Below, piece after piece: positions 1 to 64,000 of a DNA stretch of 64,000 nucleotides (its first letter is position 1; each line of letters starts with the position of its first letter). Under the pieces are notes generated by a model that worked only from the letters and a program-made list of their open reading frames with translations, did no database searches and was not told where the DNA came from. The stretch comes from Byssovorax sp. (GTDB lineage Bacteria; Myxococcota_A; Polyangia; Polyangiales; Polyangiaceae), in assembly GCA_025362495.1 (NCBI GenBank), contig JANYGI010000083.1, positions 1 to 64,000 on the forward strand. The letters run 5' to 3'. The position numbers and the translations under genes are program-made.

Positions 1-142
1 TGGGAAGGATTTCCCCTCGGGTCTCCCGGTCCTCCTCGCCTCCCTGTGAATTCTCCGACTCGTCAACCTGTTCGGTGCTCCAGGCGGTAGGCGGACGGGG
101 ATCGCCGGGCGCTCGCCGCGTCGATCCCCGCGCCGCGCGAGC

Positions 143-1702
143 TCACGGACAGGCCGCGCGCCAGCTATCGAGGGAAGAGCTCGAGTTCTTCAAGATCGAG
201 CTGAAGCCGAGCGGCTTGGTGATCGGACAGAAGGTGTTCAGCGTCGGCTGGAAGCTGGTCTTCGTCGCGCCCGGGTACTCGTCCAGATACTCGGTGTGGA
301 GCACCGCCTTACCGTGGCTGGTGAACACCTGGAGTACGCCGCACACGTGCCCGCCGGCCTCGCACGACTCCTCGACGGCGAAGTCCACCAGGGCTTCCAT
401 GTCGTTGACGAACTGCGACGGGTTGCTGCCGAACACGCCGTTCTTCAGCGCGATGGCGAGGCCGCGCGCGTGCGTCTCGTCGGCCACCATCTTGTTGAAC
501 GCGATCTGGTCAGCGTAGGTGACCGGGAAGCCGATGGCGTTCGCGCCGACGTCCACGAACGAGTCGTCGATGTCCGGCTCCACGGCGTCGAAGCCCTTGG
601 CCTTGCACATGTTCAGGCGAGCGTCGATGATCGGCTTCAGGATGGCAATCTGGCGAATGTCGACGTATTTCTCGTCGGGATAGCCGCCCATCGTCTTGCC
701 GAGCACGCTGGCGGGGTAGGAGCCCGCGTCGCTCCGGTAGCTCTCCCACGAGCCGGTCTCGATGTAGCAGATGGCCCTGGCGCCCTTGGCGTGAATGGCC
801 GCCACCGTCGCCGCGGTGGAGTTCTCGCCGTCGATGTCATAGGCGCCGACGTTGAACGAGAGATCGGTGTTGTCGGTGAGCTGCCATTGCCAGGTGGTCC
901 CCACCGCAGGATGCCAGTAGCCGCCGCCGCCCGCCCCGCCGCTGCCCGTGCTGCTGCTCGTGCTGCTGCTGGTGGTGGTGCTGCCGCCCGCGCCGGCGGT
1001 GGTGCTGGTCGTGGTGCTGCCGCCCGCGCCGGCGGTGGTGCTGGTCGTGGTGGTCGTCGTCGTGCTGGTCGAGCCGCTCGTGGTGCTGCTGCCCTGGATC
1101 ACCAGCTGATCGAGATCCGAGGAGTCGGCGGCGCTCGTGGTCGCATACCGCAGCTTGAGGGTGCCAGATGCCACGAAGCGAGCGTAGGGCGCCGGCAGGG
1201 CGAGCGAGCCCGCCGTCCAGGCCCAGTCGGCCGCAAAGGCGTTATCGCCGACGGCGACCCAGGCGCTCGCCGTCGCGTCCCAGGCCTCGAACGTCCAGCG
1301 CATGGTGGCCTTCTTCGGACCACGGTAGTTGACCGAGATCGACAGCGCAGACAGGCTCGCCGCCGTGACGCCCGACGGGAGCGCGTAGCTGACGACCGCG
1401 CTGGTGCTGGGCGAAAACTCGACATATTTGCTCCACGTGTCCTGCGTGCCGGACTGATCGCGGACCGCGAGCGCGGCGACGGTCTGCGCGGAGCCGATGC
1501 TGCCTGCGCTCACCATGAGGCTGGTCCCGGTCATGGTGAAGCTCTGGGTGAGGGCCTCATCACTGGCAGCGTCGGCGGGATCGACGACGCCCGGATCGTC
1601 CCCCGTACAGCCGGCGGCGGGGGCCATCGCGGCGCACGCCACGACGCAGAAGAGGGCTTGAAGCGCGCGAAGGGCGGTGCGGCTGGTGCGGTCGTGACGC
1701 AT
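143..1702 (-). CDS. GH114-like (endo-alpha-1,4-polygalactosaminidase-type) lipoprotein
   Basis: 519 residues. The N-terminus is a lipoprotein signal ending in APAAGC (Cys about 32). Next comes a carbohydrate-binding-like beta domain (about 50-205), then a low-complexity Ser/Thr linker with two TTAGAGGSTTT-type repeats (about 207-260), then a TIM-barrel-like catalytic domain (about 262-519). The barrel carries the GH114/TM1410-type motifs CYIETGSWE and DAVEPDIDD, and its acidic residues are the expected catalytic and substrate contacts. The family cleaves alpha-1,4-linked galactosaminoglycans, so a role on exopolysaccharide of self or prey is likely; the exact substrate is inferred. The ATG at 1702 is used. 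The gene is divergent from the FHA-sigma54 activator at 1943. Confidence 0.85.
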   Translation of the reverse strand: MRHDRTSRTALRALQALFCVVACAAMAPAAGCTGDDPGVVDPADAASDEALTQSFTMTGTSLMVSAGSIGSAQTVAALAVRDQSGTQDTWSKYVEFSPSTSAVVSYALPSGVTAASLSALSISVNYRGPKKATMRWTFEAWDATASAWVAVGDNAFAADWAWTAGSLALPAPYARFVASGTLKLRYATTSAADSSDLDQLVIQGSSTTSGSTSTTTTTTTSTTAGAGGSTTTSTTAGAGGSTTTSSSTSSSTGSGGAGGGGYWHPAVGTTWQWQLTDNTDLSFNVGAYDIDGENSTAATVAAIHAKGARAICYIETGSWESYRSDAGSYPASVLGKTMGGYPDEKYVDIRQIAILKPIIDARLNMCKAKGFDAVEPDIDDSFVDVGANAIGFPVTYADQIAFNKMVADETHARGLAIALKNGVFGSNPSQFVNDMEALVDFAVEESCEAGGHVCGVLQVFTSHGKAVLHTEYLDEYPGATKTSFQPTLNTFCPITKPLGFSSILKNSSSSLDSWRAACP

Positions 1703-1900
1703 GATGGTCTATCCTCGAAGGGGGCGTGGAGTGAAAGAGGGTGAGCCGCTCGGGCGCGAGCGACGCGCCGCGCGGCGAGCGGAGCGATCCACCGGGTGCG
1801 GGTGACCGATCCGGGATCATCGCTTCTGCGCAGGTGAGCGACGTCAAAGCAATCTCGGGGCCAGCCGCTCGACCCTGCGCCGCCCGAGCCTTCTTGCCGG

Positions 1901-1933
1901 GAGTTGCGCAAGCATCGTACAGTTGTGCAACTC
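1901..1933. promoter_or_regulatory. Spaced inverted repeat just upstream of the FHA-sigma54 activator start
   Basis: The arms GAGTTGCGCAA (1901-1911) and TTGTGCAACTC (1923-1933) are reverse complements except for one base and are separated by 11 bp. The dyad ends 9 bp before the ATG at 1943, inside the 240-bp divergent gap. The geometry is that of a dimeric regulator site, possibly for autoregulation. A transcript hairpin covering the start region is the alternative. Confidence 0.5.
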
Positions 1934-1942
1934 GCGGACAGC

Positions 1943-3349
1943 ATGACGACCACGCACCCACGTAAATCACCGCCCACCGGCACCGCCGCCGAGCCGGGGC
2001 CTCCCGGCCGGGATGTCGTCACCGAGCTCGAAGCGCTGGAAGAAGGGCCCTCGGGGGCCGCGGACGAGGTCTTCCTCCTCGTGCGCTCCGACGGCGGCGC
2101 CGCGCGGGTGATCTCCCTCGCCGAAGGGCAAGAGATCACCATCGGCCGATCCGCCGAGGCCGCGATCGTCATCGACGACACGCGGGTCTCGCGCGCCCAC
2201 GCGCGGGTGCGCCGCAGCGCGGGCCGGCTCGTGCTGATCGATCTCGGGAGTCGCAACGGCACCCGGGTGAACGCGACCGTCGTTCAGGGAGGAGAGCGGG
2301 TGCTCGCCCGGAGCGACGTGATCCGCGCGGGATCGGTCGAGATCATCGTCGCGGTGGCGTCGAGGGCCGAGGCGCCGCGCGGCGAGGATCCCGCGCTGGA
2401 AGCCGATTTCGTCGTCGCCGACGAGGCGATGGTCAAGGTCTTCCAGGTGGTGCGCCGCCTCGCGCGCACCGAGACTACCGTCCTCGTCCTCGGCGAGACA
2501 GGCTCTGGCAAGGAGATCGTCTCCGAGCAAATCCACCGCGCGGGGCCGCGCTCAAAGGGGCCTTTCGTCCGGCTCAACTGCGCTTCCATCCCCGAGGCGC
2601 TCCTCGAGAGCGAGCTCTTCGGCCACGAGAAATCGGCCTTCACCGGCGCGGATCGGCGCAAGATTGGCTATCTCGAAGCGGCGCAGCATGGCACTCTGTT
2701 GCTCGACGAGATCGGCGAGCTACCGCTCTCGATGCAGGCCAAGCTCCTCCGCGCGGTGGAGACCCGGCGGGTCGTGCGCGTCGGCGGCACGCAGGAGATC
2801 GAGGTCGACGTGCGCCTGGTCTGCGCCACGCACCGCAACCTCCAGGCCGAGGTCGCCGCGGGGCGCTTCCGGCAAGACCTCTATTACCGGATCAGCACCT
2901 TCGTGCTCAACGTGCCTCCTTTGCGCGCGCGGCGGGCGGAGATCGCTTTGCTGGCGCACCGCTTCGCGCGCCTCGTCGCCGAGCGCCTGGGCGAGCTGCC
3001 GCCGACGATCGCGCCGAGCGCGATGCTGGCGCTCTCGGCCCACTCCTGGCCGGGAAACGTGCGCGAGCTCCGCAACGCGATCGAGCACGCCATCGTGCTC
3101 GCCGACGCCGGCGTCATCGAGCTCGAACACCTGCCCGCCCTGGTCCAGGGGCACGGCGGAGCCCCCGACAGCGCCCCGGGATCGGTCACCTCGGGAGGGA
3201 TGACGTCGCGCGTGGCCGAGCTGGAGAAGAAGAGCATCCAGGAGGCGCTCGACGCCGAGGACGGCAATCAGACCCGCGCCGCGCGCCGACTCGGCATCTC
3301 GCGGCGCGGGCTGATCTACAAGCTGGAAAAGTACGGGATCCGGCGCTGA
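1943..3349 (+). CDS. FHA-domain sigma54-dependent transcriptional activator (Fis-type HTH)
   Basis: 468 residues from ATG 1943; an in-frame upstream ATG at 1904 would begin inside the inverted repeat and is less likely. An N-terminal FHA domain (about 55-130, core IGRS at 67-70 and SRNGT further on) would bind phosphothreonine peptides. The central AAA+ domain has Walker A GETGSGKE (184-191) and Walker B LLLDEIGE. The C-terminal Fis-like helix-turn-helix (NQTRAARRLGISRRGLIYKL) binds enhancer DNA. The sigma54-contact loop reads SAFTGA (231-236) instead of the canonical GAFTGA. In myxobacteria such FHA activators are usually driven by Ser/Thr kinases, and one is encoded nearby at 5129-6613; that link is inferred from proximity only. 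Confidence 0.95.
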   Translation: MTTTHPRKSPPTGTAAEPGPPGRDVVTELEALEEGPSGAADEVFLLVRSDGGAARVISLAEGQEITIGRSAEAAIVIDDTRVSRAHARVRRSAGRLVLIDLGSRNGTRVNATVVQGGERVLARSDVIRAGSVEIIVAVASRAEAPRGEDPALEADFVVADEAMVKVFQVVRRLARTETTVLVLGETGSGKEIVSEQIHRAGPRSKGPFVRLNCASIPEALLESELFGHEKSAFTGADRRKIGYLEAAQHGTLLLDEIGELPLSMQAKLLRAVETRRVVRVGGTQEIEVDVRLVCATHRNLQAEVAAGRFRQDLYYRISTFVLNVPPLRARRAEIALLAHRFARLVAERLGELPPTIAPSAMLALSAHSWPGNVRELRNAIEHAIVLADAGVIELEHLPALVQGHGGAPDSAPGSVTSGGMTSRVAELEKKSIQEALDAEDGNQTRAARRLGISRRGLIYKLEKYGIRR

Positions 3350-3379
3350 AACACGGTGGGCGCGCCCCCGGTTCGCCTC

Positions 3380-4252
3380 TCAGCCGCTACAGCAACGAAA
3401 GCCGAGCGCGATATAGGCCTCGTTGCGCGAGAACGAGGCCATGGCCTTGCACTGATAGCCACCATCGGGCGGGCCGCCGAGATCGAAGCTGCCTCCGCGC
3501 GCCAGGCACGTATCGTCCACGCCGTCCTGCGCCGTGCACGAGTCCTCCCATTCGCTCACGTTCCCGCTCATGTCGAAGACGCCAGAGTACCCTCCTTCGC
3601 ACCCGCTGTTGCCCGGGAGAGTCACCTTCTTCGGGCCCGTGTCGACGAGGAAGCAGTCGGCGAGGGTGTTGCTCTCGGGCGGGTAATCGCGGGCGAGAGG
3701 CCCGCCGCTGCAGGCGTTGAACCACTCGCTCTGTGTCCGGTCGGCGAGGGCGCTCTCCGGGTTCGGGCCCCCGTGCATCTTCCCGCAGAGGTGCTTGCCC
3801 AGGCTGGCGCAGAACGCGTGCGCGTCACACCAGTTCACGCAGCTGGCGGGGAAATCGTCGCCGGTTTCGCGCTTGGCGCAGCGGTTGGTCGGCGCCGAGC
3901 TCCCGTCGTCGAAGGCGAAGCTCGTGTTCCACTGGCAGAAGGCGGGCTGCGTGGACCGGTCGGGCTTCGTGGCGAGGAAGCGGCGATAGGCGGAGTTGGT
4001 CACCTCGGTGGGGTCGATGCAGTACTGGCTGTCGATCGTCATCATGTCAGCCGGGCAATGGCACGTCGTCGAGTCGCACGAGGCCGTGGCGCAGTCGCCG
4101 TCGGCCTCGCAGGGCTGGCCGAACAGGCACGATGCGTTGCCGGCCCCGACCTCGCAGGTGAGGCCGTGGAGGGGCCGAGTCAGCGTGCAGGAGCCCGCGA
4201 GGGCGACGAGCAGCGCGAGCGCCACGGCGGCAGATCCGGAACGGGGGTTCAA
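3380..4252 (-). CDS. FGE/SUMF1-like lipoprotein
   Basis: 290 residues starting at a TTG (4252) that overlaps the TGA of the upstream gene (TTGA), so it is probably translationally coupled. A signal ending in LVALAGSC gives a lipoprotein. A short Cys-rich stretch (about 35-70) precedes a formylglycine-generating-enzyme/sulfatase-modifying-factor fold: the TIDSQYCIDPTEVTNSAYRRF entry region, CVNWCDAHAFC, GNVSEWEDSC, ARGGSFD and the GFRCC ending. Most lipoprotein members of this superfamily are thought to be structural or binding proteins rather than true sulfatase activators. It is the last gene of a kinase / stalk-protein / FGE operon and probably sits on the periplasmic or outer side. A GTG 51 nt further in is an alternative start. 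Confidence 0.85.
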   Translation of the reverse strand: MNPRSGSAAVALALLVALAGSCTLTRPLHGLTCEVGAGNASCLFGQPCEADGDCATASCDSTTCHCPADMMTIDSQYCIDPTEVTNSAYRRFLATKPDRSTQPAFCQWNTSFAFDDGSSAPTNRCAKRETGDDFPASCVNWCDAHAFCASLGKHLCGKMHGGPNPESALADRTQSEWFNACSGGPLARDYPPESNTLADCFLVDTGPKKVTLPGNSGCEGGYSGVFDMSGNVSEWEDSCTAQDGVDDTCLARGGSFDLGGPPDGGYQCKAMASFSRNEAYIALGFRCCSG

Positions 4253-5124
4253 AACGTTCCACCGATCATGGCCGTACCGGCGCTCGAGGAGAAGCCGAGG
4301 CCCGCTGTGGCGCTCGTCCGCGGGGGCGTCGTCGTCGGTCGGATGAAGAAGAGCACTGTCGCCACGGCGAGCGAGGCCACGCCGACCCCGAGCCCGACGT
4401 CCGCTGCGGTGTGCTCGTGTCGAATCGCGTCCACGTCGCCGGCCGCGCAGTGCGGCGCGCAGGTGGTGCGCAGCGCGCTCTCGTCGCCGAGCGATCTCGC
4501 GCCGAAGCCCGCGAACACGCCGAGCCCCGCGACGCCGACGCCGCCGAGGACCCACGTCATCACGCCGATCGGGCGCTCGGGCGCCGCCGCCGGCCCCGGG
4601 GGCGCGACGGGCGCCGAGGACGCTTTGCCGCTGGCCGGCGGCCCGAGGATCACGCTGATGGCGCGGCGTTTCTGCCCTTCGAGGATGGTGACGTGCTCCT
4701 CGACGGCCGGGCCGAGGCTCGATTCGAATCGCCACGTGTGCGCGCCGGGATCGATCTCCAGGGCTCGTCCACTCTGCGCGTCGGCGAGCAGGGCCCCGTC
4801 GACGAAGACGCGCAAATCGGCCGCCTCGCGCCCGCTCGCGTCGCGCGCCGAGACGACGACCGACGGCAGGCTCTGCTCCACGTCGTGAAGCCATTGAATG
4901 CAGTCGTCGGTCGCCGCCGGCGGGCACGTCGGCTGCGAGCAGGTGATGAGCTGCGCGCGCGCCGCCACGAGCTGGCCAGTCCGCCGGAGGTCCTGCGCTC
5001 GATCGTAGGCGGCGACGCAAGCTTGCTTCGTCGGCGGCTCCGCCAGAGCGGCGGGGGCGATGAGCTGGAGCCCCACGCCGAGCGCCAGCGCCGCGAGAGG
5101 GCTTCGTTTCACTCCGGATGTCAT
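4249..5124 (-). CDS. Exported single-pass membrane protein with PEGA-like region
   Basis: 291 residues starting at ATG 5124, only 4 nt after the kinase stop. A Sec signal ends in ALAEPP (about 28). A Cys-rich helical segment (CVAAYDRAQDLRRTGQLVAARAQLITC) is typical of many myxobacterial kinase-associated proteins. It is followed by a beta-rich region resembling a PEGA surface repeat (VFVDGALL, IDPGAHTWRFE), a Pro/Ala linker, and one or two transmembrane helices (VMTWVLGGVGVAGLGVFAGF and LGVGVASLAVATVLFFI). No enzyme motif is visible. The position between a membrane kinase and an FGE-like lipoprotein suggests an envelope signalling or adhesion unit; its function is not known. Confidence 0.8.
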   Translation of the reverse strand: MTSGVKRSPLAALALGVGLQLIAPAALAEPPTKQACVAAYDRAQDLRRTGQLVAARAQLITCSQPTCPPAATDDCIQWLHDVEQSLPSVVVSARDASGREAADLRVFVDGALLADAQSGRALEIDPGAHTWRFESSLGPAVEEHVTILEGQKRRAISVILGPPASGKASSAPVAPPGPAAAPERPIGVMTWVLGGVGVAGLGVFAGFGARSLGDESALRTTCAPHCAAGDVDAIRHEHTAADVGLGVGVASLAVATVLFFIRPTTTPPRTSATAGLGFSSSAGTAMIGGTF

Positions 5125-5128
5125 GGGA

Positions 5129-6613
5129 TCAGATGCACTCTGGCTTGAGGTGGCGAGCGCCGTTGGCGTCGACGGTATACGGTGGTTTGCACGACTTGGC
5201 AGCGGGTGAGATGGCCTGGGGGATCCGCGCGGTGCTTGTCACCTGAGGACGCGCGGGCGGCGCTGCGGCGCCGGCCGACGCGGGCGGCGGGGCCGGGGCG
5301 AGCGTGGGAATCGGGGGCGGAGTCATCGACGCGACGCGAGGCTCGGTGGCGGCCGGTGCGTTCGGCTTCTCCTCGGCCTTTCCGGACGCGGCCGGCGGCC
5401 GGGGCGTCGCGAAGAGCCGGGTCGCGCCGGCGCCGACGAGCAGCGCTGCGAGCACCGCTGCGGCGAACCAGCGCGGGAGTCGCGAGGTCGGCGCCGCGGG
5501 CGATCCGGGGGTGATGGAGATTGGCTGGCTCGCCTCGCCGTCGGGTCGCGTCGCGACGTCGCCTGCCGCCGCCCGCGAGGCCCGCCAGCGCCCTGGATCG
5601 TTCTCCTCGGGCGTCGCCTCCGCATGCGGCGGCGGGGCCGTCGCCGAGGTGCTCTCCATGCTGGCGATCCGGGCGGCGCGCCGGGCGAGCGCGACACTCG
5701 CCAAACGCTCCACCCACGCTCCGACCTGATGCGGCGACGCGAGCGGGATGGCATCTTCGAGGGCGATCGCCAGCTCGCGCGCCGTGGCGAACCGGCCCTC
5801 GACGCGGCGATCCAGCGCCCGGAGCACCAGGGCGTCGACTGCCGCGGGCACGCGCGCCGCCACCTCGCTCGGGCGGCGGATCGGCGCCTCGAACGCCGCC
5901 GTCATCACCGCCGCTTCGTCGTCGCCCTCGAAGAGCCGAACCCCGGTGAGCGCCTCCCAGAGCACGACGCCGGCGGCGTACACGTCAGTCCGCCGCGTCA
6001 CCTCCGCACAGAGGATCTGCTCCGGGGCCATGTAGGCGACTTTGCCCTTCAACTGCCCGTTACGGGTGGTGGTCAGTCGTCCGTGTGCCTTGGCGATGCC
6101 GAAATCGAGCAGCCGAGTCACGCCGTCGACGCCCACCAGCAGGTTCTCCGGGGAGACGTCGCGGTGGACGATCCCGAGCGGCTCGCCGGCCTCGCTGCGC
6201 GCCTCGTGGGCCGCGTGCAGCCCGTGGAGCGCGCCGCAGAGCACGCTGGCGATGATCGGCAGCGGCGTGACCTCACCCGCCGTGCGCGAGGCGCGCAGCA
6301 GCCGCGAGAGCGACTCGCCGTGCACGTACTCCATCACCAGCAAGACCTCCTCGTCGGACGTGACGAGGTCGAGCGTGGGAACGACGTTGGGATGCCGGAT
6401 CCGCGAGACGATCCGCGCTTCGTCGAGCAAGCCCGCGGCGACGTCCGGCGCGTCGGCGAGCTGCGGGTGCAGGCGCTTGATCGCCACCGTGCGGGAAAAT
6501 CCGGCCTCCGCGACGAGCCGTCCGAGGTGGACCGTCGCCATGCCTCCCGACGCAATCGGGCCGAAGAGGACATATCCTCCGCCGCGTCGCGGCTCTGAGG
6601 TGGGCGAGGTCAC
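5129..6613 (-). CDS. Hanks-type Ser/Thr protein kinase with C-terminal membrane anchor
   Basis: 494 residues from GTG 6613. The kinase domain (about 14-285) has the glycine loop GPIASGGMATVHLG (18-31), Lys46 (VAIK), catalytic HRD (150-152) in HRDVSPEN, DFG (170-172) and APEQ. All catalytic residues are present, so it should be active. A Pro/Ala-rich juxtamembrane region precedes one transmembrane helix (WFAAAVLAALLVGAGATRLF, about 384-403) and an approximately 90-residue Pro-rich extracytoplasmic tail. It heads the operon with the genes at 4249 and 3380. A TAGGCT -10 element ends 9 nt before the GTG and no Shine-Dalgarno is visible. Confidence 0.95.
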   Translation of the reverse strand: MTSPTSEPRRGGGYVLFGPIASGGMATVHLGRLVAEAGFSRTVAIKRLHPQLADAPDVAAGLLDEARIVSRIRHPNVVPTLDLVTSDEEVLLVMEYVHGESLSRLLRASRTAGEVTPLPIIASVLCGALHGLHAAHEARSEAGEPLGIVHRDVSPENLLVGVDGVTRLLDFGIAKAHGRLTTTRNGQLKGKVAYMAPEQILCAEVTRRTDVYAAGVVLWEALTGVRLFEGDDEAAVMTAAFEAPIRRPSEVAARVPAAVDALVLRALDRRVEGRFATARELAIALEDAIPLASPHQVGAWVERLASVALARRAARIASMESTSATAPPPHAEATPEENDPGRWRASRAAAGDVATRPDGEASQPISITPGSPAAPTSRLPRWFAAAVLAALLVGAGATRLFATPRPPAASGKAEEKPNAPAATEPRVASMTPPPIPTLAPAPPPASAGAAAPPARPQVTSTARIPQAISPAAKSCKPPYTVDANGARHLKPECI

Positions 6614-6921
6614 GAGACTTCAAGCCTAGCTCAGATGCCCGCGGAAGAGAGCCATTCTCGACGCTCCTCGAGCCTGCCTCGAAGCGTTCTCGCTCGTCGG
6701 CGTCGCGCGGATTCGACGCGCGCCGTCGTCGTCGCGCCTTCACGCGCGGCGCGCTGGCCGCTCGCTCCGCGTCGGTTCGGCGCGCTGACTTTCGCGCGTG
6801 ATCCGGCCTCTTTCTTGTTGACGAAAGCCACGAAGCGCGGGCGACAACGGATTGACAGGAAGCCTCTTGCCCCTCGCGCCCCCGGCAAGTAACACGCTCG
6901 GATCGTGGTGCAACGCAGTAA
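6614..6921. other. Non-coding gap between the kinase operon and the MITE
   Basis: 308 bp with no credible gene. The two mirror-image 85-codon open frames here are Arg/Ser-rich shadows. It holds the divergent kinase promoter at its left end and an isolated TTGACA (6852-6857) with no -10 at the right distance. The region probably also held the original promoter of the motor-like operon to the right, now separated from it by the MITE. Confidence 0.5.
6623..6628 (-). promoter_or_regulatory. -10 element (TAGGCT) of the kinase operon
   Basis: On the minus strand TAGGCT, preceded by GC, ends 9 nt before the GTG at 6613, predicting a transcript start at or within about 2 nt of the start codon. No convincing -35 is visible. 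Confidence 0.45.
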
Positions 6922-7073
6922 GAGCGCCTCACAAAACGTCCCGTCGCCGGCCGGCGGATCCGCGGCGCTCGCCTGCGTTGCTCGGGTTCGACGTGCATTC
7001 GCACGCCTTCACCCTCGCGCCTTGGCGAGCTTGCGTCTCCTTGGCCGGCTCGGTCCCGTTTTGTGAGGCGCTC
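6922..7073. mobile_element. 152-bp MITE with IS5-type ends and TAA target duplication
   Basis: Perfect 17-bp terminal inverted repeats GAGCGCCTCACAAAACG (6922-6938) and its reverse complement (7057-7073) are flanked on both sides by TAA (6919-6921 and 7074-7076), a 3-bp TNA duplication as made by several IS5-family groups. The interior (about 118 bp) shows imperfect continuation of the inverted repeat (a GCCGGCC-containing block near each end) and has no transposase. It would have been mobilised in trans. The right end overlaps the GTG (7063) of the next open frame, so insertion remade the 5' end of the motor-like operon. Confidence 0.8.
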
Positions 7074-7851
7074 TAATTTCGGGGCCAGATCCCTCGCGGC
7101 CGCCGCGGCGGCGCTCTCGGATGGGCCCCCGATAGCGGCACCCCCTCCACCGGATCCGGCTGCGTTCCTCGCCCGCAGGATGGACCTCCGCGGCAGCGTC
7201 GATCTCGCGCGGCAGCTCGCGACGATCGATCGCAGCCCGGCCCCGCCCAGCGTCGACGTCGACGCCGCGACGCGGCTCCGCGCCACGGTCCGGTCGCGCT
7301 TCAGCGAGCTCGCGGCGAGCGTCGAGCGCACGTTCTCGGAGCCATTTCAGCGGCGAAACAAGCTCCCCTCGCCCGCGCAGATCCACGCGACGCTGGAGCA
7401 GACCGGCGCGCTCTCGACGCGGATCGGGCGGCCCGTCGCGGCGGCGGTCGACACCCTCTGGGCTCCTTTCGGCGAGCTCTACGCGCTCTGGATCGATCGC
7501 ATCGGCTACGAGGCGCGCGTCCTCCGCGCCGAGATCACGCCCGATCTCCACGCGCTCGGGCCCGCCGCGGCGCGGCTCGAGCGCCTCGACGCGGCGCTGC
7601 TCGGGGCGACGGCGAAGGGGCGTCTGGAGCTGCAAAACAGGCTGATCCCGGGCCTCGCGCGATCGTTCGCGCGCACGCTGTCGAGCGCCATCGGTTCGCT
7701 GCCCGCGGCCGCGACGCCGGCCCACGTCGACGCCTGGGCGGTCTCGCCGGGCTGGCTGCGGCCGGAGATCGCGCGCGGTCACGCCGTGGTCGCCGCGGTG
7801 CTCGGGCACGAGCGCGGGCGCCTCGAAGGGCTGGTCGGGCCGACGCGATGA
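7063..7851 (+). CDS. DUF3348-like protein, first gene of the motor-like operon
   Basis: Up to 262 residues from GTG 7063, which lies inside the right terminal repeat of the MITE and lacks a Shine-Dalgarno. ATG 7180 (MDLRGSVDLARQ, 223 residues) is the more conservative start. The protein is soluble, alpha-helical and Ala/Arg/Leu-rich. Its second half (WIDRIGYEARVLRAEITPDLH through RLERLDAALLGATAKGRLE) resembles the end of DUF3348 proteins as I remember them. The stop overlaps the next ATG (ATGA). In proteobacteria DUF3348 genes sit beside a large DUF802 protein, an OmpA-family protein and a DUF2894 protein, as here. The biochemical role is unknown; a cytoplasmic accessory of the membrane complex is an inference. 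Confidence 0.7.
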   Translation: MRRSNFGARSLAAAAAALSDGPPIAAPPPPDPAAFLARRMDLRGSVDLARQLATIDRSPAPPSVDVDAATRLRATVRSRFSELAASVERTFSEPFQRRNKLPSPAQIHATLEQTGALSTRIGRPVAAAVDTLWAPFGELYALWIDRIGYEARVLRAEITPDLHALGPAAARLERLDAALLGATAKGRLELQNRLIPGLARSFARTLSSAIGSLPAAATPAHVDAWAVSPGWLRPEIARGHAVVAAVLGHERGRLEGLVGPTR

Positions 7852-10532
7852 CGCGCGCCGCAGTCCTCCTGACCGGCGCGATCGCCATCGCGCTGGTGGC
7901 TCGCGCCGCGTCCATCTACCGCGGCACGGATCCCCTCGCGTTCGCGCTGGTGCTGCTGATCGGCTTCGGGTTGATCCTCGGGCTCGCCGAGCTGCTGATC
8001 CGCGCCGGGCAGGCCGCGCGCCTCGAACGCGAGATCGCCGCGTTGCCGACCGAGGCCACGCTGGAGATCGTCGACGCGGCCAGCCCCTCGCTCCGCGGCC
8101 TGCTCCGGGCGCGCCTCGTCGGCGTCAACGGCACGATGACGACCGCGCCCTTCACGCCGTACCTGCTCGGCCTGCTGGTGATGATCGGCATGCTCGGCAC
8201 GTTCCTCGGGCTCTTCGAAACGCTGCGCGGGGCGCGGGAAGCGCTGACGTCGAGCGGCGACGTCGACTCGCTGCGGACCGGCCTCGCGGCGCCGATGGTG
8301 GGCCTCTCGCGCGCGTTCGGGAGCTCCGCGGCGGGCGTGTCCGCGTCGGCGATGCTCGGGCTCGGCGCGGTGTTCGTGCGGCGCGCCGAGGCCGCGGCGA
8401 CGAGCGCCCTCGCGCGCTACGTCGCGGGGCCGCTCGCGAAGCTGACGATCGCCGGGAGGCAGCTCGTCGCGCTGGAAGCGCTGGCCGATCAGGGCCGCGC
8501 GCTGCCCGAGGCCGCGGCGGCGCTGCGCGAGACGGCGACGCGCCTGGAGGAGCTGGAGGCGCACCTGCTCGACGGTCAGACGCGCTCGTCCGCCGAGGCC
8601 GCGGCGTCGATCAAGGCCGTCGCCGCCGAGGTGCGCGCCGACCTCGCCGCAGGCATCGACCGCGCCGCGACGTCCACCGCCGCGGTGGTCGCGCCGCTCC
8701 TCACGAGCGCGGTGGATCGCGCTGGAACCACGGCGGGCGAAGCACTTTCGAGTTTCACGGAGCGCATCGAAGGCCGGCTGACGGAGGAGGCCGACGCGCG
8801 GCGCGAGCGCGAGAAGACGCACCTCGCGGCGATGGAATCGGCGATCGCCGCGCAGGCGGCGGCGCAGCTCGACGCCTTGCAGTCGCGCACCGCCGCGCAG
8901 GCCGAGGCGCTGCACGCGCAGATGGCCGCGCAGGCCGAGGCGTTGCAGTCGCGCACCGTGTCGCTCGCGGAAGCCCTGCAAACACAGGCCAGGACGCAGA
9001 TCGAGGCGCTCACCGTCGCGACGCGCGAGCAGCTCGGCGCGCAGATCGAGGCGCTGCACGCGCGCACGGCGGCCCACGCCACCGCGATGGAAGCGCTGGC
9101 GAGCGCGCAGATCGAGGCGCTGGAGGCGCGCACGGCCGCCCACGCGACCGCGGTGGAAGCGCAGACGACGGCGCAGCTCGACGTGCTGCAGGCGCGCACC
9201 ACGGCCCATACCGAGGCCGTGCGCGCGGAGATCGAGGCCCGGATCGAGGCCGCGCGAGCCCACGCCGAGGCTCACGCCCAGGCCCTGCGCGCGCGCACCG
9301 ACGCGCAGACCGCGGCCGTGGAAGGGCAGCTCGCGGTGTCGTCGACGACGCTCGTCGCGACGAGCGAAGCGCTCGCGCGGCGCGAGCAGGCGCGGGCCGA
9401 CGCGCTCGCGAGCCGGCTCGACGCGCTGGTCACGGCCGTCGCCGGAGGCCTGGAGCGCCTCGGTAAAGGCGAGCAAGCGCGGGCCGCCGAGCTCGCCTTT
9501 CGCCTTGAAAACCTGGGATCTGCGGTGGCTTCGGCCGTGGAGCAATCGGCCGCGGCCGACGCCGCGCGGCTGCGATCGCTCGACCTGGCCGTGACCGCCG
9601 CGAGCGCCCAGCTCGGCGCGGCGATGACGGCGGCGGCGACCGAGGGCGCGGCGTTCGCCGAGCGCGTGGAGCAGACGGCGGCGGCGCTGACGCAGCTCGA
9701 AGACCAGCAGGCGACGCGGCTCGACGAGCGCGCCGAGCGGCTGTTCACGGCGATGAGCGCCGAGGCCACGCGCTTCGAAGAGGCGCAGGCGGCGCGCGCG
9801 CGGGCCGAAGGCGCGCGCGTGGGCGAGCTCGACTCGATCCTCGCCGAGCACCTGCGATCGCTCGGGAGCGCGCTCACCGCTCCGATCGGCGAGGTCGTCC
9901 GCGCCGCGCAGGCCGCGCCCGAGGCCGCCGCGAAGATCGTCGACGCCGCGCGCGAGCGGCTCGAAGCGCGCGCGCAGGCCGACGCCGCGCGCGACGTGCG
10001 CCTCGACGCGCTGACCGAGAAGCTCGACGCCGCCGCGGGGCGCATGGGCGACATGAGCGGCGCGCAGGCCGCGCAGCTCGCCGCGCTCACCGAGCGCACG
10101 CAGACGGTGCTCGACGCTCAGGCCTCGCAGCTCTCGGCCTTCGAGCTACGCCTCGAGAGCGCGCGCACCGCGAGCGCCGAGGCCATGGCCGCGCAGCTCG
10201 GCGATCACGCCAGGGGCGTCGGGACGAGCCTCGAAGCGACGGCCACGCTGGTGCAGGAGGCCTCGACGGTGCTGCGCGCGGGCGGCGCCGAGATGGCGTC
10301 GGTCGCCGAGATGTTCACCGGCGCGGTGGATCGGTACCGCGCCGCGAGCGATCGCTGGCTCGAGAACCTCGGCGCGATCGAGGACGCCATCGCCCGCAAA
10401 GAGGGCGGCGAGGCCGCTGATCTGCTCGGCGCGTACCTCGATCAGACGCGCGAGGTCTTCGATCACTCGCTCCGCTTCCAGCGCGAGCTGTTCTCGGAGC
10501 TGCGCGCGCTCCGCAGCAAGGCGTCGTCATGA
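7848..10532 (+). CDS. MotA/ExbB/ZorA-like channel protein with long coiled-coil tail (DUF802-type)
   Basis: 894 residues from an ATG overlapping the upstream stop. Two N-terminal transmembrane helices (about 4-50) come first. A third carries the MotA/TolQ/ExbB signature IGMLGTFLGLFETL (113-126), and a fourth reads PMVGLSRAFGSSAAGVSAS (about 148-175), matching the pore helices of the proton-channel family. After that lie about 700 residues of Ala/Glu/Arg/Gln-rich helix, including 14 eleven-residue repeats (339-496) and many Ala-Gln heptad-like segments, predicting a very long cytoplasmic coiled-coil tail. The architecture matches ZorA of the Zorya defence system, and the OmpA partner follows immediately. 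DUF802 membership is recalled from the conserved neighbourhood and not verified. The stop overlaps the next ATG. Confidence 0.85.
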   Translation: MTRAAVLLTGAIAIALVARAASIYRGTDPLAFALVLLIGFGLILGLAELLIRAGQAARLEREIAALPTEATLEIVDAASPSLRGLLRARLVGVNGTMTTAPFTPYLLGLLVMIGMLGTFLGLFETLRGAREALTSSGDVDSLRTGLAAPMVGLSRAFGSSAAGVSASAMLGLGAVFVRRAEAAATSALARYVAGPLAKLTIAGRQLVALEALADQGRALPEAAAALRETATRLEELEAHLLDGQTRSSAEAAASIKAVAAEVRADLAAGIDRAATSTAAVVAPLLTSAVDRAGTTAGEALSSFTERIEGRLTEEADARREREKTHLAAMESAIAAQAAAQLDALQSRTAAQAEALHAQMAAQAEALQSRTVSLAEALQTQARTQIEALTVATREQLGAQIEALHARTAAHATAMEALASAQIEALEARTAAHATAVEAQTTAQLDVLQARTTAHTEAVRAEIEARIEAARAHAEAHAQALRARTDAQTAAVEGQLAVSSTTLVATSEALARREQARADALASRLDALVTAVAGGLERLGKGEQARAAELAFRLENLGSAVASAVEQSAAADAARLRSLDLAVTAASAQLGAAMTAAATEGAAFAERVEQTAAALTQLEDQQATRLDERAERLFTAMSAEATRFEEAQAARARAEGARVGELDSILAEHLRSLGSALTAPIGEVVRAAQAAPEAAAKIVDAARERLEARAQADAARDVRLDALTEKLDAAAGRMGDMSGAQAAQLAALTERTQTVLDAQASQLSAFELRLESARTASAEAMAAQLGDHARGVGTSLEATATLVQEASTVLRAGGAEMASVAEMFTGAVDRYRAASDRWLENLGAIEDAIARKEGGEAADLLGAYLDQTREVFDHSLRFQRELFSELRALRSKASS
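8862..9335 (+). repeat. 14 hendecad (33-bp) repeats inside the MotA-like protein
   Basis: Residues 339-496 divide exactly into fourteen 11-residue units of the form AQxEALxARTA (examples AQLDALQSRTA at 339, AQIEALEARTA at 420, AHATAVEAQTT at 431), with one 4-residue stutter EQLG at 394-397. At the DNA level this is a 33-bp period with GCGCAG...GAGGCGCTG cores. An 11-residue period gives a nearly straight or slightly right-handed coiled coil. Confidence 0.85.
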
Positions 10533-11158
10533 TCGCGCCGAGCGACGAGGACGAGGCCGCGCTCGCGCCGATCTGGCCGGTGTTCGGCGATCTGATGGCC
10601 TGCCTCTTCGGCCTCTTCGTGCTCTTCTTCGTCTGGGCGATCGCCTTCCAGGTCGACCTGACTCGAAGCCTCGAAAAAGAGCGCACCGAGCACGAGGTCG
10701 AGAGCGCCAAGCTGAAGACGCTGGAGCAGGCCTTCGCGGGCCCGCTCGCCGAGGGGCGGATCACCATCGTCGATGGAAGGATCGGTATCCGCGGCAACGT
10801 GCTCTTCGAGCTCAGCTCGGCCGATCTGGAGCCGGAGGGCTCGTCGCTGCTCACCGGCCTCGCGGCGCCGCTCAGGAGCTACCTCGCCCAGCACGACGAG
10901 CTGATCATGATCAGCGGCTTCACCGACGATCGCCCGATCACCGCGTCTCGCCAGGGCTACAAGGACAACTGGCAGCTCTCGGCCGAGCGTGCTTTGACGG
11001 TGACCCGGGCCCTCGTGGCGGCGGGCGTCCCCGCGGACGCGATCTTCGCGGCGGGCTTCGGCGCCGGCCACCCGGTCGCGCCCAACGACACCAGCGAGAA
11101 CCGGGCGCTCAATCGCCGCGTGGAGATCTCGCCCATCCCGAGGAAGGCCGCGAAATGA
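10529..11158 (+). CDS. MotB/ZorB-like OmpA-family protein
   Basis: 209 residues. A short cytoplasmic N-terminus leads into one transmembrane helix (about 17-39, PVFGDLMACLFGLFVLFFVW). Asp21 lies at its cytoplasmic edge in a GDLMACLFGLF context that aligns with the proton-binding Asp of MotB (YADFMTALM). A short coiled coil (about 42-70) and an OmpA/Pal-type peptidoglycan-binding domain (about 95-205; ISGFTDD, NWQLSAERALTVTRAL, NRALNRRVEI) follow. Paired with the preceding MotA-like protein it should form a wall-anchored, ion-driven stator complex; this is inferred from architecture and the conserved Asp. ATGA overlaps link it to both neighbours. Confidence 0.9.
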   Translation: MIAPSDEDEAALAPIWPVFGDLMACLFGLFVLFFVWAIAFQVDLTRSLEKERTEHEVESAKLKTLEQAFAGPLAEGRITIVDGRIGIRGNVLFELSSADLEPEGSSLLTGLAAPLRSYLAQHDELIMISGFTDDRPITASRQGYKDNWQLSAERALTVTRALVAAGVPADAIFAAGFGAGHPVAPNDTSENRALNRRVEISPIPRKAAK

Positions 11159-11958
11159 GCGCTCGACGCGACGCCGCGCGGGGGCGCCTCGACTCGCTGC
11201 GCGAGGGCGGAGGGGCCGAGTACGATCCGCTGGGACAGGCGTTGATCATCACGCTCCTCGCGCGCGCCGAGGCCGAGGACGAGGGCGTTCAAGCCATTCT
11301 CCTCGGCCGGATCGAGGCGCGATTGACGACGCTGGTGTCGTCGTTCCGGGCCGCGCGCGCCGCCGCCCACGGGGAGATTGCCACTCTCGTCGACGCCGCG
11401 ATCGAGCCTTCCCCGGCGGTGCGCGAGGCGCTCGGGCAAGGCGATTTCGCCGCGGTGCGCCGCGGGGTACGGCAGCTCTTCAGGGCTCATCGCGACGCGA
11501 AGAAGACGGCGCGCGTGCCCTGGATAGCGCGCCTCCGCGGCGAGGCGCGCTCGCGCGATCTGGAGCTCTCCGACGACGTGACCCGCGGCCTCGACGCCCT
11601 CGCGATCGAGGACGGCAGCGTCGATCGGACCGAAGTTCGTCGCGCCCAGGCCCTCGGTAACGCGATGTCGTCAGCGCTGTTCCGCGAGTCGGCCGAGGGC
11701 GCCCGCGCCGAGCTGGCGGTCGCGCGCGCCGCCGACAACCTGCCTGACGGCGCGGGCCCCTACAACGGCCAAGTCCTGGCCGCCAAGGCGCTCTCGGCGA
11801 TGGCGGCGCTGTCCCCGGGCTACGTGCGAGCGTTGATTGCGGGCCTCGACGATCTGGCGGCGATGGAGGTGCTGCTGGCGCCTGAAGAGCGGAAGACGAT
11901 CAAGCCCGCGAAGCCGAAGAAGCCCAAGAAGAAGCAGGGCGGCGCCGCGGCGGCGTGA
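11155..11958 (+). CDS. DUF2894-like protein, last gene of the motor-like operon
   Basis: 267 residues starting in an ATGA overlap with the OmpA gene. It is soluble and helical. A short N-terminal helix (about 5-20) precedes a central region (about 100-140) with VPWIARLRGEARSRDLELSDD, then a conserved-looking C-terminal block (AADNLPDGAGPYNGQVLAAKAL, SPGYVRALIAGLDDLAAMEVLL) that matches my recollection of DUF2894. The tail is Lys-rich (KPKKPKKKQ). Molecular function is unknown. The invariant company of the channel and OmpA proteins suggests a cytoplasmic effector or regulator of the motor. The gene ends 6 bp from the convergent lipoprotein gene, with no terminator space. Confidence 0.7.
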   Translation: MSARRDAARGRLDSLREGGGAEYDPLGQALIITLLARAEAEDEGVQAILLGRIEARLTTLVSSFRAARAAAHGEIATLVDAAIEPSPAVREALGQGDFAAVRRGVRQLFRAHRDAKKTARVPWIARLRGEARSRDLELSDDVTRGLDALAIEDGSVDRTEVRRAQALGNAMSSALFRESAEGARAELAVARAADNLPDGAGPYNGQVLAAKALSAMAALSPGYVRALIAGLDDLAAMEVLLAPEERKTIKPAKPKKPKKKQGGAAAA

Positions 11959-11964
11959 GGCCGC

Positions 11965-12348
11965 TCAATGCGGTGCTGTCGGGAGGACCCAGCCCGAGGG
12001 CAGCGCGGTGGGGAAGCCCGAAGGCAGCGCGCTCGGCAGGGCGGTGGGCCAGGCCCACGGCTGCGCGGCGGTGGTGGCGGTGGGCGAAGCTTGCGGCGCG
12101 GGCTGCTGCTGGGGCATCGGCTGCTGCTGCTGCGGATACTGCTGCTGCTGCGGGTACTGCTGCTGCTGCGGGTACTGCTGCTGCTGCGGGTACTGCTGCT
12201 GCTGCGGGTACTGCTGCTGCTGCGGGTACTGCTGCTGCTGCGGATAGAGCGGCTGCTGCGGCTGCGGCTGATCCTGGTGGCAGCCCATCGCGAGCATCAG
12301 GGCCGAAAACGTCGAAATTCCGAGGATGGTCAGGGCGATCGATCGCAT
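11965..12348 (-). CDS. YPQQQQ-repeat lipoprotein
   Basis: 127 residues. A signal ends in ALMLAMGC (lipid-attachment Cys about 23). Seven exact tandem YPQQQQ units follow, then a PMPQQQPAPQ segment and a Trp/Pro/Leu/Ser-rich tail (WAWPTALPSALPSGFPTALP). No fold is recognisable. The low-complexity Gln/Pro/Tyr composition suggests an extended surface or periplasmic spacer. The gene is convergent with the motor-like operon. A TAGAAT -10 ends 6 nt before the ATG. Confidence 0.8.
   Translation of the reverse strand: MRSIALTILGISTFSALMLAMGCHQDQPQPQQPLYPQQQQYPQQQQYPQQQQYPQQQQYPQQQQYPQQQQYPQQQQPMPQQQPAPQASPTATTAAQPWAWPTALPSALPSGFPTALPSGWVLPTAPH
12121..12246 (-). repeat. Seven tandem 18-bp units encoding YPQQQQ
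   Basis: Seven copies of an 18-bp unit, near-identical on the plus strand (CTGCTGCTGCTGCGGGTA, with CGGATA in the first and last), lie in frame within the lipoprotein gene. Such an array is prone to copy-number slippage without frameshift. Confidence 0.9.
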
Positions 12349-12354
12349 GGCGGC

Positions 12355-12360
12355 ATTCTA
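12355..12360 (-). promoter_or_regulatory. -10 element (TAGAAT), leaderless-type, for the YPQQQQ lipoprotein
   Basis: On the minus strand TAGAAT ends 6 nt before the ATG at 12348, and there is no Shine-Dalgarno. Confidence 0.5.
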
Positions 12361-12463
12361 CGGAGAAGCGACCTCCGCGCGAAGAGAAAGGGCGGCGGCG
12401 CAGGGCATTCCCCCCGCGCGGCGGGACGTGCCAGAATGCCGCCGGCAAGGCCGAAGACCGCTC

Positions 12464-14266
12464 ATGCGAACCGACGAGATCCACCCGGGCGACGTTATCG
12501 CCGGGAAATACCGCGTCCGAGCGATCCTCGGCCGCACCCATGGCCTCCTCGTCGAGGGGTTCCACACCGAGTTCGATCAGCGGGTGGTGATCAAGATCCT
12601 CCTCGCCGGCCACGGAGACGACCGCGAAATCGAGCGTTTCCGCCGCGAGGCGCGCACGCTGGCGAAGCTCGAGTCCGAGCACGTCGCGCGGATCATCGAC
12701 GTCGGGACGGAGCCGGACGGCTCGTTCTACCTGATCCGGCAGCACCTCGACGGCGTCGATCTCGGCTCGTTCATCCGGCAAAACGGGCCGCTCGCGCTCG
12801 CCGACGCCGTGCTGACGATCCTCCAGGTGGCCGAGGCCGTCGCCGAGACGCACGGGCACGGGATCATCGTGCGCGAGCTGCAGCCGGGGCACCTGTTCCT
12901 GACCCAGCGAGCCGGCGGCGCGCCGCTGATGAAAATCACCGATTTCGGTACGGCCAAGCTGATGCGTGATGCGGTGGCGCCGGGCGGCGGCGGCGAGCTG
13001 ACGGCGACGGCGATGTTCGGCCTCTCGCCGTACTCGTCGCCCGAGCTGCTGCGCAAGGCGAAGAACGTCGACGTGCGCACCGACGTGTGGTCGCTCGGCG
13101 CCATCCTGTACGAGCTGATCACCGGGCGCCCGCCGTTCGCGGGCGAGACGGCGCTCCTGATGTTGCAGATCACGCGCGAGGAGCCGACGCCCGCGTCGCA
13201 CCTCGTGCCGGGGCTGCCGGCCGAGGTCGATCAGATCCTCGACTGGGCCCTGGCGAAGGACGTCGACGCGCGCTTCAAGAACGTTCACGCGTTCGCGCAC
13301 GCGCTGCTGCCGTACGCCAACGCCGAGGGGCAGGTGCTGATCGAGCGCATCGCGCAGATGGCCGAGGCTTCGCGCACCAAGCGGCGCGGCGGATCGACGC
13401 CGCCGCCCTCGTTCCCCACGTCGCGCCCCGCGACGGCGCCGCACGTGCCGACGATGCCGCCGCCTCCGCCGTCAGCGCCCATGTCGAAGGCGGCGACGCG
13501 ACCGGACGAGTCGGTGACGAGCCTGCTGACGCCGGAGATGATGACGGGCTCGGTCTCGCTCGCGGCGCCCGCGCCGTCGAGCCCCGGGTTCGGCGGGCCG
13601 CCCGCGTCGATCTCCGATCCATCGAGCCCCATGGCCGATCGGCCCCGCGCGGCGCCGATCGTGGCTCCGCCGAGCCCACCGCACTCGGTGCCGCGCAAGG
13701 CGGCGATGGGCGCGATCGCGGTGGCCGCGGTGGTGCTGCCGATGCTGGTGCTCTACGTCGTGCTTCGCAAGGGCACGACGACGAGCACCCACGAGCTGAC
13801 GCTCCAGGGCCCGATGCCGCCGGCGTCGAGCGCGCCCGTCGCGAGCGCGAGCGTCGAGCCCACGCCCTCGGCCGCGCCGATCGCGAGCGCCGCGCCAGTG
13901 GCGACCGGAGTGGTGACGGCCGCGCCGACCGCGACAGCGTCCGCGGAGATCGTTGCAGCAGCAACGATCGATCCGCCGGCCTCGACCGCGAAGGCGACGA
14001 GCAAGACGGTGAAGACGACGCCTCCTCCACCACCGCCCCCTCCGCCGTCGTCCGGCGGCGCGAACGGGACGCTGCTCGCCGTCGCGGTCGGCGGGAGCTG
14101 CGCGTTCTCGGTCAACGGCGCAGGCAAAGGCACGAGCTCATCGCTGAGCCTCTCGCTCAAGCCCGGCACTTACGCGGTGACCTGCAGGCCGGCGAGCGGG
14201 GCCACGAAGTCGAAGAGCGTGACGGTGAAGAGCGGCGAGAAGGCGATGGCGGCCTTCAAGCTCTAG
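12464..14266 (+). CDS. Membrane-anchored Ser/Thr pseudokinase with PEGA-like C-terminus
   Basis: 600 residues from ATG 12464. The kinase fold (about 13-280) keeps the ATP Lys (VVIKILL), DFG (ITDFGTAK), SPE and DVWSLGAILYELITGRPPF. The catalytic loop, however, reads VRELQPGH (136-143) instead of HRDLKPEN: the catalytic Asp is Glu138, the Lys is Gln140 and the metal-binding Asn is His143. The glycine loop (LGRTHGLLVEG) is also degenerate. Catalysis is therefore unlikely, and a scaffolding or ATP-sensing role is inferred. A long Pro/Ala/Ser region, one transmembrane helix (AIAVAAVVLPMLVLYVVL), a second Pro-rich linker and a PEGA-like beta domain (SVNGAGKGTS, LSLKPGTYAVTC) follow. ATG 12326 is an in-frame but implausible earlier start. 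Confidence 0.9.
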   Translation: MRTDEIHPGDVIAGKYRVRAILGRTHGLLVEGFHTEFDQRVVIKILLAGHGDDREIERFRREARTLAKLESEHVARIIDVGTEPDGSFYLIRQHLDGVDLGSFIRQNGPLALADAVLTILQVAEAVAETHGHGIIVRELQPGHLFLTQRAGGAPLMKITDFGTAKLMRDAVAPGGGGELTATAMFGLSPYSSPELLRKAKNVDVRTDVWSLGAILYELITGRPPFAGETALLMLQITREEPTPASHLVPGLPAEVDQILDWALAKDVDARFKNVHAFAHALLPYANAEGQVLIERIAQMAEASRTKRRGGSTPPPSFPTSRPATAPHVPTMPPPPPSAPMSKAATRPDESVTSLLTPEMMTGSVSLAAPAPSSPGFGGPPASISDPSSPMADRPRAAPIVAPPSPPHSVPRKAAMGAIAVAAVVLPMLVLYVVLRKGTTTSTHELTLQGPMPPASSAPVASASVEPTPSAAPIASAAPVATGVVTAAPTATASAEIVAAATIDPPASTAKATSKTVKTTPPPPPPPPPSSGGANGTLLAVAVGGSCAFSVNGAGKGTSSSLSLSLKPGTYAVTCRPASGATKSKSVTVKSGEKAMAAFKL

Positions 14267-14339
14267 CGCTCGCACGCGCGCCGTGGGGGCGTGCGCCTTG
14301 CAATCGCTGCGGTAGAGACGTGGCGGGAAAGGAGCGCTC

Positions 14340-15530
14340 GTGGATCTCCAGCCATCAAGGTCGAGCGCGGCTCCCCGGTCATCGTCCCCGCCACCGAGCG
14401 GCGACGGACGCCCGCGGCTGCCGCTCGATGCAACCAGCGAAGATGCGCGTTCGGCGTGCTCGCCGCGACGACGCGTGAACGATTTGCTCGATGCGCTGCG
14501 CGCGCACGCGGACGGGCCGCACGTGATCTTGATCCGCGGTTACCCGGATCCGGATGGTCTCGCGAGCGCGTGGGCGCACGCGCGGCTCGCGGCCTCGGTC
14601 GGGGTGGAGTGCGACATCGCGCACATGCCCGTGATGAGCCGCGTGGAGAATCGGGCGATGGTGAATTTGCTCGAGGTCCCCGTCGTGCGGATCCAGGGCC
14701 CCGAGGATCTCGAGCGCTACGTGGCGATGAGCCTGGTCGATACGAACGCGATCGAGCTGCCGCTGAAATCAGGGTTGCCGTGCGTGTCGATCGTCGATCA
14801 CCACTCCGTCTCGGGCAAGCTCTCCGCGGACTTCATCGACATCCGTCCAAGCGTGGGCGCGACGAGCACGATCTACACAGAGTACCTGCGCGACGCGCCC
14901 ACGCGCGCGTTCGAGCCGGGCAGCGTGGCCTCGCGCCTCGCGACGGCGCTGGCGTACGGCATCCGCAGCGACACCGACGATCTGCTGCGCGCGTCCGCGG
15001 CCGACTTCCACGCGATGGGCGACCTCGCCGAGCACATCGATCCCGACGTGCTCCAGAGCCTCGCGCGCTACGCGATCCCCGACGCGGCGATGCAGATCTT
15101 GCGACGCGCCCTCGAGGCGATGAAGGTCGAGGGCACGTGGGCCTTCGCGGGCGTCGGCGAGGTGCGCCCCCACGATCGCGACTCCATCGGGCAGGCCGCA
15201 GACTTCTTGCTCCGTCGCGACGGGCTGAAGACGGTGATCACGTTCGCGCTGATCGAAGACAACCTCGACGGCTCGCTGCGCACGACGGATCCGGCGGTCG
15301 ATCCTGCGCTGTGGATCCTGGAGGCGTTCGGCGTGGGGCCGCTCGGGCGTCCGTACGGCGGCGGCCGGCGCGGCAAGGGAGGCTTTCAGATACCGCTCGG
15401 GCCGCTCGCGGCGTGCCCCAACCGTCAAGATCTCTGGCGGGTGTGCAAAGAGATGATCGAGTCGACGATCCGGACGCGCATCGGCGTCGCAAGCGATCGG
15501 GTCGAGGCGCAGGACGCGACGCGGCCGTGA
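14340..15530 (+). CDS. DHH-superfamily phosphoesterase
   Basis: 396 residues from GTG 14340, with GGAG 9-12 nt upstream. After a disordered Ser/Pro/Arg N-terminus (about 1-45) the DHH domain shows motif I GYPDPDGLASAWA, the SLVDTN motif, the signature DHHS (SIVDHHSVSG) and an aspartate-rich SDTDDL motif, which are the Mn2+ ligands of the family. The C-terminal half ends with a glycine-rich loop (GGGRRGKGGFQIP) equivalent to the DHHA1 substrate loop. Relatives include nanoRNases and c-di-NMP or pAp phosphatases, and which substrate applies cannot be told from the sequence. It stands alone downstream of the pseudokinase. Confidence 0.9.
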   Translation: MDLQPSRSSAAPRSSSPPPSGDGRPRLPLDATSEDARSACSPRRRVNDLLDALRAHADGPHVILIRGYPDPDGLASAWAHARLAASVGVECDIAHMPVMSRVENRAMVNLLEVPVVRIQGPEDLERYVAMSLVDTNAIELPLKSGLPCVSIVDHHSVSGKLSADFIDIRPSVGATSTIYTEYLRDAPTRAFEPGSVASRLATALAYGIRSDTDDLLRASAADFHAMGDLAEHIDPDVLQSLARYAIPDAAMQILRRALEAMKVEGTWAFAGVGEVRPHDRDSIGQAADFLLRRDGLKTVITFALIEDNLDGSLRTTDPAVDPALWILEAFGVGPLGRPYGGGRRGKGGFQIPLGPLAACPNRQDLWRVCKEMIESTIRTRIGVASDRVEAQDATRP

Positions 15531-15605
15531 GCGCCCGCAACAGAGCCTCGCGTGTACGCGGAGTGCCCGGCCGTGCTGGTCCGCGCATTGCTCCGTGGCG
15601 CGAGC

Positions 15606-15815
15606 ATGATGGGCGAAACAGAGCACGCTGAAGCGGACGGGCCCGGGGCGAGCCTTCATGCCGCGATGGAATCGATGCCCGCGCTCGTGAAGCAGGCGAA
15701 GCGCGCCGACGAGAAGCTCGTGGCCTACGTGCGCGAGCAGCCGCTGATCGCGCTCGGGGCGGCGCTCGGGCTCGGCTACCTGGTCGGCCGCGTGTTCTCA
15801 CGCGCGGGCCGCTGA
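15606..15815 (+). CDS. Small single-pass membrane protein (ElaB/YqjD-like)
   Basis: 69 residues from ATG 15606 (a second ATG follows at 15609; a longer frame opens at 15552 but looks unlike protein). A hydrophilic N-terminus with a helical segment (MPALVKQAKRADEKLVAYVREQP) leads into one C-terminal glycine-rich transmembrane helix (LIALGAALGLGYLVGRVF) with a basic tail. This layout matches the ElaB/YqjD/DUF883 type of inner-membrane, ribosome-binding stress proteins, but similarity is structural only. It is the first of three neighbouring small membrane-associated genes. Confidence 0.65.
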   Translation: MMGETEHAEADGPGASLHAAMESMPALVKQAKRADEKLVAYVREQPLIALGAALGLGYLVGRVFSRAGR

Positions 15816-15831
15816 CGGGGGAGGAGGCAGC

Positions 15832-16134
15832 ATGGAAGAGAGCAAGAGGGTGCGCGAGAACGAGGAACACCATCACGACGGCGAGGAGGCCGAGCTCGGC
15901 ATCGACAGCGCCGATCTTCGCCGCGCGGTCGACTCCGCGACCGAGCTGGCCCGCGAGAGCCCGCACGCGGCGCTGGCGCTGGCGCTGGCCGCGGGATTCG
16001 TCCTCGGCGGCGGCCTGACGCCGCGGCTGCTCGGCAGCGTCGCGATGATCGCGGGGCGCTCGTACCTGAGCCGCGCCGTGCGCGACACGCTCGCGACCGT
16101 CGTCGAAGAGCAGATCGCCGCGACGCGCGGCTGA
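15832..16134 (+). CDS. Small membrane protein, possibly envelope-stress related
   Basis: 100 residues with a strong Shine-Dalgarno (GGGGAGGAGG, about 6 nt before the ATG). The N-terminus is acidic with an EEHHHDGEEAE stretch. A helical region is followed by a hydrophobic, glycine-rich segment (HAALALALAAGFVLGGGLTP) and an amphipathic C-terminal helix. It is probably co-transcribed with the preceding 69-residue protein. No named family is recognised with confidence; the layout recalls DUF883/DUF3618-type helpers. Confidence 0.65.
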   Translation: MEESKRVRENEEHHHDGEEAELGIDSADLRRAVDSATELARESPHAALALALAAGFVLGGGLTPRLLGSVAMIAGRSYLSRAVRDTLATVVEEQIAATRG

Positions 16135-16167
16135 GCTGCTCTCGCTTCGATTCGCGCAGGAACGATG

Positions 16168-16194
16168 GCGGAGCGCGGCTCGTTCGCGCTCCGC
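16168..16194 (+). terminator. Hairpin terminator after the small membrane-protein pair
   Basis: A perfect 10-bp stem GCGGAGCGCG / CGCGCTCCGC with a 7-nt loop is followed by the T-rich run TTCGTTGCTGTT. It lies between convergent genes at 16134 and 16219. Confidence 0.55.
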
Positions 16195-16218
16195 TTCGTT
16201 GCTGTTCGAGCGGACGAT

Positions 16219-16518
16219 CTAGCCGCGCGCGCGGCTGAGCTCGGCGCGCGCTTCCCCGGCGATTTCGTGGCCGGTGGCCTCGATCTCACCGCGCGTTCGA
16301 TCGACGAACCGCGAGGCTTTGCGCTGGAAGCTCTCCGCGCCGCGCGCGAGCCGCCGTCGCGTCGCGTCGCCCGGCTCGGGCGCGATCAAGAGGCCGAGGC
16401 CGACGCCGGCAGCCAGCCCCACGCTCAGGCCGACGATCGACGGCAGCACCCAGGCGCCGCTCTTTCGCTGCACGGGGAGCGCGTCCCAGAACCACGTTCC
16501 GATTTCTCTCGCCATCAT
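16219..16518 (-). CDS. YtxH-like membrane protein
   Basis: 99 residues from the ATG at 16518 (a second ATG follows directly; GGAG lies about 10 nt upstream). An N-terminal amphipathic stretch and one transmembrane helix (WVLPSIVGLSVGLAAGVGLGLLI) are followed by the YtxH-type signature APEPGDATRRRL and a charged helix rich in Arg/Glu. YtxH proteins are general-stress membrane proteins of unknown mechanism. The neighbouring plus-strand genes are of the same size and type, so this is a small stress-envelope cluster in two orientations. Confidence 0.7.
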   Translation of the reverse strand: MMAREIGTWFWDALPVQRKSGAWVLPSIVGLSVGLAAGVGLGLLIAPEPGDATRRRLARGAESFQRKASRFVDRTRGEIEATGHEIAGEARAELSRARG

Positions 16519-16687
16519 CTTCGAGGCTCCGTCGAAGCCGCGCGCTTCGGCGCGCGACCGGGTTGTTGGCAACGCGCCGGTCTTCGCAGCGGGCATGCCA
16601 GCGACGGCTGCGAAACGGGCGCCCACCAGCGGTGAGAGCCCGTTTCGAGAGAGTGTGGAGGAGAGGGATTCCGCGCGGGGAGCGCGG

Positions 16688-17902
16688 CTACTTGCAGAAG
16701 CCGTCGACGCAGATCTGACCTGCGCCGCAGGTCTTGCCGGAGTCGGCGCCGCACTGCCCGCCGAGCGTCGAGCTCGATCCGCAGACGGAGTGATCGCCGG
16801 TGCTCGTCGTCACCGTCTTGCACTTGTTGATCGTCGGCTGGTTGGTGCACGAGTTCGGCGTCTGCGTCGCGTCACAGGCGATGTAGCAGCTGTGGTGCAG
16901 GCAGATCGAGCCGGCGAAGCACACGCCCGCGGGCGGGTTGTTCGACCCGACCTCGCCGTCGTTCTTGCAGGTGAACTGCGCGGCCTGGTCGGGGACGCAG
17001 CCGTTCTGAACCCACGCGTCACCCGCCGGGCAGGTGCCGCCGGCGCTGCGGGGAACGCACGCCCCCGCCACGCACACGCTGCTGGGGCCGCCGCAATCGT
17101 TGGTGATCGTGCAGGCCTTCGCCGGGTTGACGCAGATGCCGAGGCTGGTGTTGCAGGTGTAGCCCGAGGAGCCGCAGTCCGCGTTGTTGGTGCACGACGG
17201 CGTGCACTTGCCGGTCACGCACTTGTCGACGCCGGCGCACTGCGTCTGATCGAAACACTGATCGGCCGGCTGCGTGCAAAGGCCGCTCACGCACTCGTAC
17301 CCGGCGCCGAGACCCGAGCAGTCGGCGTCAGCGCCGCACGAGGCCGGGTTCGACGGAGCGCAGGTGCCGTTGCCGCCACAGGCGAAGCCGAAGATGCAGC
17401 CGTTGGTCGTGCAATCGCCGGGCTTGCACGTCCCGTCGGGCGCGCACGTCTCACCGGCGCCGCAGTCCTTCGGGTTACCGCAGTAGACAGTCGGAGCACC
17501 GCCGGTGCCTGTGCTGCCGCTGCTCGTCGTCGCGCTGCCCGTGGTCGTGCTGCTGCCGGTCGTCGACGCCGTGCCGCCCGTTCCGCCGCCGCCGATCCCG
17601 CTGCCCGTGGAGCTCGTCGTCGAGGTCCCCGGCTCGCAGCTCACGGTCTGGTCGGGGTTCTTCACGCAGTCGAAGCCAAAATTGCAGCCCCAGACGGTGC
17701 AATCACCCGGGTGGCACTGGTTGTCGCTGCCGCACGTCTCGTTGAGGGCGCAGTCGCTGGGCCCGGAGCACGATCCCGGATCGCCGCTCGTGCTGCAGCC
17801 CTCATCGCAAGAGGTGGTGTTGTGCTGGTCGTTGTAGATCGGGCAACCCGCGATCACGGTGGCGAGCAAACCGACGAAGCCGAGCAGAGAAAGTCTCTTC
17901 AT
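16688..17902 (-). CDS. Cys-rich multi-module lipoprotein
   Basis: 404 residues. The signal peptide ends in LLATVIAGC (Cys about 20), preceded by a GGGAG Shine-Dalgarno. Cys-rich modules (CSGPSDCALNETCGSDNQC) flank a Thr/Ser/Gly linker (TSTTSSTGSGIGGGG). About six disulfide-rich Dickkopf-like repeats then follow, with the recurring pattern C-x(3-5)-DC-x(5-8)-C-x(3-5)-C (for example CGNPKDCGAGETCAPDGTC, CTNNADCGSSGYTCN, CTITNDCGGPSSVC). Ends in CGAGQICVDGFCK. Surface display and protein-protein or glycan binding are plausible but not shown. Many similar paralogues are expected in this type of genome. Confidence 0.8.
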   Translation of the reverse strand: MKRLSLLGFVGLLATVIAGCPIYNDQHNTTSCDEGCSTSGDPGSCSGPSDCALNETCGSDNQCHPGDCTVWGCNFGFDCVKNPDQTVSCEPGTSTTSSTGSGIGGGGTGGTASTTGSSTTTGSATTSSGSTGTGGAPTVYCGNPKDCGAGETCAPDGTCKPGDCTTNGCIFGFACGGNGTCAPSNPASCGADADCSGLGAGYECVSGLCTQPADQCFDQTQCAGVDKCVTGKCTPSCTNNADCGSSGYTCNTSLGICVNPAKACTITNDCGGPSSVCVAGACVPRSAGGTCPAGDAWVQNGCVPDQAAQFTCKNDGEVGSNNPPAGVCFAGSICLHHSCYIACDATQTPNSCTNQPTINKCKTVTTSTGDHSVCGSSSTLGGQCGADSGKTCGAGQICVDGFCK

Positions 17903-18093
17903 ACCGTCTCCCGAAAGCGCAAAGCCGACCGGCGGCCAGCCCGGAGCGTAGCAAGCGACATGCCCCGGACAAGCTCCACCGAGAACGGCTGATCTTCTCG
18001 GGATCTACGCGTCGATCGTGAAGCCTGGTTCACGGCTCCGTGTGGCCAGCGCTCGGCTCCGAGGACGCGATGGCAAGATCCTTGCGGCACGCG

Positions 18094-18102
18094 TGCTACG
18101 TT
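18094..18102 (+). promoter_or_regulatory. Possible extended -10 (TGCTACGTT) of the zinc-ribbon/SppA operon
   Basis: TGCTACGTT has the TG-n-TAnnnT extended -10 form and lies 72 bp before ATG 18175, giving an ordinary leader. It is the weakest of the -10 candidates listed. Confidence 0.3.
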
Positions 18103-18174
18103 CGGGACTACTCTGACCGCCCCGCGCCCGGGAAACCTCCCGGACGCCCGACCGCGCCCCCATCTCGCTTTCCC

Positions 18175-20274
18175 ATGGACGTCACCTGCGAGCGCTGCAG
18201 CACCGCCTACGAGTTCGACGACGCGCTCGTGTCCGAGCGTGGCACCACCGTGAAGTGCACCAACTGCGGCCACCAGTTCAAGGTGAAGCGACCGCAGGCG
18301 GCAGGCACGCCAGAGCGCTGGCTGGTGCGCACGATCGACGGCCGAGAGCTGGAATTCAAGGCCTTACGCGAGCTGCAGACCGCGATCGCCCAGACCCAGA
18401 TCTCGCGTGAGGACGTGCTCCTCCGCGGTGGATCCCGGCCACGACGCCTCGGATCGATCGCGGAGCTCGAGCCGTTCTTCATGGGCGCCGGGCCGCACCC
18501 CACGCATGCCACGACGATGGGCCTCGGCGAGCCCGCGCGACGGCAGCGCACGCCGACGCCGCAGGGCCTCGGGATCGCCGGGCTCCCGGGCCCGCAGCGC
18601 ACCGAGGGCTCGGTCGCGATCCCGCTGCCCACCGGCCCGCGCGAGCTCGATGGGCTCGACGACGAGACCTCGGTGATGCCACCCACGCTCGCGCCGCGCA
18701 CCGTGCCGCGACGACCTTCTCCGTCGGTGCCGCCGCCGCGACCGCAGACGCGACCGAGCCCGCCCGGCGCTGGATATCCCGGCGTCGTGGTCTCGCCCGC
18801 GGGTGCCCCGCAGATCCCCGACGGCGACGCTCCGCGCCACAGGGGGAACGATTTTCAGCGCACGCTCCCGGTGCCCCTCGACGACGCGCTGCCGCCGCCT
18901 GCGCGCGCGCCGCACGTCGAGATCATGTCGGCCTCGGCGCTCGAGCCGGCGACGCAGCTCCGCGTCCCCGCGCCGGCGCCTTCGTCGGGCTATGCGGCCT
19001 CGGCGCTCGACGACGCGCGCGGCCTCCCGCCGCTGCCCGAGCCGCTGCAGAGCTCACCGTCGAACCCGCGCCTCGGCAGCGTGCCGCCCGCGACGCCGAC
19101 GCCCGGGGCCGTGCGCAACTCGTTCTCGAACGAGGACACCTACGGCGAGCCGCGCTTCTCGTCGATGCCCTCGGCGCCGCGGCGCGGCGGGGCGGCGCGG
19201 TGGATCGTGGGGTTCGTCGTCGCGGGCATGCTCGCGCTCGGGCTCGCCACCGTCGGTCGCAAGTTCCTCGTGGCCTCCCCGACGCCGGCCGGATCGCCCG
19301 CCGACGAGCGCATCGGCGCGCTGCTGACGGACGGCGAAAAGAGCCTCGGCGACGGCGACATCGACGCCGCCCAGGACCAGTTCGCCAAGGCCAGCGTCCT
19401 CGCCGAGCACGACGCGCGCGTCGCGGCGGATCTCGCGCACCTCGCCGCCGTGCGCGGCGACGTCGCGTGGCTCCGCGTGCGGCTCCTGCCCGACGGCGAT
19501 CCCGATCTCGACACGGCCAAGCGCGAGCTCGCGCAGGCCGCCGATCGCGCTCGCAAGGCCGCCGATCTCGCCGTCCAGATCGCGCCGAGCGATCCCGCGG
19601 TCATCCGCGCCCGCATCGACGCGCTCCGCCTCGCGGGCGACGTCGTCGGCGCGCGCAAGCTCGTCTCCGGCATCTCCGCCGCGAGCGCGCAGCCCGACAA
19701 CGCGCTCGCGCTCGCCGAGCTCGATCTGGGCGAAGCCAAGCCCGACTGGCCGACCGTGATCGGCCGCCTCCGCAGCGCGCTGGGCGCCGATCTCAACCTC
19801 GGTCGGGCCCGCGCGATGCTCGTCTACGCGCTCGCGCGATCGGGCGACGGCGCCGCCGCGAAGGCCGAGCTCGAGCGCATGGTGAGCCTCCCGCGGCCTC
19901 ACCCGCTCCTGCGTCCGATGCGCGCGTTCGTCGCGCGCGAAGGCGGCGCCACCCCCGAGGCGTCCGGCACTGCCGCCGCAGGGAAAGCGCCGCTCGGCAA
20001 GGGCTCGCTGCCGAGCTCCGGCGGCAAAGATCGCCCGGTGGATCCGCCGTCGGGCGCCGGGACGCGACCCACGCACGACGAGCCCACGCCGCCCACGCCG
20101 CCCGCGGGCGGCACCGTCGACACCACCGATCTCCCGGGCGTGAAGCCGCCTCCGCCCACCGCGACGACGGGCGACACGCCGCCGACTCCGCCGCCCACCG
20201 CGACGCCGACGCCCCCGCCGACGCCCACTACGCCCGCGGGCGTCGACACCTCCGATCTCCCTGGATTCAAGTGA
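18175..20274 (+). CDS. MJ0042-type zinc-ribbon membrane protein
   Basis: 699 residues from ATG 18175 (an earlier in-frame ATG at 18070 is unlikely). The N-terminus is an MJ0042/FmdB-like zinc finger (CERCSTAYEFDDALVSE...VKCTNCGHQF) followed by a small domain (about 40-100, WLVRTIDGRELEFKALREL) typical of myxobacterial regulators. A 250-residue Pro-rich region, one transmembrane helix (WIVGFVVAGMLALGLATVG) and a periplasmic helical, TPR-like region (about 380-590) come next. The tail is Pro/Thr-rich and contains two copies of the motif VDT(T/S)DLPG(V/F)K. The stop overlaps the GTG of SppA. It probably senses or counts in the envelope; no enzymatic motif is seen. Confidence 0.85.
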   Translation: MDVTCERCSTAYEFDDALVSERGTTVKCTNCGHQFKVKRPQAAGTPERWLVRTIDGRELEFKALRELQTAIAQTQISREDVLLRGGSRPRRLGSIAELEPFFMGAGPHPTHATTMGLGEPARRQRTPTPQGLGIAGLPGPQRTEGSVAIPLPTGPRELDGLDDETSVMPPTLAPRTVPRRPSPSVPPPRPQTRPSPPGAGYPGVVVSPAGAPQIPDGDAPRHRGNDFQRTLPVPLDDALPPPARAPHVEIMSASALEPATQLRVPAPAPSSGYAASALDDARGLPPLPEPLQSSPSNPRLGSVPPATPTPGAVRNSFSNEDTYGEPRFSSMPSAPRRGGAARWIVGFVVAGMLALGLATVGRKFLVASPTPAGSPADERIGALLTDGEKSLGDGDIDAAQDQFAKASVLAEHDARVAADLAHLAAVRGDVAWLRVRLLPDGDPDLDTAKRELAQAADRARKAADLAVQIAPSDPAVIRARIDALRLAGDVVGARKLVSGISAASAQPDNALALAELDLGEAKPDWPTVIGRLRSALGADLNLGRARAMLVYALARSGDGAAAKAELERMVSLPRPHPLLRPMRAFVAREGGATPEASGTAAAGKAPLGKGSLPSSGGKDRPVDPPSGAGTRPTHDEPTPPTPPAGGTVDTTDLPGVKPPPPTATTGDTPPTPPPTATPTPPPTPTTPAGVDTSDLPGFK

Positions 20275-22151
20275 TCCGACGTCGATCCCTGACGACCCCT
20301 GGCCTCGTCGCAGCGGCCCTCGCGGGCGCCTGCGCCGCGGCCGCATGCGATGGCCGATCGCCTTCCTCCATCGAAGCGAACGACACCGGCGCGGCCTCGT
20401 CGGCGTCGCCCGCGCGCGCGCCCGCGTCGAGCAGCGGCGTCGTCGCCGAGCTCGATTTCACCCGCGGCGTCCCGGAAGAAGTGTCGACGCCGCTCTTCGG
20501 CGCCACCCCGCGACGCTCGCACCTCGACCTCGCCCGCGTGCTCCGATCGCTCGACGCTTCGCCTTCCAGGGGCCTCTTCGTTCGCCTCGGCTCTGCCACC
20601 GTCGGCCTCGCCGGCTCGCAGGAGATCGGGGCGCGCCTCGGCGCCCTCCGCAAGCGCGGGATCCCCATCGTCTGCCACGCCGACGGCTACGAGAACTCGA
20701 CGCTGCTCCTCGCGGCGTCGGGGTGCAGCCGCATCTGGGTCAGCCCCGCGGGCGGCGTCGACAGCGTCGGGATCGCCGCGCAATTGCTCTACGCGCGTAG
20801 CCTCCTCGACCGCCTCCACGTCGCCGTCGACTTCCTGCAAATCGGCAAATACAAGGGCGCTGAAGAGCCTTTCACCCGCGACGGCCCTAGCCCCGAGGCG
20901 CGCGAGTCGCTCGTCGGCGCGCTCCGCGGCATGCGCACCGCGTGGCTCGACGGCATCACGCAAGGGCGCGGCAAGCCCGGCCTCGCCGACGTCGTCGAGG
21001 ATGGTCCGTTCACGCCCGAGGACGCGCTCGCGAAGGGCCTCATCGACGCCGTCGGCTACGTCGACGAAGCGCGCGACGACGCAAAAAAGCTCGCCGGCGT
21101 CGACCAGGTCGCCACGCGCTTCGGCAACGCCGAGGGCTCGGCGTCGGCCTCGCACGGGCTCGTTGGCGTGCTGCGATCGCTCGGCGGATCGAGCGCGGCC
21201 GGCGTCCCGCACATCGCCGTCATCCCCGCCATCGGCCCGATCAGCATGGGCGGCACCCCGTCGCTCCCGATCGGCGGCAGCAGCGAAGGCATCAGCGAGC
21301 GCGACCTCGGCCGCGTGCTCGTCCGCCTCGCGAAGGAGCCCTCGGTCAAGGCCGTCGTCATCCGCATCGACTCCCCCGGCGGCTCGGCCCTCGCGTCGGA
21401 TCTCCTCTGGAAACGCCTGATGGAGCTCCGCGAGAAGAAGCCCCTCGTGTTCTCCGTCGGCAACATGGCGGCGAGCGGCGGCTACTACATGGCGTCGACG
21501 GCCACGAAGATCGTCGCCGATCCGACGAGCCTCGTCGGCTCGATCGGCGTCGTCGGCGGCAAGCTCGCGGTGGGCAAGGCGCTCGAAGAGTTCGGCGTCC
21601 ACGCCGAGACGATCCCCGCGTCGCCCGATCCCACGCGCGCCAACCGATCGTCGTACCTCTCGCCCTTCACGCCGTGGGACTCGCCCACGCGCGAGAAGGT
21701 CCGCGCGACGATGACCTCGGTCTACGATCTCTTCCTCCGTCGCGTCGCCGAGGGCCGTAAAATCACGGTCGCCAGGGTCGCGACGTTCGCGGAGGGCCGC
21801 GTCTTCGGCGGCGTCGAGGCCAAGCAGCTCGGCATGATCGACGAGCTCGGCGGCTTCGAAGAGTCGCTGGCGCTCGCGCAGAAGCTCGCCGGCCTGCCCG
21901 ACGACGCGCCGTTCGAGATCACCAGCGACGGCGGCGGCCTCTTCGATCTGCTCGAGACCGGCGACGCTTCGGCCAACGGCAGCGGCGAATCGAAGGCCGA
22001 AAGCGCCGCGCGTCGCGTCGCGCAGGAAGCGATCGTCCCCGAGTGGACGGGCGCGATGCCGGCGATCGGGATCTTCCTCGGATCGATGACACCGCTCCTC
22101 CGCGGCGAGCGGGCGCTCGCGGCGCTGCCGTTCGGCGTCGTGATCAAGTAG
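20271..22151 (+). CDS. sppA: Signal peptide peptidase SppA (67-kDa type), lipoprotein
   Basis: 626 residues from GTG 20271, overlapping the upstream TGA (GTGA). The signal ends in ACAAAAC, suggesting a lipid anchor rather than the usual membrane helix. Two tandem S49 domains are present. The first carries the general base Lys195 (in KYKGAEEPFTRD, equivalent to Lys209 of E. coli SppA), and the second the nucleophile Ser402 in MAASGGYY. RIDSPGGSALASD and GSIGVVGGK are also diagnostic. It degrades leftover signal peptides and small membrane-protein fragments at the membrane surface. Both catalytic residues are intact. Confidence 0.93.
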   Translation: MIRRRSLTTPGLVAAALAGACAAAACDGRSPSSIEANDTGAASSASPARAPASSSGVVAELDFTRGVPEEVSTPLFGATPRRSHLDLARVLRSLDASPSRGLFVRLGSATVGLAGSQEIGARLGALRKRGIPIVCHADGYENSTLLLAASGCSRIWVSPAGGVDSVGIAAQLLYARSLLDRLHVAVDFLQIGKYKGAEEPFTRDGPSPEARESLVGALRGMRTAWLDGITQGRGKPGLADVVEDGPFTPEDALAKGLIDAVGYVDEARDDAKKLAGVDQVATRFGNAEGSASASHGLVGVLRSLGGSSAAGVPHIAVIPAIGPISMGGTPSLPIGGSSEGISERDLGRVLVRLAKEPSVKAVVIRIDSPGGSALASDLLWKRLMELREKKPLVFSVGNMAASGGYYMASTATKIVADPTSLVGSIGVVGGKLAVGKALEEFGVHAETIPASPDPTRANRSSYLSPFTPWDSPTREKVRATMTSVYDLFLRRVAEGRKITVARVATFAEGRVFGGVEAKQLGMIDELGGFEESLALAQKLAGLPDDAPFEITSDGGGLFDLLETGDASANGSGESKAESAARRVAQEAIVPEWTGAMPAIGIFLGSMTPLLRGERALAALPFGVVIK

Positions 22152-22207
22152 CCGCCTCGCCCGGACACGTCGGCAGTCCACCCGGACGCCGCCGAAGACC
22201 AAGACGT

Positions 22208-22360
22208 GTCCGTGTGAGGCGCCCCCGTGTCCGTGTGACGCGCCTCCTTGTCCGTGTGACGCCTTCGATGTCCGTGTGACGCGCCCCCTTGTCCGTGTGA
22301 GGCGCCCCCGTGTCCGTGTGACGCCTTCGATGTCCGTGTGACCCGCGACTGTCCGTGCGA
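22208..22360. repeat. Tandem array of eight 19-21-bp units (GTCCGTGTGA core)
   Basis: Eight copies of GTCCGTGTGA (the last GTCCGTGCGA) start at 22208, 22229, 22250, 22270, 22291, 22312, 22332 and 22351. Spacer parts alternate among three types (GGCGCCCCCGT, CGCGCC(T/C)CCTT, CGCCTTCGAT), and the order suggests a duplicated block of three units. It occupies most of the 294-bp gap between SppA and the TPR gene. It is not a CRISPR, because the spacers are about 10 bp and repeated. Confidence 0.85.
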
Positions 22361-22432
22361 GCGATTCAGCGGACTCCGGGCGGCGCCGGACACCACGCGG
22401 CGCCCGCCCGTCGTCAACTGCGCCTCTGCTGC

Positions 22433-22438
22433 TAGACT
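22433..22438 (+). promoter_or_regulatory. -10 element (TAGACT) of the TPR gene
   Basis: TGCTAGACT places a TAGACT hexamer ending 7 nt before GTG 22446 (and 10 nt before ATG 22449). No Shine-Dalgarno precedes either. Confidence 0.45.
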
Positions 22439-22448
22439 CGGCCGCGTG

Positions 22449-23453
22449 ATGCCGCCTCGAACGCTCCGGCACGCCGCGGCCGTCGCCCTCGCGCTCACCG
22501 CGGCGTTCGCGATCACGCGCGACGCCGCCGCAGATCCGTCGCTCTGGTCTCTCGCGCGCTCTGCCGATCAAGGCCGCTTGGCCGTCGCGGTCGCCGACGC
22601 CGAGGCGCTCCAGCTCAAGTACCGCCACATCGCGCGCCTGCCCGACGAGGACGCCGACGGCGTGGGCCGGCTCTTCCTGCGCGAGGCCCGCGTGCTGCTC
22701 GAAGGCGCCGGCGCCGCGCGCTCGCCCGATCCGCTCGTGCGCTACCAGCTCGCCGAGATCCTCCACGAGCTCCACGACGACGTCCCCGCGGCCAAGCTCT
22801 TCGAGACCGTGGTCACGGTCGAGTCGACGCCGCAGTCGGTGCGCGCCGAGGCCTACAGCCAGCTCGCCGAGGCCTACACGCGGCTCGGCCGCTTCGCCGA
22901 CGAGATCCGCGCCTACGACGCCGCGCTCCGCCTCGAGCCGCAGCCGTTCGCGCGCGCGCGCCTGCTCGCCAACCGCGCCGAGTCGTACATGGCGCTCGGC
23001 GACATCACCGCCGCGGTCACCGGCTACCGCGAGGCGATGGGGCTCCTCTCCGCGCCGATCGAGATGTTCACGCTCGGCCCAACCACCCTCTGGGGGCTCG
23101 CCGTCGCCCTCGATCGCTCCGGCGATCTCGACGGCGCGCTCGAAGCGATCCGCCTCGCGCGCTCGTACGATCCGCTCGACAAGAACCTCAACGGGCCGGG
23201 CTGGTTCTACGTCCCCGCGTACGATCGCTTCTACTACCAGGCCCTCGGCCACTGGAGCGCCGCGCGCCGCGCCACCCTCCCCGCCGCGCGCGCCGAAGAG
23301 TACCTCAGCGCCGTCGCCCGCTGGCAGGAGTACCTCGACAGCGCCGCCCCCGACGACCGCTGGATCGGCGTTGCCCGCGCCCGCCTCCGGCAAAACGAGA
23401 AAGAGCGCGACCCCCGCGCCCGCTCCAGAAAGGCTGCGGCGCTCGGCAAATAA
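22449..23453 (+). CDS. Exported TPR protein
   Basis: 334 residues from ATG 22449; an adjacent in-frame GTG (22446) could serve in a leaderless transcript. A Sec signal (HAAAVALALTAAFAITRDAAAD) precedes a tetratricopeptide solenoid, for example VRAEAYSQLAEAYTRLGRFADEIRAYDAAL and LLANRAESYMALGDITAAVTGYREAM. Ends in a basic tail. TPR solenoids mediate protein-protein contacts, so a periplasmic adaptor role is inferred. It is separated from SppA by the tandem array and has its own promoter. Confidence 0.8.
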   Translation: MPPRTLRHAAAVALALTAAFAITRDAAADPSLWSLARSADQGRLAVAVADAEALQLKYRHIARLPDEDADGVGRLFLREARVLLEGAGAARSPDPLVRYQLAEILHELHDDVPAAKLFETVVTVESTPQSVRAEAYSQLAEAYTRLGRFADEIRAYDAALRLEPQPFARARLLANRAESYMALGDITAAVTGYREAMGLLSAPIEMFTLGPTTLWGLAVALDRSGDLDGALEAIRLARSYDPLDKNLNGPGWFYVPAYDRFYYQALGHWSAARRATLPAARAEEYLSAVARWQEYLDSAAPDDRWIGVARARLRQNEKERDPRARSRKAAALGK

Positions 23454-23570
23454 TCGCGCCGACGCGAGCCCGGACGTCCGCGAGAGCGCATTTCTGCGGC
23501 GCGACCCTTTACCGGAGCGCCATGGCATTGCAGAGACCCGTGTATTCTTTTCGTGAGCGGAGGCAGCTTG

Positions 23571-24695
23571 GTGAAGCGCGACTCGCTGTACGGAGAGCCG
23601 GTCCTCTGGTCGGGGCGGCCGAAAGACGTCTCGACCCCGCCGATGTACCGCGTCGCCAGCGCCGTCTGCGGCGTCACCTCGGCGATCACCACGGCCGCTG
23701 CGGTCGTGCTCTCCACGGCCCTCGACGCGCGCCCCGACGGCCTCCTTGCCTTCGCCGCGTGGATGGCGACGCTCGCGATCGCCTTCTATTTCGGCCCGCG
23801 CTGGTGGCGCAGCGAGCTCCTGTTCACGCTCACCGATCAGCACATCGTCATGCGCCGCGGCCGCCTCCGCCGCTCCATCGATCGGCGCGAGGTCAGCTAC
23901 GCCCGCATCCACTGGAACCCGAAGCTCCCCGGCGTGGGCGACCTCGAGATCGTACGCGCCGTGCCCACGGGCGCGCTGCGCCGCCGCCTCACGATCCGCT
24001 TACCCGGCCTCGTCGCTCCCGATCGCGTCTGGGCGATCATGCGCGGCGTGACGCCCTCCGCGCCCGCCGGTGACGGCCATCGCCTCCTCGCGCAGCGCCT
24101 CGACGACGGCGAGCGCGTGCTCTGGTCGGCGCACCCGATCGTGGGCTTGCGCGACTGGCTCCCGCGCACGTTCCGCGCGGTGGGGTCCGTGGCGATCGCC
24201 TGCGCCGTCGGCGCTGCCGGCGCCGTGATGTCGGTCCACGCCGTCAGCATTCTCCGCACCGCCGTGGCGGGCGGCCTCAGCCCGAGGTCGCCGCCGTTCA
24301 TCACGCTCGTCGCCTTCCTGTCCCTCACCCTCGTCCTGCTGTTCTCGGTCTCCGTGGGGATCCTCTACGCAGCCATCGTCCGGCCGGCGCGCCTCGAAGG
24401 GCGCACGCGGTACCTGATCACCGATCGACGCGTGCTCATCCAGCGCGGCGATCAGGAGCTGCACCTCGATCGATCGCGCATCGTCGACATCATCGACGCC
24501 CCTGCAAAACGCGGCCTCCACGACCTCTTCCTCGTGCTCGACGGCCCCCGCGCCCGCGCCCTCGCCGCGAGCGGCGCCTTCGGCGAGGACCTCGGCCAGG
24601 GCCTCCAGCCCGTCCTCCTTCGCGTGTCCGACGTCGACGCCGTGCAGGCCATCCTGCGTGACGGCACGCAGCGCGTTTACCCCCACGCCGCGTAG
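23571..24695 (+). CDS. Membrane protein with two bacterial PH-like domains
   Basis: 374 residues from GTG 23571, chosen because GGAGG lies 7 nt upstream; a GTG at 23553 is also in frame. There are two similar halves. The first has transmembrane helices (about 30-75), then a bPH2-like beta domain (FTLTDQHIVMRRGRLRRSIDRREV). The second has helices (about 195-265), then a second PH-like domain (YLITDRRVLIQRGDQELHLDRSRIVDI). Each half opens with a GExVLWS(G/A)(R/H)P motif. The pattern T(D/T)xRxxxxxG is the hallmark of YdbT/YokE-type bacterial PH domains, whose ligands are unknown. Confidence 0.8.
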   Translation: MKRDSLYGEPVLWSGRPKDVSTPPMYRVASAVCGVTSAITTAAAVVLSTALDARPDGLLAFAAWMATLAIAFYFGPRWWRSELLFTLTDQHIVMRRGRLRRSIDRREVSYARIHWNPKLPGVGDLEIVRAVPTGALRRRLTIRLPGLVAPDRVWAIMRGVTPSAPAGDGHRLLAQRLDDGERVLWSAHPIVGLRDWLPRTFRAVGSVAIACAVGAAGAVMSVHAVSILRTAVAGGLSPRSPPFITLVAFLSLTLVLLFSVSVGILYAAIVRPARLEGRTRYLITDRRVLIQRGDQELHLDRSRIVDIIDAPAKRGLHDLFLVLDGPRARALAASGAFGEDLGQGLQPVLLRVSDVDAVQAILRDGTQRVYPHAA

Positions 24696-24711
24696 CGCGC
24701 CGAGGAGCCGC

Positions 24712-24978
24712 ATGTCCGACGATCGCAGCACCTCCTGGCCGCTCTTCCGCGAGAGCGCGATCGACCTCGCCACCAAGCTCGCCGAGATCCCCACCGCCGA
24801 GGCCGCCGGCATGGCGCACGAGGCGCGCGACCTCGCGGGCATCTTCCTCTCGTGGGACACGAAGAAGCCCGAGAACGACGCGCGGATCGCCCGCATTCGC
24901 CAGCTCTTTGAGCTCAACCGTCGCGTGATGGACTTCCTCGCCAAGCGCAAGAGCGCGCCCGGCGCGCCGCGACGCTAG
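24712..24978 (+). CDS. Small hypothetical helical protein
   Basis: 88 residues from ATG 24712 with GAGGAG 5 nt upstream, 16 bp after the PH-like gene, so probably in the same operon. It is entirely helical and charged (FRESAIDLATKLAEIPTAEAAG, RIRQLFELNRRVMDFLAKRK). No signal peptide, membrane segment or known motif. It ends 7 bp before the stop of the convergent gene. Confidence 0.65.
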   Translation: MSDDRSTSWPLFRESAIDLATKLAEIPTAEAAGMAHEARDLAGIFLSWDTKKPENDARIARIRQLFELNRRVMDFLAKRKSAPGAPRR

Positions 24979-24985
24979 GCCTGGA

Positions 24986-25831
24986 TCAGCGCGCCACTCC
25001 GACGCCGAGCTCCGTCATCTCCGCCCGCGCCCGCGCGAGCTCCGGCAGATCGCCGCGGAGCCGCGCCAGATCAGCCTTGGAGATCGCCAGCTCGATCGCC
25101 TGCCGTAGCTGATCGACGGGCACGAACGTCCCGCGCGCGCGGCGCCGTCCCTCCACCGTCGACACCATCTCGCGCGTCACTTTCACCGCCTCGATCGCCT
25201 TGCCAACCAGGTCCGTCACGCTCGACGAGACGCCGCCGCAGTTGCTCACGGCGGCGAGCTCGCTCATCAGCGACTCGGTGGCCGCGGAGATCTCCGCCTC
25301 GCCGGCCGTCCAGTGCACCTTGAGCGCCGTGAACGGGTTCCGCTGCAGCGCGCGTCGACACATCTCGAGAGCGCGCGAAAGCTCCGCCTCCGACAGCACC
25401 ACGGCGGGCAGATGCGAAGCGGGCCGACCGCGCAGCTCGACGGCCTGCATCCACAGCTCGAGCAGATCGGTGTCGGTGGCGCGACGAGGCACCCACTCGA
25501 GCGCCGTCGCGGTCGCGGAGCGCTTCAAGATCCGGAAGAACAGCGCCACCTGGAGGCTTTCACCGAGCAGCGCCAGATCGAGCACCAGCTCGCCGCCCAC
25601 GTCGCCGGGGATCACGTACTCGAGCACGAGGATCCGCTTCTCCCGCAGCCTCGTCGCGATGGCGAGCGCCACCGACTGCTCCAGGTACTCCACCTGATAG
25701 CGCGGCAGCGCGAGCCGCTGCACGCGGAAGGCGGCCGTCGCCCCCGGCGGAGGCTCGACGCGCAACGGCAGCCGTTTCGCCGGTTCGATGGCCGAGGCCT
25801 CGGGTGCGTTGTTCACGCTCTGCGCCGCCAT
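24986..25831 (-). CDS. Hypothetical cytoplasmic protein
   Basis: 281 residues from ATG 25831 (GGAGG lies unusually close to it, so a slightly internal start is possible). The N-terminal beta-rich half (about 20-120, YQVEYLEQSVALAIATRLREKRILVLEYV, ELVLDLALLGESLQVALFFRI) faintly resembles a PilZ or Hsp33-like barrel. The C-terminal half is helical, including RALEMCRRALQRNPFTALKVHW, which is common in myxobacterial J-domain and PilZ-related proteins. No catalytic motif is seen. The function is not recognised. Confidence 0.65.
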   Translation of the reverse strand: MAAQSVNNAPEASAIEPAKRLPLRVEPPPGATAAFRVQRLALPRYQVEYLEQSVALAIATRLREKRILVLEYVIPGDVGGELVLDLALLGESLQVALFFRILKRSATATALEWVPRRATDTDLLELWMQAVELRGRPASHLPAVVLSEAELSRALEMCRRALQRNPFTALKVHWTAGEAEISAATESLMSELAAVSNCGGVSSSVTDLVGKAIEAVKVTREMVSTVEGRRRARGTFVPVDQLRQAIELAISKADLARLRGDLPELARARAEMTELGVGVAR

Positions 25832-26142
25832 CCTCCGCGGATCGGCGCCGCTCGCGGCAACTTGAGCCGATCCGCCGCGACCCGGCGTGGACGACGGTCA
25901 CCAGGAGGACTCGACGTCGACCACCGTTGACGATGTGCGACGCGCACGATCGGCGTGAATCGAAGAGGTTGTGAGCCGCCCCGCGGCGAGAGCCCGCTCC
26001 ACTTCAGTTCTCGCGCGTCCGGGCGATCACTCCTCCTTGAATCAGGGCTGCACGGCCGCCCCCCTGACGGGGCAGCGCCCGGACGAGCCCCGAGGCGCCA
26101 TCGTCATCCGCCGATGGAGCCTCCACGCGAAAGGAACGACGG
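25832..26142. other. 311-bp divergent intergenic region
   Basis: No gene is supported. It must contain the promoters of the divergent genes at 25831 and 26143, but no -10 of the TAnnnT type at the usual distance is obvious on either strand. The last 20 bp include the AAGGAACG Shine-Dalgarno of the gene at 26143. Confidence 0.5.
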
Positions 26143-26484
26143 ATGCCCCGCCCGTACTCTGCCGGTCGAATGATCCGGCTTCCCCGGATGAGCGTCTCCG
26201 ATGCGCTCGAGCTGATCGAGCGCACCCTCAGCACCGCGGAGGAGCAGGCCTCCGAGCTCGGCGAGCTGCCTCCACCGATCGAGCGATCGCGCCGCCGCCT
26301 CGACGCCGCGTTCGCCGCGTTCGATCAGGCGCAAGCGTCAGGCGATCTCGCCACGCAGCGGGACAGCGCGCTCGGCGTCCTGCGCGAGTACGTCACTCGC
26401 GTCATCGCCCACGCCGATCCCGAAGTCCCTGGCTCCGACGACCTCTCCGAGACCCTGCTCACCCCGCTCCGCACCACCCACTGA
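26143..26484 (+). CDS. Small hypothetical helical protein
   Basis: 113 residues from ATG 26143 (AAGGAA upstream); ATGs at codons 10 and 16 are alternatives. Two or three helices are predicted (VSDALELIERTLSTAEEQASEL, RSRRRLDAAFAAFDQAQASG). No signal peptide or membrane segment and no family recognised. Confidence 0.55.
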   Translation: MPRPYSAGRMIRLPRMSVSDALELIERTLSTAEEQASELGELPPPIERSRRRLDAAFAAFDQAQASGDLATQRDSALGVLREYVTRVIAHADPEVPGSDDLSETLLTPLRTTH

Positions 26485-26487
26485 GCT

Positions 26488-26504
26488 TGTATCAAAACGA
26501 TACA
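26488..26504. promoter_or_regulatory. Palindrome TGTATC-N5-GATACA upstream of the pirin gene
   Basis: A perfect 6-bp dyad with an AAAAC spacer lies within a short AT-rich stretch 160 bp before the pirin start. Its size and symmetry suit a TetR- or MarR-type operator, but no such regulator gene is adjacent. Confidence 0.35.
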
Positions 26505-26662
26505 CACGCACATCACTACGATATGACACCGGGCTGAACTCTGGGATTTTCCAGGCTCTCGCCGCGGCGTGACCGCGCCTCCAGCCTCCCTGGGCCCTGG
26601 CCCGAGCCTTGCCAATATCGGTGTCATTGCCGGCGCTATCCCGCCGGCCCGGAGGCCCGATC

Positions 26663-27358
26663 ATGATCTCCATCCGCCCCTCGTCCCAGCGCGGCGACGC
26701 CGACCACGGCTGGCTCCACAGCAAGCACACCTTCTCGTTCGCCGACTACCACGATCCCGCGCAGATGGGCTTTCGCTCGCTCCGTGTCATCAACGAAGAC
26801 CGGGTCGCGCCCGGCCGCGGGTTCGGCACCCACGGGCACCGGGACATGGAGATCATCTCCTATGTTCTCGAGGGCTCGATCGAGCACAAGGACAGCATGG
26901 GAACGGGCTCGGTCATCAAGCCGGGCGACGTGCAGCGCATGACGGCGGGCACCGGCGTGCAGCACAGTGAGTACAACCACTCGAAGCAAGAGCCCTTGCA
27001 CTTCCTCCAGATCTGGATCCTGCCCGAGCGCGCGCGCCTCACGCCGAGCTACGAGCAGAAGGCGTTCTCCGACGCCGAGAAGCAAGGCCAGCTCCGCCTC
27101 GTCGCGGCGCAGGACGGGCGCGACGGCGCCGTCACCGTGCACCAGGACATGGCGCTCTACGCGGCGCGGATTGCGCCGAGCGAGCGCGTCGTCCACCGCG
27201 TCGAGCGCGGCCATGCGTGGATCCAGGTCGTGCGCGGATCGATCACCGTCAACGGCCAGGCGCTGGCCACCGGCGACGGCGCGGCGATCACCGGCGAGCC
27301 CGAGCTGACGATCGCCGGCGTCGAGGCCGCCGAGCTCTTGCTCTTCGATCTCGCCTGA
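26663..27358 (+). CDS. Pirin family protein (YhhW-like quercetinase type)
   Basis: 231 residues from ATG 26663, with GGAGG 7 nt upstream. A bicupin fold is indicated: the N-terminal half has the start motif SSQRGDADHGWLHSKHTFSF, the metal-binding pair GTHGHRDMEIISYVLEG and the later HSEYNHS that completes the three-His/one-Glu site. It matches E. coli YhhW in length and order, an enzyme with quercetin 2,3-dioxygenase activity in vitro. The natural substrate here is unknown. It is a single gene preceded by an AT-rich promoter region with a palindrome. Confidence 0.92.
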   Translation: MISIRPSSQRGDADHGWLHSKHTFSFADYHDPAQMGFRSLRVINEDRVAPGRGFGTHGHRDMEIISYVLEGSIEHKDSMGTGSVIKPGDVQRMTAGTGVQHSEYNHSKQEPLHFLQIWILPERARLTPSYEQKAFSDAEKQGQLRLVAAQDGRDGAVTVHQDMALYAARIAPSERVVHRVERGHAWIQVVRGSITVNGQALATGDGAAITGEPELTIAGVEAAELLLFDLA

Positions 27359-27460
27359 CCGCGCCGAGCTTTTTCCTCGTTCCCGGTTCGCGTCGCTGAT
27401 AGGAAAAGGCGCGCGAGCCGGGGCTCTTCTCCCGGCTCACCTCATCGAGATCCGGAGCCC

Positions 27461-27784
27461 ATGTCCTCTCACAAGCACGCGACGATCCCCGCCTGGCAGC
27501 GGAACGAGCACGGCGGCTATAGCGCCGAGATCGACGGCTGGACTCTCCGCGTCCACTGGCACCCCGAAGAGAGCGGCGGCGCGACCCGCGCGGCGACGAA
27601 GCACCGCGGCTTCTCGTGGGACGCGAAGCGCGGCGATCTGCCTCGCTTCGTCTCGCTCGAGCACCACGAAGAAATCGAGCTCGCCATGGTCGCCGCCGAG
27701 GCCTACCCGGCGCAGGCCGAGGCCAGCGCGGCCGACGGGCGCAAGGCCGCCGAAGCCGACGCCGAGACCGACGCGCCGCACTGA
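27461..27784 (+). CDS. Small hypothetical protein
   Basis: 107 residues from ATG 27461 (GGAG 4-5 nt upstream). The N-terminal half is beta-like (WQRNEHGGYSAEIDGWTLRVHW, HRGFSWDAKRG) and the C-terminal third is Ala/Glu/Asp-rich. No signal or membrane segment. The Trp-containing core suggests a small folded domain, but no family is recognised. Confidence 0.6.
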   Translation: MSSHKHATIPAWQRNEHGGYSAEIDGWTLRVHWHPEESGGATRAATKHRGFSWDAKRGDLPRFVSLEHHEEIELAMVAAEAYPAQAEASAADGRKAAEADAETDAPH

Positions 27785-27837
27785 TCTCCTCTCACCGCGA
27801 GGCGCGCTCGCGCTGGCCGCGGGCGCTCGCTATCTGC

Positions 27838-27843
27838 TAGCGT
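27838..27843 (+). promoter_or_regulatory. -10 element (TAGCGT) of the CxxCH propeller gene
   Basis: TGCTAGCGT is an extended -10-like element. A GGAGG Shine-Dalgarno (27853-27857) lies between it and ATG 27863, so this transcript has a short conventional leader. Confidence 0.4.
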
Positions 27844-27862
27844 GGCCGATCTGGAGGCCAGC

Positions 27863-29974
27863 ATGGCGCGCCGATTTCTTCTCCTTGGATCGCTGTGCTC
27901 GGTGCTCGCGGTGTGCGGCTATGCCTGCAGCTCCAGCGACACGACGACGACCGCCGCCACGACGAGCGGCGCGGGCGGCAACGCCACGACGACGGGTGGT
28001 CACGGCGGCGAGGCGCTCGACGCCTCCGACGACGGCCTCTTCGCCGATCACGGCGCGATCGTCTCGCTCAAGATCACCCCGGCGACCACGACGGTGGACG
28101 TCGTCAACGGTGTGGTCGTCCCGGCGACGTTCACCGCCGTCGCCACCTTCGCCGACAATTTCGCAGGCAACGTCGACGCCGACTGGGCCTGCGATCGCCC
28201 CGATCTCGGCCTCATGTCCAAGGCCACGGGCGTCTTCACGGCGCACGGCACGCTCGGCGGCAAGGGCTCCGTCACCGCGACGTTCGGCGGGCAGACGGCC
28301 AAGGCCGATCTCTCCGTGGTCCTCCACATCGATCTCAACCCGGGCGGCCTCCTCCCGGGCGAGCAGACGCTGTTCGACGCGCCCGACGCCACGCCCTCGG
28401 GCGCGCTGATCTACCCGTACGACAAGACGGTCTTCGCCCGCGGCCTCGCCGCCCCGGAGCTGATGTGGAGCGGCGGCGCGCCCGGCGACAAGTACCTCGT
28501 CCACTTCAAGCAGGGCTTCGTCGACGCGAAGATCTACACGACCGGCGATCCGCCGAGCTCGTTCACGATCCCCGGCTCGATCTGGAGCAACCTTACCGAC
28601 AGCAACGCCGGCGAAGATCTCCAGGTCGACGTGCTCCGCCTCTCCGGCGGCGTCGCCCACGCGGCGATGCACGAGGCCTGGATCGTCGCTCCGGGGAGCC
28701 TCAAAGGCTCGATCTACTACTGGGCCGTCAACACCGGCCAGCTCATGAAGATCGCCCCCGCCGCGGCGGCGCCCGTCGTGGTGTTCGACTCGGGCCCGGC
28801 CGATCAGCTCGGCACGCCGGCGCCCACCAACTACGACGGCTCGGTGCCGCCGTGGGAGTCGGGCGGCAACAACAAGCGCTGCGTCGCCTGCCACGCCGTC
28901 AGCAAAGACGGCAGCACCATCGCCTCGATCTTCGAGAAGAAAGGCTCCACCGCGAGCCCGTGGGGCACGATCGATCTCACCACGACGCCGCCGACCACGG
29001 TGCAGATCACGCCCTACGACTCGACGGCGATCTACCTCGGCCTCACGCCGGACGGCAAGCAAGCCGTCGCCAACAACGCCACGCTCCAGATGCAGTTCGT
29101 CGACACCAAGACCGGCGCGCCGATCGCGACCGCGCTCGATTCGATGGCCGACAAGGTCGCCGATCCGGCCTTTTCACCGGATGGAAAGCTCTTCGCGTTC
29201 TCGAGCAACGTCACCGGCGCCTACCCGGTCGAGTTCACGCGGGCCGATCTCGACGTCTTCGATTTCGATCAGGCGACGCTCTCGTTCACCAACCGTCGCA
29301 ACGTCGTGATGGGCGGCTCCGAGGCCATCGCGTTCTCCAGCTTCTCGCCCGACTCGAAGTGGGTGTTCTTCCAGAAGGGGGACTATTCCCGCGCGAAATA
29401 CGGCAGCAACCTCGTCGGCCACGACGATCTCTTCGTCGCCGATCTCGCCGCGCAGACGGGCACGCTCTCGCTCGCGACGGCCAGCGGCGCCGGGCTCGAG
29501 GCCAAGAATCAGCACATTGCCTATCAGCCGACCGTCAACCCGATCTCGGTCGGCGGGTACAGCTGGGTGGTGTTCGTCAGCCCGCGCGACTACGGCAACA
29601 AGATGCTCTCGACGAGCAACCCCACCTACGAGAACCGCAAGCAGCTCTGGGTCGCGGCCGTCGACGCCAACCCGCAGCCCGGCAAGGACCCTAGCCACCC
29701 GGCCTTCTGGCTCCCCGGGCAAGACCTCAACACCACCAACATGAGCGGCTACTGGGCCCTCGACGCCTGCCAGCAACAAGGCACCGACTGCGACCAGGGC
29801 TACGAGTGCTGCACCGGGTTCTGCCAGCCGGACGGCAACGGGAAGTACACCTGTGTTCCGCCGCCCGGCGGCTGCTCCGACATCGGCGAGAAATGCACGA
29901 CGTCGGCCGACTGCTGCGGTGAGCCGACGATCCAGTGCGTGGGCGGCTTCTGCGCCCAGGGGCAGCCTCAATAG
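27863..29974 (+). CDS. Exported beta-propeller protein with c-type haem motif
   Basis: 703 residues from ATG 27863 (GGAGG 5 nt upstream). A signal peptide (LLLGSLCSVLAVCGYAC) precedes a Thr/Gly linker, a Big-like domain (about 70-155), and a region with one CxxCH motif (C340-V-A-C-H344) that could bind covalent haem c. WD40/PD40 (TolB-like) blades follow (IASIFEKKGS, GLTPDGKQAVAN, DPAFSPDGKLFAFSSN, FSSFSPDSKWVFFQKG). The C-terminus is a Cys-rich disulfide module (CDQGYECCTGFCQ, CTTSADCCG). The combination suggests an envelope redox or sensing protein. Overlaps the phosphatase start by one base (TAGTG). Confidence 0.8.
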   Translation: MARRFLLLGSLCSVLAVCGYACSSSDTTTTAATTSGAGGNATTTGGHGGEALDASDDGLFADHGAIVSLKITPATTTVDVVNGVVVPATFTAVATFADNFAGNVDADWACDRPDLGLMSKATGVFTAHGTLGGKGSVTATFGGQTAKADLSVVLHIDLNPGGLLPGEQTLFDAPDATPSGALIYPYDKTVFARGLAAPELMWSGGAPGDKYLVHFKQGFVDAKIYTTGDPPSSFTIPGSIWSNLTDSNAGEDLQVDVLRLSGGVAHAAMHEAWIVAPGSLKGSIYYWAVNTGQLMKIAPAAAAPVVVFDSGPADQLGTPAPTNYDGSVPPWESGGNNKRCVACHAVSKDGSTIASIFEKKGSTASPWGTIDLTTTPPTTVQITPYDSTAIYLGLTPDGKQAVANNATLQMQFVDTKTGAPIATALDSMADKVADPAFSPDGKLFAFSSNVTGAYPVEFTRADLDVFDFDQATLSFTNRRNVVMGGSEAIAFSSFSPDSKWVFFQKGDYSRAKYGSNLVGHDDLFVADLAAQTGTLSLATASGAGLEAKNQHIAYQPTVNPISVGGYSWVVFVSPRDYGNKMLSTSNPTYENRKQLWVAAVDANPQPGKDPSHPAFWLPGQDLNTTNMSGYWALDACQQQGTDCDQGYECCTGFCQPDGNGKYTCVPPPGGCSDIGEKCTTSADCCGEPTIQCVGGFCAQGQPQ

Positions 29975-30720
29975 TGAAGCGCACGTTCGCAATCGGTGAC
30001 ATCCACGGCGACGCCGAGGCGCTCTATCGCCTCCTCGCCACCTTCCCGGAGCTGGACGAGACGGACACCATCGTGTTCGTGGGCGACTACCTCGATCGCG
30101 GCCCCAAATCGAAGGAGGTAATCGCCTTCCTGCGCGACCTCCCCACGAAGACGAAGGCCCGCGTCGTCCCCCTCCGCGGCAACCACGAGGACGCCTGGCT
30201 CCGCGTGATCGACAAGGGATGGCCCGAGTTCATCCTCCCATCGGGCAACGGCTGCCTCGCCACGCTGCGCTCCTTCGAGGGCAAAGAGCCGCCGGAAGAG
30301 GGCGTGGGGATGGAAGTCGACGAGGTGCAAGCCCTCCTGACTGGCAGCTTCTTCCCGGAAGACGTCGTCGCCTGGATGCGCGAATTGCCTTATTTCTACG
30401 AGGATGAGCGCGCGATCTACGTCCACGCGGGGCTCCCGCGCCAGGGCACCGAGTTCCCCCATCCCAGCGAGGCCAAGAACCAGACAGCGCTCCTCTGGTG
30501 CCGTGACGAGGCCTTCTTCCGGCTCTACCGCGGCAAGCTCGTCGTCTTCGGCCACACCTCGACCGAGCTGCTCCCGCCCGAGCTCTCGTCCTACACGCCC
30601 GAAGATCCCACCGACATCTGGGCTGGCCCCTGCACGATTGGCCTCGACACCGGCGCTGGCAAAGGGGGCTGGCTCACCGGCCTCGAGCTGCCTTCGCTCC
30701 GCGTCTACGAGTCGCGCTAG
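29974..30720 (+). CDS. PPP-family Ser/Thr protein phosphatase / metallophosphoesterase
   Basis: 248 residues from GTG 29974, whose first base is the last base of the preceding TAG. All PPP-family motifs are present in order: GDIHGD (7-12), GDYLDRGP, RGNHE, and later His residues (YVHAGLP and VFGHT) that complete the two-metal site. It resembles bacterial PrpA/ApaH-like and lambda-type phosphatases, which dephosphorylate phosphoproteins. In a genome full of Hanks kinases a phosphoprotein substrate is plausible. No signal peptide, so cytoplasmic despite the exported neighbour. Confidence 0.9.
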   Translation: MKRTFAIGDIHGDAEALYRLLATFPELDETDTIVFVGDYLDRGPKSKEVIAFLRDLPTKTKARVVPLRGNHEDAWLRVIDKGWPEFILPSGNGCLATLRSFEGKEPPEEGVGMEVDEVQALLTGSFFPEDVVAWMRELPYFYEDERAIYVHAGLPRQGTEFPHPSEAKNQTALLWCRDEAFFRLYRGKLVVFGHTSTELLPPELSSYTPEDPTDIWAGPCTIGLDTGAGKGGWLTGLELPSLRVYESR

Positions 30721-30763
30721 GGCGCCCCGCCTCTCGACCTCTCACCAACGATCCTCGGCGCGC

Positions 30764-32959
30764 TTGGAAACCTTCATCCTCTGCCCGTTTCGCGTCGGCA
30801 CGCTCCTCTGGGAAGCGCAGCCAGGACAGCGCTCCTTGACCGTGATGGTCAAGGCCACCTTCCTCCTCGTCCCCGATGGCGAGGCCGTCCCCGCGCCCGA
30901 GCAAGATCCGATCAGAGACGATCAGCACTGGGACGAGACGGCCCTCGGCAGCCTGCGCGTACCGGCCGATCTCGCGCCGCTCAAGCGCCGCGTCGACATC
31001 TCGCTCGTCGGCCACGCGCACGCGCCCGGGGGCGAGCCGGTGCCCGCTCTGACAGCGCGCCTCCGCGTCGGCGACTTCACGAAGACCCTTGAAATCAAGG
31101 GGGATCGCCTCTGGACGAGCGGGCCTTCGGGGCTCGTCGTCGGCGCTCCGATCCCCTTCGTGCAGATGCCGATCCGCTACGAGCGCGCGCCGCTCAGCCC
31201 CGACAACCCCGTCGGGGTCGACGTCGACGCGCCGCCGTCGCTCGGCGCCCCCGCGCGCGCCAACCTCGAGCACATCGAGGGGCCTCGCGCGCAGGCGCCC
31301 TCCCCCGCGCGCGGCAGCGCACCGCCCGGCCGAGCCGGAGCCGCGCCGCCCGCGCCACCTCCCGCGGCGGTCGGCTTCGGTCCGATCACGCCGACGTGGC
31401 GACCGCGCCGCAAGCTCCTCGACGAGCCGGGCCTCTTCTGGGCGTACGGCGTCTCGGGGGCCAGCGGCGCCGCGGGGCCCGCGCCCGCGGGCTTCAACTT
31501 CGAGTTCTTCAACGCGGCCCCGCGCGATCAGCAGCTCGACATGCTCCGCGCCGGCGCGGTGATCGAGCTCGAGAACCTCAGCCCCACCCACCCGCGCCTC
31601 ACCACGCAGCTGCCCGCGATCCGGCCGCAGGTCTTCCGCATCGATCCGCGCACCGGCCGCTCGGAAGAGATCATCCTCCGCTGCGACACGCTGTGGATCG
31701 ACGCCGATCGCGGCGTCGCGGTGCTCACCTTCCGCGGCCTCCACGACGTCGGCGCGGGCGGCGACGAGGCCATCGGCAAGCTCCTGATCGCGGCCGATCC
31801 GCAGGGAAAGAAGCTCCGCGCCGATCGCGTCGAGCACATGCTGCGCGAGCAGAGCCCGGGCGCGCTCGGCCCCGCGCGCGCCGGGGCCACGTCGCCCGAG
31901 AACGATCCGCTCGGTCTCCGCTACGACGCGGTCAAGGCCACGCGCGTCACCGCGCCGGCGCCGCAGCCTGCGCCCCCGATCGCCGCGACGCCGCCGCCCG
32001 GCAAGGCCGATCCGACGCAGCGCTTCGACTGGCAGACGGGCTTCATCCGCGACGAGTCCACGGCCGACCTCCCGCAGAACGAGGAGGCGGCCCGCGATCA
32101 CACGCGCGACATCTCGCAGATGCCCCGGCGCGCGCCGCTCCCGTTCCCGGACCCCGGCGCGCCCGCCGCCCCGCGCGGCCTCGGCGCGTTCGTCTCGGCG
32201 CCGACGCTGCTCGCGCCGGTCGAGATCCCCCTCGATGGCCCGCCGCCCGCGCCGCCGATCGTTGCTGCTGCAACCAATCCACCGGCGCACATCGAGACGC
32301 TGCCTCCCCCGCCGATGGTTGCTGCTCCAACCAATCCGCCGGCGCACATCGAGACGCAGCCCGCTCCGCCGATGGTCGCGCCGACGGCGATCACCGCGGC
32401 GCCCGCGCTCGAATCACCGATGACGGTGCGCGGGATCGCCCCGCCCGCCGCGGCGCCGATCGCGCCCGTCGCGCCGAGCGCGCCCGCGGGCTCCACCGCG
32501 CCGAAGAAGACCGGGCCGATCGAGCCCGAGCCCGCGCCCGACTCCGTCGCGATCGAGCGGTACGCTGGCATCGCCGCGGCGCTCTCGCGCAAGGGCGTCG
32601 ACCGCAGCGCCGTCCTTCGCGCGCACAAGCTCAGCATCGCCGGCTGGGGCGCCATCGATCGCCACTGGAAGCGCGCCCTCGCCGAGCAGACCGATCGCGG
32701 CGACAAGGCGCTCCTCCACGCCTTCGACGTCGCCTACGTCACCGCGCAGGCCGAGCTCCACCGGCAGGTCGGCGTGCGCGAGTACGCCCGGATCCTCATC
32801 GGCCTCGAGCGCGGCGAGGTCGGCCGCGTCCTCGCCGATCTCGAGCTCCAGCTCGGCGATCTGATGCGGCTCCAGCGCGTGTGGAGCAAGCGTGTCGCCG
32901 ACGCGCCCGACCTCGCGACGGAGCTCGCGCAGATCCTCGAGGAGCTACGCAAGAGCTGA
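30764..32959 (+). CDS. DUF2169 domain protein
   Basis: 731 residues from TTG 30764; the start is uncertain because the frame is open far upstream. The N-terminal DUF2169 region (about 1-340) has the typical opening LTVMVKATFLLVPDGE, DISLVGHAHAPGG and FFNAAPRDQQLDMLRAGAVIELENLSP, and LRCDTLWIDADRGVAVLTFRG. A 230-residue Pro/Ala-rich linker and a helical C-terminal domain (about 595-731; RKGVDRSAVLRAHKLSIAGW, HRQVGVREYARILIG) follow. DUF2169 proteins are often encoded in type VI secretion clusters near PAAR/VgrG, but no secretion gene is adjacent here, so a cargo-adaptor role is only a family-based possibility. Confidence 0.75.
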   Translation: METFILCPFRVGTLLWEAQPGQRSLTVMVKATFLLVPDGEAVPAPEQDPIRDDQHWDETALGSLRVPADLAPLKRRVDISLVGHAHAPGGEPVPALTARLRVGDFTKTLEIKGDRLWTSGPSGLVVGAPIPFVQMPIRYERAPLSPDNPVGVDVDAPPSLGAPARANLEHIEGPRAQAPSPARGSAPPGRAGAAPPAPPPAAVGFGPITPTWRPRRKLLDEPGLFWAYGVSGASGAAGPAPAGFNFEFFNAAPRDQQLDMLRAGAVIELENLSPTHPRLTTQLPAIRPQVFRIDPRTGRSEEIILRCDTLWIDADRGVAVLTFRGLHDVGAGGDEAIGKLLIAADPQGKKLRADRVEHMLREQSPGALGPARAGATSPENDPLGLRYDAVKATRVTAPAPQPAPPIAATPPPGKADPTQRFDWQTGFIRDESTADLPQNEEAARDHTRDISQMPRRAPLPFPDPGAPAAPRGLGAFVSAPTLLAPVEIPLDGPPPAPPIVAAATNPPAHIETLPPPPMVAAPTNPPAHIETQPAPPMVAPTAITAAPALESPMTVRGIAPPAAAPIAPVAPSAPAGSTAPKKTGPIEPEPAPDSVAIERYAGIAAALSRKGVDRSAVLRAHKLSIAGWGAIDRHWKRALAEQTDRGDKALLHAFDVAYVTAQAELHRQVGVREYARILIGLERGEVGRVLADLELQLGDLMRLQRVWSKRVADAPDLATELAQILEELRKS

Positions 32960-32990
32960 GGGGGCCGCCGGCCGATCGTTTGAGCTGCAA

Positions 32991-34118
32991 CTACTTCACC
33001 GATTTGCAGCAGCGAAACCCGAGGTGGTAGTTCACGTGCCAGGCCTCGTTCATCGGCTCCACGTGCCACCGGGGATCGTGCGCGCACATGTCGGGGTACG
33101 TCTCGCGCCCCTTCACCTGCCGCTCGTCCGGCTTCCGCGCCACGTCGACGTAGAAGAACGCGCTGCCCTTGAGCTGGCTGTACGTGTGCCCGTCGGGATC
33201 GGCGCGCGTCATGATCTCGGCCACGTTCCCGTGCTGATCGAACACGCCGAAGCGCGAGCGACACTTCGGAAATGATCCCGACGGCTCGGTGTTGGTCGAG
33301 CACGTCTTCCAGGCCGTCGCCGCCGAGTCCGGATCGCAGTCCGGGCCGAACTTCGCCGCGGGCTTGTTGGTGTTGCAGGTGTCGAGATCCATCTCGTCGC
33401 CGTAGGCGAAGCGCTGATCTTTGCCGTCGTCGGGATCGCCGCGGCAGGCGTTGATCCACTCTTCCTGCGCGCAGAGCCGCTTGCCTTGCAGCTCGCAGAT
33501 CACCTTCGCTTGCACGGGCGCGACCCACACCACCGGCAGCTCGCAGGGCTTGTTGGGGAACTCGAAGACGTCGATGCAGGCCTTGTTCTTCTTCCCCTTC
33601 TTGTGGATGGGGACCATGTTCTCGAAGCCGCCGCAGATGGCCTTCTGCTCCTCGGTCTGGACGGTGATCCCCGCGAGGCCAGCGAGGCATTTCGCCTTCG
33701 AAATAGCGTGTTTCCCGAGCAACTTGTTGCCCTGGTTGATCCGCGCGGCGGTGCCGGGGCCGAACGATTTGTCGAGGAAGCCGTCGGCGTTGCTGTCGCG
33801 CTTCGGCGGCCGCTTGATCGTGAAGAGCGCCAGCAGCTCTTCTTTGGTCTCGACGTGGTTGGTCATCGGATCGTCGAGCGGGCCGCCGTCGAGATCGCCC
33901 GCGCCGCCCGCGTCGTCAACTCCGCCAGCGTCACCGAGCGCGGCGTCGATCGCCGCATCGAGCGTGGGCGCGGGCGCGACCGAGGCCGAGGCCGCAGGGG
34001 TCGACGAGGCCCCGGGCGGATCCGAGGGAGCACCGCAGGCGACGAAGAAGAGAGGCGACGAGCAGGCGACGGCGACCACGAACGGGACAGCCGCGCTGAG
34101 GCGGAAACGGCGGAGCAC
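32991..34118 (-). CDS. FGE/SUMF1-like lipoprotein (second copy)
   Basis: 375 residues from GTG 34118. The signal ends in SPLFFVAC (about 28). An Ala/Asp/Gly-rich linker precedes a helical segment. The FGE-like domain (about 170-375) includes CIDVFEFPNKPCELP, LCAQEEWINACRG, FGVFDQHGNVAEIMTR, LKGSAFFYVD and the terminal HLGFRCCKSV. Like the gene at 3380 it ends in GFRCC. It is probably a displayed binding or structural protein rather than a sulfatase activator. A TAGGAT -10 ends exactly 6 nt before the GTG, implying a leaderless mRNA. Confidence 0.85.
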   Translation of the reverse strand: MLRRFRLSAAVPFVVAVACSSPLFFVACGAPSDPPGASSTPAASASVAPAPTLDAAIDAALGDAGGVDDAGGAGDLDGGPLDDPMTNHVETKEELLALFTIKRPPKRDSNADGFLDKSFGPGTAARINQGNKLLGKHAISKAKCLAGLAGITVQTEEQKAICGGFENMVPIHKKGKKNKACIDVFEFPNKPCELPVVWVAPVQAKVICELQGKRLCAQEEWINACRGDPDDGKDQRFAYGDEMDLDTCNTNKPAAKFGPDCDPDSAATAWKTCSTNTEPSGSFPKCRSRFGVFDQHGNVAEIMTRADPDGHTYSQLKGSAFFYVDVARKPDERQVKGRETYPDMCAHDPRWHVEPMNEAWHVNYHLGFRCCKSVK

Positions 34119-34124
34119 GCGCGC

Positions 34125-34130
34125 ATCCTA
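34125..34130 (-). promoter_or_regulatory. -10 element (TAGGAT), leaderless-type, for the second FGE-like lipoprotein
   Basis: On the minus strand TAGGAT ends 6 nt before GTG 34118, with no Shine-Dalgarno. Confidence 0.5.
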
Positions 34131-34196
34131 CTCCACGCCGGGCGCCCTTGCGGGGCCGGCCCGGCGCTCGAATGAACCGCGTGGAGGCACCGAACC

Positions 34197-34409
34197 ATGG
34201 ACCAGAAGAAACGCGCCGCTCCACCCCGCACGCCGGATCCGCGCGACGAGCTCGATCCGATCCTCGAAAAAAAGCGCGACGAATCGCCGCCCGCGCCGGC
34301 CATCCCCGCGCCCGAGCCGCCGAACACCGACGAAGGCGTTGTCGACGAGAACAGTGACGAATCGTTCCCCGCGAGCGATCCGCCGAGCTTCACGCCCACC
34401 ACGATCTGA
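34197..34409 (+). CDS. Small acidic, disordered hypothetical protein
   Basis: 70 residues from ATG 34197 (GGAGG upstream). Pro/Glu/Asp-rich with no hydrophobic segment. It ends in DENSDESFPASDPPSFTP, a motif (ESFPASDPPS) I recognise from many small stress- or DNA-protection-linked proteins of unknown role in several phyla. Probably intrinsically disordered. Confidence 0.65.
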   Translation: MDQKKRAAPPRTPDPRDELDPILEKKRDESPPAPAIPAPEPPNTDEGVVDENSDESFPASDPPSFTPTTI

Positions 34410-34485
34410 ATCCCCATCGCACCTTGCGCTTGACCCGCGCGCGCCTCCGGCCGCATCGTGGCGCCCCGAAAAGGAGGCCCGATCG

Positions 34486-34845
34486 ATGAGCCGAGCAGAC
34501 TGGTACTATCACCGCAAAGGGTGAATCACGTGCGGTAAAGCGCAGGAGTTTCTTGCGCAAGAGAAGGTCGCGATCGGCGAGCACGCCGACGCCAAGAAGC
34601 AACGTTTCGACCGTGACGAGGCGCTCGCCCTGGCAAAGAAGGCCGAGGTCGTCATCGTCGTCAAAGGCAAGAAGGTAACGAAGATCGACATGAAGAGTCC
34701 CCCCGACGACGACGAGCTCGCGAGCCTCCTGCTCGGCCCGACGGGGAACCTGCGCGCGCCGGCGCTGCGCCGCGGGAAGACGCTGCTCATCGGCTTCGAT
34801 CCCGAGTCGTACGGCCACCTCCTGGAAGGCCGTGACGCTCAGTGA
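34486..34845 (+). CDS. ArsC/Spx-like selenoprotein (in-frame UGA = Sec13)
   Basis: 119 residues if the UGA at 34522-34524 is read as selenocysteine; the terminating stop is TGA 34843-34845. The ATG at 34486 has a perfect AAGGAGG 8 nt upstream. Around the UGA the protein reads WYYHRKG-U-ITCGKAQEFLA, matching the ArsC/Spx active-site pattern Y-x5-C-x2-C-x-K-A with Sec replacing the first (nucleophilic) Cys. The frame stays open and protein-like for 106 codons beyond, ending in LLIGFDPESYGHLLEG. A hairpin resembling a bacterial SECIS follows the UGA. It overlaps the permease start by 14 nt. Function is inferred: a thioredoxin-fold redox enzyme or reductase. A pseudogene or frameshift is less likely given the UxxC alignment and SECIS-like hairpin. 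Confidence 0.85.
34540..34558 (+). promoter_or_regulatory. SECIS-like stem-loop directing Sec insertion
   Basis: In the mRNA GCGCAGGA pairs with TCTTGCGC (8 bp including one G-U), closing a GUU apical loop. The loop G (34548) is 24 nt beyond the last base of the UGA, within the usual bacterial SECIS spacing. The loop begins G-U as in known bacterial elements recognised by SelB. Confidence 0.6.
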
Positions 34846-36112
34846 AGGAGCTTTGACCGGGGTGCCCGCCGAACGGCGGCGCCTCGGCCTCTTCGACGTG
34901 CTGTGCATTGGCGTCAACGCCACCGTCGGCTCGGGCGTATTCACGCTCCCCGACGACATGCAGCGCGAGATGGGCGGGTTTTCCCCGCTCGCGTACCTCT
35001 TCTGCGCTCTCCTGTTACTGCCGGTGGCCCTCTGTTTCGCCGAGCTCTCGGGGCGCTTCGACGAGACCGGCGGCGCGTACGTCTATGCCCGCGCGGCCTT
35101 CGGGCCCAAGGTCGGTTACATCCTCGGCTGGTTCTGCTGGACTGCCACCTTCGTGAGCTGGGCGGCCAACACCACGCTCCTGATTGCCCTCCTCGGCATC
35201 AACCCCTATCCCTTCGGCAAGCCGCTCTGCGCCCTCGCCATCCTCGCGCTCGGCGGCATCAACTACGTCGGGATCAAGCCCGGCGCGTGGACAGTCAACC
35301 TGGTGGTGATTGGCAAGCTCAGCGCCATCGCCTGCTTCCTCGCTGTCGCGTTCTTCTCGTTCAGCCCCTCGCGCTTCGGGGGCGCGCTGCCGCACGGCGC
35401 CGCCGGCGTCGGGCAAGGCATCTACCTGGCGCTGTTCCCGCTCCAGGGGTTCGAGGTCGCGCCGGTCGCGGCGGGCGAGACCCGGAACCCCCGCCGCAAC
35501 GTGCCTCTCGCGACGATGGGGACGCTGTTCTTCTCGGCGATCTTGTTCATCATCGTCCAGACGGCGCTCGTGGGATCGTACCCTGATCTCGCGCTCGACT
35601 CGCAGCAGCCGCTCACCGACGCGGCTCGCCACCTCGGCCGGACGATTGGCATTCTCGTCTTCGCGGGGAGCATGATCTCCATCGGCGGGTTCAACGCTGG
35701 CAGCGCCCTCGGCTCGCCGCGCTACGCCCGGGCCATCGCGGCTCATGGGCTCCTTCCCTCGCAGCTCGCCAGGATTCACCCGCGCTGGTCGACACCGCAC
35801 ATCGCCATCGTCACGACCACGCTGCTCGCGACGTCCCTGGCGATCTTCTTCGACTACCGTCAACTCGTCGGGATGTCGAACATCACCGTGGTGATCCAGT
35901 ACCTCTTCACGTGCCTCGCGGTGCCGTTCATCCGGCGAAAGCAGGCCGGGAAGAGCACCGGCTGGGTGATCCCGGGCGGCCCTACCGTGCCGATCCTGGG
36001 CGCGATTGGCTCGCTCGTCCTCCTGCGCGGGGCGAACCTGGCCGAGGTGATCTTCGCGGCGTCGGCGCTCGTCGTGGGCGTGATTGTCCTCACCGTGCAG
36101 GGCAAACGCTGA
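34832..36112 (+). CDS. APC-superfamily amino-acid permease
   Basis: 426 residues from GTG 34832, overlapping the selenoprotein by 14 nt. Twelve transmembrane helices are predicted. The APC helix-1 signature GVNATVGSGVFTLPDDM includes the unwound GSG segment that binds the amino-acid backbone. TGGAYVYARAAFGPKVGYILGWF and the GFEVAPVAAGETRNPRRNVP loop are also characteristic. It is probably an inner-membrane amino-acid or amine transporter or exchanger; substrate not predictable. Co-transcription with the selenoprotein suggests a linked thiol or amino-acid metabolism, which is speculative. Confidence 0.9.
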   Translation: MTLSEGALTGVPAERRRLGLFDVLCIGVNATVGSGVFTLPDDMQREMGGFSPLAYLFCALLLLPVALCFAELSGRFDETGGAYVYARAAFGPKVGYILGWFCWTATFVSWAANTTLLIALLGINPYPFGKPLCALAILALGGINYVGIKPGAWTVNLVVIGKLSAIACFLAVAFFSFSPSRFGGALPHGAAGVGQGIYLALFPLQGFEVAPVAAGETRNPRRNVPLATMGTLFFSAILFIIVQTALVGSYPDLALDSQQPLTDAARHLGRTIGILVFAGSMISIGGFNAGSALGSPRYARAIAAHGLLPSQLARIHPRWSTPHIAIVTTTLLATSLAIFFDYRQLVGMSNITVVIQYLFTCLAVPFIRRKQAGKSTGWVIPGGPTVPILGAIGSLVLLRGANLAEVIFAASALVVGVIVLTVQGKR

Positions 36113-36175
36113 CGAGCCTCACCGCTCCTTTCGACAGGCCGCGATCTTCCGTTCGTTCGGGCATCGAACGACGCC

Positions 36176-37429
36176 ATGACTGCCCATCAGGATCGGTTTC
36201 ACGCGAACGTCCGCGCGCTGTGTGCTCTCGCTCTGGCGCGCCTCCCGCAGATGATCGATCCTGCGACGGGCCTGTTCACCTTCGGCGTCTCGGGCGAAGA
36301 CCTCGCGCCGCGCGGGACGAGCGTCCGGTACACCGCGATGACGGCGATTGGCCTGGAGCGCGCCGACGCGCACGGGCTGGGATCGCCGGTGGATCTCGAT
36401 CACATCTACGAGGCTCTCGGCGCCACGCTCGCCGGTGTCGACAACCTCGGGGATCTCGGCCTCGTGATCTGGGCCGCAGCGCGCCGCGCGCGTCCCCTCG
36501 CGGAGCGCGCCCTCAAGATGGCCTCCGAGTTTCCCGATCACGTCCAGCGCCGGCGCGGGACGAGCGTTCACTCGACCGAGCTCGCGCTCTACACCAACGG
36601 TCTCACCGAGGCTCTCGCGGCCGGCGTCGGGAGCGAGCGCGACGTGCGGAGCCGCCTCGATCGGGCCTTTCGCTGCCTCGCGGCGCAGCGCGGGCCGTCG
36701 GGGCTACTGCCCTTCTCGCGGCCGGCGCCTGGCCGGGAGACACCGCCCACGTTGCACGAACGGCTGCAATCCGAGCTCGGCTTCTTCGACGCGCAGATCT
36801 ATTCGCTCCTCGCCGCCCTCCGCCGCCACGAGATCCTGGAGGACACCGACGCTCGGGCGATGGCGCGGACGATCGCCGAGCAGCTCCTCGCGGCGCAGCA
36901 CCCGCTCGGGCAGTGGGCCTGGCACTACAATGTTCGCACCGGCGCGGTCGTCGATGTCTATCCGGTCTATTCCGTTCATCAGGACGGGATGGCCCCGATG
37001 GCGCTCTTGCCGGCCGAGCGGCTACTCGGCCTCTCCACCGTCCCCGCGGTGGCCCGCGGCCTCAAATGGCTCTTCGGCCGCAACGAGCTCGGGACGAGCC
37101 TGGTCGACACCGAGCGCGCCATCGTGTGGCGCTCGATTCGCCGCAAATCGCCGCTCCGGAGCGTGGTCTACCCGCTCAAGATCGCTAGCCTCCTCGACGT
37201 CGGCCGCGGCCTCGATCTGGGCTCACGGCTGGCCACGACCGACACGCTCGAGGTCGATCGCGAGATGCGGCCGTATCACCTCGGGTTCTCCCTCTATGCG
37301 TTCGCGGCGCTCGCCGGATCTCTGCCCGACGAGGACGATCTCGATCCCGACTCCGAGCCTCGACCGACGCTGAAGACAGGCGAGCAGGCGGAACCCACCC
37401 CGCGCCCGCGGGCATCCAACCCTGCATGA
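36176..37429 (+). CDS. Predicted alpha/alpha-barrel protein linked to glycan synthesis
   Basis: 417 residues. Repeated helix pairs (TAMTAIGLERADAHGL, LGLVIWAAARRARPLAERAL, LYTNGLTEALAAGVG, QIYSLLAALRRHEIL) suggest an (alpha/alpha)n toroid as in glycoside hydrolases, heparinase-like lyases and D-glucuronyl C5-epimerases. The motifs GQWAWHYNVRTGAVVDVYPVYSVHQDGM and LKWLFGRNELG resemble the substrate face of such folds. No signal peptide. Its ATGA overlap with the glycosyltransferase makes a role in exopolysaccharide or cell-surface glycan production likely. No confident family name. Confidence 0.7.
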   Translation: MTAHQDRFHANVRALCALALARLPQMIDPATGLFTFGVSGEDLAPRGTSVRYTAMTAIGLERADAHGLGSPVDLDHIYEALGATLAGVDNLGDLGLVIWAAARRARPLAERALKMASEFPDHVQRRRGTSVHSTELALYTNGLTEALAAGVGSERDVRSRLDRAFRCLAAQRGPSGLLPFSRPAPGRETPPTLHERLQSELGFFDAQIYSLLAALRRHEILEDTDARAMARTIAEQLLAAQHPLGQWAWHYNVRTGAVVDVYPVYSVHQDGMAPMALLPAERLLGLSTVPAVARGLKWLFGRNELGTSLVDTERAIVWRSIRRKSPLRSVVYPLKIASLLDVGRGLDLGSRLATTDTLEVDREMRPYHLGFSLYAFAALAGSLPDEDDLDPDSEPRPTLKTGEQAEPTPRPRASNPA

Positions 37430-38685
37430 GGGTTCTTCACGTGCTCGACGCGTCGCTGCCCACGGTCGCAGGATACACGGCGCGAACGGCGTCCATCCTC
37501 GAAGCGCAAGCGGCGCTCGGCGTCGAGCCAGTCGCGGTCACCGGGGTGCGACAGGCCAGCTCGAACGATCGCGAGCGGGTGAACGGGATCCTCCACTACC
37601 GCACCGAGGTGCCCGGAGCACTCGAGAGCATCTCGCAAACACCGCTCGCCCGCGAGGCCCTGGAAATGGGCCTCCTCGCGCGCCGGGCGCTGCAGATCTA
37701 CCGCGAAGAGCCCTACGACATCCTCCACGCGCACTCGCCGGTGCTCACCGGGATACCGGCCCTCGCGGTGGCTCGCCATGTCGGTGTCCCGAGCGTCTAC
37801 GAGATCCGCGCCTTCTGGGAGGACGCCGCCGTCGACCAGGGCAAAGGCACCCAGCGCTCGGCCCGCTGGCACGCGATTCACGCTCTGGAGACGGCGCTCT
37901 GCCGCAACGTCGACGCCGTGGTGGCCATCTGCGACGGGATCCGCCGCGATCTCGTGGCCCGCGGGATCCCCGAGGAGCGGATCACCGTCGTCCCCAACGG
38001 CGTCGACACCCGCAAGTACGCGCCGCGAAATCGGGACGAGTCGCTGGCCGATCGCTACGGCCTGCGCGGGAAGATCGTGATTGCCTATGTCGGCAAGCTC
38101 TTCCGCTTCGAGGGCGTACGCCTGCTGCTCGACGCGCTGAGCCGGCTCATTGGCGCCGACGATCGCATCCGCGGCCTGATCATCGGCTATGGCGAGGCCG
38201 AATCCGAGCTGCAAGCGCAGAATGCGAAGCTGGGGCTGGAAGGCAAGGTGATCCTCGGAGGCAAGGTGGCCCCGGCGGACATTCCGGCGCTTTATGGGCT
38301 TGCCGACGTGATGTGTTATCCGCGCGAACGGCGGCGGATCACCGAGCTGACGACTCCGCTCAAGCCGCTCGAAGCGATGAGCATGGCCAAGCCCGTGGTG
38401 GTGTCGGACGTGGGCGGGCTACGCGAGCTGGTGAACGATCAGGTGACCGGCCTGTTCTTCCGCGCCGGCGAGGTCGACGATCTGGTGCGCGTCCTGGGGA
38501 CGCTGTGCCGTGATGGGGAATTGCGTCGAAAGCTGGGCGAGCGGGGGCGAGCGGAGATGATCCGGCACCGGAGCTGGAGCACGCTGACGCAGCGGTATCA
38601 GGGCGTGTACGAGGCGGCGGCGGAGAGGCGGATGCGGCGGCTGGGGTGGAAGGAGCGGGCCGTGAGGGCGATCAAGGCGGGGTGA
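37426..38685 (+). CDS. Family-4 glycosyltransferase (exosortase-cluster TIGR04063-like)
   Basis: 419 residues from an ATG overlapping the preceding stop. GT-B fold. The N-terminal motif MRVLHVLDASLPTVAGYTART and VNGILHYRTEVPG match the TIGR04063 type of glycosyltransferase from PEP-CTERM/exosortase exopolysaccharide clusters, as I recall that family. The donor-binding half has VPNGVDT, FRFEGVRLLLDAL and the ELTTPLKPLEAMSMAKPVV EX7E region with VSDVGGLRELV. It is soluble and cytoplasmic and adds a sugar to a lipid-linked or growing glycan. No exosortase or other polysaccharide genes are adjacent in this window. Confidence 0.88.
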   Translation: MRVLHVLDASLPTVAGYTARTASILEAQAALGVEPVAVTGVRQASSNDRERVNGILHYRTEVPGALESISQTPLAREALEMGLLARRALQIYREEPYDILHAHSPVLTGIPALAVARHVGVPSVYEIRAFWEDAAVDQGKGTQRSARWHAIHALETALCRNVDAVVAICDGIRRDLVARGIPEERITVVPNGVDTRKYAPRNRDESLADRYGLRGKIVIAYVGKLFRFEGVRLLLDALSRLIGADDRIRGLIIGYGEAESELQAQNAKLGLEGKVILGGKVAPADIPALYGLADVMCYPRERRRITELTTPLKPLEAMSMAKPVVVSDVGGLRELVNDQVTGLFFRAGEVDDLVRVLGTLCRDGELRRKLGERGRAEMIRHRSWSTLTQRYQGVYEAAAERRMRRLGWKERAVRAIKAG

Positions 38686-38719
38686 TCGTTCAACGAGCCC
38701 ATTGCAGCCACAACCCGTG

Positions 38720-38875
38720 GAGCCGCGCGTCAGCACGCGGACCCGAGTCGCGCGCGTCAGCAAGCGGACCGGAGCACTACGGCCCGTGAGCACTGGAATG
38801 CTGGCTCTGCCGGAGCCTTGCAGTCCGCTCCCTCACGGTCGCGGCTCGGGTCCGCTCCCTCACGGTCGCGGCTCT
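38720..38875. repeat. Inverted arrangement of four 27-bp repeat units
   Basis: Two plus-strand copies containing CGCGCGTCAGCA(C/A)GCGGACC (38724-38743, 38751-38770; one mismatch, period 27) face two identical copies of a 25-bp sequence starting GTCCGCTCCCTCACGG (38823-38847, 38850-38874; period 27). Reverse-complemented, the right pair reads GAGCCGCGACCGTGAGG..., clearly the same unit as the left pair. Together they form a long imperfect palindrome with about a 50-bp centre, placed between convergent genes. Confidence 0.75.
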
Positions 38876-38899
38876 ATGGGTTGTGCCGCGCTGCTGCGG

Positions 38900-39550
38900 T
38901 CATTCGAACTCGTTGTCGACGTAGATCGACGTCGCCAGCACGACCGTTCCGCTCGGCCCCACGGTGCCTGTCCGCGCGAAGGTGCTGGGAACGCCGTTGC
39001 CGTCGAGATCGCCCTGCGCCGAGGCCTCGAAGCCGTTCGGCCCCGGGGCGGCCGGCGAGAGGTAGCCCGATCCCTTGTGGTACTGATAGCGATAGTACAT
39101 GGGGCTCGTCATCGCGAACTTGAGGCACGGCCAGCCGGTGTTCGCGTCACCGACGTTGAAGTCGGTGCCAGGCGCCGAGCTGGGCTGATACTTCGAGGCC
39201 TTGACGGACGAGAGCGAGGCCGGGACCGGGTTCGCCGTCGCGCAGAGGCGGTGTACGGGCTTCGTGCCGGAGCCTTCCTGCTCGTACTCGTAAGCCGTGA
39301 CCGCCTCGCGGGAGATGGCCCCGATGCTGTTCTTGGCCTCGGCCGTCTTGGCGGCCGCGAGGTACTTGCGCGTACCATAGATGCCGAGGGCCGCGAGGAC
39401 GCCGATGAGCACGACGAAGAGGCCGACGAGGACCAGGATGACGATGGCCCAGACCGGAAAGCCCTTCTTTTGCTGGGGCGGGTACGGGCTCTGCGTGGGA
39501 GGGCCAGGCTGATAAGGAGCCTGGTTGGGGTAAGCGGGAGGGGTCTGCAT
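38900..39550 (-). CDS. Type IV pilin-like membrane protein
   Basis: 216 residues from ATG 39550. A Pro/Gln/Tyr-rich cytoplasmic N-terminus (MQTPPAYPNQAPYQPGPPTQ) is followed by KKGFPVWAIVILVLVGLFVVLIGVLAALGIYGTRKYLAAAKTAEAKNSIGAI in the usual pilin alpha1 arrangement. The globular domain has a single disulfide pair (HRLCATAN, GWPCLKFAM) and a C-terminal DLDGNG...ATSIYVDNE motif frequent in myxobacterial PilA-like proteins. The extended N-terminus before the hydrophobic helix is not a normal prepilin leader, so it may be a non-pilus, membrane-anchored homologue. A TAAGCT -10 ends 6 nt before the ATG. Confidence 0.75.
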   Translation of the reverse strand: MQTPPAYPNQAPYQPGPPTQSPYPPQQKKGFPVWAIVILVLVGLFVVLIGVLAALGIYGTRKYLAAAKTAEAKNSIGAISREAVTAYEYEQEGSGTKPVHRLCATANPVPASLSSVKASKYQPSSAPGTDFNVGDANTGWPCLKFAMTSPMYYRYQYHKGSGYLSPAAPGPNGFEASAQGDLDGNGVPSTFARTGTVGPSGTVVLATSIYVDNEFE

Positions 39551-39556
39551 CGGGGC

Positions 39557-39562
39557 AGCTTA
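39557..39562 (-). promoter_or_regulatory. -10 element (TAAGCT), leaderless-type, for the pilin-like gene
   Basis: On the minus strand TAAGCT ends 6 nt before ATG 39550, with no Shine-Dalgarno. Confidence 0.5.
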
Positions 39563-39634
39563 CACGAGCAGCAGCGAGCAGCGCGACAGGATGAGCGCAG
39601 TTGGAGCTTTTCCTGAATGTGCAATCCGACGGCT

Positions 39635-39988
39635 TCACCCAACAATGTGAACGGGGAAGACTAGCTGCTCTCCTCGACGGAACCGCAACAGGAGAGAGGG
39701 GACCACCTCTCTAGCTGCCCCGGTTCGATAAAAGCGCATCCCGTACTCACTATCAAGAGGGCCAACGCTATTGTCTTCTTCATCATCGTCCGTGACGCGA
39801 AAAAGATACGACACCTTCTCGCCATCGAACGTCATGTCGGCGTAAAAATGATCAACTTCGTCGGCGCGACGAATGCCATCAACAACAATCGTAGAAAATG
39901 TCAAAAACAATGACGACATCATGACCTCAGTTTCGTCGAACATTCTGACCAACCCAAAATCTAAGAAGTTCCTCGATTTCCATAACAA
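39635..39988 (-). CDS. Hypothetical protein in an AT-rich islet, possibly a gene fragment
   Basis: 117 residues from TTG 39988; the composition is much less GC-rich than the neighbours (under 50% by eye between 39770 and 39950). Content is protein-like: FLDFGLVRMFDETEVMMSSLFLTF, then VDHFYADMTFDGEKVSYLFRVTDDDEED, then VVPSLLLRFRRGEQLVF. It has no recognisable domain. Another frame just upstream (GRDPSGFWFVMEIEELL) looks like the missing N-terminal part of the same protein, so a frameshift near 39970-39985 is suspected. The GC and codon use suggest acquired DNA. Confidence 0.45.
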   Translation of the reverse strand: MLWKSRNFLDFGLVRMFDETEVMMSSLFLTFSTIVVDGIRRADEVDHFYADMTFDGEKVSYLFRVTDDDEEDNSVGPLDSEYGMRFYRTGAAREVVPSLLLRFRRGEQLVFPVHIVG

Positions 39989-40338
39989 ACCAAAACCCCG
40001 AAGGATCCCGCCCTACAACATGCCCTGCAAACTGTGACCGGCTGGCATCGCGACACCACGCAGGCTCCGCCTTGGCAACTGTGGCCGCAGCTCCCACAAT
40101 TTGCTGTATCGCCGCTGGTGTCGATGCAGAATCCGCCACAGGCTTGCTCCGGAGCCATGCAGTCCGGGCCGCTCCCGGTGGAGCTGCCGGTCACGCCGCT
40201 CACAGTACCACCGGCAGAGCCAGTGCCGGCACCGCCTGTTCCGCTGGTGGTCGGGCTCGTCGTGTCAACGCCGCCGCAAGCGGCGACAAGAGTGGCAACT
40301 GAGACAGCCGTGAAGACGGTTTATTGATTGTTGAACAT
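39961..40338 (-). pseudogene. Cys-rich lipoprotein gene with nonsense codon at position 6
   Basis: From ATG 40336-40338 the frame reads MFNNQ-stop-TVFTAVSVATLVAACGG: a complete lipoprotein signal (LVAAC) interrupted by TAA at 40321-40323. No alternative start restores the signal. Beyond it lie a Thr/Gly/Ser linker and a disulfide module (CGGFCIDTSGDTANCGSCGH, CQGGACVVSRCQPVTV) of the type that usually precedes a beta-propeller in these genomes. After about residue 105 the sequence becomes junk (CRACCRAGSFG) and hits a stop, so the 3' part was also lost. A decayed gene at the edge of the AT-rich islet. Confidence 0.7.
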
Positions 40339-40581
40339 CAGCCATCCCTATCAGACGGTTGGCCTTCGATCACCTGAATCGCTGAGATCAAACGCAACAC
40401 CTCGAACCTGCTCAGCAAACAAGACGCGCGTACGTCAACACACCGTCACCCGAGCCAGCACCAGCACGGTCCGCGGGGCGAGGAGGACAAACCGAGGCGC
40501 GGCATGGCAGGCCCGCCTCGAAGGCGACCGTCCGCGCACGTCGACACCTCGCGTCCCCTCTTGTAGAGAGAACGCCCCGCC

Positions 40582-42252
40582 GTGGATCTCCTCTACTTTG
40601 CCCTCCTCTGCTCCGTGCTCATCTTCGTGCACGAGCTCGGGCATTTCGTCTGGGCGAAGATCTTCGGCGTGAAGGTCCTCACCTTCTCGATCGGCTTCGG
40701 CCCCAAGATCATCCGCATTCGCGGGCGCGAGACGGAGTACTGCGTCGGCATCCTCCCGCTCGGCGGCTTCGTGAAGATGCTCGAGGAGAACCGGCAAGAG
40801 CCCGTCTTGCCGGAAGATCGCAAGCGCACCTTCGAAGCGCAGGCGCTCTACAAGCGCGTGATCATCGTCATGGCCGGGCCGGCGATGAACGTGCTCTTCC
40901 CGATCCTGCTTTATTTTGCGGTGTTCGTGGGCGCGACGCGCTTCCAGCCGCCGACCGTCGGCGTCGTGCTCCCGGGCCACCCGGCGGAGGGGAAGCTCCA
41001 GCCCGGTGACCGCGTGCTCGAGGTCGACGGCGCGCGCGTCGAGACCTTCGCCGAGCTCCATCGCATCGTCGCCGCGAGCCCGAACAAGGAGCTCAAGCTC
41101 AAGGTCTTCCGCGCCAACGAGCACGTCGAGGTCACCGTCATCCCGGAGGAGCGCATCGAGCGCAAGCCGCTCGACATCATCGACAGGGTCGGCGAGATCG
41201 GGATCAAGCCCAACCGCCCCGCCGCCGTCGTCGGCATCTCGAAGCCCGATTCGCCCGCGTATCGCGCTGGATTGCGCACCTTCGATCTCGTGACCGAGGT
41301 CCGCGGGCGCCCCGTGAAGACGTTCGCCGATCTCGAAGCGCTGCTCGGCGAGAATCACGGCGAGACGGTGCCGATCACCTACCTGCGCCCCATCGACGTG
41401 CCGCGCGCGATGGGCGGCCTCGCCGATCTCGCCGTCTACGAGGCCGGCGTCGCCGCGCTCACGCCCGAGGCCGTGCACGGCGATCTGACCCTGAAAACAG
41501 GGCTCGAACCCGCAGACATGTACGTGGCCGACGTGCCCGAAGGATCGGCCGAGTGGAAGGCCGAGCTCCGCGCCGGCGATCGGATCATCGAGATCGACGC
41601 CGTCGAGGTCACCGCGTGGTCGATGCTCACCGAGCGCCTGATGGCCACGCCCGATCGCCCCCACGTGCTCACCTGGCTGCGCGCGGGCCAGCGCAAGAGC
41701 GGCACGATCGAGCTGCGCCGCGAGGATTACCTCGACGAGTACGGCGAGCACCGCCCGCGCTTCTTCGTGCGCGTCTCCAACTGGTCGCCGTCGGTGCCGG
41801 AGCCGTGGGTCAACAGCCCGTCGCGCGTCGAGTTCGCCTTCCGCAGCGCCCTCACCGAGACCTACGACGTGATCCGCTTCATCGTCGTCGGCATCGTCCG
41901 CATCGCCGAGGGCAAGGTCAGCCTGTCGACGCTGGGCGGCCCGATCACGGTCTACGACGTGGTCGGCGAGGAGAGCTCGAAGGGCGTCTCGTACTTCGTG
42001 TGGGCCATGGCGGTGATCTCGATCAACCTCGGCCTGATCAACCTCTTGCCGATCCCCGTGCTCGACGGCGGGCACCTGGTGTTCTTCCTCTTCGAGGCCG
42101 TGCTCCGCCGCCCGCTGCCGCTCCGCGTGCGCGAGATCGCCAGCCTCGCGGGGATGGTGCTGCTCGTCGCGCTGATGGCCGTCGCCTTCAAGAACGACGT
42201 CGAACGCCGCTGGGATGTGATTCAAAGTCAGTTGAAGGAGCTCGTGGATTGA
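40582..42252 (+). CDS. rseP: RseP-type site-2 zinc metalloprotease
   Basis: 556 residues from GTG 40582. Zinc-binding HELGH (17-21) lies in the first transmembrane helix, and the second metal motif NLLPIPVLDGGH (Asp495) in a C-terminal helix. GPAMNVLFPILLYF marks another core segment. Between them are two or three PDZ domains (about 110-180, 205-300 and 300-380), longer than the about 450-residue E. coli protein. It cleaves transmembrane anti-sigma factors and leftover signal peptides within the membrane. Its stop overlaps the TTG of rsmB. The 243-bp gap upstream shows no clear promoter. Confidence 0.95.
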   Translation: MDLLYFALLCSVLIFVHELGHFVWAKIFGVKVLTFSIGFGPKIIRIRGRETEYCVGILPLGGFVKMLEENRQEPVLPEDRKRTFEAQALYKRVIIVMAGPAMNVLFPILLYFAVFVGATRFQPPTVGVVLPGHPAEGKLQPGDRVLEVDGARVETFAELHRIVAASPNKELKLKVFRANEHVEVTVIPEERIERKPLDIIDRVGEIGIKPNRPAAVVGISKPDSPAYRAGLRTFDLVTEVRGRPVKTFADLEALLGENHGETVPITYLRPIDVPRAMGGLADLAVYEAGVAALTPEAVHGDLTLKTGLEPADMYVADVPEGSAEWKAELRAGDRIIEIDAVEVTAWSMLTERLMATPDRPHVLTWLRAGQRKSGTIELRREDYLDEYGEHRPRFFVRVSNWSPSVPEPWVNSPSRVEFAFRSALTETYDVIRFIVVGIVRIAEGKVSLSTLGGPITVYDVVGEESSKGVSYFVWAMAVISINLGLINLLPIPVLDGGHLVFFLFEAVLRRPLPLRVREIASLAGMVLLVALMAVAFKNDVERRWDVIQSQLKELVD

Positions 42253-43598
42253 ACGTTGTAGTCGTTGGCCCCGCCCGTGAAGTCGCCGCGGCCGTGCTCG
42301 TCCGGGTCTTCACCGAAGACGCGTTTGCCTCCGCCGCGCTCGACGCCGAGCTCAAGCGTCGCCCGCAGATCGACTCGCGCGACGTCGGGCTCGCGACCGA
42401 GCTCGTCTACGGCGTGCTCCGCACCGAGACGATGCTCGACGACAAGATCGCAAACCTCGCTGCGCGCCGCGGTTACGCTTCAGATCCCGTGGTCTTCGCG
42501 CACCTGATCATGGGCGCGTACCAGATCTGTTTCCTCGATCGTGTCCCCGTGTTCGCCGTCGTCTCCGAGGCCGTGGCGGGCGTGAGCGAGCGCGCCGGCG
42601 AGCGCGTCGGCGGCTTCGCCAACGCGGTGCTGCGCAAGCTCGCGGCCCAGGTCGAAGCCCAGGGTCGCCCCTCGCTCGAGGACACGATCGCGGCTTCTGC
42701 GCCCGGCTGGCTGCGTGGATCGCTCCGTCGCGCGATCGGCCGCGCGGGCGCCGCGGCGTACCTCACCGCGGGCCCCGTGCCGCCGCCAATCGGCCTCTGC
42801 GTCGCGCAGGGCGTGGATCGCGATGCGTTGATCGCCGAGCTGCGCCTCGCCGCGCCGCACGCGAGCTTCGAGCCTGGAGGCGTCTCGCCGCTATCCATCC
42901 TGGTGCGCGGCGCCGGCGACGTGCGGCGCCTCCCCGGCATCGGCGAGCGCTGGATCGTGCAGGAAGAAGGCGCGCAGGTCGTGGCCCTCGCCGCGGGCGC
43001 GAAGCCCGGCGATCAGGTGCTCGACGCGTGCTCGGGCCATGGAAACAAATCGTGGCTCCTCGCCCAGCAGGTCGCTCCCGGAGGCGCAGTCGACGCCAGC
43101 GATCTCCACCCGCAGAAGATCGATAAATTGCTCGCGGGCCCGCCGGGAAAGCTGGTTCGCGCGACGTTCACCATCGACTGGACCGTCGGCTCGGGCGACG
43201 TGCCCGACACCTATGATCGGGTGATCGTCGACGCGCCGTGCTCGGGGACTGGCACGCTCCGGCGCCGCCCCGAGATCGGTCGCAAGCGCGAGGCCGACGA
43301 TCTCGCGGGCCTCGCCGATCTGCAAACGGCGATAACGCTGCAAGCGGCGACGCGCGTGCGCGACGGCGGGACGCTGCTCTACGCGGTGTGCAGCGTGCTC
43401 AAGGAAGAGGCCGAAGACGTGGTGGCGCGCCTCGTCGCCGGCGCCGAGGGCTCGCCCGTCACGCTCGCTCCGCTGCCCTTCGAGAGCGAGCTCTTGCGCT
43501 CGCTCGCCGGGGATCAACCCATGCTCCGCTTGCTCCCGCACGTCCATGGAACGGACGGTTACTTCGTCGCCAGCCTGCGGGTGACGAAGCGCGGTTGA
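42249..43598 (+). CDS. rsmB: 16S rRNA (cytosine-967-C5)-methyltransferase RsmB
   Basis: 449 residues from a TTG that overlaps the rseP stop (TTGA). The N-terminal NusB-like helical domain (about 10-140) is followed by a Rossmann methyltransferase domain: SAM motif LDACSGHGNKSW, motif IV DAPCSGTGTLRR with the product-release Cys, and motif VI YAVCSVLKEEAE with the catalytic Cys. It uses S-adenosylmethionine to methylate C967 of 16S rRNA. The length matches the family. The TTG start is inferred from the overlap and the NusB-like domain beginning soon after. Confidence 0.9.
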   Translation: MNVVVVGPAREVAAAVLVRVFTEDAFASAALDAELKRRPQIDSRDVGLATELVYGVLRTETMLDDKIANLAARRGYASDPVVFAHLIMGAYQICFLDRVPVFAVVSEAVAGVSERAGERVGGFANAVLRKLAAQVEAQGRPSLEDTIAASAPGWLRGSLRRAIGRAGAAAYLTAGPVPPPIGLCVAQGVDRDALIAELRLAAPHASFEPGGVSPLSILVRGAGDVRRLPGIGERWIVQEEGAQVVALAAGAKPGDQVLDACSGHGNKSWLLAQQVAPGGAVDASDLHPQKIDKLLAGPPGKLVRATFTIDWTVGSGDVPDTYDRVIVDAPCSGTGTLRRRPEIGRKREADDLAGLADLQTAITLQAATRVRDGGTLLYAVCSVLKEEAEDVVARLVAGAEGSPVTLAPLPFESELLRSLAGDQPMLRLLPHVHGTDGYFVASLRVTKRG

Positions 43599-43722
43599 GG
43601 GACGATTCGAATCCTGGCCCCGGCGTCCTCGCGTGGACGTCGCGGCGCTACCGCTCCCGACGTCCGCGCCCGGGAACGCGGGGCGAAGGCACGAGCAATA
43701 TCGCGCCCGGCCGGCTTCCGCG

Positions 43723-43728
43723 TATACT
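43723..43728 (+). promoter_or_regulatory. -10 element (TATACT), leaderless-type, for the lipoprotein at 43735
   Basis: TATACT ends 6 nt before ATG 43735, with no Shine-Dalgarno between. It is the closest match to TATAAT in the window. Confidence 0.55.
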
Positions 43729-43734
43729 CCGCCG

Positions 43735-44448
43735 ATGAACGCCCTTCGCGCGCTTTCGCTGGTGGTGTGTGGCGTGGTCAGCTTCGCGGCGTGCGCCAGG
43801 GGGTCCTCGGTCGAAACGACGTACGCCCCGGGCTCCGGCGGCGCAGGCGGCTTCGGCGGCGATCCCTCGGGCGACACCACCTCGGGCGACGCGACGACCG
43901 GTGACGGGAGCTCGACGTCCGGCGCAGGCGGCACGGGCTCCGGCGCCGGCGGCGATCCGGCCACGACGAGCTCCAGCAGCACGAGCGGCAGCAGCTCCGC
44001 TTCCAGCACCGGAAGCGGCGGCCCGGCCTGCGATTACAAGGCGCCCGACAACTGCCAGTCGTCCGAGACGATGAGCGCCATCGACGGCGACAAGAACAAC
44101 GACACCCGGATCGTCAAAGGCACCACGTCGAAGTGGTTCAAGGTCCTGGTGAACGAGGCCGTCAGCTCGATCATCAGCTTTCCGCAGCTCAGCTACACGG
44201 CATCGCTGGTGTCGCCCGCAGGCATGGACTTCGATCTTTTCGTGTACGACGGGACGACGTCGACACCGAGCTGCAGCGGCAACCCCACGCACGCCACGGG
44301 CAACCCCGAGTCGGTGAGCGAGACCTGGGGAGACACGCTGAACTCGGACGACACGAAGTGGCTCACGCTCGAGGTCCGCTACATCTCGGGCGACATGTGC
44401 CCTTCGGACCAGTGGGTACTGACGGTCAAAGGGCACACGATCCCTTGA
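43735..44448 (+). CDS. Lipoprotein with pre-peptidase-like beta-sandwich domain
   Basis: 237 residues from ATG 43735. The signal ends in VVSFAAC (Cys about 20). A long Ser/Thr/Gly linker (about 25-95) leads to a C-terminal domain (about 100-237) resembling a bacterial pre-peptidase C-terminal (PPC) domain: GTTSKWFKVLVNE, VSPAGMDFDLFVYDG and WLTLEVRYISGD, the typical sequence around a DFDLxVYD turn. PPC-type domains aid secretion or surface folding; here no peptidase domain is attached. Confidence 0.75.
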   Translation: MNALRALSLVVCGVVSFAACARGSSVETTYAPGSGGAGGFGGDPSGDTTSGDATTGDGSSTSGAGGTGSGAGGDPATTSSSSTSGSSSASSTGSGGPACDYKAPDNCQSSETMSAIDGDKNNDTRIVKGTTSKWFKVLVNEAVSSIISFPQLSYTASLVSPAGMDFDLFVYDGTTSTPSCSGNPTHATGNPESVSETWGDTLNSDDTKWLTLEVRYISGDMCPSDQWVLTVKGHTIP

Positions 44449-44467
44449 TCAGGCGCCCGCCGCGAGA

Positions 44468-44839
44468 TCAAGCGCTCTTGATCTCGATCTGGCGAGGCTT
44501 GGCCGCGGCGGGCTTGGGCAGCGAGAGCCGGAGCACGCCGTTCTGCAGGTTGGCGGCGATCTTCTCGGCGTCGATGCCCTGCGGCACCACGAACGAGCGG
44601 CGGTAATCGAAGGGCTCCTCGTCGGGCCCGAAGGAGCGGAGGCGACCCTCGATGGAGAGGCGTCCTTTCTCGAAGTGGACCGAGAGATCTTCCCGGGCCA
44701 CGCCGGGCAGATCGGCCAGGGTCAGCAGCTCTTCCTTGTTCTCGAAGATGTCGACGGTGGGCGCCACGGCGGCGCGCTGGGCCACCTTCTCGGGGTTCTG
44801 ATCGCGGCGTTGCGGAGCCTTGCTGGTCGCGGCGTTCAT
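44468..44839 (-). CDS. Hsp20 small heat-shock protein
   Basis: 123 residues. The alpha-crystallin domain (about 25-118) includes ENKEELLTLADLPGVAREDLSVHFEKGRL and IDAEKIAANLQNGVLRLSLPKP, with the A-x-x-x-n-G-v-L signature. It is an ATP-independent holdase that keeps unfolding proteins soluble. A very short C-terminal extension (RQIEIKSA) has the IxI-like motif needed for oligomer contacts. Encoded 27 bp downstream of a second hsp20 gene, so probably one heat-induced operon. Confidence 0.92.
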   Translation of the reverse strand: MNAATSKAPQRRDQNPEKVAQRAAVAPTVDIFENKEELLTLADLPGVAREDLSVHFEKGRLSIEGRLRSFGPDEEPFDYRRSFVVPQGIDAEKIAANLQNGVLRLSLPKPAAAKPRQIEIKSA

Positions 44840-44866
44840 GGGATTGTTCCTCCTCTTCGTCCTCTC

Positions 44867-45337
44867 TCAGGCGTTGACCTTGATGGCGATCTGGCGCGGC
44901 TGCTCTTCAGGCACCTTGGCCAGGTTCACGGTGAGCACGCCGTCCTTCAGCGTGGCGGTGCTCCTGTCGGGATCGACCTTGCAAGGCAGGGTGAACGAGC
45001 GCGAGAAGCGGATCGGGGAGCGCTCCTGGCGATGTACGTAGTAGCCCTCGGGCGCGTCCGGCTTGCGCTCGCCCGCCAGCGTGAGGACGTCTTTCTGGAT
45101 CGAGAGCTGAACGTCCTTGTCGCCGAGTCCGGGCATTTCTGCTTCGAGGATCAGAGTCGCCCCGGCGTCGGCGAAGCTGATGCGCGGAAAATGCCCACGG
45201 CTCCACACGCGCTCGGGCTCGTCGGTGTGGGCGCGATCCCGGGCCTGAACGCCCTCCTCGAAGAGCCGGTCCATCCGGCGGCGGAGCTGGTCGATGACGG
45301 TGAAGGATCGATCGAGGTCGCTGTAATGGCTGAGCAT
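44867..45337 (-). CDS. Hsp20 small heat-shock protein (second paralogue)
   Basis: 156 residues from ATG 45337, chosen for its AAGGAAGGA Shine-Dalgarno; the frame is open to 45601 but that extension is not protein-like. An N-terminal arm (HYSDLDRSFTVIDQLRRRMDRLF) is followed by the alpha-crystallin domain (about 50-148): FADAGATLILEAEMPGLGDKDVQ, YYVHRQERSPIRFSRSF and STATLKDGVLTVNLAK, ending in the IAIKVNA motif. It is the first gene of the two-gene hsp20 operon. The upstream 299-bp divergent region shows no CIRCE element or clear sigma32 promoter. Confidence 0.92.
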   Translation of the reverse strand: MLSHYSDLDRSFTVIDQLRRRMDRLFEEGVQARDRAHTDEPERVWSRGHFPRISFADAGATLILEAEMPGLGDKDVQLSIQKDVLTLAGERKPDAPEGYYVHRQERSPIRFSRSFTLPCKVDPDRSTATLKDGVLTVNLAKVPEEQPRQIAIKVNA

Positions 45338-45600
45338 CGTGTCCTTCCTTTGCCCACACGGGCACACACGAAGCGACGTGTCCGGGTCACGCAACGTCTG
45401 GACGGATGGCGAGCGCGCCGGCCTCCAGAGCGGTCGTAGATCGGCCGTGCCTTGCTGGATAAGTGAACTTATTCGCGTGCTTGGCTCGATAGAAGCCGCC
45501 CGCGCGCCACTCAATCTTGGCTCGGCGACTGCACTGTCAAGAGCCGGACCGCGCCGATGTGCGCTGCGCGTTCCGGCCACTTTCCGACCTCCACAAAGCA

Positions 45601-45628
45601 TTGACGGCTGTCACAAACATTGTACAAA
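45601..45628 (+). promoter_or_regulatory. -35/-10 promoter (TTGACG-16-TACAAA) of the YtfJ-like gene
   Basis: TTGACG at 45601-45606, a 16-bp spacer, and TACAAA at 45623-45628, which ends 8 nt before ATG 45637. It is a leaderless arrangement and the best-matched -35 in the set. Confidence 0.5.
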
Positions 45629-45636
45629 GTGTGAAC

Positions 45637-46206
45637 ATGAAGAACGCCAAGCTCCGCTCCACTGTCCTCGGCGTCGCCGCGCTCGCGCTCTCGACGCTCG
45701 GCTCGCCCTCTCCCGCGCTCGCGCTCCCCGCCGAGGGAGCCGCGGCCCCGAACGCCAGGATCGAGGACGCGGACGGGCGAGCCCTGGAGCTCAAGGCGTT
45801 CAAGGGCAAGCCGATCCTCATCGTCTACGAAGACAAGGACTCTGCGACCCAGAACCAGCCGCTGAAGGACGCCTTGAGCAAGCTAGCCAAGGGCGATCGC
45901 TACAAGGCCTCCGTGGCGCTCGCGGCGGTGGCGGACGTCAGCTCGTACGATTACTGGCCGGTGAAGGGCTTCGTGAAGGACTCCATCCGCGAAGAGTCCC
46001 GCAAGCAAGGGACGACGATCTACTGCGACTGGAGCGGCTCGTTCCGCGGGGCGTACGGGCTGCGGCGCGGGCTGAGCAGCATCGTGCTCGTCGGTCGCGA
46101 CGGACACGTGCTCTTCGCCGCCGAGGGCGCGGTGAACGCCGAGCAGCGGAATCGCCTCGTGGAGCTGCTCAAGGTCGAGGTCGAGGTCGCGTCGGCAAAG
46201 CCCTGA
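45637..46206 (+). CDS. YtfJ-family periplasmic thioredoxin-fold protein
   Basis: 189 residues from ATG 45637. A Sec signal (VLGVAALALSTLGSPSPALA) precedes a thioredoxin-like fold without a CxxC motif. The central and C-terminal parts (DVSSYDYWPVKGFVKDSIREES, DWSGSFRGAYGLRRGLSSIVLVGRDGHV, FAAEGAV) align in order with E. coli YtfJ (AWQL...SSAIVVLDKDG...KEGAL). The function of YtfJ is unknown; lacking cysteines it is not a redox enzyme. The gene ends one base before the stop of the convergent glycosyltransferase. Confidence 0.8.
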   Translation: MKNAKLRSTVLGVAALALSTLGSPSPALALPAEGAAAPNARIEDADGRALELKAFKGKPILIVYEDKDSATQNQPLKDALSKLAKGDRYKASVALAAVADVSSYDYWPVKGFVKDSIREESRKQGTTIYCDWSGSFRGAYGLRRGLSSIVLVGRDGHVLFAAEGAVNAEQRNRLVELLKVEVEVASAKP

Positions 46207-47399
46207 TCAGCCGCGGCCCTCGCGGCGCCACTCGTCGAGCACCTCGCCGAGGATCTTCTGGTAGGTGAGAGCGACGGCGTCCCACGAGAGGAAGGTGACT
46301 GTCGACCGCAACGCCCCGGGATCCCAGGTGCGATCGAGCGCCCTGGAGAGGGCCTGGGCGAGGGCCGCGGGATCTTCGGCGGGGACGAGGTAGCCATTGT
46401 CACCGTCGGTGAGCAGCTCGGGTATCCCGCCGACGCGCGAGGCGACGACCGGCTTGCCCGAGGCCAGCGCTTCGAGGATGACGTTGGGGCAACCCTCGTT
46501 GCGGCTGGGAAGACAGAAGACGTCGATGGCGCTCATCCAGCGGGGGATGGCCTCGTGCGGCTGGCGACCGAGGAAGCGAACGCGTGAGTCGAGGCCGAGC
46601 GCGGTGACGCGGGCCCGCAACGGGGCTTCGATTTCGCCGGATCCGACGATCCACAGCTCGGCTGAGGGGTTGCCCAGCTTCTTGACGAGGTGATCCATGG
46701 CCTCGATCAGCACGTCGGATCCCTTGACGGGGCGGATGTTGCCGACATAGCCAATCACGGGGCGATCGTGCTCGATTCCCACGCTCTTGCGGGCCTCGGC
46801 GCGATCCCTGATATGGAATCGTGCGCCGTCGACGCCGTTGTGCTGGACGAGGACGCGCTCGCGCGGGGCGCCGAGCTCGACGACGCGATCGGCGATGGCG
46901 CGGCTGACGGCGAGGACCCTCTGGGCGCGCTGGAGGCCCCAGCGGATCTGCGGGCGGAGGCCGAAGAGGTCCGGGAACTCGTTGACGTCGCTGCCGAGGA
47001 CGGCCGTGATCAAAGGCACCTTGGCCTCGCGGGCGAGGAGCGAGGCGGCGACGGCGTCGGGGTAGGCCCAGGCACCGATGATGACGTCGAAGGGAAAATC
47101 GCGGCGCAATTCGCGGATCCAGGGCCGCATCGAGAGGTACATGCCCGCGGCGTGGAGCGACCAGGCCGTGGGGATGGACCAGTAAGGCGGGAAGATGGAC
47201 TCGACCCCTGCCTCGCGCTCGCGGACGGGGTTGAGGATCAAGCCCGGCTTTTTCCAGCGGGCCCAGGCGCGGATCGGGGCCACGACGCGGACATCGCAGT
47301 ACCGCGCCAGGGCCTCGAAGGTGCTCTTGTTGTAGATGCCGAGGGTGGGCTCGATCGTCGATGGATAAAGGTTGGTGAAGACCAGGACCCGCGGGCGCG

Positions 47400-47403
<4 letters not shown>
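46207..47403 (-). CDS. Family-4 glycosyltransferase
   Basis: 398 residues from GTG 47403, overlapping the ppdK stop (GTGA). GT-B fold: N-terminal VLVFTNLYPSTIEPTLGIYNKS, linker VLVQHNGVD (UDP-sugar region), donor site GYVGNIRPVKGSDVLIEAM, and the EX7E motif SRNEGCPNVILEALASGKPVVAS with RVGGIPELL. Typical of enzymes making exopolysaccharide or cell-envelope glycans. Its coupling to ppdK, a central-metabolism gene, is unusual and may simply reflect compaction. Confidence 0.9.
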
Positions 47404-50159
<2,756 letters not shown>

Positions 50160-50239
50160 GGTCTTCTCCCGTGCTGCAGACCGGGAGGCCTGCAGGAAAC
50201 GGCGAGACGGTAGCCGATGTGCGCGGGGGGCGGGAGGCC

Positions 50240-50482
50240 TCAGATCAAGGAGACGAGCAGCGCGTTCAGATAGACCACGACGGCCACGAGCCAGACCACG
50301 GCGTTGCGGCGAAAGCCCGCGCGAAAGCCCCAGATCACCGCGAGCGGGGGGACGACCAGGGCCACGAGGCCGCGCCAGCGCGGCCGCTCGCGCAGCGCGA
50401 TGCGAATGGCGAGCGCGAGGTGGGCGGTGACCAGCGTGGCAAAGCCGAGGACGAGCCCGGCGAGCACGAAGGTGTCCTTCAC
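50240..50482 (-). CDS. Small integral membrane protein
   Basis: 80 residues from GTG 50482. Two to three transmembrane helices: FVLAGLVLGFATLVTAHLALAI, GLVALVVPPLAVIWGFRAGF and VVWLVAVVVYLNALLVSLI, separated by short basic loops (RIALRERPRWR). No motif or family is recognised. It lies between ppdK and a divergent S55 peptidase gene. TAGGCT ends 7 nt before the GTG, the leaderless pattern again; this and the translation-like hydrophobic profile are the main support that the gene is real. Confidence 0.6.
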   Translation of the reverse strand: MKDTFVLAGLVLGFATLVTAHLALAIRIALRERPRWRGLVALVVPPLAVIWGFRAGFRRNAVVWLVAVVVYLNALLVSLI

Positions 50483-50489
50483 GGGCGGG

Positions 50490-50495
50490 AGCCTA
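50490..50495 (-). promoter_or_regulatory. -10 element (TAGGCT), leaderless-type, for the small membrane protein
   Basis: On the minus strand GCTAGGCT places TAGGCT ending 7 nt before GTG 50482. It is divergent from the -10 at 50557. Confidence 0.5.
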
Positions 50496-50556
50496 GCGCG
50501 ATTCGACGGACGAAAGGGATTGTGCCCGCAGTTCTGTCCGATCGGCGAAATCACGC

Positions 50557-50562
50557 TAAGCT
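50557..50562 (+). promoter_or_regulatory. -10 element (TAAGCT), leaderless-type, for the S55 peptidase
   Basis: CGCTAAGCT places TAAGCT ending 7 nt before GTG 50570. Confidence 0.5.
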
Positions 50563-50569
50563 CCGGCCC

Positions 50570-52528
50570 GTGCGTCCTGTTCGGAACCCTGGCGTGCTCG
50601 CGCGCCTGCCGCTTCTCCTCCTCCGTCCACTCGCCCGCCTCGCGGAAGGACGGTTGATCCCGCTGAGCGTGATCGCGGGGGCGGTCCTCAGCAGCGCGCT
50701 CGGCGTCGGGATCGCCCACGCGCTCCCGAGCGATCCGCCGGACACCATGCCGCTCGAGGACGTGAATCCCGGAATGAAGGGCTATGGACTCACCGTCTTC
50801 AGCGGGACGAAGCCCGAGAAGTTCGACATCGAGGTGATCTCGACGCTGCACAACTTTCGCCCGAGCCAGGACCTCGTGCTGATCAAGACGCTGCACCCGC
50901 GGCTCGAGATCACCCGCACCGTCGCGGGGATGAGCGGGAGCCCGATCTACATCAACGGCAAGATGATCGGCGCGTACGCCTACGGCTGGCTCTTCGGCGC
51001 CGAGGCCATCGCCGGTGTGACGCCGATCCGATCGATGGTCGACGAGCTCAACCGGCCGATGCCGAAGACCTTGATCCCGCGCGGGGGATCGCCGCTGCCG
51101 ACGCCGCTGAACGAGCCGCACGCGCTGCGGGGCGGGGCGCTCGGCGAGCGCACCTTCACGGGCGCGGTCGACACCTACGATCTGCCCGCGCACGCGAAGC
51201 AGATCATGGCGCGCACGGCCTCGTCGATGGCGCCGCCCGAGGGGACGCAGCTCGCGCGGGCGACGACGCCGATCCTGATGGGCGGCCTTGGCACCGGCGC
51301 GATGAAGATGGCGAGCGATCTCCTCGCGCCGATGGGCCTGGAGCCGATGGCCGGCGGCGGCAGCGCGAAGCTGCAGGATCCGAACGCGCCCACGGCCTAC
51401 GAGGACGGCGGCGCGATCGGCGTCGAGCTGGTGCGCGGCGACGTGTCGGCGATGGGGCTCGGCACCGTGACGCGTGTCTCGGGCAACCGCCTCGTGGCCT
51501 TCGGTCACCCGATGCTGGGCGGCGGGATCGAGGCGCTGCCGACGGCGATCGGCAAGGTGAACTGGATCGTCGCCAGCCAGAACCGGAGCTTCAAGCTCGG
51601 CGAGGCGGTGCGCTCGCTCGGCGCCCTCGTCAACGATCGACAGTCGGCGATCGTGGTCGATGCTTCGGTGAAAGCGCCTGATTTCCCGATGCACATCGAG
51701 ATCCTCGGCGTCGACGGCGCGCCCAAGCCGGTGTGGAACGTGATCGTCGCCCACGATCAGTTCATGGCGCCGGCCTTCGCCGCGATGGCCATCGGCAGCG
51801 CGGTGGAAGAGACGACGTCCGAGCGCCGCGACATGACCTGGCGGGCCACCAGCAAGATCAAGATCAAGAACTACGGGACGATCTCGATCGTCGATTTCGG
51901 CTCGGGAAATGGCAATCCGGTCGGCACCGACGACATCATGCGGACGCGCGTGGTCAAGGCCCTGGGCTCGCTGCTCAACAACCCCTGGGAGCCCGTCACC
52001 ATCGAGAGCATCGACACCAGCGTGCGCGTGACCTTCGCGCGCGAGGTGGTGACGCTGCGCGGAGCCAAGCTGCTCGAGACGGAGGTCGACGCGGGGCAGC
52101 CCGTGAAGATCCGCCTCGATCTGGAGCCTTATCAGGGCAAGATCGAGCAGAAGGTGATCGAGGTCGAGCTGCCAAAGGGCCTCGTCGGTCGCGCCGAGAT
52201 CGAGCTCGCCCCGGGCTACGAGATCGCCCGCCCCGAGCCGCAGCCCAACAGCCTCGCCGAGCTGATCGTAAACCTCCCCAACCAGACGTTCGACACCCAG
52301 AGCATCGTCGCCACGGTGCGCCTCGTCGGGATGAAGGAGGTCGGCGTGGCCTACAACGGCAAGATCGCCGCGCGCCTGCCGCAGGGCGCCGCCGAGGTGC
52401 TCCGCCCCGTCTCGGAGACCAACGCCCCCGAGACGTTCGAGGCCGTGGTGCAGACGGCGATCCCGCTCAAATCCTTCCTCGTCGGGCGCGACATGGTGCG
52501 CGTGTCGATGCGCCGCGTCCTGCGCTGA
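50570..52528 (+). CDS. SpoIVB-like serine peptidase (S55 family)
   Basis: 652 residues from GTG 50570. An N-terminal membrane or signal helix (IPLSVIAGAVLSSALGVGIAHA) is followed by the S55 opening MPLEDVNPGMKGYGLTVFSGT and the nucleophile motif VAGMSGSPIYINGKMIGAYAYGW (GMSGSP, Ser122 and Ser124), then GVTPIRSM. A second typical motif is GNRLVAFGHPMLGGG. The C-terminal third (about 400-652) is beta-rich. In Bacillus SpoIVB signals across a membrane to start sigma-factor processing by a site-2 protease. In non-sporulating bacteria the role is unknown; rseP occurs about 8 kb away but a link is speculative. Probably co-transcribed with the propeller gene. Confidence 0.88.
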   Translation: MRPVRNPGVLARLPLLLLRPLARLAEGRLIPLSVIAGAVLSSALGVGIAHALPSDPPDTMPLEDVNPGMKGYGLTVFSGTKPEKFDIEVISTLHNFRPSQDLVLIKTLHPRLEITRTVAGMSGSPIYINGKMIGAYAYGWLFGAEAIAGVTPIRSMVDELNRPMPKTLIPRGGSPLPTPLNEPHALRGGALGERTFTGAVDTYDLPAHAKQIMARTASSMAPPEGTQLARATTPILMGGLGTGAMKMASDLLAPMGLEPMAGGGSAKLQDPNAPTAYEDGGAIGVELVRGDVSAMGLGTVTRVSGNRLVAFGHPMLGGGIEALPTAIGKVNWIVASQNRSFKLGEAVRSLGALVNDRQSAIVVDASVKAPDFPMHIEILGVDGAPKPVWNVIVAHDQFMAPAFAAMAIGSAVEETTSERRDMTWRATSKIKIKNYGTISIVDFGSGNGNPVGTDDIMRTRVVKALGSLLNNPWEPVTIESIDTSVRVTFAREVVTLRGAKLLETEVDAGQPVKIRLDLEPYQGKIEQKVIEVELPKGLVGRAEIELAPGYEIARPEPQPNSLAELIVNLPNQTFDTQSIVATVRLVGMKEVGVAYNGKIAARLPQGAAEVLRPVSETNAPETFEAVVQTAIPLKSFLVGRDMVRVSMRRVLR

Positions 52529-52571
52529 ACTGGCTATCGCTCCCTCTTTCCCCTCCATCCCTCGAAGAACG

Positions 52572-54623
52572 ATGAACCATCCTGCTCGCCTCGCCCTCGG
52601 TGCGGTCGTCCTCGCCGCGTCGCTCTCCGCGGCTCCCGCGTCTGCCGTGGGGACACGGACCTTCCAGCTCGACTCGTTCTCGGACTTCAAGGGCGGCGAC
52701 CTCACCGGCGTCAGCGTCGACTCGAGCGGTCATGTCCGCGCCGGGCTCAACCTGGGATCGATGCCAATCCCGGATGCCTCCTCGGTATGGAGCGCCGTCG
52801 AGCTCCCCGACGGAGCGGCGCTGATCGGGACTGCCAATTACGGCAAGGTGTACCGCGTCGACGGCGGACGCGCCGAGATCGCCGCGACCACGGGGCAGAT
52901 GGCCGTGAGCTCGATGGCCATCGCCTGGAACGGCGACGTCATCCTCGGCACGTTCCCCGAAGGAAAGCTCTACAAGATCAGCGCGAACAGCAAGGGCGTG
53001 ACGGCCACGGTCTTTGCGACGCTCCCCGGCGCCGAGGACGTGTGGGGCCTGGCCTTCGATCCCAAAGCCAAGGCTCTTTATGCCGCCACCGGCCCGGAAG
53101 GGAAGCTGTTCCGCGTCGACCAGGGCGGCAAAGAGCAGGTGTTCTTCGACAGCGAAGAGGCGCACTTGATGTCGGTGGCCGTCGACGACGCTGGCACGGT
53201 GTACGCGGGATCGAGCGGCAAAGGCCTGCTTTACAAGGTCACCGGCCCGGGACGCGCCAGCGTGCTCTACGACTTCGACGCCGACGAGGTCCGGGCGATC
53301 GCCCCCGGCAAGAATGGCACTCTCTACGCCATCGCCAACAAGTACACCGAGATGGCGCCGCTGCCGAAGAAGCCCGCGGCCAGCGGCCCTCCTCCGCCGC
53401 AGACGCTGAAGCCGCAGCACCCCGGCGAAGGCGTGCTGATGCGCTTCGATAAAGACGGCACCGCCGAGCCGATGCTCGAGGACGGCGACACCCACTATAT
53501 CTCGCTGGCGCTCGGCGACGATGGGTTACCGTTCGTGGGCACCGGGGCCGAGGGGCGCGTCTACAGTGTCGATGACAACCACCTCGCGCGCATGGTGGCC
53601 GACACGGCCGAGCGCCAGGTCGGAGCGATGGTGATGAGCGGCAAACGACGCTTCATCGCCACCTCGGATCCGGTGGTGTTCCACGAGATCAAGGGCGCCG
53701 GCGGCGCCGACGCGGTGTGGACGAGCAAGACGCTCGACGCCGGCCTCCGCGCGAGCTGGGGCCGCCTCTCGTGGCGATCCGAGGGCACGGTCGAGCTCTC
53801 CACCCGCTCTGGAAACACCCAGACGCCCGACGCGACGTGGAGCGCCTGGTCGGCCGGCCTCAACGCTGATGGCCCCGTGAAGAGCCCCGCCGCGCGCTTC
53901 GTGCAGATCCGCGCGCGCTGGAACCGCGACGCCAACGCCGTCTTGCGCGAGGTCTCGCTCGCGTTCCTCACCGACAATGCCCGGGCGATCGTCACCTCGG
54001 TCGAGGCCGGGCAAAAGACGCTCGCTCGCAGCCTGCGCACCGGCGTAGTCGCCTCGGGCGGCGAGATCACCAAGCCTTCGGGCACGGTGAAGATCACCTG
54101 GAAGGTCGATAACCCGGATCTGGACGAGCTGCGGTATCGTGTCTCCTATCGACTCGATAGCCAGTCGACGTGGCGCAGCGCGCTCAAGCCTGGCGAGAAG
54201 CTCACGAAGACCGACTACGAGTGGGACACGACGACGCTGCCCGAAGGCCTCTATCGGATCATGGTCGAGGCGACCGACGAGCTGGCGAACCCGCCGGACC
54301 ACGTGACGCGGCACAGCCTGGAGTCGGGGACGATCCTCGTCGACAACACCCCGCCGGTGTTCACCAAGGCGCCCACGATGAACGGCCGCAAGCTCAGCGG
54401 CACGGTCGCCGACGGCGTGGGCCCCATCGCGCGGATCGAGGTCTCGATCGCCGGAACCGACGAATGGCGGCCGATTTTCCCCACCGACGGCATCTTCGAC
54501 GAGGCGACGGAGTCGTTCGACGCCAACCTCGCCGCGCTCGTCCCGCCGGGCTCGCACATCCTCGCGGTGCGCGCCTACGACACCGCCGGCAACATGGTGA
54601 GCCGCGACGTCGAAGCGCGGTAG
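52572..54623 (+). CDS. Exported beta-propeller protein with C-terminal Fn3-like domains
   Basis: 683 residues from ATG 52572, 43 bp after the S55 gene. Sec signal (LALGAVVLAASLSAAPASA). A propeller (about 60-390) has repeated blades of the form ANYGKVYRVDGG, GTFPEGKLYKISAN, ATGPEGKLFRVDQGG, GSSGKGLLYKVTG, GTGAEGRVYSVDD (NHL/SMP-30-like). The C-terminal half (about 470-683) has Fn3/Ig-like modules (GTVKITWKVDNPDLDELRYRVSYR; LPEGLYRIMVEATDE). No catalytic residues can be assigned. It is probably a periplasmic or surface sensor or scaffold working with the S55 peptidase. Confidence 0.8.
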   Translation: MNHPARLALGAVVLAASLSAAPASAVGTRTFQLDSFSDFKGGDLTGVSVDSSGHVRAGLNLGSMPIPDASSVWSAVELPDGAALIGTANYGKVYRVDGGRAEIAATTGQMAVSSMAIAWNGDVILGTFPEGKLYKISANSKGVTATVFATLPGAEDVWGLAFDPKAKALYAATGPEGKLFRVDQGGKEQVFFDSEEAHLMSVAVDDAGTVYAGSSGKGLLYKVTGPGRASVLYDFDADEVRAIAPGKNGTLYAIANKYTEMAPLPKKPAASGPPPPQTLKPQHPGEGVLMRFDKDGTAEPMLEDGDTHYISLALGDDGLPFVGTGAEGRVYSVDDNHLARMVADTAERQVGAMVMSGKRRFIATSDPVVFHEIKGAGGADAVWTSKTLDAGLRASWGRLSWRSEGTVELSTRSGNTQTPDATWSAWSAGLNADGPVKSPAARFVQIRARWNRDANAVLREVSLAFLTDNARAIVTSVEAGQKTLARSLRTGVVASGGEITKPSGTVKITWKVDNPDLDELRYRVSYRLDSQSTWRSALKPGEKLTKTDYEWDTTTLPEGLYRIMVEATDELANPPDHVTRHSLESGTILVDNTPPVFTKAPTMNGRKLSGTVADGVGPIARIEVSIAGTDEWRPIFPTDGIFDEATESFDANLAALVPPGSHILAVRAYDTAGNMVSRDVEAR

Positions 54624-54814
54624 CGGGATCGAAGCCGCACCGCATCGGCTCAACTTTCTCGACCACGACAGGCGCGCCATGCGCCGGGGCGCGCCGGACT
54701 GAACGGACCGCGAGCCCGCTCGCCGAGGCGCGCCGCCCCGCTCTCGCGAAATAGCCTGCAAAAATAGCTCGCGCCGCTGTCGGCACATTCTGTGTATCGA
54801 CGCGAAGGGAATGC

Positions 54815-54820
54815 TAAGCT
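54815..54820 (+). promoter_or_regulatory. -10 element (TAAGCT) of the lipoprotein at 54857
   Basis: TGCTAAGCT, the same extended -10 as elsewhere in the window, lies 36 nt before ATG 54857, giving a conventional leader. Confidence 0.4.
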
Positions 54821-54856
54821 GAGAGCGCTTTCCCGCGCATCCTGTGGGCTTTGACC

Positions 54857-55879
54857 ATGCAACGCTTTTCTTACCGATCTTCCAGCCTCTCGATCGCCGC
54901 GCTGTTCGCGGCCGCCGTGGCCAGCGTCGCCGGCTGCGCCGCCCTGTCACTTGGTTCCAGCGGCTCCGGCGGGTTTTCCGTGTCGGGCGCGGGCGGCGGG
55001 ATCATCCTCCCCTCATCCACGGGCGCGGGCGGCACCGACTCCGTCAGCGGGAGCAGCGGCACCGGCGGCAACGTGACACCTCCGTATTTGATGGGCTCGT
55101 ACGCCTACCTGTGCGGTGGTGAGACAGCGACCTGCGTCCCCGGCAACGCGGTCTGCGGCGTCATCGATCCCGGCGCGAACGACGGTGGGTTCGGCGGGAG
55201 CGCTCCTGGCACTGCCAGCGCGAGCAGCAGTAGCAGCAGCAGCAGCGGTAGCAGCAGTGGCGGCGGCGGCGCGGGCGGGAGCTCCGGTGACAGCAGCAGC
55301 ACCAGCAGCAGCGCGACGGGCGGCAACAGCGACGGCGGTGTTCCCGCTGCGCTCACGTGCAAGCTCTCTCCGATCAGCGGCGAGGCCGTCGCCGGATGCG
55401 CGCCGGCCGGTGATTTCGCCGCGGGCGATCCCTGCCAGACCGCGATCGACTGCGGCGCTGGCCTCGCGTGCGTCGCCACGGCGAGCGGCGGCATTTGCCG
55501 GCCGTACTGCTGTGGTCCGGTCGAAGCGTGCCCGGCCGACACCTATTGCGCGCCGACGCCGATGGCCGAAGCCGCGGTGAAGATCCCGGTCTGCGTGCCT
55601 GCGAAGATGTGCAAGCCGCTCGACGACTCGACCTGCACCGACGGACAGACCTGCACCATCGTGCGCGACGACGGCACGACGAGCTGCGTCGATCCGGGCG
55701 ACGGCTCCCGCGGCGACTCGTGCCCCTGCGCCGCAGGCCAGGTGTGCTCGAAGATCACCAATACCTGCCTCAAGCTGTGCCACATCGGCAACGACGCCGC
55801 CGACTGCGGGGCGGGCTCGTGCCAGGGCGGCGTGATGGGCTACCCCGACGGCATTGGCATCTGTGTCGGCTATCCTTGA
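54857..55879 (+). CDS. Cys-rich lipoprotein with poly-Ser/Gly linkers
   Basis: 340 residues from ATG 54857. The signal ends in AVASVAGC (Cys about 27). A 150-residue low-complexity Ser/Gly linker includes runs of Ser coded by repeated AGC. Disulfide-rich modules follow (CQTAIDCGAGLACVATASGGIC, CCGPVEACPADTYCAP, CTDGQTCTIVRDDGTTSC, CPCAAGQVCSKITNTC). Similar in design to the lipoproteins at 16688 and 62307. Surface display and unknown binding partner. Confidence 0.75.
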   Translation: MQRFSYRSSSLSIAALFAAAVASVAGCAALSLGSSGSGGFSVSGAGGGIILPSSTGAGGTDSVSGSSGTGGNVTPPYLMGSYAYLCGGETATCVPGNAVCGVIDPGANDGGFGGSAPGTASASSSSSSSSGSSSGGGGAGGSSGDSSSTSSSATGGNSDGGVPAALTCKLSPISGEAVAGCAPAGDFAAGDPCQTAIDCGAGLACVATASGGICRPYCCGPVEACPADTYCAPTPMAEAAVKIPVCVPAKMCKPLDDSTCTDGQTCTIVRDDGTTSCVDPGDGSRGDSCPCAAGQVCSKITNTCLKLCHIGNDAADCGAGSCQGGVMGYPDGIGICVGYP

Positions 55880-55939
55880 TATGGTGAAGTAATGTGAAGC
55901 AGCAGCCCGCGCGCGACGGATCGTGCGAAGGTTGCCGCC

Positions 55940-57112
55940 GTGCATCGATCTGCAACCAGCCTCGCCGTGTTCTTCGCGGTAATCACCCTCGTCGTGGGGG
56001 GTATTCACTACTATCTCTGGAGCCGCCTCGTTCGCTCCCCGGACCTCGGGGCCGTCTGGCAGCGGCGCGGGGCGATACTCTTCATCTTCCTCGCCCTGCT
56101 CACCCCGCTCGGGATGATGGCCGGGCAGGTGCTGCCGAAGCCGATCGCCTCGATCGCGGCCTGGACGGCCTATGGATGGATGGGCGTCTCGGTGCTCCTC
56201 CTCTTCCTGCTCCTCGGGTCCGAGCTCGTCCGCGTGGTGATTCACGGCTACAACGCCGTCTCGTCCGCGCCGGCCGATCCCGAGCGGCGCCTCGCCATCT
56301 CCCGCGGCATCGCCGGGATTGTCTCGCTCGCCGCGCTCGGCGCCGCCGGGACTGGCACCGTGAGCGCCCTCGGCCAGGTGGCCTGGCGCAACGTCAAGGT
56401 CCCTCTCCGGCGACTGTCACCCTCGATGTCCGGGTTTCGCATCGCCCAGCTCACCGATCTCCACATCGGCCCGACGCTCGGCAAAGGCTGGCTGCGCGGC
56501 GTCGTCGAGCACACCAACGCCGCCAACCCGGACCTGATCGTGATCACCGGCGATCTCGTCGACGGCTCGGTCGAGGCCCTCCGCGCCGAGACTGCCCCGC
56601 TCGCCGATCTGAAGGCCAAGCACGGCGTCTTCTTCGTGACTGGCAATCACGAGTATTACTCCGGCGCCGACGAGTGGATCGCCGAGCTGACGCGGCTCGG
56701 CATCAAGGTGCTGCGCAACGAGCACGTGGCCATCGGCGGACCGGAGGGCTTCGATCTCGCGGGCGTCGACGACTGGAGCTCGAAGCGCTTCGGCAACGGG
56801 CACGGCCCGGATCTCGAGAAGGCCCTCGCCGGCCGCGATCCATCGCGTGAGCTGGTGTTGCTGGCGCACCAGCCGAAGCAGATCCACGAGGCCGCCGCGA
56901 AGGGGGTTGGACTCCAGCTCAGCGGGCACACCCACGGCGGCCAGATCTTCCCCTGGGGGCTGTTCGTTCGCCTCGATCAACCCTTCGTTGCAGGGCTCGA
57001 TCGGCAGGGCGACACCATGATTTACGTCAGCCGCGGGACGGGCTTCTGGGGCCCGCCGATGCGCGTCGGCGCCCCGAGCGAGATCTCGATCATCGAGCTC
57101 ACCCGCGCCTGA
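55940..57112 (+). CDS. Membrane-anchored metallophosphoesterase (YkuE-like)
   Basis: 390 residues from GTG 55940. Four to five N-terminal transmembrane helices (about 8-115) precede a calcineurin-like phosphoesterase domain with the full metal-binding set: LTDLHIG, ITGDLVDG, VTGNHEYYSG, LLAHQPKQ and SGHTHGGQ. Its nearest described relatives are YkuE/UPF0046-type enzymes, some of which act on UDP-diacylglucosamine (LpxG-type) or other envelope lipids. It faces a membrane compartment and a lipid or phospho-glycan substrate is plausible, but unproven. Confidence 0.88.
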   Translation: MHRSATSLAVFFAVITLVVGGIHYYLWSRLVRSPDLGAVWQRRGAILFIFLALLTPLGMMAGQVLPKPIASIAAWTAYGWMGVSVLLLFLLLGSELVRVVIHGYNAVSSAPADPERRLAISRGIAGIVSLAALGAAGTGTVSALGQVAWRNVKVPLRRLSPSMSGFRIAQLTDLHIGPTLGKGWLRGVVEHTNAANPDLIVITGDLVDGSVEALRAETAPLADLKAKHGVFFVTGNHEYYSGADEWIAELTRLGIKVLRNEHVAIGGPEGFDLAGVDDWSSKRFGNGHGPDLEKALAGRDPSRELVLLAHQPKQIHEAAAKGVGLQLSGHTHGGQIFPWGLFVRLDQPFVAGLDRQGDTMIYVSRGTGFWGPPMRVGAPSEISIIELTRA

Positions 57113-57152
57113 TCCCGGCGAGCGGCCCTATCGCCCGGCGACGTGATAGGGT

Positions 57153-57158
57153 TAGCAT
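57153..57158 (+). promoter_or_regulatory. -10 element (TAGCAT) of the lipoprotein at 57168
   Basis: GTTAGCAT places TAGCAT ending 9 nt before ATG 57168, predicting a leader of 0-3 nt. Confidence 0.4.
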
Positions 57159-57167
57159 GGGGCCGCC

Positions 57168-57830
57168 ATGAAAACCTGGATACCCCTCCTCGGCCTCGTG
57201 CTCGTCGGCTGCGGCAGCTCCGAGAGCCCCACGTCCACCTCGACGAGCGGCGACGCCGCGAGCAGCAGCAGCAGCGGCGGGTCCGAGCGCGGCGACGCGG
57301 GAGAGTGCGACTATCCGCTCACGGGCGGCCTCGATCTGACGATCTCGTCGCCGTCCGACAACTGCAACGCCGAGACGCGGCACCTCGAGGTCGATCCCGC
57401 GCCGATCATGGGCGCCTACGAGACGAGCGTTTGCACCAAGGGATGTACGGTGATCACCGGCGGCTGCGTCCTCGCGCAGTCGAAGATGAAGACCATCGGC
57501 GACGTGCAGGTGGCGTTCGCGGGCAAGCCCGTGGGCGGGAAGGTGTACACCATCATCCCGGCGAAGACGGGCAGCGACGAGAATGGCAATCCGGGGCTGC
57601 CTGCCGATGGTGGCTATGTGGCCTTCTTCGAGGGGCCGAGCGGCCTGATGCCGAGCCGCTACTGGATCGCCACGTCGGGCAAGCTGACGATCGACGACGT
57701 GAAGGGCGCCACGGTGAAGTTCAGCTTCAGCGGCCTCGCGATGAACCAGGACCCCGTCGAGAAGAGCGAGTCGCAAGGCACCTTCACGATGGACGGGAGT
57801 GGCACCGTGAAGCTGCCTTTCGTGCCCTGA
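57168..57830 (+). CDS. Lipoprotein of unknown function
   Basis: 220 residues from ATG 57168. The short signal ends in LVLVGC (Cys15). A Ser/Thr linker (about 18-48) precedes a beta-rich domain with three or four Cys (CDYPLTGGLDLTISSPSDNC, CTKGCTVITGGC), probably a small disulfide-stabilised barrel or sandwich. The C-terminal repeats of alternating hydrophobic strands (GKLTIDDVKGATVKFSFSG, GTFTMDGSGTVKLPF) look like an immunoglobulin-like fold. No family is recognised. Confidence 0.7.
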   Translation: MKTWIPLLGLVLVGCGSSESPTSTSTSGDAASSSSSGGSERGDAGECDYPLTGGLDLTISSPSDNCNAETRHLEVDPAPIMGAYETSVCTKGCTVITGGCVLAQSKMKTIGDVQVAFAGKPVGGKVYTIIPAKTGSDENGNPGLPADGGYVAFFEGPSGLMPSRYWIATSGKLTIDDVKGATVKFSFSGLAMNQDPVEKSESQGTFTMDGSGTVKLPFVP

Positions 57831-57857
57831 TCGGAGGGAGGGCAGCAGAAAGCGAAA

Positions 57858-57885
57858 GAGCCATTGCCGGGTAGGGCAATGGCTC
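57858..57885. terminator. Bidirectional hairpin terminator
   Basis: A perfect 11-bp stem GAGCCATTGCC / GGCAATGGCTC with a 6-nt loop lies between convergent genes ending at 57830 (+) and 57928 (-). In the minus-strand reading the stem is followed by TTTCGCTTT, so it best terminates the minus-strand operon. Confidence 0.75.
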
Positions 57886-57927
57886 CTGCTGGGCGGGCAC
57901 GTGAGCCCACCCCACCTCGGAGTCGAG

Positions 57928-58524
57928 TCAGATCTTGAACTCGCCGGCCCACACCGCGGCGAGCTGGGCGAGGACCTGATCGCGGCGGGCCTCGTCGATG
58001 GTGGCCCTGGCGAAGTCGGTCCGCTCCCAGTACGGGTAGTTGGCGAACATCGCGGCGTGCTGGGCCATGGCCTCGGCGCTGAACGTCTTGCGGTCGGCCT
58101 CGAGGAGGCCGTGCAGCGCCTCCATCTGCTCGAAGGCGCTCTTGCCCGCGAGGGCGCCCTTCGCCGGGATGGAGCCCTTGAACTCGTCGCCGAAGAAGGC
58201 GTCCACGAGCTCGATCGGCTCGGTCAGGTGCTGGTTGAACTCGTCGAGGGACTCGGCGGGGACCCAGAGCTCGACGTGGTCGGCGGCGCCGACCTGCTTC
58301 TGCGGGAACTGTTTTCCGTAGGCGTCGTCGATGACGAAGCGCGTGACATAGCCTCCAAAGGTGCCCGACCGCGTGTTCCAGTCGCGAGCGATTTGCTGGG
58401 CGTAGGCCAGTTTGAGCACAGGATAGAAGAGCGGCTGCCCGGGCAAGCGCGGCGGGAACGCCCGCATGCCGGCGTTGTAGATCGACAGCAGCTCTTCGAG
58501 TCCAACGGGACGGTATAGACGCAT
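57928..58524 (-). CDS. Conserved hypothetical protein (MRLYRPVG family)
   Basis: 198 residues from ATG 58524 (MRLYRPVGLEELLSIY), 5 nt after the response-regulator stop; a TTG three codons earlier is possible. The first 130 residues (FPPRLPGQPLFYPVLKLAYAQQIARDWNT, YVTRFVIDDAYGKQF, ELWVPAESLDEFNQHL) match a family I have seen named ADP-ribosylation/crystallin J1 in databases, with no tested activity. The C-terminal about 60 residues are helical. Probably in one operon with the response regulator, ended by the hairpin at 57858. Confidence 0.7.
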   Translation of the reverse strand: MRLYRPVGLEELLSIYNAGMRAFPPRLPGQPLFYPVLKLAYAQQIARDWNTRSGTFGGYVTRFVIDDAYGKQFPQKQVGAADHVELWVPAESLDEFNQHLTEPIELVDAFFGDEFKGSIPAKGALAGKSAFEQMEALHGLLEADRKTFSAEAMAQHAAMFANYPYWERTDFARATIDEARRDQVLAQLAAVWAGEFKI

Positions 58525-58529
58525 TAAAT

Positions 58530-59306
58530 TCAACCCAGAGAAGCGCGCGCCCGCCGTAGCAGGCTGAAAATCCGCGCTCCGAGCTCCGGCGCGCGGAACG
58601 GCTTCACCACGTAGTCGTCCCCCCCGCAGGCAAAGGCTTCGACCATGTCTTGTGAAGAGGCATTGGCCGTGAGGAACAACACTGGCAAAGAGGCGTGGTC
58701 CGGCTCCTTCCGCAGGATGCGGCAGAGGTCGAGACCCGTCATTTTAGGCAGATTCCAGTCGAGCACGAGGAGGTCAAAGACCTCCTCGTGCACCCGTTCG
58801 AGCGCCTCCTCGGCGCTCCCGGCGGCCATCACGACGAGGCCGACCGCTTCGAGCATCGCCGCGACGACCTCCCGGATGTCGGGATCGTCGTCGACGATCA
58901 GGACCCGCGAGCCCGTCCCCGAGACCCGCGGCGTCGATGGGCGCACGCTGCCCGGGGACCGCGCAGTGGTCGGCGAGCGCTCCGTCGCGCCGCTCGAAGG
59001 CGCGGGCTCGGTCGGCGGCGGCGGCATCGTCGGCGCGAGGACCGACGCTTTTCGCGCGAACTCGGCGAGGCGCTGCCAGTCGCGCGGCTCGAAGACGAGG
59101 TGCGACGCGTCCGGCGTGGCCACGGCGCGGCCGGCCGCGGACGTCGCGCGGCGCCCCTGCCCGAGCTCGAAGATCGCGAGGATCCACTCGCCATCCTCGG
59201 CGATTTCCCCGGCGGGCAGGCCCAGCTCGCACTCGCTGTCGCCGGCGCTTCCCAGGGTGCGCTCGAACTCGCCGAGGTCGGGGAAGCGGTAAAGGATGCT
59301 GCGCAC
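58530..59306 (-). CDS. Response regulator: PilZ-like N-terminus plus C-terminal receiver domain
   Basis: 258 residues from GTG 59306. The N-terminal about 90 residues (LPAGEIAEDGEWILAIFELGQGRR, VFEPRDWQRL) resemble a PilZ-type domain, followed by a Pro/Thr/Ser linker. The receiver domain (about 133-255) has the acidic pair VDDDPD, the phosphorylatable Asp in LLVLDWNLPK, Thr in LFLTANA and Lys in VVKPF; all are intact. No DNA-binding output is attached, so it acts through protein contacts or the PilZ-like domain. No histidine kinase is adjacent. TAGCGT ends 6 nt before the GTG. Confidence 0.85.
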   Translation of the reverse strand: MRSILYRFPDLGEFERTLGSAGDSECELGLPAGEIAEDGEWILAIFELGQGRRATSAAGRAVATPDASHLVFEPRDWQRLAEFARKASVLAPTMPPPPTEPAPSSGATERSPTTARSPGSVRPSTPRVSGTGSRVLIVDDDPDIREVVAAMLEAVGLVVMAAGSAEEALERVHEEVFDLLVLDWNLPKMTGLDLCRILRKEPDHASLPVLFLTANASSQDMVEAFACGGDDYVVKPFRAPELGARIFSLLRRARASLG

Positions 59307-59312
59307 GCGTGC

Positions 59313-59318
59313 ACGCTA
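59313..59318 (-). promoter_or_regulatory. -10 element (TAGCGT), leaderless-type, for the response regulator
   Basis: On the minus strand TAGCGT ends 6 nt before GTG 59306. A second GCTAGCGT lies about 12 bp further upstream, so two start sites are possible. Confidence 0.45.
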
Positions 59319-59351
59319 CACCCCACGCTAGCGCCCCGCAATTTGTCCGAC

Positions 59352-59357
59352 TAGGCT
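59352..59357 (+). promoter_or_regulatory. -10 element (TAGGCT) of the DsbA-like lipoprotein
   Basis: ACTAGGCT places TAGGCT ending 9 nt before ATG 59367. It is divergent from the response-regulator promoter. Confidence 0.4.
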
Positions 59358-59366
59358 TCGCCCGCC

Positions 59367-60359
59367 ATGCCCTCCCTTCGCGCCCTGCCCCTGCTGCTCG
59401 CCGCCATCTTCGGCGTCACCGCGTGCGGCAAAGCCGACCCCGGCGAGAGCAAGCCCACGATCGCCGCGGCGCCCGAGGCGTCCGTGAAGGGGATCGATAC
59501 CTCGACGCTGACGCCGCGGGAACGCCGCGAGTGGTCGTCGGAGCTGACGGCGCTGCTCGCTCCTTGCCCCGAGGTCCCCGTCAACCTCCTGCAGTGCATC
59601 CAGGAAAATCGCGCCTGCAACACCTGCATGCCAGCGGCGAAATTGCTGCTGAAGCAAGTCCAGGCCGGAAAGACGCAGAGCGAGCGCGAGGCCGCGTTCC
59701 ACGCGCGCTTCGATCTCAACAAGATCAAGCAGCTCCCCACCGACGGCGGCCCCGAGCTCGGATCGCCCGACGCCCTCGTGACCATCGTCGAGTGGGCCGA
59801 CTTCGAGTGCCCGTACTGCCGCGCGGTCTCGCCGATCCTCGACGAGCTGGTGAAGCATTTTCCCGGGCAGGTGCGGCTAGTTTACAAGTTCTATCCGCTC
59901 GGCGCGCACCCTCACGGGGAGATCGCGGCGCGGGCCGGCATCGCGGCGCAGAATCAGGGGAAGTTCTGGGAGATGCACCACCTGATGTTCGAGAATCAGG
60001 AGCACCTCGAGCAGGCCGATCTCGATCGTTACGCCAAGCAGATCGGCCTCGATCTGCCGAAGTTTCGCGTCGATCTCACCTCGAAGGAGACGGGCGAGCG
60101 CATCGACAAAGAGAAGAAGCAGGCCGACGAGGTCGGGCTCGAGGGCACGCCGTTCGTGTTCATCAACGGCCGCTACGTCGACTTTCAGCTCGTGCCGAAC
60201 CCGCCCGAAGATCTGATCGACTGGGTGAAGCTCGACATCGAGCTGGCGGGCAAGACGCCGAAGACGGCGCCGTCGAGTGGAGCGCCGAAAGCGCTGCCTG
60301 CACCGTCGGGTTCCGCGTCGGCCGCGCCCGCGCCCTCGGCTGGCAAGCCGGGGAAGTAA
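59367..60359 (+). CDS. DsbA-like thiol oxidoreductase lipoprotein
   Basis: 330 residues from ATG 59367. The signal ends in AAIFGVTAC (Cys about 20). A helical N-terminal region with three Cys (LLAPCPEVP, CIQENRACNTC) comes first. A DsbA/DsbG-type thioredoxin domain (about 120-300) follows, with active site DFECPYCRAV and the cis-Pro loop GLEGTPFVFINGRYV. It has a Pro/Ala/Ser tail. It oxidises or isomerises disulfides in exported proteins, fitting the many Cys-rich lipoproteins in this genome. The next gene starts 2 nt after its stop. Confidence 0.92.
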   Translation: MPSLRALPLLLAAIFGVTACGKADPGESKPTIAAAPEASVKGIDTSTLTPRERREWSSELTALLAPCPEVPVNLLQCIQENRACNTCMPAAKLLLKQVQAGKTQSEREAAFHARFDLNKIKQLPTDGGPELGSPDALVTIVEWADFECPYCRAVSPILDELVKHFPGQVRLVYKFYPLGAHPHGEIAARAGIAAQNQGKFWEMHHLMFENQEHLEQADLDRYAKQIGLDLPKFRVDLTSKETGERIDKEKKQADEVGLEGTPFVFINGRYVDFQLVPNPPEDLIDWVKLDIELAGKTPKTAPSSGAPKALPAPSGSASAAPAPSAGKPGK

Positions 60360-60361
60360 GG

Positions 60362-61105
60362 ATGAAGCTCGCCGATCCGTGCGGGTGTTTCCCGACCGGC
60401 CGTCACTACCCGGGCATCGCGCATCTGATGAAGGTGCGCGCCGTCGGCATCGCCTCCGAGTTCAGCGCTGACGGCGACTGGGTCGACTACCCGATCGCCT
60501 TCATCGACACCGAGACGACGGGCCGCGACGCGCAGGCCGATCGCCTGGTCGAGGTCGGCGTCGTGCTCGGCCTCAAGGGTCGCGTGACGGCGCGGCAGAG
60601 CTGGCTCATCAACCCGGGCCGCCCGATCCCGAAGGAGACGTCGGCGATCCACGGCATCACCGACGATCAGGTCGCGAACGAGAAAAGCTTCGCCGAGGTC
60701 GCGCCCGAGATCGTGGACATCCTCCGCAACGCGATCCCCGCGGCCTACAACGCGGCCTTCGATCGCGGCTTCCTGCTCGCAGAATTCGAGCGCGCCGGCG
60801 TTCGCCCGACCAGCCCGCCGCCCGCGATGCGCCGCGACGTCGACTGGATCGATCCGCTCACGTTCGCGCGCGAGCTCTACAAAGATCAGCAGAGCCGCTC
60901 GCTCGGCGACATGGCCGCGCGCCTCGGGATCGAGCTCGTCACCGCGCACCGCGCCACCGCCGACGCCGAGGCCGCGCTGCAGGTGCTCTACACCTTCGCC
61001 AAGGATCCGCGCGTCCCCAAGGCCTACGGCGGCCTCGTGCAGGAGCAGCGCCGCATGCAGCGCCAGCAAGACGAGGCCCGCAAGCTCTGGCGCAAGCCCA
61101 GCTAG
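60362..61105 (+). CDS. DnaQ-like 3'-5' exonuclease (DEDDh)
   Basis: 247 residues from ATG 60362, 2 nt after the upstream stop (AAGGATG provides a near Shine-Dalgarno). DEDDh exonuclease motifs are all present: ExoI FIDTETTGRDAQADRLVEVG, ExoII NAAFDRGFLLAEFE and ExoIII HRATADAEAAL. An N-terminal extension (about 1-43, CGCFPTGRHYPG) precedes the domain and a charged helix follows. Acts on DNA or RNA ends using two metal ions. It may be a stand-alone proofreading subunit or an RNase T-like enzyme. Substrate unknown. Confidence 0.9.
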   Translation: MKLADPCGCFPTGRHYPGIAHLMKVRAVGIASEFSADGDWVDYPIAFIDTETTGRDAQADRLVEVGVVLGLKGRVTARQSWLINPGRPIPKETSAIHGITDDQVANEKSFAEVAPEIVDILRNAIPAAYNAAFDRGFLLAEFERAGVRPTSPPPAMRRDVDWIDPLTFARELYKDQQSRSLGDMAARLGIELVTAHRATADAEAALQVLYTFAKDPRVPKAYGGLVQEQRRMQRQQDEARKLWRKPS

Positions 61106-61107
61106 CG

Positions 61108-61617
61108 ATGGCGAAGAAGTACCTGCCGATCGTCGGCGCGTCGACTCCGCCGGCCGCGTCGAGCGAGGCGCCAAAGCGACGGCTGCCGATGTTGCCGAAG
61201 GCCGAGGTCGCGGACGAGAGCGATGAAGATCGGCCGCCGTGGCACTGGGCGGGCATCGGCGCGGCGGCGGTGTTCTTCGCGTGGTTACCGCTGGCGTACA
61301 TCGTCAACGGGCCGCTGGGCGGGCTTTTCAGTGGTGGGACCGTCGCGAAGGTCGCCGCGGTGGCGCTCAACCTCGCGGCGTTCGTGATCGGATCGTTCGG
61401 CGGCGGCTACCTCGTCGGGCGCTTCGGCGGGCAGGCCGGCGTGAAGGAAGCGACGGTCGCCGGCGCCGGTGCAGCGGTGTTCGCGTGGATGCTCGCGGCG
61501 TCGCAGGCGCGCTCGGGCCTGCTGGTGTGGATCATGATGCTGACGGGGATGGCGATGCTCGGCGCCGGCGCGGCCCGCATCGGCGGCGCCGTCGGCCTCA
61601 TGGGCCGCAAAGCGTAG
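61108..61617 (+). CDS. Integral membrane protein, unknown
   Basis: 169 residues from ATG 61108, 2 nt after the exonuclease stop. A Pro/Ala/basic cytoplasmic N-terminus (about 1-45) is followed by four transmembrane helices (WHWAGIGAAAVFFAWLPLAYIV, VAAVALNLAAFVIGSFGGGYLVG, ATVAGAGAAVFAWML and LLVWIMMLTGMAMLGAGAA). A GGGYLVGRFGG loop occurs after helix two. No family recognised. Likely third gene of the DsbA-exonuclease operon. Confidence 0.7.
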   Translation: MAKKYLPIVGASTPPAASSEAPKRRLPMLPKAEVADESDEDRPPWHWAGIGAAAVFFAWLPLAYIVNGPLGGLFSGGTVAKVAAVALNLAAFVIGSFGGGYLVGRFGGQAGVKEATVAGAGAAVFAWMLAASQARSGLLVWIMMLTGMAMLGAGAARIGGAVGLMGRKA

Positions 61618-61620
61618 CGA

Positions 61621-62124
61621 TCAGCGTGAGGCTTCGGCGACGCGCGTGATCGGCAGGTGCGCGGCGGGGAGATCGGCGAAGGCCTGGCCGGTGCGGAAGT
61701 CGACGGCGTCGGGGGCGATGTCGAGGAGCGGGCGGAGCGCGAAGGTGCGCTCGGCGAGGCGCGGGTGCGGCACGTAGAGGCCGGGCTCGGCGACGGCTTC
61801 GCCCTCGATCCAGAGGAGATCGAGATCGATCGTGCGCGGCCCCCAGCGGACGGGATCGGGGCGCTCGCGGCCGAGCGATCGCTCGATCTCGAGGAGCCAA
61901 TCGAGGATGCCGCGCGCGCTCTCGGACGTGACGATGAGCACCGCGCCGTTGAGGTAGTCGCCCTGCCGCGGACCGCCGACCGCGGGCGACTCGTACAGCG
62001 GCGAGCGCCGGAGCACGTGAACGTTGCGATGCGTGCGGATCTGATCGACGGCCGTGGTGATGGTACCCAGGCGGTCACCCAGGTTCGATCCGAGCCCAAT
62101 CACGATGCGGCGAACGTGGTCCAC
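61621..62124 (-). CDS. folK: HPPK (folate pyrophosphokinase)
   Basis: 167 residues from GTG 62124, chosen for a GGAG 5 nt upstream and because the fold begins at IVIGLGSNLGDR; an ATG at 62160 is in frame. HPPK motifs: GLGSNLGDR, SPLYESPAVGGPRQGDYLNGAVLI, and the ATP/Mg signature GRERPDPVRWGPRTIDLDLLW with two metal-binding Asp, then PHPRLAERTFALRPL. It transfers pyrophosphate from ATP to 6-hydroxymethyl-7,8-dihydropterin in folate synthesis. No other folate genes are adjacent. Confidence 0.93.
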   Translation of the reverse strand: MDHVRRIVIGLGSNLGDRLGTITTAVDQIRTHRNVHVLRRSPLYESPAVGGPRQGDYLNGAVLIVTSESARGILDWLLEIERSLGRERPDPVRWGPRTIDLDLLWIEGEAVAEPGLYVPHPRLAERTFALRPLLDIAPDAVDFRTGQAFADLPAAHLPITRVAEASR

Positions 62125-62176
62125 GACGTCTCCAGGAACGATTATCGCACATCTGCGCACGTTCGAGCAGGGTAAC

Positions 62177-62198
62177 AGAGGATCCGCCAGGATCCTCT
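62177..62198. promoter_or_regulatory. Inverted repeat AGAGGATCC-GCCA-GGATCCTCT
   Basis: A perfect 9-bp dyad with a 4-bp spacer in the folK/M15 divergent region. It could be an operator, an enhancer for the sigma54-type promoter 54 bp downstream, or a hairpin. Confidence 0.5.
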
Positions 62199-62222
62199 CC
62201 GCTCCACCCGATGTCGCAGTTA

Positions 62223-62234
62223 ATCTTCGAAGAT
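62223..62234. promoter_or_regulatory. Palindrome ATCTTCGAAGAT
   Basis: A perfect 12-bp palindrome 17 bp upstream of the -24 element of the sigma54-type promoter. It is a candidate activator or repressor half of the same control region. Confidence 0.45.
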
Positions 62235-62251
62235 CCTAGCGTAATTTGTGC

Positions 62252-62267
62252 TGGCACGGGGGCTGCT
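62252..62267 (+). promoter_or_regulatory. Sigma54-type promoter (TGGCAC-N5-CTGCT)
   Basis: The -24 box TGGCACG is perfect and the -12 box CTGCT matches TTGCW at 4 of 5 positions. The GG and GC dinucleotides are 10 bp apart, as required. A start about 62278 would give a 29-nt leader to ATG 62307. Confidence 0.6.
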
Positions 62268-62306
62268 GCGCTCGGCTGAGGACGTTTCGCGTCGCAGGAG
62301 ACCTCG

Positions 62307-63848
62307 ATGCCGAGAACTTTCACCCACCTCGTTCCCTGTTCTCTCGTCGCGCTCCTCGCGGTCGCCGCGCCGGGCGTCGTCGCCGGCTGCGCGCCTGCCG
62401 TGCCCGACAGCGGGCCCGACGAGGTCGCGGCGGATGGGCCGGAGCCCACGGGAAATCGTGGCGATGCGGTGGGATCGGGATCGGTCGACGACGCGGTCGC
62501 GTCGAGCTGCGCGACGTCGAGCGTGAAGGGTTTGTCGGAACAGATCATCGCCGAGGGGCAGTGCCTCGAGCCCGGCGCGTACGCGAAGCTCACCGAGCTC
62601 GGCAACCTCAAGCTCGGGCCGAACGTGTTTCCGTACCTCGAGCAGCCCGCGCGCGATCAGCTCGCGAAGGCGCTCCAGGCCGCGCCGAACACGACGATGA
62701 CGGTGAACTCCATGCTGCGCACCGTGGCGCAGCAGTACCTGCTCTACCGCTGGTACCAGGGCGGACAGTGCGGCATCGGCCTCGCGGCGAAGCCCGGGAG
62801 CAGCAACCACGAGACCGGGCTCGCGTTCGACACCAACGACGCGAGCGCGTGGAAGAGCGCGCTCACGAGCCATGGATTCAAGTGGTTCGGCAGCGCGGAT
62901 CCCGTGCACTTCGACTACGTGGGATCGGGCGCAAAGAGCTACAAGGGCGCCGACGTGAAGGCCTTCCAGAGGCTGTGGAACCGCAACAACCCGAAGGACG
63001 TGATCGCCGAGGACGGGGCGTACGGGCCGAGCACCGAGGCGCGCTTGAAGAAGGCGCCCGCGCAGGGCTTCCCGATCGGCGCGGACTGCGGGCCCGACAA
63101 CGGCGGCAGCGGCGGCACGAGCGGCGGGACGAGCAGCAGCGTGACGACGGGCAGCGGCAGCGCACCGACGTGCGCGCACGCGATCTGCGCGGCGGGCGGC
63201 GTGCTCGCGTCGGCCTGCGATCCGTGCGCGAAGACGGTCTGCGCGAGCGACAGCTACTGCTGCGCGACGGCGTGGGACGCGACGTGCGTGCAAGAGGTCG
63301 GCACGCTCTGCGGCGCGACGTGCGGCGGGAGCACGAGCAGCAGCAGCAGCGCGAGCACCGGCGGCGGCGGCGGCAACGGGGGCAGCCCGTGGTCGTGCAG
63401 CGGCAGCTACGGGACGACGAAGGTCGACACCGGCGAGTACTACGCGACGGCCTTCGGTTGCTGGACGGATGGCAACGGCAACGTGCACCAGGACTCCGGC
63501 GACAACTGCATCCCGACCTGCCTCTCGCAGGCGAAGACGTCGGGCCTGTGCGCGGGGATGACGGGGCCTGAGTGTGAAGAGAACACGAAGTGGTACGCCG
63601 CCGACGGCGCGCGCTTCGGCTGCCTCGCGCGCCTCAAGGTGACGAACCCCAGCAACGGCAAATCGGTGGTCGTGGTCGCGCTCGACTACGGCCCGTCGTG
63701 CACGCTGGAGAACAAGGTCTCCCACGGGCTCGTCGACCTCTCGTCGCCCACGAACCAGTACCTGTTCGGCAGCGATCAGGGCTACCTCGACAAGGCGCTC
63801 GTGCAGGTCGACGAGGTCGACGCCGCCACGCCGCTCGGGCCGCAGTAG
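62307..63848 (+). CDS. Secreted M15 D,D-carboxypeptidase-like / DPBB fusion lipoprotein
   Basis: 513 residues from ATG 62307. The signal ends in GVVAGC (Cys about 28). An M15 (VanY-type) peptidase domain (about 65-215) has zinc ligands His168 and Asp175 (SNHETGLAFDTND) and His201 (DPVHFDYVG). It is followed by a peptidoglycan-binding-like helical repeat (KAFQRLWNRNNP), a Cys-rich module (CDPCAKTVCASDSYCC) and a Ser/Gly linker. The C-terminus (about 375-505) is a double-psi beta-barrel, RlpA/expansin-like (YYATAFGCWTDGNG, RFGCLARLKVTNP, VVVVALDYGPSC). Together these suggest cell-wall cutting and glycan-strand binding, either in growth or predation. Transcription from a sigma54-type promoter is predicted. 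Confidence 0.85.
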   Translation: MPRTFTHLVPCSLVALLAVAAPGVVAGCAPAVPDSGPDEVAADGPEPTGNRGDAVGSGSVDDAVASSCATSSVKGLSEQIIAEGQCLEPGAYAKLTELGNLKLGPNVFPYLEQPARDQLAKALQAAPNTTMTVNSMLRTVAQQYLLYRWYQGGQCGIGLAAKPGSSNHETGLAFDTNDASAWKSALTSHGFKWFGSADPVHFDYVGSGAKSYKGADVKAFQRLWNRNNPKDVIAEDGAYGPSTEARLKKAPAQGFPIGADCGPDNGGSGGTSGGTSSSVTTGSGSAPTCAHAICAAGGVLASACDPCAKTVCASDSYCCATAWDATCVQEVGTLCGATCGGSTSSSSSASTGGGGGNGGSPWSCSGSYGTTKVDTGEYYATAFGCWTDGNGNVHQDSGDNCIPTCLSQAKTSGLCAGMTGPECEENTKWYAADGARFGCLARLKVTNPSNGKSVVVVALDYGPSCTLENKVSHGLVDLSSPTNQYLFGSDQGYLDKALVQVDEVDAATPLGPQ

Positions 63849-63857
63849 AGCGGCGCG

Positions 63858-64000
63858 CTACTCGGCGGGATCGGCGGTGCGGCGGCCGAACCCGAGGCGG
63901 CGCCCTTCAGGGCGCGGGGGAAACTCGCGACGATCGAGCGGCGCGCGGCGATCGAAGACGGCGCGCGGCTCGGTGAGGACGACGCCGAGGAAGAGGCCGC
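63858..64000 (-). CDS. Partial gene running off the right end of the window
   Basis: The C-terminal 46 codons of a minus-strand frame end in TAG at 63858-63860. The sequence begins GLFLGVVLTEPRAVFDRRAP and ends in RRLGFGRRTADPAE, consistent with the end of an Arg-rich, possibly membrane-anchored protein. The stop lies 10 bp from the convergent M15 gene. No domain can be assigned from this fragment. Confidence 0.5.
   Translation of the reverse strand, partial: GLFLGVVLTEPRAVFDRRAPLDRREFPPRPEGRRLGFGRRTADPAE

Follow-up and report, generated by a model that had tools for sequence, protein, structure and literature searches.

A UGA codon read through in the 64,000-nt stretch of DNA analysed here (the window) joins two parts of what is probably a genuine selenoprotein gene belonging to the NF041106 family, encoding a thioredoxin-fold selenol/thiol oxidoreductase with a UxxC motif and a Sec13-Cys16 mechanism. 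The reading frame, its relatives in other genomes, the machinery for selenocysteine insertion, and a hairpin downstream of the UGA bear on the first part of this assignment, and conserved residues and a predicted fold bear on the second.

Reading frame and family assignment

The frame opens with an ATG at 34486, meets an in-frame TGA at 34522-34524, and closes with a final TGA at 34843-34845 (Table 1). An earlier note on this DNA had proposed these limits for a 119-residue product read through the UGA, together with a Shine-Dalgarno sequence and the expectation that standard gene calling would miss or truncate the gene. Coordinates and translation were confirmed on all three counts: AGGAGG stands 8 nt ahead of the ATG, and the mechanical list of open reading frames of at least 80 residues holds for this frame solely an entry stopping at 34524, with no in-frame entry downstream of the UGA. 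Because the list breaks the frame at 34524, ordinary gene calling would lose the gene, and it is by comparison that this easily missed gene is confirmed.

Table 1. Positions of the features at the selenoprotein locus in the window
Feature	Position	Strand	Remarks
Shine-Dalgarno AGGAGG	34472..34477	+	8 nt upstream of ATG
ArsC/Spx-like selenoprotein gene, NF041106 member	34486..34845	+	Frame through UGA, 119 residues
In-frame UGA, residue 13, putative selenocysteine	34522..34524	+	Aligns with Spx Cys10
Cys16, second UxxC residue	34531..34533	+	Putative resolving role; identical in 110/110 rows
bSECIS-like hairpin	34540..34558	+	8-bp stem, loop GUU 34548-34550 (nt 24-26 past UGA)
Arg90-Ala91-Pro92	34753..34761	+	Identical in 110/110 rows; putative cis-Pro loop place of thioredoxin fold
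APC-family amino-acid permease, next gene	34832..36112	+	GTG 34832 or GTG 34862 just past selenoprotein stop

The window protein matches the NCBIfam model NF041106, 'ArsC family (seleno)protein', at 132.8 bits over profile positions 2-107 of 107, against a curated cut-off of 85 bits. Given this score, and homologues in several phyla that have a similar length and carry UGA at the same codon, the coherent read-through frame is, as judged by sequence comparison, not a product of chance. The UGA occupies the identical codon in 113 of 114 alignment rows. Searches of genome contigs found 451 relatives, and the best 80 of these, taken for comparison of the site, carry UGA (79) or Cys (1, L078), so that the alignment with homologues suggested in the earlier note leaves its proposal standing; Cys forms may be commoner among farther relatives, because only the best 80 of the 451 were compared.

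Genomes of the same phylum (n = 282; Myxococcota, to judge from named relatives) contain 48 NF041106 matches over the cut-off, in 47 genomes and with one TGA in each match, and among the 183 genomes of the order, a set that overlaps that of the phylum, 12 are over the cut-off, every match again with one TGA. Matches below the cut-off in both sets are for the most part ArsC-like proteins that lack a TGA. The close family consists almost wholly of selenoproteins, in Planctomycetota, Myxococcota, Acidobacteriota, and other phyla, and this near-universal retention of selenocysteine argues that it supplies a needed property. Plasmid records gave no match to the selenoprotein sequence. A tree of 114 rows and 116 columns leaves 44 of its 111 inner branches open and does not place the window gene.

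Selenocysteine machinery and the bSECIS-like hairpin

The source genome (10.8 Mb, 240 contigs) was searched for selA, selB, selC, and selD, as the earlier note had advised. Matches to selA (460.9 bits), selB (270.6 bits), and selD (317.7 bits, with one in-frame TGA; G000:C13:87497-88426) each lie above their own cut-offs, and a tRNA-Sec scoring 70.3 bits, with the anticodon tca according to ARAGORN, adjoins selB at 84 bases from the selB match (L138; G000:C216:15000-21000). The set is complete, and the claim of a selenoprotein gene survives this check. A selA match (E ≤ 0.001) is present in 46 of the 47 genomes with NF041106, compared with 179 of 282 genomes of the phylum overall (Fisher P 1.5e-9), 170 of the 282 having selA above the selA cut-off; the lone over-cut-off genome without a selA match (G191) is 85% complete.

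A hairpin directly after the UGA with a G in its apical loop, the pattern by which a bSECIS element is recognized, is found in the window gene and in its relatives. Rfam at gathering scores gave no match within the window. Among the 113 rows with UGA, GTT lies at nt 24-26 past the UGA in 111, and the best hairpin has its loop at place 22 or 23 in 101 and carries G as one of the first two bases of that loop in 109. With the register taken as the best for each row, the paired positions i and j sum to 50 in 78 rows, 51 in 27, 49 in six, and 52 in two. The 27 rows in register 51 are exactly the 27 that have the residues S-K/R-F/V-L, the others having forms such as Q-E-F-L, and in these rows the amino-acid change was accompanied by a new pairing, shifted by one base, that left the loop bases as they were.

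The mean number of stem pairs, counted with mismatches tolerated at the two loop-adjacent pairs, is 6.97, compared with 4.45 (sd 0.19) in controls in which codons were redistributed among rows sharing the amino acid in a column, a procedure that does not preserve relatedness; none of 300 controls was as high. Folding energy relative to synonymous recodings gave a mean z over the 113 rows of -1.07 in the 15 codons that begin at the UGA and of -0.88 when counted from the fifth codon; ten places elsewhere in the gene gave values between -0.44 and +0.44. The hairpin of the window itself has a z of -0.03, with 46% of synonymous controls as low. The stability signal resides in the set of relatives, and the window hairpin alone is unexceptional.

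Active site, conserved residues, and predicted fold

Translation and alignment give the active site of the window protein as U13-I-T-C16. The earlier note had set U-I-T-C-G-K-A on the CxxCxKA site of ArsC and Spx proteins, with selenocysteine at the nucleophile, and the alignment agrees, placing U13-x-x-C16-x-K-A on C10-x-x-C13-R-K-A of Spx; as a refinement of that claim, the UxxC site is closer to Spx than to classical ArsC. Conservation was assessed over 110 rows in the printed columns, leaving out four distant rows (L131-L134), and residues identical in all 110 are W6, R10, residue 13 (U or C), C16, L23, G61, G84, G87, R90, A91, P92, and G103. In a family alignment of 50 rows, R90 is the sole invariant arginine.

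The best PDB match to the single window sequence is YffB (1rw1, E 1.4e-5), followed by Streptococcus mutans Spx, and the best matches to the family profile are 2m46, a putative arsenate reductase (45.1 bits), and then Spx (41.8 bits). An AlphaFold2 model built from 50 sequences with Cys in place of Sec has a mean pLDDT of 93.8 and a pTM of 0.84, and Foldseek and VIA-align matched it to Spx, YffB, ArsC-related proteins, and glutaredoxins. For structures of the ArsC/Spx/YffB type the matches are loose but extend along the full length, with Foldseek TM values of about 0.5 and rmsd of 6-7.5, and in VIA-align with Z from 9.2 to 7.2 and rmsd of 2.6-5.3. For glutaredoxin-like proteins the matched region spans 71-76 residues, with rmsd of 2.1-2.8 and Z from 8.0 to 7.2. 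As most Z values lie within one unit of each other and near the level that the tool calls 'common', the fold search backs a thioredoxin-type fold and ranks no relatives. Two strands of the model, at 55-60 and 63-68, form a predicted beta hairpin (55-68) in a region where published ArsC-fold proteins have part of a helical bundle.

Proposed mechanism and alternative functions

With the machinery and the hairpin as its grounds, the proposed mechanism would begin with SelB, carrying Sec-tRNA, binding the hairpin at nt 16-34 past the UGA, upon which selenocysteine would be inserted as residue 13. From its place where helix 1 begins, Sec13 would attack a disulfide or some other substrate with oxidised sulfur or selenium, Cys16 would resolve the adduct to give a Sec-Cys bond, and a cellular thiol system would reopen that bond. 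The oxidoreductase assignment draws on the UxxC motif, on the invariance of R90-A91-P92, and on the fold of the model, and it is preferred over a regulator or an arsenate reductase in view of the absent Spx G52 segment and the alignment of Spx R60 with G61; the looseness of the fold matches counts against it. By these comparisons, the selenoprotein would not be a regulator of the Spx type and is probably not an arsenate reductase.

An arsenate reductase that uses selenocysteine together with glutathione/glutaredoxin or thioredoxin is improbable, even though the name given to the family in the literature is arsenate reductase, or arsenate reductase-like protein. Pfam ArsC (PF03960) is the sole Pfam match of the window protein, yet its 20 bits fall below the gathering score, which is 24. 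H9-x3-U13 is similar to the opening half of the published HX3CX3R motif of ArsC, but the arginine of that motif would stand at position 4 past U, which is variable in the 110 family rows (T 48, G 24, K 13, V 10, and A 8 being the five commonest). The classical ArsC triad comprises Arg 60, 94, and 107, three arginines reported as essential in the E. coli enzyme, against the single invariant R90 in an alignment made up of the 50 family rows; this argument is not decisive, because the conserved Lys 60 and Lys 62 could substitute. A Pfam scan of five neighbouring open reading frames, each translated in its correct frame, found no ars gene.

An Spx-like transcription regulator with a redox switch, in which the Sec-Cys pair would replace C10-C13, is similarly doubtful. 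U13 and C16 do fall on C10 and C13, R90 aligns with the arginine of R-x-P in Spx, the family profile has Spx among its best PDB matches after 2m46, and the window protein has in common with Bacillus subtilis Spx the ArsC-type thioredoxin fold, with UxxC in place of CxxC. Against this, Spx residues T49-G52, as counted on the alignment, form an insertion relative to the family profile, so that the G52 segment is absent from the window protein, and Spx R60 lies opposite the invariant G61. G52 is required for binding of the alpha-CTD and R60 for activation, according to an Spx study (PMC2801614). The beta hairpin predicted in the middle of the window protein lies in the region of Spx helix alpha-4. 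The Spx/MgsR family model TIGR01617 scores 30.9 bits, short of its cut-off of 75.05. A UGA acting as a real stop, in a pseudogene or through a sequencing error, has nothing in its favour beyond the fact that the hairpin of the window is not exceptionally stable, and this reading was dropped as scarcely credible in view of the recurrence of UGA in all but one of the aligned rows, the conservation that continues past it to the C-terminus, and the selenocysteine machinery of the genome.

Relation to described families

The selenol/thiol oxidoreductase proposed here matches NF041106 (ArsC_rel_Se_1) over its full length and over the cut-off, with UxxC, selenocysteine at the same place, and no essential difference. 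In a 2026 review (PMC13188914), NF041106 is listed as a UxxC 'Arsenate reductase-like protein' and arsenate reductase is named among selenoproteins whose functions are largely uncharacterised. The review says the same of nearly all such selenoproteins, in line with the earlier note's view of a named family with an undescribed role. The literature found, which covered only part of the relevant work, contains no description of an activity for the NF041106 family. As the family is already in print, the window gene is a new member rather than a new kind.

For NF041106, the review cites the Global Ocean Sampling selenoproteome of 2008 (PMC2398784), which lists 'Arsenate reductase 2' (cd03032, UxxC), an ArsC/Spx-type selenoprotein like that of the window, the likeness being one of description, not of sequence. 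The 'Arsenate reductase' selenoproteins of the Sargasso Sea (PMC1088965; TIGR00014 in PMC13188914) likewise belong to an ArsC-fold family and have selenocysteine at the ArsC nucleophile, but their motif is UxxS, and the review gives them a separate entry. YffB, represented by the Pseudomonas aeruginosa protein that is the best single-sequence match and by that of Brucella melitensis (2kok), is described as a glutathione-binding protein with an ArsC fold and one of the three ArsC arginines; the B. melitensis protein differs in having a single Cys, without CxxC, and an alpha-helical bundle as a second domain.

Three minor points appear to be new, namely a sister subfamily under the cut-off, the shifts of hairpin register linked to amino acids, and the presence, in 8 of 12 genomes of the order, of an amino-acid permease next to the gene.

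Genomic neighbourhood and the permease

The genome contains four matches to Pfam AA_permease_2, and that of the permease following the selenoprotein gene in the window scores 141.4 bits. Of the 12 genomes of the order that are over the cut-off, 8 have an APC permease next to the selenoprotein gene (loci noted: 34832-36112, L010, L011, L013, L015, L168, L169, L171, and L172). The two genes stand in tandem in the window and in G371, which also shares the two genes that come next, and they are divergent in six genomes of genus g215, four of which are Polyangium records (L010, L011, L013, and L015). No such permease turned up in the portions read of G337, G349, G120, and G306, the last two of which are cut by contig ends. 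That the pair is kept in two orientations suggests, on purely positional grounds, a possible link.

Clustering of stop-to-stop open reading frames around 114 loci, in flanks that reached 3 kb at most (some loci had about 1.5 kb, and flanks were shorter at contig ends), gave only two clusters with at least six loci, of nine and eight, drawn from largely the same loci and with median places more than 2 kb away. These flanks held no gene common as a neighbour across phyla and no pointer to a substrate. Just upstream of the selenoprotein gene, an open reading frame of 70 residues (34197-34409, + strand) ends in ESFPASDPPSFTPTTI; it presumably resembles small conserved proteins, and no NCBIfam match was obtained in its frame.

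Sister subfamily and divergent copies

A sister subfamily with the signature FYGRxUTGCxPVREFL was found in six genomes of the order (L150-L155; G234, G285, G159, G286, G316, and G239), with UGA and a GTT loop in all six. Its scores against NF041106 are 54-63 bits in the genome search and 60-69 bits for three of the proteins with Cys written for U, all under the cut-off of 85 of the present annotation model; no other NCBIfam model matched these three at its own cut-off. The pattern of the sister subfamily gave 11 matches in viral contigs, none of which was confirmed. A starred clade of the tree unites 26 of the 27 S-K/R-F/V-L rows with one of three sister-subfamily rows.

A broader and quite tentative reading, unlikely to hold in full, is that NF041106 and the sister subfamily form a separate, nearly Sec-only branch of UxxC oxidoreductases in which part of the helical subdomain of ArsC/Spx has become a beta hairpin, and that in Polyangiaceae the protein might work with the permease, for example on an imported sulfur or selenium amino acid.

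One family copy with UGA (L136, in G005) has a frame that leaves its relatives about 25 residues past the UGA, the remainder matching in another frame, and is taken as a pseudogene or an assembly error. A further ArsC/Spx-like frame, at L134:3012-3353 (- strand), reads YWKSTUTTC, with UGA where CxxC would begin; its genome has a selA match, and the frame lies nearest to TIGR01617, at 52.3 bits against the cut-off of 75.05.
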